Source of the DNA: Oceanospirillum multiglobuliferum | GTDB taxonomy: Bacteria; Pseudomonadota; Gammaproteobacteria; Pseudomonadales; Halomonadaceae | Direction of reading: 5' to 3' | Assembly: GCF_900167095.1 (NCBI RefSeq) | Contig: NZ_FUXG01000029.1 | Span: forward strand, 1 to 34,584 | Length of the DNA stretch: 34,584 bases | Shown here: in pieces, positions 1 through 34,584 of the stretch | Numbering within the stretch: the stretch's first letter is position 1 | How the letters are laid out: every line of letters begins with the position of its first letter | Made by a program: the position numbers and the translations under genes | Notes under the pieces: generated by a model | The model's input: the letters and a program-made list of their open reading frames with translations, nothing else | What the model was told of the DNA's origin: nothing | Databases searched by the model: none

Positions 1-110
1 GGCCGAAGGACTGTCGGTTCCTGCCAATGGAGGCTTGCGTAAATCCGGCCACGCGCCGGTTGCTGCCTGAGAAGTTGGAAGCCTCGCCCGAAAGGGCGGG
101 GAGCAGTCAC
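1..110 (+). mobile_element. Right end of an IS200/IS605-family (TnpB) element
   Basis: The window opens inside an insertion sequence. A TnpB-like C-terminal tail is followed by a strong hairpin (82-89 CCTCGCCC pairing with 94-101 GGGCGGGG across a GAAA loop) and then AGCAGTCAC. A TnpB tail, a GC-rich hairpin and an end in ...TCAC is the usual right-end layout of IS605/IS1341-type elements, which transpose as single strands and have no terminal inverted repeats. Immediately after it, GGDEF-protein sequence resumes in an open frame. The exact last base of the element is inferred (near 110). Confidence 0.7.
2..70 (+). CDS. tnpB: TnpB-like protein, C-terminal tail only (5' end outside window)
   Basis: The last 22 codons of a gene that enters from the left, ending in TGA at 68-70. 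The tail reads AEGLSVPANGGLRKSGH and onward, the proline/glycine/lysine-rich style seen after the catalytic domain of IS605 OrfB/TnpB proteins. TnpB is an RNA-guided nuclease that promotes retention of the element. No catalytic residues fall inside the window, so the call rests on the tail plus the element-end hairpin just downstream. Confidence 0.6.
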   Translation, partial: AEGLSVPANGGLRKSGHAPVAA

Positions 111-598
111 AGAAAGAGCTTCGCTTACAAGCCAATACCGACACCTTGACAGGTCTTTCCAATCGACGGGCATTTTTTGAAGAGTCCCGCCATCGCCTAC
201 AACAAGGTTCGCAAACCTTGGCACTTATCGACTTAGATTTTTTTAAACAGGTCAACGACCGATTTGGGCATGATGTGGGTGATCATGTTTTGATTCAAAT
301 CTCACAACTGCTCTCGGAGCACTTTGAGCCAGAAGCCTTGGTGGCACGTTTGGGCGGAGAGGAGTTCGCTTTGATGTCTATTGCCTCAGAGTTTGAGTTG
401 GCGCAACGGCTACAAGCGTTAAATAAAGTGCTAACCACCCAACCTCTATCAATATCAGAACAGCAGATCTATATCAGCCTCAGCGCTGGCGTGGTCACAG
501 TGCAAACAGAAGAGGGATTGAATGATGCGATTATCGCAGCAGATACTTTCCTTTATAAAGCCAAGGACAATGGCCGTTGTCAGGTACGTTGTGCATAA
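111..598 (+). pseudogene. Diguanylate cyclase GGDEF domain, 5'-truncated by an insertion sequence
   Basis: The frame is open from before 111 and reads KELRLQANTDTLTGLSNRR, the coiled linker and opening signature of a GGDEF domain, so the TTG at 146 is not a natural start. The active-site loop is intact as RLGGEEF, preceded by LIDLDFFKQVND, which carries the metal-binding aspartate. No RxxD inhibitory site is present at the expected place before the loop (EPEA instead). GGDEF domains make cyclic di-GMP from two GTP. Whatever sensor or membrane part preceded it has been cut off by the IS605-type element ending near 110. It may be silent, or transcribed from the element. Confidence 0.8.
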
Positions 599-655
599 CA
601 ATACGGACTTTATCGGTCGGTAAGGGCGTATTCTTATACCTATCGGAGAGACAAA

Positions 656-1135
656 ATGGACATACCAAAGCACTCCCAGCTATATGAATACGCCCAAGGG
701 GCTTATTTTGCAGATAGTTTCTCGCGCGACATTCCTTATCGGCAGCAAACGGCGCTTGATATCTACCTTGAAATTGCCAAACAAACCCCCGCTTGGGTGG
801 CATTCCTGATGAACATGAGAAACCGAATTGCCGCTAAGCTTGGCTTAAAGCATTTGGGACGATTTCAAGATGTGGCGCCTGGTCATTATCAGACAGGTGA
901 TCGAATTGGGATTTTTACTTTGGTGAGCAACAGTGAGGCAGAGGTTGTGCTAGAGGATCGAGACCAACACCTTGATGTGCGAGTCTCTTTTCTCATTGAG
1001 GCCAAAGGGGAGACAGCAACCGTACATGCCACAACAGTGGTAAAGGTACATAACCGATTGGGGCGGCTGTATATGTGGGTGGTGGCTCCTATTCATAAAC
1101 GAATTGTGCCAAGCTCGTTGAAAGCCCTCTCTTAA
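656..1135 (+). CDS. DUF2867 family protein
   Basis: A 159-residue protein recognised as DUF2867, a small single-domain family with no settled function. Visible pattern: an N-terminal block with DSFSRDIP, a central TGDRIGIFTLVSNSEAEVVLEDRDQHLDVRVSF-type beta-rich segment (about 82-113), then a strand with TVHATTVVKVHNRLGRLYMWVV, ending with a basic IHKRIVPSSLKAL tail. There is no signal peptide. The ATG at 656 follows a GGAGA ribosome site about 8 bases upstream. It stands alone between the broken GGDEF gene and a terminator shared with ahpF. Family assignment is from pattern memory. Confidence 0.75.
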   Translation: MDIPKHSQLYEYAQGAYFADSFSRDIPYRQQTALDIYLEIAKQTPAWVAFLMNMRNRIAAKLGLKHLGRFQDVAPGHYQTGDRIGIFTLVSNSEAEVVLEDRDQHLDVRVSFLIEAKGETATVHATTVVKVHNRLGRLYMWVVAPIHKRIVPSSLKALS

Positions 1136-1160
1136 AACCTGCTAGGTACTTAATACACCA

Positions 1161-1187
1161 AAAGCCAGCCCGCTATGGACTGGCTTT
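1161..1187. terminator. Likely bidirectional terminator between DUF2867 gene and ahpF
   Basis: AAAGCCAG (1161-1168) pairs perfectly with CTGGCTTT (1180-1187) across an 11-base loop. It lies between two convergent genes. On the minus strand the stem is followed by TTTTGG, so it serves ahpF at least as well as the plus-strand gene. Confidence 0.6.
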
Positions 1188-1196
1188 GATCTCAGA

Positions 1197-2789
1197 CTAA
1201 GCCGCAACGGCCTTTTCATTGACTGGCACTGGCGTGCGAATCAGGTAATCGAATGCGCCCAGTGCGGCATTGGCGCCATCACCCATTGCGATAATGATCT
1301 GCTTGAAGGGGGAATCGGTGACATCCCCTGCGGCAAAAATACCCGCCACATTGGTTTCGCCTTTCGCGCCCGTCACGATCTCGCCCCGTGGATTTAAGGC
1401 GAGAGTGTCACGCACAAACTCCGTATTGGGCACTAAACCAATCTGCACAAAAATCCCCGCCAGTTCGACCTGATGCACTTCACCGTTACGGCGGTCGGTA
1501 TACGCAAGGCCGATCACTTTTTCGCCATCGCCCAACACTTCGGTGGTTTGGGCTTCGGTAATGATCTCAATATTGGCCATTGAGCGCGCTTTTCTCAGCA
1601 GCACTTCATCGGCACGCAAGGTATCGCTGAACTCCAACACAGTGACATGTTGCACGATACCCGCCAGATCAATAGCCGCCTCAATGCCGGAATTGCCGCC
1701 GCCAATCACCGCCACTTTTTTGCCTTTAAACAGTGGGCCGTCGCAGTGAGGGCAGTAGGCGACGCCTTTGCCACGGTAGGCTTGCTCACCGGGTACGTTC
1801 ATCTCGCGCCAGCGCGCGCCTGTTGCCAGCAAGACCGAGCGACTTTTCAGCACCGCGCCATTGGCGAGTGTGACCTCAATTAAACCACCGACTTCATGGG
1901 CGGGGGTAATGGCGCTCACCGATTGATGGGGCATCAGGTCAACATCGTAATCCCGCACATGTTCCTCTAAGTGTGCCACCAGTTTTGGCCCTTCGGTGGC
2001 CTTGACCGAGATAAAGTTTTCAATACCGACCGTATCTTGCACTTGGCCACCAAAACGACTGGCGACCAGTCCGGTATTAATGCCTTTACGCGCCGCATAG
2101 ATAGCGGCTGAGGCACCCGCTGGCCCACCGCCCACCACCAACATATCAAAAGCGGGCTTTTGGTTAAGCTTGGCGGCTTGGGCGTCATCATCGTTTTGAT
2201 CCAGCTTGGCCAAAAGCTCAGCCAGACTAGAGCGCCCTTGGCTAAACACTTCGCCATTGAGATAAACCGATGGCACCGCCATGATGTTGCGACGGCTGAC
2301 CTCTTCAGGAAACAGCGCGCCGTCGATCATCACATGTTCAATATTCGGGTTCAGCAAGGCCATCATGTTCAAGGCTTGCACCACGTCTGGGCAGTTGTGG
2401 CAGCTGAGCGAGATATAAGTTTCAAAGCGCAGACTGCCTTTCAGATTTTTAATCTGCTCAATCACCTCGGCTTCAAGCTTCATCGGGTGGCCACCGCTGT
2501 GCAGCAACGCCAACACCAACGAGGTGAACTCATGTCCTAGGGGCACGCCTGCAAACTGAACTTGTCGACCAGTGGCAACGCTTTTCACAATCAGGCTGGG
2601 TTGGCGTTCCTGTTCTGTAGCCGCTTGCTCTTGCCAACTGACCTGATCTGACAAGGCCGCGATCTGTTCCGCTAAAGTACGAATCTCTTCAGCTTTAGCG
2701 CTGTTGTCTGATAGCGTGATCAACTCAACAGGGCTTTTCAAATTCTGTAAGTAAGTGCGCAGTTGTTGCAGCAGGGTATCGTTTAACAT
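1197..2789 (-). CDS. ahpF: Alkyl hydroperoxide reductase subunit F (NADH:peroxiredoxin reductase)
   Basis: A flavoprotein that passes electrons from NADH to AhpC. The chosen start (ATG at 2787-2789) has AGGAG seven bases upstream and gives 530 residues, close to the usual ~520; the frame is open 31 codons further up but that part is not family-like. An N-terminal double-thioredoxin domain carries the redox pair C130-C133 (CHNCPD). An FAD motif [10 protein letters not shown] follows, then the second redox pair C346-C349 (CPHCDG) and an NADH motif [10 protein letters not shown]. It lies 79 bases downstream of ahpC on the same strand, with a hairpin in the gap, and is surely co-transcribed with it. 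Confidence 0.97.
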
Positions 2790-2831
2790 GATCAAACTCC
2801 TGTGAGAGAAAACCGTATCAGGGGGCGTTGC

Positions 2832-2854
2832 CACCTGCGGCTTAGCCGCAGGTG
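2832..2854 (-). promoter_or_regulatory. Intergenic hairpin between ahpC and ahpF
   Basis: A perfect 10-bp stem, CACCTGCGGC with GCCGCAGGTG, across a 3-base loop. No T-run follows on the minus strand, so it is probably not a full terminator. It could be a partial attenuator or an RNA-stability element that keeps ahpF below ahpC. Confidence 0.55.
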
Positions 2855-2868
2855 TGGATTGAGCAGGC

Positions 2869-3432
2869 TTAGATTTTGCCAATCAGATCCAAAGATGGCG
2901 CCAATGTTGCCTCGCCTTCTTTCCATTTTGCTGGGCAAACTTCACCGGGATGTGCTGCGACATACTGCGCCGCTTTCACTTTGCGCATCAGCTCAGACGC
3001 ATCACGACCAATCCCTTCTGCGGTGATCTCAACCGCTTGAATCACGCCTTGTGGATCAATCACGAAGGTTGCGCGGTCGGCTAAGCCTTGGCCTTCACGC
3101 ATCACGCCAAAGTTATTGGTCACTGTACCCGTTGGGTCGCCAATCATCGGGTACTCAATTTTTCCGATGGTATCAGAGCTGTCGTGCCACGCTTTGTGCG
3201 TGAAGTGGGTGTCCGTTGAAACCGAGTACACTTCTACGCCCATTTTCTGGAATTCAGCGTAATGGTCGGCTAAATCTCCCAGCTCTGTTGGACATACAAA
3301 AGTGAAGTCTGCTGGGTAGAAGAACACAATCGACCACTGACCTTTTAGGTTTTCCTCTGTCACCGTCACAAACTGACCTTTGTGGAACGCTGCTGCGGTA
3401 AAAGCCTGTACAGTTGAGTTAACGCTTGCCAT
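2869..3432 (-). CDS. ahpC: Alkyl hydroperoxide reductase subunit C (peroxiredoxin)
   Basis: A typical 2-Cys peroxiredoxin of 187 residues, the usual length. It reduces hydrogen peroxide, organic peroxides and peroxynitrite in the cytosol and is recycled by AhpF. The peroxidatic cysteine is C47 in [12 protein letters not shown] and the resolving cysteine C166 in GEVCPAKW. The start at 3432 is supported by AGGAG upstream. It is first in the ahpC-ahpF operon, and the region in front holds an OxyR-like palindrome, so peroxide induction is expected. Confidence 0.97.
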
Positions 3433-3543
3433 GATAAAAACTCCTAAACGCTTGGGATCATTCGCCCTTGTGGTGGGCTTTTCGTTGAGAACAGCTGTAG
3501 TTTAGGGAGAGCGTTAGGATTGGTATAATTGATTGTAGTGATC

Positions 3544-3570
3544 ATATTGATAGGTAAAGACTATCAATAT
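3544..3570 (-). promoter_or_regulatory. OxyR-like operator upstream of ahpC
   Basis: A perfect 10-bp inverted repeat, ATATTGATAG and CTATCAATAT, with a 7-base spacer. Its core GATAGGTAAAGACTATC (3549-3565) agrees with the E. coli OxyR core GATAGGTTNAACCTATC at 13 of 16 defined positions. It lies about 115 bases before the ahpC ATG. A possible minus-strand -10 (TATACC, 3522-3527) is about 25 bases from the palindrome. OxyR as the binder is inference; no oxyR gene is in the window. Confidence 0.6.
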
Positions 3571-3603
3571 TTGTACAAAATTTGAGTGGGCAGGATCGAT
3601 CGC

Positions 3604-4818
3604 TCAGATCAAATAAGCGCTAAACAATTGCTGTTTGCCCTTCATTTTAATCTGCCGTTGTAAGGTTAACTCATCTTCGCCATAGGCCAAAAACACAGGT
3701 TCTGAGACCAATAGCTCACCGCCTTTGGCATTGTCACACAGGCGTTTGGCCGTATTAACCGTATCGCCAATAATGTCGTAGCTGCGTAGTTTTTCACCAC
3801 CTATTAAGCCTTCAACCAGTTCACCATAATGCACGCCACACCCTGCACTTAGGTCATAGGGTTTTAGGATATTCTGTACGGCTTGTTGCATCTGTTTGGC
3901 CGCAAGCACTGCGGTTTCTGGATCGGCAAACACCGCCATTATTTCATCGCCTGTGTGCTTTACCTTGATCGCTTTAAACTGATCACAAATCGGCTCTGCG
4001 GCGGTAAAGCATTGATTCAGCATAGAGACGACCTGCTCAGGTGACTGCCGTTCTGACCAAGCTGTAAAGCCACGCACATCCATAAACAGCACCGCCCGCT
4101 GTTTACGGCTTAAGCCTAACACTTGATTGTTGGAAACCGCTTGATCCAGCAAATCGCGGCCTAATAGCCACTCAGAGTAAATACGCAGTTGGGCAGCGGT
4201 TTCCTGCAAGGTCTCCAGATAACGCTGTGCCGACCAATAACCAAGCCCCACCACTAAGCCTAATAAGCCAATTACTATAGAAACAAACTGATGGCTTTCG
4301 TCCTCTAAAAACAACTCGATGGAGTTAATAAAGGGTTTCTCGTGCCATTCAAAAATGGCATACATAACCAATAGAATAGAGGTGCGTGCTAGGTGTTCGG
4401 CCAGTAAAACGTACACCCTTATGATTTTAGGTAGGTAAAGTTGAATCTGTTGCAAGCTGCCCACAATCAGCGCAAATACCCAGTAGGCTTGATGATGAGG
4501 TGCCTCCCAAAACTCGGCACCATCTAGCGATACTTCAATCAAGCTATACACAGCGGGGCCAACTAGGTTGCCGATAAAAGGCATCGGCTTACCAATAAAC
4601 TGTCGATGGCCGAGCCAGGCCGCTTGTAAAAAACAAGCTAACAGCATGATGTAAAAGTCTGGCTCAAGAACGTAGTTAGCCGCCCCCACTAACAACATCT
4701 CTAAAATGATGTTCGCCAGTGGAAAGTGGATACTATTGGAGAGTAACTCCAGCACCACCGCTTGCGTTTGCTTACCTTTGATGCGCTGTTCTACGGTAAA
4801 CAGACCTAAGTTATCCAT
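3604..4818 (-). CDS. Membrane-anchored class III adenylate cyclase
   Basis: About 404 residues from the ATG at 4818; a GTG at 4836 would add six residues but has no ribosome site. The N-terminal ~200 residues hold about six hydrophobic segments (for example LANIILEMLLVGAANYVL and FVSIVIGLLGLVVGLGYW). A short linker follows, then a class III cyclase domain from about residue 240. Metal-binding aspartates lie in LFMDVRGFTAW and KHTGDEIMAVF. The lysine in VKHTGDE and aspartate in YDIIGDTVN match adenine selection. The transition-state Asn and Arg are in VNTAKRL. All key residues are present, so cAMP production is the likely activity. It ends with a small C-terminal strand block and has no operon partner. 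Confidence 0.85.
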   Translation of the reverse strand: MDNLGLFTVEQRIKGKQTQAVVLELLSNSIHFPLANIILEMLLVGAANYVLEPDFYIMLLACFLQAAWLGHRQFIGKPMPFIGNLVGPAVYSLIEVSLDGAEFWEAPHHQAYWVFALIVGSLQQIQLYLPKIIRVYVLLAEHLARTSILLVMYAIFEWHEKPFINSIELFLEDESHQFVSIVIGLLGLVVGLGYWSAQRYLETLQETAAQLRIYSEWLLGRDLLDQAVSNNQVLGLSRKQRAVLFMDVRGFTAWSERQSPEQVVSMLNQCFTAAEPICDQFKAIKVKHTGDEIMAVFADPETAVLAAKQMQQAVQNILKPYDLSAGCGVHYGELVEGLIGGEKLRSYDIIGDTVNTAKRLCDNAKGGELLVSEPVFLAYGEDELTLQRQIKMKGKQQLFSAYLI

Positions 4819-4888
4819 TTCTTTGTACCCGTTCACGGTTGTGATGTCGAAGTGGCATCACAATAACCCAGTCGAGCTTAAAACAAGC

Positions 4889-6178
4889 TTAAGCCAGATG
4901 TACTTGTGCACTGTCCGGCAAACCATCACGCTCACCTAAGGCTTGGCGTAATAGCTGCTTTTTAATCAATGGGCTATTGTTAACCATGTTCATGCCCAGA
5001 TTACGCACCCAACGTAGGGGTAGGGGCACCGGGCCGTATAGGCGTTTGAAGGCTTCCATTAAGGCCATCATTTTCAGGTTATCAGGCATACGACGACGCT
5101 GATATTTTTGCAGGGTTTGACCTATGCCCAGCGGTTGCTGACGTTGCCAAGCCTGAGTTAAAACTTCAACAAGAGTAGCCGCATCCAGCAAACCTAAATT
5201 GACCCCTTGCCCTGCCAATGGGTGAATGGTGTGAGCTGCATCTCCCGCTAACACTAAGCTGTTGTGCCAATATTGTTTAGCGTGGCGCTGGCGAAGTGGA
5301 AAGCTAAAGCGCGGGTCGCAGGCTAATACTTTGCCTAAGCGATGTTCAAAGGCCAGTCCCAATTCTGCACAAAACTCACTTTCATTCAGTGCCATTAGGC
5401 GCTCTGCTTCCTCTTCGGTCGCTGACCAGACAATTGAGCAGTAATGATCATCGCCCTGTTGAGTAATCGGCAATAACGCCAAAGGCCCAGTAGGCATAAA
5501 GCGCTGCCAAGCGGTACCTTGATGTGAGTTTTCAAGCTGAATAGTGGTGACGATGGCATTATGGCCATAGTCCCATTCACGGGTTTCAAAGTTGCCCCAC
5601 TCCCGTAGTTTTGAGCGAGCGCCATCGGTGGCAACAAGCAGTTGGGCGCTAAGTTGACGACCATCGGCCAGTAATACGCTGCGCTGCGTGCCTAAGCCTT
5701 GTGATGCCGCTTCGGTAATGCCCAAAAGCTGTACTCCGCGCAACAGTTGCACGTTGGCGTAGGTTGCCATCTTGTTAAGTAGCGCGGTTAATGTGACGCT
5801 ATTTTCGACGATATGGCCGATGTTTTCGGCAAACAGATCATCACAACTGAACTCAATATGCCCTGTACCATCTGCTTCCCAAACTTTCATCTTTTGGTAA
5901 GGCGTGACTCTCAACAGCGGCATCTGCGCCCAAACGCCCAAATGTTCTAAAAAAGTACGCGAGGCTTCAGTTAGCGCACTCACTCTAGGGTCAACCTTTT
6001 CGGCCTGCCAAACAGGCGCGTGCTCAGACTGTTCCAGCACCGCAATCTGCATACCTGTTGGAGCCAAACCACAAGCAATGGCCGCACCCACCATGCCGCC
6101 GCCCACAATAATGAGGTCATAGTGAGTTTGGTCAGAGTGCATGGGTTCAGAGTTCACTGAGTGTTGCTGTGATGCCAT
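4889..6178 (-). CDS. ubiI: FAD-dependent ubiquinone-pathway hydroxylase (UbiI/VisC type)
   Basis: A flavin monooxygenase of the UbiH/UbiF/UbiI family. UbiI performs the C5 hydroxylation of the ubiquinone ring under aerobic conditions. The start is placed at the ATG ending at 6178 (GAGG six bases upstream), giving 429 residues; an upstream in-frame TTG is less likely. The FAD dinucleotide fold is VGGGMVGAAIACGL near the N-terminus. The second FAD motif is LAGDAAHTIHPLAGQGVNLGLLDA, and the family's DPRVSALTEASRTFLEHLG segment is present. It follows ubiH by 64 bases in the conserved ygfB-pepP-ubiH-ubiI order, which is why UbiI is preferred over UbiF. Confidence 0.85.
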   Translation of the reverse strand: MASQQHSVNSEPMHSDQTHYDLIIVGGGMVGAAIACGLAPTGMQIAVLEQSEHAPVWQAEKVDPRVSALTEASRTFLEHLGVWAQMPLLRVTPYQKMKVWEADGTGHIEFSCDDLFAENIGHIVENSVTLTALLNKMATYANVQLLRGVQLLGITEAASQGLGTQRSVLLADGRQLSAQLLVATDGARSKLREWGNFETREWDYGHNAIVTTIQLENSHQGTAWQRFMPTGPLALLPITQQGDDHYCSIVWSATEEEAERLMALNESEFCAELGLAFEHRLGKVLACDPRFSFPLRQRHAKQYWHNSLVLAGDAAHTIHPLAGQGVNLGLLDAATLVEVLTQAWQRQQPLGIGQTLQKYQRRRMPDNLKMMALMEAFKRLYGPVPLPLRWVRNLGMNMVNNSPLIKKQLLRQALGERDGLPDSAQVHLA

Positions 6179-6242
6179 GTTGTGCCTCGTGTTCAATCAT
6201 TAAGCGAAAAGCGTTCAAAAACTAAATTATCGACTGAGCAGG

Positions 6243-7571
6243 CTAAGTCGGCTGACTTGCAGATGTTCTCGGATCAACAGGCACTGACGATGCCAACTGT
6301 ACAGGCTGTAAGCGTACCGCTTGCCCACCAATGCCCATCGCCTGACGGGCAAACCAGCGCTTGGCAGGTGTTAAACGATCCAACAACATTAGACCTCCTG
6401 CCCGCAGATGACCCAGCACAGGATTGTGGTTGGCAAATAGGCGAATCAGGCCATCACTGAAACCAATCACACTGTCTTGATCGGCTTGTCGGCCTGCCAA
6501 ATAACCCTGCAAAACTGCTAAATCACCCAATGGTTGATGTGCCAAGGCGGCTTTATTCAGCGTGTCGGCTAAGTCGGCCACGCCCCGTAAAGCTAGGTTA
6601 TAGCCCTGACCTGCAACGGGGTGCATATAGTGCGCGGCATTACCCAATACCACTAAGCCGGGGCGAATCTGCTCAGTGGCACGCACTAAGGTCAACGGAT
6701 ATTGATAACGCTGCCCCACTTTCTCAACCGCACCAAGACGATAACCAAATAGCTTGTGCAAACGTTGTGCAAATTCGGCATCGGTTAGAGCCATTACCGT
6801 TTCAATTTCATCGGTCGGTACAGTCCAGACAAGGGCGATATCTTTAGGCGCAGTCAGCGGCAGCCATGCCATTGGGCCAGAGGGTGTGAAGCGCTCGAAA
6901 GCTTCATTCTGATGGGGCTGGCTTAAGGTCAGGTTACACACTAACGCATTTTGTTCATAAGGCTGCTGGCGGTCGACAATCTGTAACTGCTGCTTCAGAT
7001 TAGATTGTCCACCGTCGGCCAATACCACCAGTTTGGCAGCAATTTGACGTGATAGCCCTTGTGAATCGTTTAGATGCAAAAGATGTTCTCCTGCACCAAC
7101 ATCCATACGTTCTACGGTGAAGGGGCAAAACCAAAACAGATGCTGCGCCTGCTGTACTGCTTGCAGCAAAACCCGCCCAAGCCATTGATTAGGTGCAACA
7201 TAACCCAATGCATCCACATGATGATCTTGGGCATTTAAACGGGTTGCCCCTAAGTGGCCTTGGTCTGAGACATGAATTTTCTTAATTGGAGCGGCATGAG
7301 GCGCCAACTGTGACCATAAGCCCAATTGATCATAAATTTGTTTGGTGCCCCAAGACAACGCAGTAGAGCGTGCATCATAACTGGGCTGAAAGCTTTCAGG
7401 CGTTTCGCCTTCGGTGATTTCAGGCATCGGCACCGCCTCAATCACCGCAATAGACCATTGATGTTGACGAGCAAAACCTTCCAGCGCACAGGCTAAACTG
7501 GCACCCACTAAACCTCCGCCTATAATGGCGATATCAAATTGTTCTAGATTGTCGTGGGTTGCAGTGCTCAT
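6243..7571 (-). CDS. ubiH: 2-octaprenyl-6-methoxyphenol hydroxylase
   Basis: A flavin monooxygenase for another ring hydroxylation in aerobic ubiquinone synthesis (C1 position). 442 residues, somewhat longer than the usual ~390-400. The N-terminal FAD fold is IIGGGLVGASLACAL. A middle YVAPNQWLGRVLLQAV segment is typical of UbiH. The C-terminal FAD motif is VVLGNAAHYMHPVAGQGYNL, where UbiI-type proteins have GDAAH. The C-terminal tail past about residue 400 is variable. It is 31 bases downstream of pepP in one minus-strand operon. The only ribosome site before the ATG is a weak GAGAG. Confidence 0.9.
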   Translation of the reverse strand: MSTATHDNLEQFDIAIIGGGLVGASLACALEGFARQHQWSIAVIEAVPMPEITEGETPESFQPSYDARSTALSWGTKQIYDQLGLWSQLAPHAAPIKKIHVSDQGHLGATRLNAQDHHVDALGYVAPNQWLGRVLLQAVQQAQHLFWFCPFTVERMDVGAGEHLLHLNDSQGLSRQIAAKLVVLADGGQSNLKQQLQIVDRQQPYEQNALVCNLTLSQPHQNEAFERFTPSGPMAWLPLTAPKDIALVWTVPTDEIETVMALTDAEFAQRLHKLFGYRLGAVEKVGQRYQYPLTLVRATEQIRPGLVVLGNAAHYMHPVAGQGYNLALRGVADLADTLNKAALAHQPLGDLAVLQGYLAGRQADQDSVIGFSDGLIRLFANHNPVLGHLRAGGLMLLDRLTPAKRWFARQAMGIGGQAVRLQPVQLASSVPVDPRTSASQPT

Positions 7572-7602
7572 AACGGGCAGGCTCTCTTTTTAACGGTTTT
7601 AA

Positions 7603-8952
7603 TCAACCAATATTTAACATTAGTGCTTCGATATCCGCGATGGTTTTAGGCACTGAAGCCGTGATCACTTCGGCACCCGTAGCGGTAACGATAACATCAT
7701 CTTCAATACGAATGCCGATACCACGCCAGCGGGCTTCAACGCTTTCATCATCCGGTGCGATATACAGCCCCGGCTCAATGGTTAATACCATGCCTTCTGC
7801 CAATGGCCGCGATTGACCATTGATTTTGTAACGCCCTGCATCATGCACATCTAACCCTAACCAATGGCTTGTGCCGTGCATATAAAAACGACGATAAGCC
7901 TCTGTGGCAATCAGGGTTTCTAATTCACCTTGCAGCAACCCTAAGTCAAGAAGGCCTTGTGTCAAAACCTGTACCGCAGCACGATGCGGCGCATGACAAT
8001 CTAAACCTGGTTTAACTTGTTCAATGGCGGCCAGTTGCGCGTCTAATACCACTTGATACAGCTTGGCCTGCTCTGAGCTGAAGCGCCCGCTGACCGGAAA
8101 GGTTCGCGTAATATCAGCGGCATAGTTGTGTAGTTCACAACCCGCATCAATTAACACTAAGTCACCTTTCTTTAACGGCTGATCGTTCTCGACATAGTGC
8201 AATACACACGCATTGTCGCCACCACCAACGATGGTGTTATACGCGACAGAGCGGCTGCCCGATTGCATAAACTGATATAAAAACTCAGCTTCTAGCTGAT
8301 ACTCCATCATATCAGGCCGACACACACGCATCGCATGGCAATGCGCTTGAGCCGAAATTTCTGCCGCTTGGCGCATGATGTCTTGCTCTGCTGCACTTTT
8401 AAATAAGCGCATCTCATGTAACAGCGGCAGCAGATTATGCTGTTGTTCTGGCGCAACAGCCCCTTGTCGAGCTTTTTGCCGCACCTGTTGACACCATTGG
8501 TTCACTCGCTGGCTAAGCGCATTATCCCCTGCCATGGGGTAGTACAGATGCTCCACACCGTCTAACAGCTTCGGCAACTGGGCATCAAGTTGATCAAGAG
8601 TAAACGCCTGATCAATACCGTACTCCTCTTGCGCTTGCGCTTGGCCGATGCGATAACCCGTCCAGATCTCTTGGGCGCGGTCTTTAGGCAGCGAAAACAA
8701 GGTGCTCTGCAAGCAGGGCGCTTTGTCTGCTTCAAGGACACGGTAACTCAGCACTAGCCAAGCGTCTGGCTCAGGAAACCCTGTTAAGTAATAGAAATCG
8801 CTGTTCTGTCGAAAACGATAATCTGCATCATGATTGCGATAACAGGTTTCTGCCGCAGGAATCACAACGAGGCTGTTTTCCGGCAACTGTTCTACCAACG
8901 CGAGACGGCGTTGATGATACTCGGCTTGGCTTATGGGCTTGTTGCTTTTCAT
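7603..8952 (-). CDS. pepP: Xaa-Pro aminopeptidase (aminopeptidase P)
   Basis: A cytosolic metallopeptidase releasing N-terminal residues that precede proline. The start at 8952 has AGGA eight bases upstream and gives 449 residues, close to E. coli PepP (441). The N-terminal domain begins ISQAEYHQRRLAL and includes FRQNSDFYYLTGFPEPDAW. The C-terminal pita-bread domain shows the dinuclear metal ligands: aspartates in LIDAGCELHNYAADITRTFP, a histidine in MHGTSHWLGLDVHD, and glutamates in TIEPGLYI and GIRIEDDV. It sits between ygfB and ubiH, as in E. coli. Confidence 0.95.
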   Translation of the reverse strand: MKSNKPISQAEYHQRRLALVEQLPENSLVVIPAAETCYRNHDADYRFRQNSDFYYLTGFPEPDAWLVLSYRVLEADKAPCLQSTLFSLPKDRAQEIWTGYRIGQAQAQEEYGIDQAFTLDQLDAQLPKLLDGVEHLYYPMAGDNALSQRVNQWCQQVRQKARQGAVAPEQQHNLLPLLHEMRLFKSAAEQDIMRQAAEISAQAHCHAMRVCRPDMMEYQLEAEFLYQFMQSGSRSVAYNTIVGGGDNACVLHYVENDQPLKKGDLVLIDAGCELHNYAADITRTFPVSGRFSSEQAKLYQVVLDAQLAAIEQVKPGLDCHAPHRAAVQVLTQGLLDLGLLQGELETLIATEAYRRFYMHGTSHWLGLDVHDAGRYKINGQSRPLAEGMVLTIEPGLYIAPDDESVEARWRGIGIRIEDDVIVTATGAEVITASVPKTIADIEALMLNIG

Positions 8953-9008
8953 CAACAGAATCCTAACTCTCATGCAAACAAAAGGGGTAACCGAAACCTA
9001 CGCAAAGC

Positions 9009-9581
9009 TTATTGCAGTACGCTGGCGCTATTGTCGGCTGGCTTATCAGCTTGGCACTCGCTGAACAACAACATAGCGGTCATGCGCACATACTCCACCA
9101 CAGAGAAGAAGTCTTGCTCGTTGGCTTCGTCATCTTCCAGCGGGTCTGTCATGCTGGCAATTTGCTCTAAGTCTTCTAAAGCCTCTTTGAGCTCCTCAGA
9201 CAACTGGCCTGCTTTGAACCGTTGATTGTCAGCTAGAGCGGATAGAAAACCTTCGCACCACTCCAATAAGGTTTGCATACGCTCATTTAAAGAGAAATCG
9301 TCATCGGCCACTAACAGCTTAAAACCTAACTCTGGATCTTTTAGTCCTGCTTCTGTTTGCTCTAATAAATCCGCCAACTCAACTTTAGACTCTGCTGAAT
9401 CTAAGGTTTCAACTTCAATAAAACGCATCGCTTGCAACAACCAAGCACTCAAGTCTGGTGTACGACCAGCACATAGCTGCCCACAAAGATCACCATGCAG
9501 TTCCGCAGGCGAGTGCAGGCAACCATTACGTAAGAGAAGATCGCTGATGATTGAGAAATCAGGCTGCGAAGAATGAGTCAT
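9009..9581 (-). CDS. ygfB: UPF0149 family protein (YgfB)
   Basis: A helical protein of 190 residues, first gene of the pepP-ubiH-ubiI operon. The start at 9581 is chosen because AAGG precedes it and the protein then begins in family style (SQPDFSIISDLLLRNGCLHSPAELHGDLCGQLC). The AELHG-x-LCG-x-LC block near residue 30 is the hallmark of UPF0149. The ending (EANEQDFFSVVEYVRMTAMLLFSEC) matches the family's C-terminal helix. In Pseudomonas, YgfB has been linked to regulation of beta-lactam and mucopeptide-recycling genes; that role is not shown by this sequence. Confidence 0.92.
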   Translation of the reverse strand: MTHSSQPDFSIISDLLLRNGCLHSPAELHGDLCGQLCAGRTPDLSAWLLQAMRFIEVETLDSAESKVELADLLEQTEAGLKDPELGFKLLVADDDFSLNERMQTLLEWCEGFLSALADNQRFKAGQLSEELKEALEDLEQIASMTDPLEDDEANEQDFFSVVEYVRMTAMLLFSECQADKPADNSASVLQ

Positions 9582-9703
9582 AAAAAGTGCCTTTTTAGGT
9601 TTTGGATGCCAATGGCAGGTCAATAAAGTTAATTTTCGAACTATTTCTATATTTTGAACAGAAAAAGCTCTTTTGTCAGTGGGTTAGTATTCATTCACGT
9701 CAA

Positions 9704-9732
9704 TTGACCAGTTACAATCCCCGCTCTATAGT
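9704..9732 (+). promoter_or_regulatory. Sigma-70 promoter for the coiled-coil gene / zapA transcript
   Basis: TTGACC (9704-9709), a 17-base spacer and TATAGT (9727-9732) form a near-consensus promoter ending 30 bases before the ATG at 9763. It lies in the divergent region opposite ygfB. Confidence 0.75.
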
Positions 9733-9762
9733 ACTGATATTATCTGAAACAAAGCTGATTTT

Positions 9763-9975
9763 ATGGATACTGACGCCTTAAACCTCTTGGAAGAGCAATT
9801 ACATGAGCTATGCTTACTCTGTTTAGAGCTAAGACAGCAAAATCACGCCCTGAAAAAACAGGTTTTGTCGCAATCTGAGCAAATCGCTTCGTTAACACAG
9901 AAAGAACAACAGATCGGGCAAAAAGTCGGCACTCTTTTAAGCCGCTTAGGGGCAACGGAATCAGATCATGAGTGA
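9763..9975 (+). CDS. Small coiled-coil protein, TIGR02449-like
   Basis: A 70-residue protein that is almost entirely heptad coiled coil (LNLLEEQLHELCLLCLELRQ and onward, with leucines every 3-4 residues). This type is regularly found directly upstream of zapA in pseudomonads and relatives and is annotated as TIGR02449. It overlaps the zapA start by eight bases, implying translational coupling. It resembles ZapB- or SlyX-like coiled coils in size and make-up, so a role beside ZapA at the division ring is a fair inference, not a demonstrated one. A strong promoter lies just upstream. Confidence 0.8.
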   Translation: MDTDALNLLEEQLHELCLLCLELRQQNHALKKQVLSQSEQIASLTQKEQQIGQKVGTLLSRLGATESDHE

Positions 9976-10297
9976 CCAACAGAACAAACATGCCTTGGAA
10001 GTTAAAATTTTAGAGCGCAGCTACGTTGTCGGTTGTCCGGAAGATAAACAGGAAGACCTGTTAAAATCTGCCAAATACCTTGATAAGAAAATGCGTGAGA
10101 TCAGAGAAAGTGGCAAAGTGATCGGCACCGAGCGCATTGCGATTATGGCCGCACTGAATATTGCCTATGAAATGCTGAACCAGAATGAAAGCCAAGCTCA
10201 GGCCGACTCAAACGACCAACTGAATCGTATCAATGACAAACTGAGTGCAGCCTTGGCGGCATTGCGTCAAGATGATGGCAAAATTAATGCCGCCTGA
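9968..10297 (+). CDS. zapA: Cell division protein ZapA
   Basis: 109 residues, the normal ZapA length. ZapA binds and bundles FtsZ filaments at midcell. The N-terminal globular part has the family pattern VKILERSYVVGCPEDKQEDLLKSAKYLDKKMREIR. A central ERIAIMAALNIAYEML helix leads into a C-terminal coiled coil. The gene follows and overlaps the small coiled-coil gene. Its stop codon overlaps the -35 box of the 6S RNA promoter. The order zapA - 6S RNA - ygfA is strongly conserved in gammaproteobacteria. Confidence 0.95.
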   Translation: MSDQQNKHALEVKILERSYVVGCPEDKQEDLLKSAKYLDKKMREIRESGKVIGTERIAIMAALNIAYEMLNQNESQAQADSNDQLNRINDKLSAALAALRQDDGKINAA

Positions 10298-10322
10298 CAT
10301 TCTGTAAAAGATCAGTTAAAAT
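10294..10322 (+). promoter_or_regulatory. Promoter of the 6S RNA gene
   Basis: CTGACA (10294-10299) overlaps the zapA stop codon. A 17-base spacer is followed by TAAAAT (10317-10322), which places initiation near 10329-10332, just where the 6S RNA closing stem begins. Confidence 0.6.
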
Positions 10323-10330
10323 CCGTTTAT

Positions 10331-10503
10331 GTACCTGGAGTGTTTGCCAGCTGTTAATGTCCTCGAGCCTAATTTCTAACCCCGGAAGTTATCCGCGGGT
10401 GCCAGTGAGCAGGTCCGCTTGACGGAAAGCCTTAGGCATCTCGATAACTACCACCTTGAGCCGTTCGGTTCAAGGGCCACGACGGCAGCGGCACTCTGGG
10501 GAC
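10331..10503 (+). ncRNA. ssrS: 6S RNA
   Basis: Lies between zapA and ygfA, the standard location. The ends pair: CCTGGAGTG (10333-10341) with CACTCTGGG (10492-10500) over nine pairs, two of them wobble. Recognisable 6S parts include TCCTCGAGCC near the 5' side, GTGAGCAGGTCCGCTTGACGG, GAAAGCCTTA and the apical ACCTTGAGCCGTTCGGTTCA hairpin. 6S RNA mimics an open promoter and sequesters sigma-70 RNA polymerase in stationary phase. The ygfA start lies 20 bases downstream, so the two are probably cut from one transcript. End positions are good to a few bases. Confidence 0.93.
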
Positions 10504-10522
10504 TTATCAAAGTCCCTTCATT

Positions 10523-11140
10523 ATGACCATCAGCACAGATCTCAATCAACGCAACCAATTACGTCGCGCCATGCGCCATAATCGTCGGGCATTATCACCA
10601 TTACAGCAGAAACAAGCTGCTGAACGATTATTTCGCCTATTAATTCGCCAACCTTTCTTCTTGCGGGCGAAGCGTATTGCGCTTTATCTCGCCAGTGATG
10701 GTGAAATAGATCCTCAACTTTTGATTCAAAAAGCCCAACAGATGGGAAAAACCTGCTACTTGCCTGTATTACAGCCGTTGGTAACTAATCGACTTTGGTT
10801 TGTGCGCTATGACAAGCGAACCCCAATGGGCAAAAACCGTTTTGGTATATCAGAACCTAAAATCAAAAATTTTGGTAATCGCAAGCAAAACCGCTGTACT
10901 GCCAAACAACTTGATCTGGTTTTATTACCACTAGTAGCATTTGATCCGGCAGGAGGTCGCATGGGTATGGGCGGCGGGTTTTATGACCGTACTTTTGCTT
11001 TTATGCGTCAACACATAGCGGGAAAACCTGTATTAGTAGGCTTAGCCCATGAGTGCCAAAAGGTTGATAAGCTACCTATCGCCAGTTGGGATATTCCTCT
11101 ACATGCGGTTGCCAGTGATCAGGCACTTTATGTTGCTTGA
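10523..11140 (+). CDS. ygfA: 5-formyltetrahydrofolate cyclo-ligase
   Basis: Converts 5-formyl-THF to 5,10-methenyl-THF using ATP, returning a stored folate form to use. 205 residues. The N-terminal part holds basic RRAMRHNRRALSPLQQKQAA. A middle IALYLASDGEIDPQLLI strand is followed by the family signature DLVLLPLVAFDPAGGRMGMG with GGFYDR after it, which forms the nucleotide/folate pocket. It is transcribed with 6S RNA and has been linked to persistence in other species. A terminator palindrome lies 20 bases after the stop. Confidence 0.93.
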   Translation: MTISTDLNQRNQLRRAMRHNRRALSPLQQKQAAERLFRLLIRQPFFLRAKRIALYLASDGEIDPQLLIQKAQQMGKTCYLPVLQPLVTNRLWFVRYDKRTPMGKNRFGISEPKIKNFGNRKQNRCTAKQLDLVLLPLVAFDPAGGRMGMGGGFYDRTFAFMRQHIAGKPVLVGLAHECQKVDKLPIASWDIPLHAVASDQALYVA

Positions 11141-11159
11141 GGCTGAATCAAGTACAAAA

Positions 11160-11183
11160 AAACCCGTCAATATTGACGGGTTT
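11160..11183. terminator. Perfect-palindrome bidirectional terminator
   Basis: A 24-base perfect palindrome (AAACCCGTCAAT followed by its complement) between ygfA and the convergent small gene. On the minus strand it runs straight into seven Ts, so it is a strong terminator for the minus-strand transcript; on the plus strand only TTTATCT follows. Confidence 0.85.
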
Positions 11184-11210
11184 ATCTGGTAACAGGATGG
11201 TTGAACAAGC

Positions 11211-11306
11211 CTACAGCAGTCCTTGTGCATAGCTCGTCACAACAATACCTAATCCAAATACCAGTACTAGCACCGTTACCAGATCAGGACTTTTACGCTT
11301 CATCAT
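11211..11306 (-). CDS. 31-residue single-pass membrane peptide
   Basis: A very short gene: MMKRKSPDLVTVLVLVFGLG, then IVVTSYAQGLL. A basic N-terminus is followed by one hydrophobic helix (about residues 9-24) and a short polar tail, as in small inner-membrane peptides. Support: AGGGA stands just before the double ATG, the stop is followed 28 bases on by a strong T-run terminator, and the codons are host-like. The start could be either ATG (11306 or 11303). It lies downstream of ilvA on the same strand with a 227-base gap, so it may be its own transcript. Function unknown; similar short K/R-rich membrane ORFs occur in related genomes, from memory only. Confidence 0.7.
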   Translation of the reverse strand: MMKRKSPDLVTVLVLVFGLGIVVTSYAQGLL

Positions 11307-11533
11307 TTCTTTCCCTGCAAATGTTGTCGGCTTCATTTTGCGTAGTGCAAAAATTAAAATACCGCAATAATTTAAAGTGTCATCTTTCGCTTTGCAACTG
11401 ATACCTTACATACACCTTATGCACTCAGTTGGCATTTGCAGGTGGCAAGCTATTCAGGTTTGCACTTGGTTTTATGCAAGAGTCAAACCTGTTTTTCCAC
11501 CTATTATTTCAAGCAAAGCTAAGTCGTTATTTT

Positions 11534-13045
11534 CTATGCTAAAAAAAGCTTGTACGCTGGATTTTCTGTTTCATCCCAGTAGCGATAACCGATACGGTTA
11601 AGGTATTCGGAGACTTTTTCTTTGTCCTCTTCCGGCACTTGCATGCCGATCAACACACGACCGTATGCCGCTCCGTGGTTGCGATAGTGAAATAAAGTGA
11701 TATTCCAGTTTTGACCTAAGTTCGTTAGGAAGTTTAACAATGCCCCTGGGCGCTCAGGAAACTCAAAACGGAACAGTTGCTCATTTTGAATCTCGCTATT
11801 ATGACCACCCCCCAAGTGGCGAATATGTAACTTCGCCATCTCGTTATCACTCATATCAATAACGGGATAGTCTTCAGAGATCAAAGTTTGCATCAATTCT
11901 GCACGATCATCTGGGTCTTTAAGCTGTACACCTACAAAGATACGCGCTTGCTCACTATCGGCATAGCGATAGTTGAACTCAGTGACCATACGACGGCCAA
12001 TCACTTTGCAAAACTGCTTAAAGCTGCCTGTACGCTCTGGAATAGTGACCGCAAGAATAGCTTCACGCTTTTCACCCAATTCAGCACGTTCAGCAATATG
12101 CTGTAAACGATCAAAGTTGGTGTTGGCTCCGCTGTTGATACACAGCAGGGTTTGGCTCTCGGCACCCGTTTGCTGAATATACTTTTTCAAGCCTGCCAGA
12201 GAGAGCGCACCAGATGGCTCTGACACTGCACGGGTATCTTCAAACATATCTTTCACTGCGGCACAGATCTCATCGGTGGTCACAGTGATCACATCATCCA
12301 CAAAGTGCTGTGCGATGCGGAAAGGTTCTTCACCAATCTGAGCAACGGCTACCCCCTCGGCAAAGATCCCCACTTGATCCAGTATCACACGCTCACCAGC
12401 ATCAAGAGCTGCTTTTAAACAAGCAGAGTCTTCCGCTTCAACACCAATTACTTTGATTTCAGGGCGCAGGTATTTCACATAAACGGCAATGCCTGCGATT
12501 AAACCACCGCCACCCACGGGTACAAATATCGCATCAATGTGTGCAGGGTGCTGGCGCAACATCTCCATTGCGATGGTGCCTTGACCCGCAATCACCTCTG
12601 GGTGGTCGTAAGGTGGAATGTAGGTATAGCCTTTTTCTTCCACCAATTGACGGGCATAGACCGCCGCTTCGTCAAAAGAATCACCTTTTAACACTACCTT
12701 GCCGCCACGGGCTTTGGCTGAAGCCACTTTAATTTCAGGGGTAATTTTAGGCATCACAATGGTGGCTTTGATCCCCATCTGCTTGGCCGCCATTGCCACA
12801 CCTTGAGCATGGTTGCCCGCTGAAGCGGTGACAACGCCCCGCTCTTTTTCTTCCTCGGTAAGCTGTGCCATAGCGTTATAAGCGCCACGCAGTTTGAACG
12901 AATAAACAGGCTGAAGGTCTTCCCGTTTAATCAAAATAGTGTTGTTCATGCGTTTGGAAAGGAAACGGGCTTCACTCATCGGGGTTTCGATGGCCACATC
13001 ATATACCTGTGCTTGCAGGATTCTTTTTACGTACCGTTCCAACAT
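11534..13045 (-). CDS. ilvA: Biosynthetic threonine dehydratase (threonine ammonia-lyase)
   Basis: PLP enzyme converting threonine to 2-oxobutyrate and ammonia, the first committed step to isoleucine. 503 residues, like the long biosynthetic form. The PLP lysine is K51 in YSFKLRGAYN. The phosphate-binding glycines are in PVGGGGLIAG. Two ACT-like regulatory domains follow from about residue 325 (ILAVTIPERTGSFKQFCKVI and FRFEFPERPGALLNFLTNL), where isoleucine inhibits and valine activates. It faces rpiA across a 182-base divergent region. The ribosome site is weak. No attenuation peptide is seen upstream. Confidence 0.96.
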   Translation of the reverse strand: MLERYVKRILQAQVYDVAIETPMSEARFLSKRMNNTILIKREDLQPVYSFKLRGAYNAMAQLTEEEKERGVVTASAGNHAQGVAMAAKQMGIKATIVMPKITPEIKVASAKARGGKVVLKGDSFDEAAVYARQLVEEKGYTYIPPYDHPEVIAGQGTIAMEMLRQHPAHIDAIFVPVGGGGLIAGIAVYVKYLRPEIKVIGVEAEDSACLKAALDAGERVILDQVGIFAEGVAVAQIGEEPFRIAQHFVDDVITVTTDEICAAVKDMFEDTRAVSEPSGALSLAGLKKYIQQTGAESQTLLCINSGANTNFDRLQHIAERAELGEKREAILAVTIPERTGSFKQFCKVIGRRMVTEFNYRYADSEQARIFVGVQLKDPDDRAELMQTLISEDYPVIDMSDNEMAKLHIRHLGGGHNSEIQNEQLFRFEFPERPGALLNFLTNLGQNWNITLFHYRNHGAAYGRVLIGMQVPEEDKEKVSEYLNRIGYRYWDETENPAYKLFLA

Positions 13046-13101
13046 TTTTTTATTTCACTCTCTGAACAACATTTTTATAGGCTAAATTAACTCAAGCCGA
13101 C

Positions 13102-13125
13102 TATCTTATGCCCAACAGTAAGATA
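13102..13125. promoter_or_regulatory. Inverted repeat in the ilvA-rpiA divergent region
   Basis: TATCTTA (13102-13108) and TAAGATA (13119-13125) form a 7-bp inverted repeat with a 10-base spacer. Its size suits a dimeric repressor or activator site between two divergent genes. The rpiA -10 box (TATAAT, 13154-13159) lies about 30 bases away. The binding protein is unknown. Confidence 0.35.
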
Positions 13126-13227
13126 ACGTCTACAGCTTACCCGCCTAAGCCCGTATAATAGGCCGCTTGTTGGCGAATTTTGTTTAAAACAGGTGCACAG
13201 ACACCTTTTTTCAGGCCGGAACCCTCC

Positions 13228-13902
13228 ATGACGCAAGATGAACTGAAAAAAGCCGTTGCAGAAGCAGCGTTAGAAGAAGTTAAAAAAATCATTGATAAAG
13301 ACAGCATTGTCGGTGTGGGCACAGGCTCAACGGCAAACTTCTTTATTGATGCGCTGGCCACCATCAAGCTGGATTTTGATGGTGCAGTAGCCAGTTCAGA
13401 AGCCACCCGCGAGCGTTTAAAAGCACATGGCATTACGGTGTATGATCTGAACGGTGTTGGCACAGTTCCGGTTTACGTGGATGGTGCAGATGAGGTGAAT
13501 GCACACCTGCATATGGTGAAAGGCGGTGGCGGTGCTTTAACCCGTGAAAAAATCATCGGGGCTTGTTCCACTAAGTTCATCTGTATTGCCGATGAAAGCA
13601 AAAAGGTCGACATTCTGGGGGGCTTTCCGCTGCCCGTAGAGGTGATCCCAATGGCGCGCAGCTATGTGGCGCGTGAGTTGGTGAAAATGGGCGCAAATCC
13701 GGTCTATCGTGAAGGATTTGTCACCGACAACGGTAACGTGATTTTAGACCTGTATAACTTCCCGATTGATGATCCGCTTAGCATTGAGCAGAAAATCAAC
13801 AATATCACAGGTGTGGTGACCAACGGCTTGTTTGCCTTGCGTCCTGCTGACGTGCTGTTGTTAGGTTGTGCAGATGGCGTGAAGCGTATTACGGCTGATT
13901 AG
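13228..13902 (+). CDS. rpiA: Ribose-5-phosphate isomerase A
   Basis: Interconverts ribulose-5-phosphate and ribose-5-phosphate in the pentose phosphate pathway. The start at 13228 ([15 protein letters not shown]) matches the E. coli protein's beginning; an upstream TTG in the same frame is discounted. 224 residues. Phosphate and substrate loops are [23 protein letters not shown] and [14 protein letters not shown], with the catalytic glutamate in the last. [20 protein letters not shown] and [14 protein letters not shown] are also intact. A TATAAT box at 13154-13159 is probably its -10. A long hairpin follows the stop. Confidence 0.97.
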
Positions 13903-13917
13903 ATTTTGCATCGCTGA

Positions 13918-13948
13918 ACTTCATCCTAGCGGCTCGCTGGGATGAAGT
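13918..13948. terminator. Hairpin terminator after rpiA
   Basis: A 14-bp stem (13918-13931 with 13935-13948; one T-G wobble) over a 3-base loop, 15 bases after the rpiA stop and between convergent genes. There is no clear T-run on either side, so it may act as a 3'-end stabiliser more than a classic terminator. Confidence 0.55.
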
Positions 13949-13968
13949 GCTCAGGTTTCATCTGCACA

Positions 13969-15093
13969 TCACACACAACTCTCTTCGTACAGCGCTTGAA
14001 TCTGCTCCACTTCATCCATCTTGTCGACTAAGGCCTGCACGCAATCAGCACAGAGTTTTTCCCCCGCCATCTGCTGTAAGGTTTCTAATGCTTGTTCATT
14101 TTGCCAAGCTTTTTTATAGGGGCGTTTAGAGGTCAGCGCGTCAAAAATATCGGCCACCGCCACAATTCGTGCTTCTAAAGGAATGTCATCGCCCTCCAAA
14201 CCGAAGGGGTAACCGCTGCCGTCGAGAAGCTCATGGTGGGACAGGACAATGTTACGCAATATCCGGCAGGGATCGCCATCATCAAGGCCATGATGTTGCA
14301 GGATATCTTCCAGCATGGCCGCACCTTTTAAAGTGTGGGTTTGCATCAGCTCATATTCGCTGGCATCAAGCTTGGCAGGTTTTAATAATATGTGATCAGG
14401 GATCGCAATTTTACCGATGTCATGCACCGGTGCGAAATGGAAGATTTGCTCAACAAACTGGTCATTTTCACCGTATTGGCTTGCAACTTGATGGGCAATA
14501 ATACGTGAGTAATAACCCATGCGCTCCAGATGTTGTCCAGTTTCAATATCTCGGCCAGAGGTTAGCGCCAATGCCGACTTTAAGGCTGCTTTTAAGGTTT
14601 TGGTCTGCGTTAACTCATCATGTATTAACAGCGTAATCAGCTGGCTGATCAGCTCGATATGCAAAAACTGCTCACCGATAAATACATCTGGCTTTTTTGA
14701 GTTGAAGAATAAAAAGCCCATAAAACGATCGCTATAGCACATCGGCACGGTATAGCTGGAGCGCCAGCCTTGAGACAGTAAGCGCTGACTATGCTCTGTA
14801 TCATGAGATTCTAGGCTGAGCAGTTCATTAATAACACGCGGGACTCTATTGTCTCTTAGCATCTGTAATGAAGGTACGTCGCTTAGCTTGGCTTGATAGC
14901 GGGTAATTGCTTCATCAGCACTGCTAGTAGAATAGTAAGTACTGAGCTGATCGGTTTGTGCGTCATAAACTGCCACCGAGAAACGCTCAACCTCAGGGCA
15001 TAGTATAGAGAGCTGTTTAACCACAGCTTTCAACTTACCATCCAAATGGTCTTCTTGTTGGTATTGATGCCATTGGCTTGGGAAATACTGCAT
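13969..15093 (-). CDS. GAF - HD-GYP cyclic di-GMP phosphodiesterase
   Basis: About 374 residues from the ATG at 15093 (GAGG five bases upstream). A GAF-like sensor domain occupies roughly residues 30-160 (ERFSVAVYDAQTDQLSTYYS, with SSYTVPMCYSDRFMGFLFF inside). An HD-GYP domain follows from about 170 to 365. Metal and catalytic motifs are intact: HDIGKIAIPD and HHELLDGSGYPFGLEGDDIP, then ARIVAVADIFDALTSKRPYK. Such proteins hydrolyse cyclic di-GMP in answer to a signal bound by the GAF part. No membrane segment or receiver domain is seen. The GAF ligand is unknown. It stands alone, after a terminator for the upstream gene. Confidence 0.9.
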   Translation of the reverse strand: MQYFPSQWHQYQQEDHLDGKLKAVVKQLSILCPEVERFSVAVYDAQTDQLSTYYSTSSADEAITRYQAKLSDVPSLQMLRDNRVPRVINELLSLESHDTEHSQRLLSQGWRSSYTVPMCYSDRFMGFLFFNSKKPDVFIGEQFLHIELISQLITLLIHDELTQTKTLKAALKSALALTSGRDIETGQHLERMGYYSRIIAHQVASQYGENDQFVEQIFHFAPVHDIGKIAIPDHILLKPAKLDASEYELMQTHTLKGAAMLEDILQHHGLDDGDPCRILRNIVLSHHELLDGSGYPFGLEGDDIPLEARIVAVADIFDALTSKRPYKKAWQNEQALETLQQMAGEKLCADCVQALVDKMDEVEQIQALYEESCV

Positions 15094-15143
15094 AGCACCC
15101 TCGGGCAAAAAATATAAGCAAGTGCTATCAATATAAAAGAAAA

Positions 15144-15169
15144 GCCCTGATAGCCAGTGCCATCAGGGC
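15144..15169 (-). terminator. Terminator after the FAH-family gene
   Basis: GCCCTGAT (15144-15151) pairs with ATCAGGGC (15162-15169). On the minus strand the stem is followed by TTTTCTTTTAT, a good T-rich tail, 26 bases after the stop of the 15195-15872 gene. Confidence 0.8.
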
Positions 15170-15194
15170 CTAGTCGACCAGCTGTTGACCCTTA

Positions 15195-15872
15195 TCAGGG
15201 TTTAACTAAGCCAGTTACACTTAGTAACAGTTGCTCGGTGTGATCGTGCAGTGATAATTCAAATTGGTCATCTTCGTGCAGTGCCGCTACTCCCGCAGGC
15301 GTACCAGTTAGAATCACATCCCCTGCTTCAAGGGTAAAAATCTGACTGATGTAGCTGACCAATTCAGGGAAGCTCGTCAGCATCATGCCACTGTTCCCTT
15401 GCTGGCGTAGCTGGCCATTTACACGCAAACTAATAGTTAATGACGCTGGCAGTGAAGACTCTATAGGCAAAAAACCAGAGAGTGGCGCAGAGGCATCAAA
15501 GGCTTTTGAAACCTCCCAAGGATGCCCCTTTTCTTTAAGCTTGGATTGAAGATCTCGCAAGGTCAGATCTAAGGCTAAGCCTACGCCTGCAATATACTGC
15601 ATCGCATCTTCAGGGCTAACCTTGCTGATAGTATCCCCCACCAGCAACGCAATTTCAGCTTCATGATGACACTCGCCTTTACCTTGCGGTAAAGCAAAAG
15701 GTTGTGTGATATCTACCGCTGCGGTTGACGGCTTGATGAACAACAAAGGTTCAGTCGGAATGGGGTTGTTCAGCTCTTTGGCATGATCCGCATAGTTACG
15801 GCCAATACAAACAATCTTACCTAAGTTCCAAGGCGTTTTCTTTTGATCTGCCCAATGTAATGTAAATGGCAT
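15195..15872 (-). CDS. Fumarylacetoacetate hydrolase family protein (YcgM-like)
   Basis: 225 residues from the ATG at 15872 (AGGA eight bases upstream). It matches the short single-domain FAH proteins that cleave or decarboxylate beta-keto acids such as acylpyruvates or oxaloacetate. Visible family parts are KIVCIGRNYADHAKELNN, PLLFIKPSTA, the metal-binding HHEAEIALLVG, a DLTLRDLQSKLKEKGHPWEVSKAFD segment and TGTPAGVAAL near the end. The metal ligands are the glutamates of HHEAE and the aspartate of ALDLTLRD. It stands alone with its own terminator. The exact substrate cannot be told from the sequence. Confidence 0.88.
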   Translation of the reverse strand: MPFTLHWADQKKTPWNLGKIVCIGRNYADHAKELNNPIPTEPLLFIKPSTAAVDITQPFALPQGKGECHHEAEIALLVGDTISKVSPEDAMQYIAGVGLALDLTLRDLQSKLKEKGHPWEVSKAFDASAPLSGFLPIESSLPASLTISLRVNGQLRQQGNSGMMLTSFPELVSYISQIFTLEAGDVILTGTPAGVAALHEDDQFELSLHDHTEQLLLSVTGLVKP

Positions 15873-15973
15873 ATTCAAGTCCTAACTCTTGACGATAACC
15901 GCATCATAATACGCTCACTAAATAGGTTCTAACATCATAATTGTTCTGTGTTTAAAACAGTTGAATCAAGTGA

Positions 15974-16657
15974 TTACAAGCCAAAAAATGGTTGCATCAA
16001 CTTTGGAATCCAACCCTCAAAGCGCAACGGCGCGTCGGTCACAATCAGGCAGATGCAGGGGGTGTCCCGATCTGCAATCGGTTGATGTTTGATATCAGGA
16101 TCAAGGTCGGCCACATCACCTGCACAAAAACGCCCTGTCTCATCACTGTATGAACCTTGCAGAATCAAGGTCAGCTCGCTGCCACTGTGGCCATGTTTGG
16201 GCATACAAGTACCTGGCGCAATCCGTAATAAACGCACCGCCTTATCCGCAGCGAAACGCTCATGGTCAAAACGAATTTGACTGATCCCCGGCGCAACCCG
16301 CTGCCAGAGGTCTTTATCTTTTTGTTCATGGTCTAACCAAGGCGATAGCTGTTGAGCCCACTCCGGCAGCCACTCAGGGGCATGAGGTTTGACATTGGCT
16401 TGCCCGTCTTGCAAGGCTTGTAGTTGCTCTGGCGTGTCGAGTTTTGCCAATAGCTGATCAATCGAACGGTGCATCACCGCACTGGGAATGGCCTGTAGTA
16501 GTTCACCACCGAAGGCTTCAACCTGCGCGACTTTGCGCTGACAACTCTCGCAACAGGCCAAATGGCAGTCGAGTAGTAGCTTCGCGCCCGCGCTTAAACT
16601 GCCTGCGGCGTAGCTCAGCAAGGTGGCTTCATCTGGATGGTGTTTAGGGGACATCAT
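15974..16657 (-). CDS. chrR: ChrR-type zinc anti-sigma factor with cupin domain
   Basis: 227 residues. The N-terminal anti-sigma part carries a zinc motif (H31-x3-C-x2-C within CHLACCESCQRKV), which in ChrR holds the sigma factor inactive. The C-terminal cupin-like domain (about 125-215; APGTCMPKHGHSGSELTLIL, then GDVADLDPDIKHQP) has histidine and glutamate ligands. In Rhodobacter, ChrR releases RpoE on exposure to singlet oxygen and its cupin domain is needed for that response. The start codon overlaps the sigma factor's stop (ATGATG), so the pair is translationally coupled. AGGAG lies inside the end of the sigma gene. Confidence 0.9.
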   Translation of the reverse strand: MMSPKHHPDEATLLSYAAGSLSAGAKLLLDCHLACCESCQRKVAQVEAFGGELLQAIPSAVMHRSIDQLLAKLDTPEQLQALQDGQANVKPHAPEWLPEWAQQLSPWLDHEQKDKDLWQRVAPGISQIRFDHERFAADKAVRLLRIAPGTCMPKHGHSGSELTLILQGSYSDETGRFCAGDVADLDPDIKHQPIADRDTPCICLIVTDAPLRFEGWIPKLMQPFFGL

Positions 16658-17295
16658 AATGAAACTCCTAATGACTGTTGCAGCTTTTTGAACGCCAATC
16701 TCAACCCCGATTTGACACTGCCGATGGGGATCTCTAAGTCTGCGGCAATTTCACTGTGGCTTTTACCTTCAAGGTACGATTTGTAAACCAACTGGGCTTG
16801 CAGCGCAGGTAAGCCTCGCAATAGCTCGGCAATTTGCTGTTTAGATCGCTGTGCCAAATTGGCGGCCTCAGGTTCATCAATACCACCGGACTCCTGTACG
16901 GTTTGTTGCTCTTGCAGCAGGGACAGATCGTCATAAAAGTCGAGGTTTTGTTCGATGCGCTGTTTTGCAGAGCGTTGCAGGTCGATCCAAATGTTACGCG
17001 CCAAACAGAAAATCCAAGTAGAGGCTGCGGCCTTGCTGGCATCATAAAGATGCGCCTTGCGCCACACTTGCAGCAACGTCTCTTGTGCCAGCTCTTCAGC
17101 CTGTGCATCCACGCTAGTAAAGCGCAGCAAGTAGGCTTTAACCTTGGGGGCGAAATACTCATAAAGCGCAATAAACTGCTGCTTATCGTGCTGCTGCCCA
17201 AGGGAGGTCAAGATCTGATTCCAATGGGCAGATTCAGTAGAGGGCGGCAACTTGGCCGCAATCTCTTGAGTGGCGCCTGTTAAACGACTGTCCAT
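16654..17295 (-). CDS. rpoE: ECF sigma factor, RpoE/ECF11 type (partner of ChrR)
   Basis: 213 residues, a typical ECF sigma factor. Region 2 (about 40-105) includes FIALYEYFAPKVKAYLLRF and AEELAQETLLQVWRKAHLYD, ending in ASTWIFCLARNIWIDLQR. Region 4 (about 155-210) includes LPALQAQLVYKSYLEGKSHS and IPIGSVKSGLRLAFKKLQ, the helix-turn-helix that reads the -35 box. AGGAGA precedes the ATG. Its own upstream region holds a promoter of the same form as the divergent operon, so it probably activates itself. The chrR gene directly downstream and the neighbouring operon indicate the singlet-oxygen-type ECF group, not the envelope-stress RpoE of E. coli. Confidence 0.9.
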   Translation of the reverse strand: MDSRLTGATQEIAAKLPPSTESAHWNQILTSLGQQHDKQQFIALYEYFAPKVKAYLLRFTSVDAQAEELAQETLLQVWRKAHLYDASKAAASTWIFCLARNIWIDLQRSAKQRIEQNLDFYDDLSLLQEQQTVQESGGIDEPEAANLAQRSKQQIAELLRGLPALQAQLVYKSYLEGKSHSEIAADLEIPIGSVKSGLRLAFKKLQQSLGVSL

Positions 17296-17322
17296 CTGAT
17301 CTCTCCTGTTGTTAAGCCTCTA

Positions 17323-17348
17323 TACGATTATGGAGCTATTTTGGATCA
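17323..17348 (-). promoter_or_regulatory. ECF-type promoter for the sigma factor - chrR operon
   Basis: Read on the minus strand: TGATCC (17343-17348), a 16-base spacer and CGTA (17323-17326), placed 28 bases before the sigma factor ATG. It has the same two boxes and spacing as the plus-strand promoter at 17382-17407 and resembles promoters reported for RpoE-ChrR (ECF11) systems. This is consistent with autoregulation. Confidence 0.7.
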
Positions 17349-17381
17349 AACCGGAGTGGCATTTTTTTCAGCCCGCTCCGG

Positions 17382-17407
17382 TGATCTATTTCAAAACCAC
17401 TCGCGTA
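17382..17407 (+). promoter_or_regulatory. ECF-type promoter for the FAD oxidoreductase - NTF2 operon
   Basis: TGATCT (17382-17387), a 16-base spacer and CGTA (17404-17407) on the plus strand, 38 bases before the ATG at 17446. It mirrors the minus-strand promoter of the sigma factor. The two -35 boxes sit in the arms of a larger imperfect inverted repeat (ACCGGAG at 17350-17356, CTCCGGT at 17376-17382). Confidence 0.7.
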
Positions 17408-17445
17408 CAAGCCAACAAGGTTTTTGAATGATACGAGAGCACACC

Positions 17446-18792
17446 ATGACACAGACGCACCCTAACAATATTGCCGTGATCGGCTCAGGTATCGCAGGGC
17501 TTTCCTGCGCATGGTTACTGAGCAAAACACACTCGGTCACACTATTTGAAAAGGATGATCGTTTTGGTGGTCATTCCAATACCGTCGTCACCAAAACAAC
17601 CTCAGGCACAGTGCCTGTCGATACGGGTTTTATTGTTTACAACCCCAAGAACTATCCCAATTTAACCGAGCTTTTTGCTCACCTTGGTGTTGAAACCACC
17701 GCCACAGAGATGTCCTTTGGTGTCTCTGCCGAAGGGGGTGCAATTGAGTATAACGGCAATGGCTTAAAAGGTATTTTTGCTTCTGCCAGCAACTGCTTTA
17801 ACCCCAAAATTTGGCGTATGCTGCTGGATATTTTGCGCTTTTATCGGGAGTCACCCACTTGGCACCAAACCTTGTCGGAAGAGACAACCCTTGGTCAGCT
17901 TTTAGCGCAACAAGGCTTCAGCGAAGCCCTTCGTGACCTACACTTGATTCCAATGGGTGCTGCTATCTGGTCAACCCCTAAGACTGAGATGCTGCAATAT
18001 CCTGCGTTAAGCTTTATCCGTTTTTGTGACAATCATGGTTTGTTGCAAGTGAAAGATCGTCCGCAGTGGCGCACGGTCACGGGCGGCAGTCGTGAATATG
18101 TACGCAAACTGGTGGCGCAGATTCAGCCCTCTGCTTTTTGCAACTTAGGCGCACGACAGGTGATTCGCCATGCAACAGGGGTTGAGGTGGTGGACTCACG
18201 AGGCGATCACCGCCAGTTTGATGCAGTGGTATTGGCTTGTCATGCCGACCAAGCGCTTCAACTACTCGCCACCCCTAGCGAGCAAGAACAGCAGTTACTG
18301 GGCGCATTTCGTTATCAGCGCAATCGGGCGATTTTACACAGCGATACGCGCCTGCTGCCTAAAAATAGAAAGGTCTGGTCTAGCTGGAACTATCTGTCGG
18401 GCTATGGTGAAAACAGCGATAGTTTGGCGGTCAGTTATTGGATGAACCAACTACAACCGATTCAAACGGAACAGCCCTTGATTGTGACCTTGAATCCGCC
18501 CATTGAGCCGGAAGAGTCTCTGATTCACAGCAGCTTTTTATACGACCACCCGCTGTTTAACCAGCAGGCGATTGCTGCACAACAACTGCTGTATCAACTA
18601 CAAGGGCAACGCAACACTTGGTTCTGTGGCAGTTACTTTGGTTATGGCTTCCATGAAGATGGCCTGCAATCGGGGCTTGCAGTGGCAGAAGCCTTAGGCG
18701 CACCCAAACGCCCTTGGCAAGTGGCGAACGCTTCAGGGCGCATCCACTGGCCTGAAGCTTCAGTGCAAGCCAAGCATAGCCCTGTTCTTTGA
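17446..18792 (+). CDS. FAD-dependent amine-oxidase-like oxidoreductase
   Basis: 448 residues from the ATG at 17446; an ATG at 17428 in the same frame is possible but leaves almost no 5' leader after the ECF promoter. The FAD fold is IAVIGSGIAGLSCAWLL, followed by FEKDDRFGGHSNTV, typical of the NAD(P)/FAD proteins annotated as amine oxidoreductase in RpoE-ChrR regulons. The C-terminal FAD segment is WFCGSYFGYGFHEDGLQSGL. It is first of six plus-strand genes and is always near a DUF1365 gene and a CFA-like methyltransferase in such clusters. In Rhodobacter, related enzymes take part in furan or modified fatty-acid formation; the reaction here is unproven. Confidence 0.85.
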   Translation: MTQTHPNNIAVIGSGIAGLSCAWLLSKTHSVTLFEKDDRFGGHSNTVVTKTTSGTVPVDTGFIVYNPKNYPNLTELFAHLGVETTATEMSFGVSAEGGAIEYNGNGLKGIFASASNCFNPKIWRMLLDILRFYRESPTWHQTLSEETTLGQLLAQQGFSEALRDLHLIPMGAAIWSTPKTEMLQYPALSFIRFCDNHGLLQVKDRPQWRTVTGGSREYVRKLVAQIQPSAFCNLGARQVIRHATGVEVVDSRGDHRQFDAVVLACHADQALQLLATPSEQEQQLLGAFRYQRNRAILHSDTRLLPKNRKVWSSWNYLSGYGENSDSLAVSYWMNQLQPIQTEQPLIVTLNPPIEPEESLIHSSFLYDHPLFNQQAIAAQQLLYQLQGQRNTWFCGSYFGYGFHEDGLQSGLAVAEALGAPKRPWQVANASGRIHWPEASVQAKHSPVL

Positions 18793-18818
18793 ACACTTGC
18801 TTAGAAGGAGACTGAGCG

Positions 18819-19754
18819 ATGCAACCGACTCGATCTGATCAACCCCTTGACCTACAGGCGTACAACAGCCGTTGGTACTACAGCACCGTGATGCACCATC
18901 GTGTTCAACCTGTGGATCATCGTTTCACCTATCAAGTAGCGACCTTTCTATTTGATTTGGCTGAGCTGGCGCAACTGGATCGCCATTTAACGGGTTTTGG
19001 TTGGAATCGAGCCGCACTGTTCAGCCTGTATGATGCAGACTATGTGGCCGAAGCCGGTCAAAGCCTTGAGCAACATGTACAGCAATTGTTGCAGCAACAG
19101 CAGTGCCCTGTGGCGTCTCGCATTGAGCTGCTCTGTATGCCTCGCCACTTAGGCTATAGCTTTAATCCGCTGTCGATTTTTTTCTGCTACAACGACCAAG
19201 ACCAACTGTTTGCCACGCTCTACCAAGTCAGCAACACCTTTGGCGGGCGTCATGTGTATGTGGTGTCAGGGCAAGCGCTGCCAGATCTTGCGCCTATAGC
19301 TGAAGCCCCCTCGCGGGCTTTGCGTCATCAAGCACAGAAATCTTTTTTTGTTTCGCCCTTTATCAATATGCAGTGCCAATACAAGTTTCGTATCGCACCG
19401 CCCCAAGCACAGCTAAAAGTGCTGATTCGGCTTGAAGATGACAATGGGCTACTGCTCAACGCAACACTCACGGGTAAAAGCCAAACCTTCAGCCGTTGGG
19501 CACTGTTAAAGCTCAGCCTGACTCGCCCACTGTTCAATTACAAAGTGATCATTGGCATTCATTGGGAAGCCCTACGGCTATGGCTGAAAAAAGTGCCCTT
19601 AGTGAAACGCAATGCACAGGAGAAAGCACAAGCGCGCACACGCAGTGCAACCTTAGGACAAGATGTTTCACCACCCAAGGCTCAGGTTTGCCCAATGTCG
19701 AACCGACTGCACCGCAGCCCCTCAACCGCTCAATCGCCAGCTAAAGAGAGTTAA
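18819..19754 (+). CDS. DUF1365 family protein
   Basis: 311 residues with AGGAG before the start. Family landmarks: YYSTVMHHRVQPVDHRFTYQ near the N-terminus, then FSLYDADY, the motif LLCMPRHLGYSFNPLSIFFC, and NTFGGRHVYVV in the middle. KSFFVSPFINMQCQYKFRI follows near residue 170-190. DUF1365 genes nearly always sit between the FAD oxidoreductase and the CFA-like methyltransferase in RpoE-ChrR regulons. In Rhodobacter, members of this group have been tied to turnover of ChrR under singlet oxygen. The biochemical function is unknown. The C-terminal ~45 residues are basic and low complexity. The stop is four bases before the next gene. Confidence 0.85.
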   Translation: MQPTRSDQPLDLQAYNSRWYYSTVMHHRVQPVDHRFTYQVATFLFDLAELAQLDRHLTGFGWNRAALFSLYDADYVAEAGQSLEQHVQQLLQQQQCPVASRIELLCMPRHLGYSFNPLSIFFCYNDQDQLFATLYQVSNTFGGRHVYVVSGQALPDLAPIAEAPSRALRHQAQKSFFVSPFINMQCQYKFRIAPPQAQLKVLIRLEDDNGLLLNATLTGKSQTFSRWALLKLSLTRPLFNYKVIIGIHWEALRLWLKKVPLVKRNAQEKAQARTRSATLGQDVSPPKAQVCPMSNRLHRSPSTAQSPAKES

Positions 19755-19758
19755 GTTT

Positions 19759-21018
19759 ATGCTAATTCCAAGCGCCTCTTCGACTACCGCACCCAGCGCC
19801 GCTCAACGCTTGCACATCAACTCGACGGTTGAGGTTAAAGCCCCGTTGTGGCGCTGGTTGGTTAAACGTTTACAAAGTGCCCCCTTAACCCAACTGCATT
19901 TGGTGCTGCCCAACGGCCAGCATCTGCTATTAGGCCATGAACAAGACAATGTACCCACGCCCACAGTGACATTGCAGCGAGCCGCCGCCGTGCGCAAAGT
20001 GTTCTTTTCGGGTTTATTGGGTTGGGGTGAAGCCTATGTTGATGGCGACTGGGCATCGCCTGATCTGCTGCAAGTCACCGAGTGGGCGCTGCATAATCAA
20101 TCCGCTTTGCAGACCCTGTTCTCTGGCAGCCCATCGGGTCGCTGGTTGCACAACCTGCTGCACCGCTTAAATGACAACTCGCTACGGGGGAGCCGCCGCA
20201 ATATCGCCAGCCATTATGATTTGGGCAACCACTTTTACGAACAGTGGCTAGACCCCACCATGAGCTATTCATCTGCGCTTTATCCCCATGACAAAGCCAC
20301 ACTGCAACAAGCCCAGCAATACAAATATGACCGTATTTTAGAACTGTCAGCCCCCGCGCATGACGCCAGAGTATTAGAGGTGGGTTGCGGTTGGGGTGGC
20401 TTTGCCGAGCGTTTATTACGCTTTTATCCCAATGCCGATTATCACGGCATCACCCTATCGCAAGAACAGCTTTTGTGGAGTCGTGAACGCTTAGCCAAAC
20501 GTAAACTCGACAAAACCGCCGTAGTGTCGCTAACCGACTATCGACAAGTGAAAGGCCAATACGACCGCATTGTTTCCATCGAGATGTTAGAAGCCGTGGG
20601 TGAAAAACACTGGCCGACCTATTTCAACACCTTATACGACCACTTAAAACCCGGTGGTAATGCCGTGATTCAAGTGATCACCATCGCGCCAGACCGTTTT
20701 GAGTATTACCGCACCCATGCCGACTTTATTCAGCGTTATATCTTCCCTGGCGGCATGTTACTGACTCCAGAGATTGTGCAGCAACAAGCTGAGAAAGCAG
20801 GATTAACCTTAGATTATGCACAAGCCTTTGGGCAGGACTACGCCACCACGCTGGCCGCATGGCGCGACAATTTTGAGGCCGCTTGGCCCACTATTGCCCC
20901 ACAAGGTTTTGACGAGCGCTTCAAACGGCTTTGGCGTTATTACCTGTGCTACTGCGAGAGCGGCTTCCGCCATGAGCGCATCAACGTCTATCTCTTCCGC
21001 CTGCATAAACCCGCCTAA
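19759..21018 (+). CDS. cfa: Cyclopropane-fatty-acid-synthase-like SAM methyltransferase
   Basis: 419 residues from the ATG at 19759, just after the DUF1365 stop; the frame is open 32 codons upstream but that part overlaps DUF1365. N-terminal lipid-binding-type region with FSGLLGWGEAYVDGDW, then SHYDLGNHFYEQWLDPTMSY. The SAM-binding loop is VLEVGCGWGGFAERLL. It also has ITLSQEQLLWSRERL, VSIEMLEAVGEKHW and a C-terminal CYCESGFRHERINVY. All are typical of the Cfa family, which adds a methylene or methyl to unsaturated acyl chains of membrane lipids. In this regulon it may make a modified fatty acid other than cyclopropane. Slightly longer than E. coli Cfa (382). Confidence 0.9.
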   Translation: MLIPSASSTTAPSAAQRLHINSTVEVKAPLWRWLVKRLQSAPLTQLHLVLPNGQHLLLGHEQDNVPTPTVTLQRAAAVRKVFFSGLLGWGEAYVDGDWASPDLLQVTEWALHNQSALQTLFSGSPSGRWLHNLLHRLNDNSLRGSRRNIASHYDLGNHFYEQWLDPTMSYSSALYPHDKATLQQAQQYKYDRILELSAPAHDARVLEVGCGWGGFAERLLRFYPNADYHGITLSQEQLLWSRERLAKRKLDKTAVVSLTDYRQVKGQYDRIVSIEMLEAVGEKHWPTYFNTLYDHLKPGGNAVIQVITIAPDRFEYYRTHADFIQRYIFPGGMLLTPEIVQQQAEKAGLTLDYAQAFGQDYATTLAAWRDNFEAAWPTIAPQGFDERFKRLWRYYLCYCESGFRHERINVYLFRLHKPA

Positions 21019-21035
21019 TGGGCAGGAGGTGAATC

Positions 21036-21599
21036 ATGAAGGCCGTTTACTCACAAGACCCTTGCTGGCAAACCTTGTTGCACAGCGACCAGAGCACGCC
21101 CCCCTTGGCGCTGAAGGACTCTGCGTTTCCTGAGCAACTCAAACTAGAGGATTATTTCCTTGGGGAGACCAGCGGCTGGGGGCTGTTTCGTGATCGAAAA
21201 GGCCAAGTGAAACAACAGTTTATCGTATTGGCAACCGGACGTTGGCAAACCCAACATTTTGAATTGCACGAAGACTTTTACTACCACACGGGCGAAACCC
21301 AAACCCGAACATGGCAGATCACCCCCACGGCACCACAGCAGTATAGCGGCACAGCGGGGGATATTGTCGGCCAAGCGCAGGGCAAAATCGAAGCCACCAC
21401 CTGCCTTTGGCGCTATCAACTGAACCTGCCCTTTGCCGGACAAACCATCCGCTTAAACTTTAAAGACTACCTGCACCTTATGCCCAACGGTTGTTTATTG
21501 GGTCATGCCAAAGTCAGCAAATTTGGCTTTGTGGTGGGTGAAGTGGTGCTTTGCTTTCAAAAACTGCCCCACCAACTGTTCCGCCCCGAGGCTTTGTGA
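21036..21599 (+). CDS. DUF3833 family protein
   Basis: 187 residues with a strong AGGAGG ribosome site. Recognised from its beta-rich pattern: LEDYFLGETSGWGLFRDRKG, HEDFYYHTGE, then WRYQLNLP and FKDYLHLMPNGCLLGHAKVS, ending with KFGFVVGEVVLCFQK. Many DUF3833 proteins begin with a lipoprotein signal; none is seen here (MKAVYSQDPCWQTLLHSDQS), so this copy looks cytosolic. DUF3833 is a steady member of the FAD oxidoreductase - DUF1365 - CFA cluster. The DUF2878 membrane protein that often precedes it is absent. Its stop overlaps the start of the next gene by one base. Confidence 0.8.
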   Translation: MKAVYSQDPCWQTLLHSDQSTPPLALKDSAFPEQLKLEDYFLGETSGWGLFRDRKGQVKQQFIVLATGRWQTQHFELHEDFYYHTGETQTRTWQITPTAPQQYSGTAGDIVGQAQGKIEATTCLWRYQLNLPFAGQTIRLNFKDYLHLMPNGCLLGHAKVSKFGFVVGEVVLCFQKLPHQLFRPEAL

Positions 21600-22369
21600 T
21601 GAAAGAACTCATCTGGATTACCGGAGGCAGCCAAGGCATTGGCGAAGCACTGGCACTGGCTTACGCTCGTAAAGGGGCAACGGTGATCATCAGCGCCCGA
21701 CATCTCGATAAGTTACAGCAGGTGGTACAAAAAGCGCGCACCCTCAAAGGTCGCGTGGTTGCCCTGCCATGCGATATGACCCAGCCGCAACAGGTGCAAC
21801 ACACCATCCAACAGATGCTCGAACAGGAGGGGCTACCCAATCGAGTCATCTTAAACGCAGGCACCCATCAAGCGATGGCGGCGCGTGAGTTTAAAGCTGA
21901 AACCGTGCAGCAACTGTTGCAGATCAACGTGATGGGCGTCGCCTACGCTTTAGAGCACTTGTTGCCGCTGTACAGCCAATCAACCGTGGTGCACGCAACC
22001 TCGCCTCAAATCGCCATTGTTGCCTCAGTGGCGGGGTATCGAGGACTGCCCACCGCCAGCGCCTATGGTGCCAGCAAAGCCGCCTTGATCAACTTAGCCG
22101 AATCACTGCGGGTTGAACTTTACGGCCAAGGCGTGGATATTCGCCTGATCAACCCCGGTTTTGTTAAAACCCCCTTAACCGACAAAAACCGCTTTGCCAT
22201 GCCGTTTTTAATCAGCGCCGAAACCGCCGCCCAACAGATCATCAAAGGGCTGAACAGCTCGCGCTTTGAAATCGTCTTCCCTTGGCAGATGTCGCTATTG
22301 ATGAAAGTTTTAAAATGGCTGCCCGACCGATTCTTTTTCCCTTGGGTACATCAACGCACCAAAGTGTAA
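21599..22369 (+). CDS. Short-chain dehydrogenase/reductase
   Basis: 256 residues from the ATG at 21599, which overlaps the DUF3833 stop (GTGATG). GAGG lies seven bases upstream inside DUF3833. The Rossmann motif is TGGSQGIGEALA. The catalytic pair is Y and K in YGASKAALINLAESL, with the serine in IVASVAGYRG and the NAG-type motif LNAGTH. The Arg in ISARHL after the second strand suggests NADP(H). The substrate is unknown; its neighbours point to lipid modification. The C-terminus (WQMSLLMKVLKWLPDRFFFP) is hydrophobic and could touch the membrane. Confidence 0.88.
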   Translation: MKELIWITGGSQGIGEALALAYARKGATVIISARHLDKLQQVVQKARTLKGRVVALPCDMTQPQQVQHTIQQMLEQEGLPNRVILNAGTHQAMAAREFKAETVQQLLQINVMGVAYALEHLLPLYSQSTVVHATSPQIAIVASVAGYRGLPTASAYGASKAALINLAESLRVELYGQGVDIRLINPGFVKTPLTDKNRFAMPFLISAETAAQQIIKGLNSSRFEIVFPWQMSLLMKVLKWLPDRFFFPWVHQRTKV

Positions 22370-22378
22370 GGAACACCG

Positions 22379-22834
22379 ATGCCAACCCCTTTAACCCCCG
22401 CACAACACAGCCTACAGCAGTATTTTCAACTGTTTCAGCAACGGAGCAGCCACACCACACCCTTAACCCCTGAACAGATCCAAGCCATTGTCGCCCCTGA
22501 TATTCTGTTCAAAGACCCCTTTCAACAGATCAACGGCCCACAGGCGTTTTGCCAAATGCTGAATCACTTTCATCAACAAGTGCAGCAGCCCTGCTTTCAG
22601 ATCGAACAACAACTGAGCCAAGACCAACAACTTTGGTTGGTTAAATGGCAATTCACCGGCCAACTGAAAAGCCTAGGCGCGTGGCAGTTTTCAGGAATCA
22701 GTGAAATCACCCTAAATGCACAAGGCCAAGTGCAGCGCCATATCGACTACTGGGATGCAGCGGAACACTTCTATGAAAAACTGCCGTTTTTAGGACGGGT
22801 ATTAAGGTGGGTTAAGGGTAAAGTGGCGCAGTGA
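22379..22834 (+). CDS. NTF2-like / SnoaL-fold protein
   Basis: 151 residues with AAGGA before the ATG, nine bases after the SDR. The pattern is of the NTF2/SnoaL fold: an N-terminal helix, IVAPDILFKDPFQQINGPQA, then WLVKWQFTGQLKSLGAWQFS and GQVQRHIDYWDAAEHFYEKL. Proteins of this kind close RpoE-ChrR-type operons and are annotated as nuclear transport factor 2 family. The fold binds small hydrophobic ligands or acts as an isomerase or cyclase; no specific activity can be given. Its last nine codons lie inside a 52-bp sequence repeated 1.9 kb downstream (24748-24799). Confidence 0.8.
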   Translation: MPTPLTPAQHSLQQYFQLFQQRSSHTTPLTPEQIQAIVAPDILFKDPFQQINGPQAFCQMLNHFHQQVQQPCFQIEQQLSQDQQLWLVKWQFTGQLKSLGAWQFSGISEITLNAQGQVQRHIDYWDAAEHFYEKLPFLGRVLRWVKGKVAQ

Positions 22835-22857
22835 GAGAATAAACGAGCGGCTACGGA
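22806..22857 (+). repeat. 52-bp direct repeat, copy 1 (3' end of NTF2-like gene)
   Basis: Starts GGTGGGTTAAGGGTAAAGTG and ends GCGGCTACGGA. 49 of 52 bases match copy 2 at 24748-24799, in the same orientation. It spans the last nine codons, the stop and 23 bases after it, so this is probably the original copy. Confidence 0.9.
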
Positions 22858-22945
22858 GGGCATTACACTCAAATAGAGAGTCCAAAATACTCAATCCAAC
22901 AGGTCACTGATGCAACAGAGGTGCTGATATAAAGCCCTCGAAAAG

Positions 22946-23173
22946 TCATTGATTTTTCATCGCAAATTTATAGAGCGTTTTAGGCTCTATATCGACCATG
23001 CCATCTTTAAACATCAAACATCCCCAGTCGGGATCAATCTGTGCTGTTTTAATGGCTGATGGCTCAACATAATCTGCCAACAGAGACGATAGATCAGCCT
23101 CAACACGACTATGATCCTCAAACTCCAATACAAAAACGTACTGTTTTTTGTGTTCAAAAGCCTGCAGTTTCAT
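22946..23173 (-). CDS. DUF2442 family protein
   Basis: 75 residues: a short N-terminal strand, then FVLEFEDHSRVEADLSSLLA, a middle helix or loop, and DGMVDIEPKTLYKFA. This is the ...F.DG...D..P..LY pattern of DUF2442. These proteins usually sit beside a DUF4160 gene in a toxin-antitoxin-like pair; none is seen on either side, so it may be orphaned. A GGGAG lies upstream of the ATG but somewhat far (about 12 bases). It is the first gene inside the repeat-bounded island and points toward the NTF2-like gene. Confidence 0.65.
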   Translation of the reverse strand: MKLQAFEHKKQYVFVLEFEDHSRVEADLSSLLADYVEPSAIKTAQIDPDWGCLMFKDGMVDIEPKTLYKFAMKNQ

Positions 23174-23547
23174 AACACATGACTCCCAGTTTTGTGATGC
23201 TGTTGCTATTCAAGAGGGGCAACCTTGTGAAAGTTTTGGGTGCGCCACATTTCAATCCATTTTCTTATCCTCTGACAATGTAAGAAAGCACAACCCAAGG
23301 TGCAACCGTTGCCAGCACACTAGAAAAGAGGTAAAAGAATGCTTTATTAGAAAAAAATAGTGAACCAAGCGAGAGACTGAGGCGCGGAACAGGCCAAAAT
23401 AACTCGCAGATAAGCTACAGGTTGACAGGGAAAATGTCTTGTTAAAACCAATTCTCCTTTTTGAGTCCTGCTGCGGTTCAATAAACGGCTCATAGTCATG
23501 GCCTCATCACCTGTATAACCGCTTAATAGTTAGGAGAGTTATATATT
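23174..23547. other. 374-base stretch with no convincing gene
   Basis: Between DUF2442 and the A+T-rich gene at 23548. No DUF4160-like reading frame is found on the minus strand, where it would be expected. A TTGACA at about 23433 has only a poorly spaced -10 (TAAAAC). The stretch ends in TTAGGAGAG, the ribosome site of the next gene. Nothing else is recognised. Confidence 0.5.
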
Positions 23548-24267
23548 ATGGAAAATAATTATGTATCAGTTAGGGATGTATGGGATTTTGAAAAATATTA
23601 CTGTTCAAAGCCTATTTCATGGATAAATACAGCACACAATTTAAAGTCTTCTTATCAGGTGTTATTTGAGAATTCAAAACTAGTAATTAGCTTTGATAAC
23701 AATGAAAGAGATCCGCTATTAAAAACTCCTTTTTGGAGCGCTGGTACTGAGCGAATGCTAATTGGCTTTTCGCTGGAAAATATGGTTAAAGCTATTTTGT
23801 TGCTTGATAAAAAAGTTCTTGATGATGCTTTCAAAAAAGAAGGCAAACTTTCATGGGGCAAGGATGGGCACAATCTAATAAAGCTTTATGGTCAAACAAA
23901 TATTGAACTTACTCCTCTTGAAATAAGATACCTTGAACTATGGCAAATATGTAGTCTCTGGGCTGGTCGTTATCCCATATCAATAAATGAGAACCATATA
24001 CCAAGGAATAGGAAGAGCTTACCTTCAAGAGAGGCTTTAATACAGCGTTCAAAAAAAGAGCTCGAAAAAGCTAAAAAAGAAAATGATATACTAATGGGGG
24101 CTGATTTGAACGACTTATTAAATCAAGGAATTGGTGATTTAGAAAACACAACCTTCATTAGCTTATATGATAAGAGCTATAGCTTTATAAAAAACTCATG
24201 TAGCTTGCTGCCTGAAACTGATAAATTAAAATGTTGGTTATGCAAAAGAATAGGATGTACTAAATAA
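23548..24267 (+). CDS. Orphan A+T-rich gene, possibly HEPN-like
   Basis: 239 residues, not recognised with confidence. A GGAGAG ribosome site lies 12 bases upstream of the ATG. The protein is mainly helical. The segment FWSAGTERMLIGFSLENMVKAILLLDK (about 62-88) has the ...G.ALE...KA... look of HEPN-type helical domains. Further along come a WGKDGHNLIKLY motif (about 103-114) and WAGRYPISINEN (about 137-148), a combination seen in scattered uncharacterised bacterial proteins. A basic coiled stretch follows (about 160-182) and the end is cysteine-rich (KLKCWLCKRIGCTK). The base composition is clearly more A+T-rich than the surrounding chromosome, suggesting transfer. A defence or stress role would be a guess. 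Confidence 0.6.
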   Translation: MENNYVSVRDVWDFEKYYCSKPISWINTAHNLKSSYQVLFENSKLVISFDNNERDPLLKTPFWSAGTERMLIGFSLENMVKAILLLDKKVLDDAFKKEGKLSWGKDGHNLIKLYGQTNIELTPLEIRYLELWQICSLWAGRYPISINENHIPRNRKSLPSREALIQRSKKELEKAKKENDILMGADLNDLLNQGIGDLENTTFISLYDKSYSFIKNSCSLLPETDKLKCWLCKRIGCTK

Positions 24268-24394
24268 GTGGAGGGTGTTCATAGTTTTATGTCGCCTATT
24301 TATTAAAGACAAACGCCTTCAACATATCCGCGTATAGCAGCTTGAGCAATGCATTTTCATTAGAAAAAAGGTAGTGTGTAGTTGTCGAAAACAA

Positions 24395-24425
24395 AAAAAC
24401 GCCGCTATTATAAAGCAGCGTTTTT
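24395..24425 (-). terminator. Terminator retained behind the broken response-regulator gene
   Basis: AAAAACGCCGCT (24395-24406) pairs with AGCAGCGTTTTT (24414-24425) with one mismatch. On the minus strand the stem ends in a run of seven Ts, about 20 bases after the stop of the receiver-domain fragment; it could also stop plus-strand transcripts. Confidence 0.75.
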
Positions 24426-24444
24426 AATGAAATTCAGTACTCGC

Positions 24445-24561
24445 CTACAGTAAGAAACCATCCACCATATTCACCAACTTACCAATCTCTGGCTTGGTCA
24501 TGGTGTCGTTTGCGCCTAGCGAAAGGGCTTTCTGGCGGTTGTCGTCACACGTCGCAATAAC
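24445..24561 (-). pseudogene. Fragment: C-terminal third of a CheY-like receiver domain
   Basis: The minus strand reads VIATCDDNRQKALSLGAND, then TMTKPEIGKLVNMVDGFLL and a stop. This is the end of a response-regulator receiver domain: strand 4, the ALSLGAND helix, the invariant lysine in MTKP with its proline, and the last helix. The part with the phosphorylated aspartate is missing; similarity stops at about 24555-24562, exactly where a plus-strand TPR fragment begins. Its terminator survives. It is a remnant, not a working gene. Confidence 0.8.
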
Positions 24562-24729
24562 CTGGCGATCAATTATTACTCTCAAGGCCAATACCAAAAG
24601 TCTGAAGAACAGATGTTGTTGGCTTTAAAAATTAGGGCAAAGCGTTTAGGTGAAGATCACCCTTATACCCAAAGCAGCCGCCAAAATTTAGCTGCTATAC
24701 AAGTGAAGCTGGCCCAAACGAGACACTGA
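24556..24729 (+). pseudogene. Fragment: C-terminal TPR unit of a kinesin-light-chain-like TPR protein
   Basis: The plus strand reads NNLAINYYSQGQYQKSEEQM, then LLALKIRAKRLGEDHPYTQS, SRQNLAAIQVKLAQTRH and a stop at 24727-24729. The NLA...Y..QG.Y..SE....AL.I....LG.DHP.T..S..NLA pattern is a textbook TPR of the kinesin-light-chain type. There is no start codon or upstream repeats; the frame meets the receiver fragment head-on at about 24556. It is the broken 3' end of a longer gene. Confidence 0.8.
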
Positions 24730-24747
24730 GCACGACCTGATAGGCGG

Positions 24748-24799
24748 GGTGGGTTAAGGGTAAAGTGGCGCAGTGATAGGATAAACGGGCGGCTACGGA
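24748..24799 (+). repeat. 52-bp direct repeat, copy 2
   Basis: Matches 22806-22857 at 49 of 52 bases, same strand, with differences clustered in the second half (after GCAGTGA). Here it is not attached to any NTF2-like gene: it is preceded by TPR debris and followed by AACAGGTCATG. It marks the right edge of the 1.9-kb island. A related AACAGGTCA string also occurs about 40 bases after copy 1. Confidence 0.9.
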
Positions 24800-24837
24800 A
24801 CAGGTCATGTTAAGAATGTGCATGGCCTTTAGGTGCC

Positions 24838-25455
24838 CTAATTGAGCGGGTCTTTAGAGATGATCGCCAGAATATTCTCATACCTTGCATCATCGCCCCA
24901 TAAGTCACATGCATTGTTAATCACCATTGCATGATCGGTAATCGCCTGCAATTGACCCGCAATACGATCATATCGGTAAATATACTCACCAAACTCCAGC
25001 GCGTAACCCAGTTGACGAACCCAAAAATCACGACCCTCACGAGTTTGGCAGGAGTCACTGGCGATAATGCTGTAACGCTCTAACAGATATAGGCGGAAAA
25101 GATCCTCAGCAAAACCAGACGTAACCCTACGGTGCTTAATCACCGCTGTACGCCACAGCATCACCTGAGTCAGTGGTTTGTTGTTAAGGACAACATCTTC
25201 CCATATATGGCATTTTACAAAGTACACAATCTCTTTGGTTGTGTCGCAGAGCAACACTATAGAGAAATGATCTGCGTCATCTACCACTCTAATCAAGCGA
25301 TAGCCGGGAACCAGTGACATTTTTGCTGCACGCGCCACATTCTCCAGCGATGCTCTGGAAGTGAAATCAGCATAACTCTCAGCGTTGGTGGCCTGATCAT
25401 TCAGCCAGCCAAAATCATGATCGATTTTGCTTTGATTCACATAATTACGTGGCAT
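24838..25455 (-). CDS. Hypothetical protein, possibly of phage origin
   Basis: 205 residues with AGGAA just before the ATG. No domain is recognised with confidence. Visible features: an RLIRVVDDADHFSIVLLCDT strand pair, then IVYFVKCHIWEDVVLNNKPL and TQVMLWR, and IIASDSCQTREGRDFWVRQL followed by GYALEFGEYIYRYD. The last block (SD..QT..G..FW....) recalls uncharacterised phage-encoded proteins with a GNAT-like look, from memory only. There is no signal peptide or membrane segment. Its stop lies 38 bases right of repeat copy 2, so it is the first gene beyond the island. Base composition is close to the host's. Confidence 0.6.
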   Translation of the reverse strand: MPRNYVNQSKIDHDFGWLNDQATNAESYADFTSRASLENVARAAKMSLVPGYRLIRVVDDADHFSIVLLCDTTKEIVYFVKCHIWEDVVLNNKPLTQVMLWRTAVIKHRRVTSGFAEDLFRLYLLERYSIIASDSCQTREGRDFWVRQLGYALEFGEYIYRYDRIAGQLQAITDHAMVINNACDLWGDDARYENILAIISKDPLN

Positions 25456-25735
25456 GGGGTTCCTGTGTATTGTGTCTGTAATGCCGATGTTGTCTGGGTT
25501 TCAACGATTATCACACACTCCAAATGTCTACTCCAGTGTCTATATGCTCCTGCGAGTCGCAGGGTATTCAGAAGAGATGGGTAATCCTCCCATTATTAGC
25601 TCGGTTGAGTGGAGGGAGGCGTCAAACTGCTAACAATCAAGTTGAAATGCGGCTATAGAACCGATGCGTCAATTGGTCACACGGCAGCAGAGGGCTTTTT
25701 CGCTACACTGCCCCGAAATAAAATTGGGGCGCATT

Positions 25736-26203
25736 ATGTCTGCCAATCAAATGAAATTTTTATGGGGTTTAACCCTTATCGCCTTGTTGGTGATGGTGCT
25801 TTATTTAGGCAGCCACCTACGGGCATTAATGTCGGTCGATCAGTCGGTTATACCCGGCTGTGTGATTGTAGACGGGCAGTGCACTATTCAGCTGGATACG
25901 GGATTGTCGATTCGTATGTCGGTATCTCCTTGGCCTGTTTTGGCGTTGCAGCCCGTACAGTTTGAGGTGCTGGCAGATGATTTACAGCTTAAGGCCGCCT
26001 CATTGGCATTGACCGGACGCAATATGTATATGGGGATACATCAATACAGTTTGCAGCCTAGCATTGATCAAAAAACACTCAGCGTTACGGGCACTATTAG
26101 TGTCTGTACCGAACGTGTAATGCCTTGGCGTGGGCGTATTGATTTAGAGACTGCGACGGGTAAACAGCAAATTTGGTTTGATTTTGATGTCATTCAGCTT
26201 TAA
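25736..26203 (+). CDS. Membrane-anchored protein upstream of SCO
   Basis: 155 residues from the ATG at 25736 (a later ATG at 25751 is possible). One N-terminal membrane helix (about 8-24, FLWGLTLIALLVMVLYLGS) is followed by a mostly beta-strand domain, presumably periplasmic, with two close cysteines in PGCVIVDGQCTIQLD and a third in ISVCTERVMPWRGRIDLETA. It is 49 bases before a SCO gene and two genes before PCuAC, both copper-delivery proteins for cytochrome oxidase. The context suggests a helper in the same process. No named family is recognised. Confidence 0.7.
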   Translation: MSANQMKFLWGLTLIALLVMVLYLGSHLRALMSVDQSVIPGCVIVDGQCTIQLDTGLSIRMSVSPWPVLALQPVQFEVLADDLQLKAASLALTGRNMYMGIHQYSLQPSIDQKTLSVTGTISVCTERVMPWRGRIDLETATGKQQIWFDFDVIQL

Positions 26204-26252
26204 TAAGGTCGATTCTTGTGACGCTTAACTTTCAAAATTAAAAGGCCATTTG

Positions 26253-26861
26253 ATGTTTAAACAATTTCAGAAACATTTTCTTAAAGCACTGATGATGCTG
26301 GTGCCTGTTGTGGCGCTGGTTACAGGTATGGAAGCATTCCAAAACTGGCAACAAAAGCAACAAGCTGAACAGATCCAGAGCAACATAGGTGGTGATTTCA
26401 CCTTGCAATCAGCCGATGGCGATTATCAGCTAAGTGCTCATCCCGATAAGCTAGCGGTGATCTATTTTGGTTATACACAGTGCCCTGACATCTGCCCAAC
26501 ATCCTTGTCGGTGCTGGCACATGCTTTTAAACAGCTTAGTGATGATGAATTGAAGCGCTTTCAGGGCATTTTTATCAGTGTTGACCCAGAACGTGACTCA
26601 GTGCAGCACCTGAAAGAATACAGCAAGTTTTTTCACGACAATATTATTGGCTTGACCAGCACACCAGAGCAGATTTTAGCACTGTCGCGCCAGTATGGTG
26701 CTTTCTACCAAAAGGTTAAGTTAGAAGGCAGTGCGATGGGCTACTCCGTTGATCACACCTCGGTGTTTTATATCGTCAATAGTGATGGAAAAGTGTTAGC
26801 AACGGTGCCGCATTCTGGTGATCCGGCTCAGATTCTAGCGGCACTGAAACAGCAGCTCTAG
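26253..26861 (+). CDS. SCO1/SenC family copper chaperone for cytochrome oxidase
   Basis: 202 residues from the ATG at 26253; the TTG just before it is ignored. An N-terminal membrane anchor (about 10-28) precedes a thioredoxin-fold periplasmic domain. The copper site is intact: C77 and C81 in GYTQCPDICPTSLS and the distal histidine in YSVDHTSVFYI. FISVDPERDSVQHLKEYSKF is also typical. SCO proteins insert copper into, or reduce cysteines of, the CuA site of cytochrome c oxidase. PCuAC is 44 bases downstream, so the two likely form one transfer chain. Confidence 0.93.
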   Translation: MFKQFQKHFLKALMMLVPVVALVTGMEAFQNWQQKQQAEQIQSNIGGDFTLQSADGDYQLSAHPDKLAVIYFGYTQCPDICPTSLSVLAHAFKQLSDDELKRFQGIFISVDPERDSVQHLKEYSKFFHDNIIGLTSTPEQILALSRQYGAFYQKVKLEGSAMGYSVDHTSVFYIVNSDGKVLATVPHSGDPAQILAALKQQL

Positions 26862-26905
26862 CCATGCTAAGTGATGCTTTACTTACTCAATAGAAAGGAA
26901 ATCCC

Positions 26906-27349
26906 ATGAAAAAATGGTTTATTAGTTTTGTACTGGCGTTAGTGGCGCCATTGGCCTTGGCTGCTAGCAGTGTAGATGTCATAAAACCTTACGCTAGAGC
27001 AGTACCTCCGGGACAAGAAAATTCAGCTATGTTTATGATGCTGAAAAACAAATCTGCGCGCCCAGTTAGCCTGATTAGTGCACAAAGTTCAGCAGCAGAT
27101 GTTGTAGAGTTGCATACGCACACTATGGCGAATGGTGTGATGCAGATGCGCCAAGTGTCTGAGATTAATATTCCAGCTAACAACCATGTCAGTCTACAGC
27201 CGGGTAGTTTTCATATCATGTTGATTGGCTTGAAGAAGCAGCTGAAAGAAGGCGATAAAGTCAGCGTAAAACTGCATTTCAGTAGTGGTGAAATGGCGAT
27301 TGTTGAGATGCCAGTGAAAGCGGTTCAAATGATGAAAATGAAGCACTAA
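26906..27349 (+). CDS. Periplasmic copper chaperone PCu(A)C
   Basis: 147 residues. It has a clear Sec signal (MKKWFISFVLALVAPLALA, cleavage likely after ALA). The mature cupredoxin-like domain carries the copper ligands in order: H in VELHTHTM, M in GVMQMRQ, then H and M in GSFHIML about 30 residues on, the H-M...H-M layout of PCuAC. It binds Cu(I) and hands it to SCO or to the CuA site. AGGAA precedes the start. The tail is rich in methionine and histidine (MMKMKH), which may add copper binding. Last gene of the group, followed by a strong hairpin. Confidence 0.92.
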   Translation: MKKWFISFVLALVAPLALAASSVDVIKPYARAVPPGQENSAMFMMLKNKSARPVSLISAQSSAADVVELHTHTMANGVMQMRQVSEINIPANNHVSLQPGSFHIMLIGLKKQLKEGDKVSVKLHFSSGEMAIVEMPVKAVQMMKMKH

Positions 27350-27369
27350 CCTTTTAGGTTAGGGTGAAA

Positions 27370-27402
27370 AGCAAAGCGCCCGACAAGTTCGGGCGCTTTG
27401 CT
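27370..27402. terminator. Bidirectional terminator between PCuAC gene and glnK
   Basis: AGCAAAGCGCCCGA (27370-27383) pairs perfectly with TCGGGCGCTTTGCT (27389-27402) over a 5-base loop, between convergent genes. The minus-strand side is followed by TTTTC, the plus-strand side by GTGTG. Confidence 0.85.
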
Positions 27403-27421
27403 GTGTGTCGCGGGTGAGCGT

Positions 27422-27829
<408 letters not shown>

Positions 27830-27944
27830 CTATTAAGTGGCAGGTTTTGCAAAGTGATAGCTGAGATTAACAACAGCGTTTGCAAGGGTGCACACTCATC
27901 CATTGGTTTAATTCTGTGTATAGCATACTTCGATTACTCAGAAT

Positions 27945-27968
27945 AAAAAAGGGCACCCGAGAGTGCCC
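27945..27968 (-). terminator. Terminator after amtB
   Basis: GGGCAC (27951-27956) pairs with GTGCCC (27963-27968) and is followed on the minus strand by six Ts and ATT. It separates the glnK-amtB transcript from the second P-II gene downstream. Confidence 0.85.
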
Positions 27969-28034
27969 AACTGTTTGAGGATTGCTCCTCTCATTTTCTC
28001 AATCGCAATTTCTAGTTATTCATAAGTGATTCAA

Positions 28035-29279
28035 TTACTTGTTGGTGAACTCTGGGTAAGCTTCCAGGCCACATTCTGCAATATCAACACCCTCATATTC
28101 TTCTTCAGCTGATACGCGGATACCGACTAACGCTTTCAGTACACCCCATACCACTAAGCTTGCAACAAACACCCAACCGAAGATTGACACGATACCCAGA
28201 AGCTGCGCTGCCAAAGTTGCATCACCGTTGCTTAAAGGCACTGCCAACAGACCCCAGATACCTACAACACCGTGTACAGAGATTGCACCCACTGGGTCAT
28301 CAATGCGTAGTTTGTCTAAGGTGACAATCGCAAACACCACCAGTAAACCACCCACAGCACCAATCATGGTTGAAGCAAAAGCAGTAGGTGATAGTGGGTC
28401 AGCCGTGATGGCAACCAAGCCTGCTAGCGCACCGTTCAATACCATAGTTAAGTCTGCTTTGCGGAACCACAGGCGAGCCAGAATCAGAGCTGCAATCGCA
28501 CCACCTGCTGCACCTGCGTTAGTGTTCACGAACACTTGTGCAACTGCGTTTGCTTCACCAACGTCAGACAGTTTCAGTTCAGAACCACCGTTGAAGCCGA
28601 ACCAACCCATCCACAGAATGAAAGTACCCAGAGTTGCCAGAGGCATATTGCTGCCTGGGATCGCATTCACTTGACCGTTAGGGCCATATTTGCCTTTACG
28701 AGCACCTAGCATCAACACACCTGCTAAAGCAGCCGCTGCACCAGCCATGTGAACGATACCTGAGCCTGCGAAATCAGAGAAACCTGCTTCGCTTAGGAAA
28801 CCACCACCCCAAGTCCAGTAGCCTGATACTGGGTAGATGAAGCCAGTCATCACAACCGAGAACGCTAGGAAAGCCCACAGCTTCATACGCTCAGCCACCG
28901 CACCTGATACGATAGACATAGAGGTCGCCACGAACACCACTTGGAAGAAGAAGTCTGAACGGGCTGAGTAGTAAGGTGCATCCTCACCGCCTGCTAATAC
29001 GGCTTCAGTGGTGTGTTCATCACCAATTAAGAAGCCTAGGCTTGGCAGAATGCCACCCGCTTCGCTGCTGTACATCAAGTGGTAGCCCACCAACAGGTAC
29101 ATGGTACAAGCGATGGCATAAAGCGCGATGTTTTTGGTTAAAATTTCAGTGGTGTTCTTAGCGCGTACTAAACCCGCTTCTAGCATGGCGAAACCAGCCG
29201 CCATCCACATTACCAATGCACCACAAATCAGGAAATAAAAGGTGTCAAGCGCGTACTTGACTTGTACTAAATCTTCCAT
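28035..29279 (-). CDS. amtB: Ammonium transporter
   Basis: 414 residues from the ATG at 29279 (GGAGG eight bases upstream); the upstream ATG at 29300 has no ribosome site. Eleven or so membrane helices. The conserved pore histidines are in SGIVHMAGAAAALAG and ISVHGVVGIWG, and the family WGGGFLSEAGFSDFAGSG loop is present. There is no extra signal-peptide-like leader. The C-terminal cytosolic tail ends EEEYEGVDIAECGLEAYPEF, the tail that P-II proteins bind to shut the channel. It is 36 bases downstream of a P-II gene, the normal glnK-amtB operon. Confidence 0.96.
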   Translation of the reverse strand: MEDLVQVKYALDTFYFLICGALVMWMAAGFAMLEAGLVRAKNTTEILTKNIALYAIACTMYLLVGYHLMYSSEAGGILPSLGFLIGDEHTTEAVLAGGEDAPYYSARSDFFFQVVFVATSMSIVSGAVAERMKLWAFLAFSVVMTGFIYPVSGYWTWGGGFLSEAGFSDFAGSGIVHMAGAAAALAGVLMLGARKGKYGPNGQVNAIPGSNMPLATLGTFILWMGWFGFNGGSELKLSDVGEANAVAQVFVNTNAGAAGGAIAALILARLWFRKADLTMVLNGALAGLVAITADPLSPTAFASTMIGAVGGLLVVFAIVTLDKLRIDDPVGAISVHGVVGIWGLLAVPLSNGDATLAAQLLGIVSIFGWVFVASLVVWGVLKALVGIRVSAEEEYEGVDIAECGLEAYPEFTNK

Positions 29280-29315
29280 AGGAAGGCCCTCCAGAGGCAT
29301 AAGATAGTGTTCGGC

Positions 29316-29690
<375 letters not shown>

Positions 29691-29767
29691 TTAGATCTGT
29701 TGATTAAGTCCTTAAACTGAGCGGCTTTTAGCGGTGCATTACCTTTCAGCCAACTTGTCTTAGATTT

Positions 29768-29783
29768 TGCATAGGCTGTGCCA
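29768..29783 (-). promoter_or_regulatory. Sigma-54 promoter of the glnK-amtB operon
   Basis: Read on the minus strand: TGGCAC-AGCCT-ATGCA, against the consensus TGGCAC-N5-TTGCA. The -24 GG and -12 GC are both present with exact spacing. It lies about 115 bases before the glnK ATG, with NtrC-like sites 105-150 bases further up. Confidence 0.85.
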
Positions 29784-29886
29784 ACAAGGAAAAACTCTTA
29801 TATTTCATGTTGTTACATTTGAATTGTCTTTTTCGCTTGTGCGGAAAACATCAAAGATGAAAAGCTGCTGCACCGAATGAAATCTA

Positions 29887-29933
29887 TGCACCAACTTTGT
29901 GCTCAGTTTTGGTGCATTAAAAATGCACCAAAA
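29887..29933. promoter_or_regulatory. NtrC-like enhancer sites
   Basis: TGCACCAACTTTGTGCT (29887-29903) fits the NtrC form GCACC-N5-GGTGC with one mismatch. Next to it, TTTTGGTGCAT (29907-29917) and ATGCACCAAAA (29923-29933) are perfect mirror arms of 11 bases. A further lone GCACC is at 29870-29874. Placement 105-165 bases upstream of the sigma-54 promoter is typical for enhancer binding. Confidence 0.7.
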
Positions 29934-30062
29934 CAGAACAGTGTCAAAAGCAGCGTGCAAATAGAGCAGAGATTAGAAAAAGTGATACCATGTTTTAATA
30001 ACAAACCCTCTTTTTAGTTAAAATCAGCACGGCCAAAACCGCTGCATCTAACAGGTAGTCCC

Positions 30063-30323
30063 ATGTTAAAAAGTGAAATGATCTCTGAATTTACCCGTCA
30101 AATAAGCGACAAACTCTCAGGCGCGGGTTTACCGGGTGAAGCAGAAATGAAAAGCCAAGTGCAGCGTGTAGCTGAGTCTGTATTCAGCAAATTGAACTTA
30201 GTCACCCGTGAAGAGTTTGATATTCAAAACGAAGTGTTGCTCAGAACTCGCAGTAAAGTTGAGTCGTTAGAACAACAAGTAAAAGCACTTGAAGAGATTG
30301 TGAAAACCCTCAGCGAGCAATAA
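30063..30323 (+). CDS. ubiK: Ubiquinone biosynthesis accessory factor UbiK
   Basis: 86 residues, BMFP family (formerly YqiC). UbiK binds UbiJ and lipids and aids the late, soluble ubiquinone-synthesis complex under aerobic growth. The amphipathic N-terminal half is followed by LVTREEFDIQNEVLLRTRSK and a trimeric coiled coil (VESLEQQVKALEEIVKTLSE). It stands upstream of comM, a common placement in this group. It links functionally to the ubiH-ubiI genes at 4.9-7.6 kb. Confidence 0.88.
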   Translation: MLKSEMISEFTRQISDKLSGAGLPGEAEMKSQVQRVAESVFSKLNLVTREEFDIQNEVLLRTRSKVESLEQQVKALEEIVKTLSEQ

Positions 30324-30370
30324 GCTCAAGGGACTCAACGCAGGGATATAGATTAAAACAAGGAGGTTTT

Positions 30371-31888
30371 ATGAGCTTAGCCGTAGTGTACAGCCGAGCG
30401 GCTGTGGGTATTGATGCCCCAGAAGTGCGAATTGAAGTCCACATGAGCAATGGCCTACCTGGCCTTGCCATCGTGGGTATGCCAGAAATGGCGGTGCGTG
30501 AAAGCAAAGACCGTGTACGTAGCGCACTCATTAACGCAGGCTTTGAGTATCCGCAGCGGCGTATCACCGTTAACTTAGCCCCTGCTGACCTACCCAAAGA
30601 GGGTGGTCGTTATGATCTTGCCATCGCCTTAGGCGTCTTGGCCGCCTCAGGCCAAATTCCCAGAGAAGCCCTATTAGATTACGAGTGTTACGGTGAGCTT
30701 TCGCTCTCCGCTGAATTGCGACCAGTCACGGGTATATTGCCGGCAGCGTTGGCCTGTGCTCGCGCCCAGCGTAAAATGCTAGTGCCTGCGCTCAATGCCA
30801 ATGAAGCTGCATTGCCTGAGCAAAATGAAGTTTACAGTGCGCAACATCTGCTAGATGTCACCGCAGCTCTGCATGGTCATCAAGCCCTGCCTTTAGTGCA
30901 GCTGAATGCAACACAGCTGAAAAGCCATAGGCCGCCTACCCTTGACCTTATGGATGTTAAAGGTCAGTTCCAAGCACGTAGAGCCTTAGAGATTGCCGCC
31001 GCAGGTCAGCATCACCTGTTATTAGTGGGGCCGCCGGGTACAGGTAAAACCCTACTATCCAGTCGATTAGGGGGCATCTTACCGCCCATGACCGAACAAG
31101 AAGCCTTAGAGGTGATGGCGTTGGCGTCCATTTCAGGGCGCTTTGATCTTGATCACTGGGGGCAACGCCCCTTCCGAAGCCCGCATCACACCGCTTCAGG
31201 CGTGGCACTTGTTGGCGGAGGTTCGCGCCCGAAACCCGGTGAGATCAGTTTGGCGCACAACGGTATCCTCTTTTTAGACGAGTTGCCCGAATATGATCGC
31301 CGTGTTTTAGAGGTGCTGCGTGAACCGCTAGAATCTGGAGAGATTCACATCTCCCGTGCCACCCAACAAGTCCATTACCCCGCACAATTTCAATTGGTGG
31401 CCGCGATGAATCCTTGTCCTTGCGGTTATTTTGGCGACAACCTGCGCCAGTGCCGTTGTAATCCAAAGCAGGTACGCAGTTATCAAAGTCGGCTCTCAGG
31501 GCCGTTATTGGACCGCATTGACCTACAAGTTGCCGTCACTAGCCTACCGCCCGAACAGTTGGCCAGTCGCCAAGCAGGGGAGTCGAGCCAGCAAGTGCAA
31601 GAACGAGTATGTCGCGCCCGCGAGCGTCAAATAGCACGCTGCGGCAAAGCCAATGCCCAGCTCACAGGGCGAGAGTTGGATCAACTGGTGCAGCTAGAAG
31701 ACAGCGCCAGCCAGTTGTTACAGCAAGCGATGCAGCAGTTGGGATTATCACCGCGCAGCTATCATCGCATCTTAAAAGTGGCACGCACCATTGCGGATTT
31801 GGCGAATGAAGAGCAAGTGGGGATTAGTGCCGTATCAGAAGCGTTAGGGCTTCGGCAGCTCGACCGCTATATACAGCAGTTGGGGTGA
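30371..31888 (+). CDS. comM: YifB / ComM family Mg-chelatase-like AAA ATPase
   Basis: 505 residues with a strong AAGGAGG site. An N-terminal LonC-like domain (AAVGIDAPEVRIEVHMSNGL, then PGLAIVGMPEMAVRESKDRV) precedes an AAA domain from about 205, with Walker A GPPGTGKTLLSSRLGG and Walker B NGILFLDELPEYDR. A zinc-ribbon-like NPCPCGYFGDNLRQCRCNP follows, then a C-terminal Mg-chelatase helical domain. ComM is a hexameric helicase promoting branch migration when foreign DNA is integrated during natural transformation. A good terminator follows the stop. Confidence 0.95.
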   Translation: MSLAVVYSRAAVGIDAPEVRIEVHMSNGLPGLAIVGMPEMAVRESKDRVRSALINAGFEYPQRRITVNLAPADLPKEGGRYDLAIALGVLAASGQIPREALLDYECYGELSLSAELRPVTGILPAALACARAQRKMLVPALNANEAALPEQNEVYSAQHLLDVTAALHGHQALPLVQLNATQLKSHRPPTLDLMDVKGQFQARRALEIAAAGQHHLLLVGPPGTGKTLLSSRLGGILPPMTEQEALEVMALASISGRFDLDHWGQRPFRSPHHTASGVALVGGGSRPKPGEISLAHNGILFLDELPEYDRRVLEVLREPLESGEIHISRATQQVHYPAQFQLVAAMNPCPCGYFGDNLRQCRCNPKQVRSYQSRLSGPLLDRIDLQVAVTSLPPEQLASRQAGESSQQVQERVCRARERQIARCGKANAQLTGRELDQLVQLEDSASQLLQQAMQQLGLSPRSYHRILKVARTIADLANEEQVGISAVSEALGLRQLDRYIQQLG

Positions 31889-31936
31889 TAGCAGGAGGTT
31901 AGTATAGGGGGCTTTCGTTGTGTTGCTCTGCATAAA

Positions 31937-31972
31937 AACTAAAAGGCCTCTCTCACGAAAGGCCTTTTAGTT
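31937..31972 (+). terminator. Terminator after comM
   Basis: A 13-bp perfect stem, AACTAAAAGGCCT (31937-31949) with AGGCCTTTTAGTT (31960-31972), over a 10-base loop, 48 bases past the stop. The stem ends in a T-rich run, so it should terminate in the plus direction and possibly in both. Confidence 0.85.
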
Positions 31973-31979
31973 AAAATCA

Positions 31980-32279
31980 TTGCAGCTTGGATCTCTTAGG
32001 TCTGGCCGGAGCGAAAGCAAAAAAGATATTGGCCCAAGTGCCTACATTTCGAAGTATAGGGACATCAGGAACGGCATGCAACCTCATAATATCCAACAAA
32101 CCCATCAAGATATTTCGCTGGCAAGGTTGTCTAGCTATCAGAATGTTTGGATTAAGGTTGTTGAGCGATAAGTTGGAGGTGTCTTAAATAGAAGCTATTT
32201 TTTTGTTGTAAAGCTATACTAGATGCTTATTAATAGATTGTTTTAAAAAATATTAGGTCAAGATGGCAGATGGAATTGA
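31980..32279 (+). other. 300-base leader before drt3a; candidate site of a DRT3-associated ncRNA
   Basis: No convincing protein gene. Short frames are open on both strands but none has a ribosome site or a recognised product. The first 200 bases are mid-range in composition and contain small fold elements: GAGCGAAAGC with a GAAA tetraloop, CAACC and GGTTG arms, GGCC boxes near 32006 and 32030. The last 100 bases are A+T-rich, with a TATACT box at 32215-32220 as a possible -10. DRT3 systems have been reported with a non-coding RNA near the RT genes, so this is the place to look; no published ncRNA motif was recognised. Confidence 0.3.
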
Positions 32280-32282
32280 TTG

Positions 32283-33536
32283 ATGTTTAATGTGTCTAAT
32301 AATAACAAAAATTACTCTAAGCCCAATAGAATAATTAATCGAAACCAATCATTTAACTATTCTTCTTTAGCAAGAAATCTATACCCAGTTGATTTTCATA
32401 AAGATCCGAATCTTTCAGGTCAATTATTTTTAGAAGAAACGATTAATTTAGCTTGCAAAGAAGCAGACAACCTTCTTAATAGCGGATTAAATCTGTCTTT
32501 TAGGGAAGAAAATAATAAAAAAATCTATTTTATTGAATCCTTCCCACAAAAAATCGTACTAAGGCGATGTGCTGAAAATATAAAGTTACATTGTTCTGTA
32601 GAGTATAGGAATAGAAATGCTATATGCAAGGAGATCAAATGTTTTTTAAGTAATCATACTAAATATAATTTGTATAAATACGACATTAAAAATTTTTTTG
32701 AAAGTTCTGATTCTGCCCTAGTAAATAAGACTTTGCTAAGCTACGGAAAATTATCAAATCAGAATAAATATATTATAAAGAATGTTGTTGATAAGGTTGG
32801 CTTTCTTCCTCGGGGCGTAGAAATTTCACCAGTCTTAGGTGAAATTATATTAGATGAATTTGATATTGAAGTAAGGCGTCATCCAGAGGTTGTTTATTAT
32901 TCAAGGTTTGTGGATGATATATTTATTATAACAACTTCTTATGAAGAAAACTTCGAGAGTTATTTGAATGACAAGTTACCTAAGCCTTTACTTTTTAATG
33001 AGCGTGAAGACAAGAAAGATAAATTGTGTGTTGAAATGGTTGGGAATAATAAATCATCAAAAAGTTTTAGTTATTTAGGGTATGTGTTTAATATAATAGA
33101 TGATGCATCTAAAAATAGAGCGATAAAGATAGATATATCTGATAAAAAAATAAAGTCGATTAAAACAAAGGTATCAAAGGCTTTGTTATCATATTCAAAA
33201 GACGGTGATTCTGAACTGTTGTTGGATAGGATTCGGTTTTTAACCTCTAATCGTCAAATGCAAGATAAGAATACAGGTATGAAAGTGCCTGCTGGAATAT
33301 ATTACAATTATAGCCTGATAACTGAAAGCTCTGACTCTCTAGAAAAACTAGATGCTACGTTTTACCATTTTATTTATAACTATGAAAAGTTCTTTAAGAA
33401 AAGTAATGGCAAAATAATGTCTAAAAATCTCAAGCGAAGACTATTGAGGTTTTCTTTTAAATATGGTTTTGAAAACAAAGTTTTCGTAAAGTTTAGCTTA
33501 AATAGAATTTCTAAGTTAGTAAGGATATGGAAGTAA
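32283..33536 (+). CDS. drt3a: Antiviral reverse transcriptase Drt3a (UG3-like)
   Basis: 417 residues from the ATG at 32283 (GGA eight bases upstream). A reverse transcriptase of the 'unknown group' defence type. Motif A: YDIKNFFESSD (catalytic D134). Motif B: FLPRGVEISPVLGEIILDEF (about 174-193). Motif C: YYSRFVDDIFII (FVDD at about 209-212). A following FSYLGYVFNI resembles motif D/E. The C-terminal ~140 residues are basic and helical. There is no intron-maturase or integrase part. Directly followed by a second RT gene, which matches DRT type 3. Very A+T-rich against the neighbouring comM, so acquired. All catalytic aspartates are present, so this half could be active. Confidence 0.85.
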   Translation: MFNVSNNNKNYSKPNRIINRNQSFNYSSLARNLYPVDFHKDPNLSGQLFLEETINLACKEADNLLNSGLNLSFREENNKKIYFIESFPQKIVLRRCAENIKLHCSVEYRNRNAICKEIKCFLSNHTKYNLYKYDIKNFFESSDSALVNKTLLSYGKLSNQNKYIIKNVVDKVGFLPRGVEISPVLGEIILDEFDIEVRRHPEVVYYSRFVDDIFIITTSYEENFESYLNDKLPKPLLFNEREDKKDKLCVEMVGNNKSSKSFSYLGYVFNIIDDASKNRAIKIDISDKKIKSIKTKVSKALLSYSKDGDSELLLDRIRFLTSNRQMQDKNTGMKVPAGIYYNYSLITESSDSLEKLDATFYHFIYNYEKFFKKSNGKIMSKNLKRRLLRFSFKYGFENKVFVKFSLNRISKLVRIWK

Positions 33537-33538
33537 GG

Positions 33539-34243
33539 ATGAAAATTAAATTAGACAAGAAAGATTACCTGCGCTCTATTTTAACAGATACATCCCCTAG
33601 CGATGTTCCATCGATATTTTCTAATGAAGGTTTCTATATTAACTCAAAAATATATGATTTATGTGATGATGAGGTTGAGTCATACTCTTATATAAAAGAA
33701 ATTTTTGAGGAATATATTAATGACAAAGGACGTGTATCTGCATTAGTCCCGTTTAAGTATAAGATATACAAAGATGGTAAGTCATTAAGAGGCCTTAGCT
33801 TGCTACATCCATCTTCCCAATTTCAGATAGCAAATTTATATAAGGAATATTCTCCAATATTAAATAATCTTTGCACGAAAAGTAAGTTTTCTATTCGTGC
33901 GCCGGTTAAAGTTTCTAACTCATTTTGTATTAAAAGCGATGCAAGAAGTGTGTCAAATGATTATAAAATATTTGATGTCGATACTATTGATTCTGAGTTG
34001 TATAAAAGAACGGCTTCTTCTTATTTTGCGTATAAGGGAGTGACTAGATTGTATAAGTTATACAATTCAAGCCGATATATTGATTTAGAAAAAAAATATT
34101 CTAACATGTGGATGTTAGATATATCAAATTGCTTTAATAGTATTTACACGCACTCAATTGGTTGGGCAATAAATAATAAAGAATACTCTAAGTTTTATGC
34201 ATCTAAGAGGGTATTCCATATTTCTGAAAAAATAGATTCTTAG
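33539..34243 (+). pseudogene. drt3b: Antiviral reverse transcriptase Drt3b (UG8-like), 3'-truncated by IS30
   Basis: 234 residues from the ATG at 33539, two bases after drt3a; an ATG at 33527 in the same frame would overlap drt3a. The N-terminal ~180 residues precede the RT core, as in the long second RT of DRT3. Motif A is intact: MWMLDISNCFNSIYTHSIGW (catalytic D194). The frame then ends at a TAG 40 residues later, right where an IS30-family element begins, so motifs B and C (including the YxDD-type site) are missing. Full-length relatives are much longer, roughly 600 residues from memory. The remainder may lie beyond the element, outside the window. As it stands, the RT cannot be catalytic. 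Confidence 0.8.
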
Positions 34244-34259
34244 CGGCAAATTCTGAGTG

Positions 34260-34291
34260 CAACACCTAATCCAATATCGGGTAAGGTGTTG
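34260..34291 (+). promoter_or_regulatory. Leader hairpin of the IS30 transposase
   Basis: CAACACCT (34260-34267) pairs with AGGTGTTG (34284-34291) over a 16-base loop. The right arm contains the transposase ribosome site (AAGG, spacing 7 to the ATG at 34294). Folding would hide the site in transcripts reading in from drt3b, a known way for insertion sequences to limit transposase production. Confidence 0.5.
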
Positions 34292-34293
34292 TT

Positions 34294-34584
34294 ATGACAT
34301 ACAAAGAACTCAACATAGAAGAGCGTGCCACTATTCAAATTGGCCTGCTTCACAATCTCAGTCTGCGAAGTATTGCTCGCCTACTTGATCGAAGCCCCTC
34401 AACAATCAGTCGAGAGATTCGTCGTAACCAGCTTGCCGATGGCCTATACGAAGCACCTAAGGCTCAAGCCAACCGTCAGGCTCGAAGAGTAGGCTGTCGA
34501 CCAGTGAAAAAGCTTGCTCAGGGTAATGAACTGTTTGACCTCGTGATTTTGATGCTGCGTCAGAGGTTCTCTCCACAGCAGATT
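34294..34584 (+). CDS. IS30-family transposase, N-terminal part
   Basis: 97 codons, open to the window edge. Begins MTYKELNIEERATIQIGLLH; the helix-turn-helix segment LSLRSIARLLDRSPSTISRE, followed by IRRN, is the hallmark of IS30 transposases. Then come basic AQANRQARRVGCRPVKK and FDLVILMLRQRFSPQQI, the usual linker to the DDE catalytic domain, which lies outside. It starts behind a possible RBS-masking hairpin. Confidence 0.93.
   Translation, partial: MTYKELNIEERATIQIGLLHNLSLRSIARLLDRSPSTISREIRRNQLADGLYEAPKAQANRQARRVGCRPVKKLAQGNELFDLVILMLRQRFSPQQI

Follow-up and report, generated by a model that had tools for sequence, protein, structure and literature searches.

A DRT3 defense locus at comM in Oceanospirillum multiglobuliferum, with drt3b interrupted by an IS30-family element

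Two reverse transcriptase genes and an ncRNA

The window analysed here, the whole stretch of 34,584 nucleotides, is an entire contig (C9) of the draft assembly of Oceanospirillum multiglobuliferum (46 contigs, 3.51 Mb), and hence, nothing can be read beyond position 34584 on this contig. Near its right end, two reverse transcriptase (RT) genes follow an intact comM (yifB) gene and run into the left part of an insertion sequence (IS); the remainder lies on a second contig, C36 (locus L029), the overall gene order being comM-drt3a-drt3b' on C9, the IS30-family element, and 'drt3b-ncRNA-comM remnant-rep on C36. An initial annotation of this DNA had described the two adjoining RT genes and the left end of an IS30 element, and both are present at the positions it gave.

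The first RT gene, drt3a (32283..33536, + strand), is an uninterrupted frame of 417 aa that starts with the ATG at 32283 (with an in-frame TTG at 32280), ends with the stop at 33536, and encodes the intact RT motifs A, B and C (YDIKNFFESSD, LPRGVEISPVLG and RFVDDI). Its top match is Drt3a both in PADLOC (5.9e-107) and in NCBIfam (NF041747, 9.4e-95, 318 bits against a cut-off of 200), and residues 21-417 align to the Drt3a chain PDB 9z6y_A (7.3e-42); E-values of such size leave no room for chance matches. An alignment of 13 sequences, this one included, shows no variation in the catalytic aspartates or in the PRG and VDD motifs. The nearest Drt3a relatives found, at 39-40% identity, come from Halomonas faecis (L062/L076) and HGW-Gammaproteobacteria-15 (L075), where drt3b is whole (open frames of 680 and 691 aa), unlike the split gene described here.

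The second RT gene, drt3b, is encoded beside drt3a in two pieces. The N-terminal piece (33539..34238, + strand), with a start at ATG 33527 or 33539, contains motif A (MLDISNCFNS), continues for approximately 40 residues up to the insertion, and its frame then meets a stop at 34241-34243, within the IS. This piece matches positions 3-220 of 651 in the PADLOC profile of Drt3b (2.2e-74) and positions 1-211 of 647 in the NCBIfam one (5.8e-65), where its 220 bits stay below the whole-protein cut-off of 350 because only a piece of Drt3b is present. The remainder, at C36:323-1639, also has Drt3b as its best PADLOC match (2.6e-99). A search of the whole genome with the Drt3b model yielded two places above threshold only, C9:33572-34237 (profile positions 1-218) and C36:323-1636 (219-647), and no uninterrupted drt3b copy in the assembly. 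The profile check thus bears out the assignment to DRT3 made in the initial annotation, and the suggestion that the second RT was broken by IS30 holds as well, given that the checks it proposed, a target duplication and the rest of the gene on the far side of the IS, both came out positive.

Several features indicate that drt3b was most likely a complete gene until the IS arrived and split it after codon 233: the profile pieces are complementary; the phases fit, in that, with the duplicated ATT counted once, the left piece ends one base into a codon that is completed by the right piece; and the two pieces, which were searched separately and never as a joined sequence, together span the Drt3b chains of known structure, the sole weak point being a short segment of poor alignment at the junction. 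Apart from the IS break, the rest of drt3b contains no stop or frameshift. The residues of Drt3b, numbered as in the E. coli enzyme (PMC13174585) and mapped by eye on alignments to PDB 26cz_A, are distributed over the two pieces: Asp 22 (in place of Glu), Arg 71, the motif A Asp 182 and the residues selecting the incoming dA are in the left piece, and Arg 241, the YVDD box (motif C), the dC switch residue, the helical-repeat domain and the C-terminal Tyr are in the right one. In PMC13174585, Asp in place of Glu 22 is described as occurring in a sizeable share of homologs and as partly active, and the C-terminal Tyr primes synthesis. As judged from these alignments, the IS parts residues that act within one chain. 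Because drt3b is no longer one ORF, we refer to a DRT3 locus rather than to a working DRT3 system.

The DRT3 ncRNA is placed 3' of drt3b and carries a 5'-ACACAC-3' template, as far as the available part of PMC13174585 describes it, and such an ncRNA is present here, with ACACAC at C36:1820-1825. The 229 bases 3' of the drt3b stop fold with a z-score of -5.8, none of 200 shuffles being as good, and in the closing stem, compensatory changes within an alignment of eight sequences affect 12 of the 14 pairs predicted; the ncRNA block ACACACCTGATGYTGA is common to this locus and those of Halomonas faecis and HGW-Gammaproteobacteria-15. An ACACAC within 350 nt 3' of the drt3b stop was found in all 13 family relatives and, by the same test, in 65 of the 80 genome_contigs loci, which were retrieved through their similarity to Drt3a, or 62 of the 67 with full-length drt3b and enough downstream sequence. 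In Rfam, this ncRNA had no match, and only a tRNA was recovered across four loci scanned. A promoter-like site, TTGAGA-17-TATAAT (C36:1622-1650, 11 of 12 consensus bases), ends six bases 5' of the first stem; we take it as a hint only since the scan gave two sites against 3.2 expected by chance. If this site works, the ncRNA would be independent of transcription through the IS.

The IS30-family element and the probable join between two contigs

The left part of the element (34239..34584, + strand), which begins with CTTAGCGGC and is cut by the contig end, contains the N-terminal 97 aa of a transposase ORF (34294..34584, + strand) that is still open there. This piece matches HTH_38 (PF13936, 1.8e-17) and positions 1-59 of the NCBIfam profile transpos_IS30 (NF033563, 7.6e-9), with a score of 35.7 bits that is under the cut-off because the match is partial. 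C36 begins with coding sequence for the C-terminal part of a transposase, within its first 292 bases (C36:2-292; NF033563 positions 198-267, 116 bits against a cut-off of 80), followed by the right IS end ...CCGCC (the IS occupies C36:1-320), ATTCTTTAATTAGA and the remaining drt3b. The N-terminal HTH_38, the IS30 transposase profile at both ends, the terminal inverted repeats, imperfect as they are, and a 3-bp duplication are all shared with insertion sequences of the IS30 family; as compared with described elements of that family, here the two ends alone are assembled, so the element is assigned to the family and not to a named IS.

The genome contains eight copies of the IS left end that are 100% identical over a 155-nt query and a ninth at 97%. 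The border at 34239 was read from the sequence common to the eight left ends, and eight right ends were compared likewise. This comparison identified ATT as the target-site duplication, with the left copy at 34236..34238 and the right copy at C36:321-323; ATT occurs once among the eight left ends and once among the eight right ends, pairing C9 with C36. For seven of the eight right ends, the adjoining 3 bp recur at some left end, the exception being ACT on C42. C9 and C36 would accordingly be neighbors, an adjacency that we infer across a part of the IS that is unassembled and spanned by no joining read, and that is supported by the vicinity of comM and rep, which are themselves neighbors in three of five congeners.

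Both breaks in drt3b fall at contig ends within a multi-copy IS, as would be the case if the gene were actually whole and an IS30 end had been misjoined to it at the repeat. Such an assembly artefact seems very improbable to us: both contigs join drt3b to an IS end with the same unique 3 bp, which means that the misjoin would have been needed twice, and the assembly contains no uninterrupted copy. A mixed population that includes uninterrupted drt3b copies may, all the same, be compatible with a draft assembly.

The identity of the eight left ends over 155 nt points to an ordinary recent spread of the IS in this genome. The initial annotation had proposed that the insertion might have made the system switchable, and this we do not uphold, neither excision nor a mixed population having been seen. 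Under a phase-variable switch, IS30 would exit and re-enter drt3b, toggling defense; nothing supports this directly, beyond the fact that the remaining drt3b could still be read without a stop or frameshift. The second state was not seen, the IS is one of at least eight dispersed copies, and IS elements, as a rule, seldom excise precisely; we accordingly find such a switch hardly credible.

Probable acquisition at comM and the sites of related cassettes

The left border of the cassette is the intact comM (30371..31888, + strand; 505 aa), the product of which is 82-83% identical to those of five congeners. The 3' part of this gene (31344..31886, + strand) is duplicated beyond the cassette: a second comM 3' end, at C36:2053-2336, immediately precedes rep (C36:2440) and has suffered an internal deletion and frame damage, such that blastn aligns it to the intact comM in two blocks, one of 204 aligned bases (82% identity) and one of 81 (93%). 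Identity to the congeners is 66-70% for the remnant and 70-76% for the intact comM. Either end may be the older resident, given that the lower congener identity of the remnant is also expected from decay. In three of the five congeners, comM and rep are neighbors, approximately 150 bases apart, and in the other two there is no rep within a 20-kb stretch around comM. The cassette itself, about 4 kb with the IS excluded, has a G+C content of 29-30%, as opposed to approximately 48% in the flanks. This contrast, together with the adjacency of comM and rep in three congeners, shows that the cassette landed at comM, and it substantiates the earlier proposal that the system was acquired.

Some genomic islands insert into a gene at its 3' end and rebuild that gene in doing so. 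The arrangement found here is reminiscent of such islands, in that the cassette has a full-length comM to its left and, to its right, a comM 3' end that is both divergent and decayed. Unlike in these islands, no integrase-like gene is apparent in the ORF lists between comM and rep, which, by the list alone, comprise drt3a, the drt3b pieces, the IS30 transposase and small ORFs; moreover, the duplicated comM stretch spans approximately 540 bp, and the usual att core is shorter.

Direct repeats were compared across 82 other DRT3 loci, namely, 12 of 13 family loci and 70 of the 80 genome_contigs loci. No direct repeat of at least 30 bp was detected in 68 of the 82, and one was detected in 13; that of L100 is a coordinate artefact. 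In Pseudomonas marginalis (L138), a 454-bp direct repeat with 78% identity (9056-9509 and 13447-13900) surrounds DRT3, and its right copy overlaps a 326-aa ORF that, by eye, is a putative integrase. In Phytohalomonas tamaricis (L051, the same genome as L131), a 146-bp repeat (6846-6987 and 12616-12748) flanks DRT3 and extends into the 3' end of a tRNA gene, which is the pattern of a tRNA-targeting island. L088 has a 68-bp repeat.

Within the family, DRT3 also occurs at a different place. DRT3 adjoins recD, in convergent orientation, in five of the 13 relatives' loci (L052, L053, L054, L059 and L060), with the contigs of L056 and L062 being too short to reveal such a neighbor, and a second locus in genome G242 lies about 15 kb from recD. 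Among the 80 genome_contigs loci, no recB, recC or recD was found in the flanks with a 150-bit limit and queries from the family only, many of these flanks being shorter than 10 kb. The Drt3a proteins of the recD-side loci come in shorter (393 aa) and longer (~448 aa) forms. In 20 control relatives in which no Drt3a exceeds the cut-off, most ORFs 3' of recD are singletons, with the exception of a family of small ORFs; counting the five DRT3 loci, this family is present in 11 of 25 loci. Ten large ORFs were hand-picked from the 124 in the control loci and scanned with PADLOC; eight match at 1e-8, namely, GajB, AbiU (twice), Drt8 (twice), PDC-S60/ThsB, Ppl and, weakly, SduA, and the other two have no PADLOC match. 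A DRT3-specific link to recBCD, prompted by the RecBCD requirement of a DRT3 plasmid in E. coli (PMC13174585), was considered and rejected on account of these varied defense genes 3' of recD in relatives with no Drt3a above the cut-off; judging from the gene content, the site downstream of recD looks like a general defense hotspot in this family. Genome G219 contains two recC genes over the cut-off, at C1:2898883 and C1:3558438, one of them within a recBCD set beside DRT3.

Predicted consequences of the drt3b split and its recurrence

The best characterized point of comparison is the DRT3 system of E. coli (PDB 9z6y/9z6z and 26cz; PMC13174585, as far as available), which has the same pair of RTs in the same order and an ncRNA with ACACAC, and whose catalytic, templating and priming residues are kept here. 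Unlike in E. coli, drt3b is interrupted by IS30, Asp replaces Glu at position 22, and the cassette lies at comM. A review (PMC13314766, available in part) reports a 6:6:6 complex from Deng et al. According to the accessible text of PMC13174585, defense requires both RT active sites, and E. coli Drt3a with the ncRNA alone yields poly-dTdG strands that are few and short, without any poly-(dTdG)/(dCdA) in double-stranded form, Drt3a alone being weak with four dNTPs. The same source describes a DRT3 plasmid that could not be maintained in E. coli without RecBCD. The gene for RecC was found in all 17 genomes searched (the host and 16 relatives), and therefore, the host could, in principle, tolerate an intact DRT3.

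It is very probable, in our assessment, that the locus is a DRT3 system that was acquired horizontally at the comM-rep site and was later inactivated by IS30, leaving Drt3a and the ncRNA. In this scenario, a complete DRT3, with drt3a, drt3b and a 3' ncRNA containing ACACAC, would have entered the comM-rep junction of a member of the Halomonadaceae; an IS30-family element that multiplied in the genome would have subsequently inserted after codon 233 of drt3b, duplicating ATT; neither piece of drt3b would be able to polymerise; and drt3a and the ncRNA would have stayed intact and are probably expressed. The predicted phenotype is no phage defense and no RecBCD dependence, the former because, in the part of PMC13174585 cited above, Drt3a and the ncRNA alone yield little poly-dTdG and no double strand. 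Going by its genes as they now stand, the system is most likely dead.

The undamaged state of drt3a and the ncRNA beside a broken drt3b nevertheless invites another interpretation, in which these two components, perhaps with the Drt3b stub, form a working half-system that makes useful poly-dTdG single strands, for example, for defense against other phages or for regulation, with the loss of Drt3b relieving the cost of the double strand. Such a loss could be favored, considering the failure of the DRT3 plasmid to be kept without RecBCD (PMC13174585), and six of the 80 genome_contigs loci combine an open drt3a with a drt3b that is short or frame-broken away from a contig end (L111, L119, L124, L133, L140 and L142), one of them (L140) with an IS630-type element. 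These counts have to be read with caution: similarity to Drt3a was the criterion for choosing the 80 loci, which are thus biased toward intact drt3a, drt3b is the longer gene, and several of the sources are MAGs, and we therefore claim no excess of drt3b damage. Furthermore, the identical left ends make the insertion look recent, so that an undamaged drt3a needs no selection, and the requirement for both active sites and the weakness of Drt3a alone (PMC13174585) also argue against a half-system. A Drt3b match lies beside Drt3a in all 80 of these loci and in 14 of 14 family cases. In the family, moreover, neither protein occurs over the cut-off without the other, and 12 of the 14 pairs are whole, those of G000 and G117 being broken (the latter in both genes). 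On balance, a working half-system appears decidedly improbable here. The more general notion that the loss of drt3b with drt3a and the ncRNA kept is a recurrent, favored end state, in which an insertion or frameshift in drt3b removes a toxic double strand and an RNA-templated poly-dTdG enzyme retains a residual role or gains a new one, we consider improbable.

Under the preferred reading, that of an acquired and subsequently inactivated system, the locus is of interest as a mapped native DRT3 locus that contains an insertion sequence and retains intact Drt3a and guide RNA, and as an example of a compact DRT3 cassette lodged at a duplicated gene 3' end; a drt3b fragment at a contig end has, in addition, been resolved by locating its second half. 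The initial annotation had regarded it as an experiment of nature on the action of either RT by itself. A native host without a whole Drt3b is indeed available, and it could serve to check the prediction, based on E. coli, that without Drt3b there is no double-stranded product and no RecBCD dependence; however, such a test has largely been done already, with catalytic mutants and with purified Drt3a in the absence of Drt3b (PMC13174585), and knowledge of the mechanism is unchanged by this locus. DRT3 is an established system, and the disruption of genes by mobile DNA is commonplace. In the titles and abstract openings among the literature matches listed, there was no mention of an IS-broken DRT3 or of DRT3 at comM or recD, and we make no claim of novelty.

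Damage to DRT3 genes takes other forms among the loci surveyed. In the same set of 80, drt3a alone is broken in one (L080) and both genes in another (L107), and the contig ends within drt3b in four (L082, L103, L128 and L132). In Psychrobacter coccoides (L140), the drt3b match ends after approximately residue 109, and next comes a transposase of the IS630 type that is spread over two frames (HTH_Tnp_IS630, 3.1e-16; DDE_3, 4.4e-32; NF033545, 104.6 bits); this is a second instance of an insertion sequence truncating drt3b beside an open drt3a, in this case at a contig end (L140:11035-12150). Phages yielded no Drt3a match at 1e-15, and seven of 72,556 plasmid records contain one. Among 5426 E. 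coli genomes, nine match one DRT3 subtype, and drt3a and drt3b are annotated in all nine. The DRT3 copy on the E. coli IncY plasmid CP083496 (L182) has drt3b in two frames and exceeds seven near-identical chromosomal copies in length by one base; the frame break may be a sequencing error or a real frameshift.
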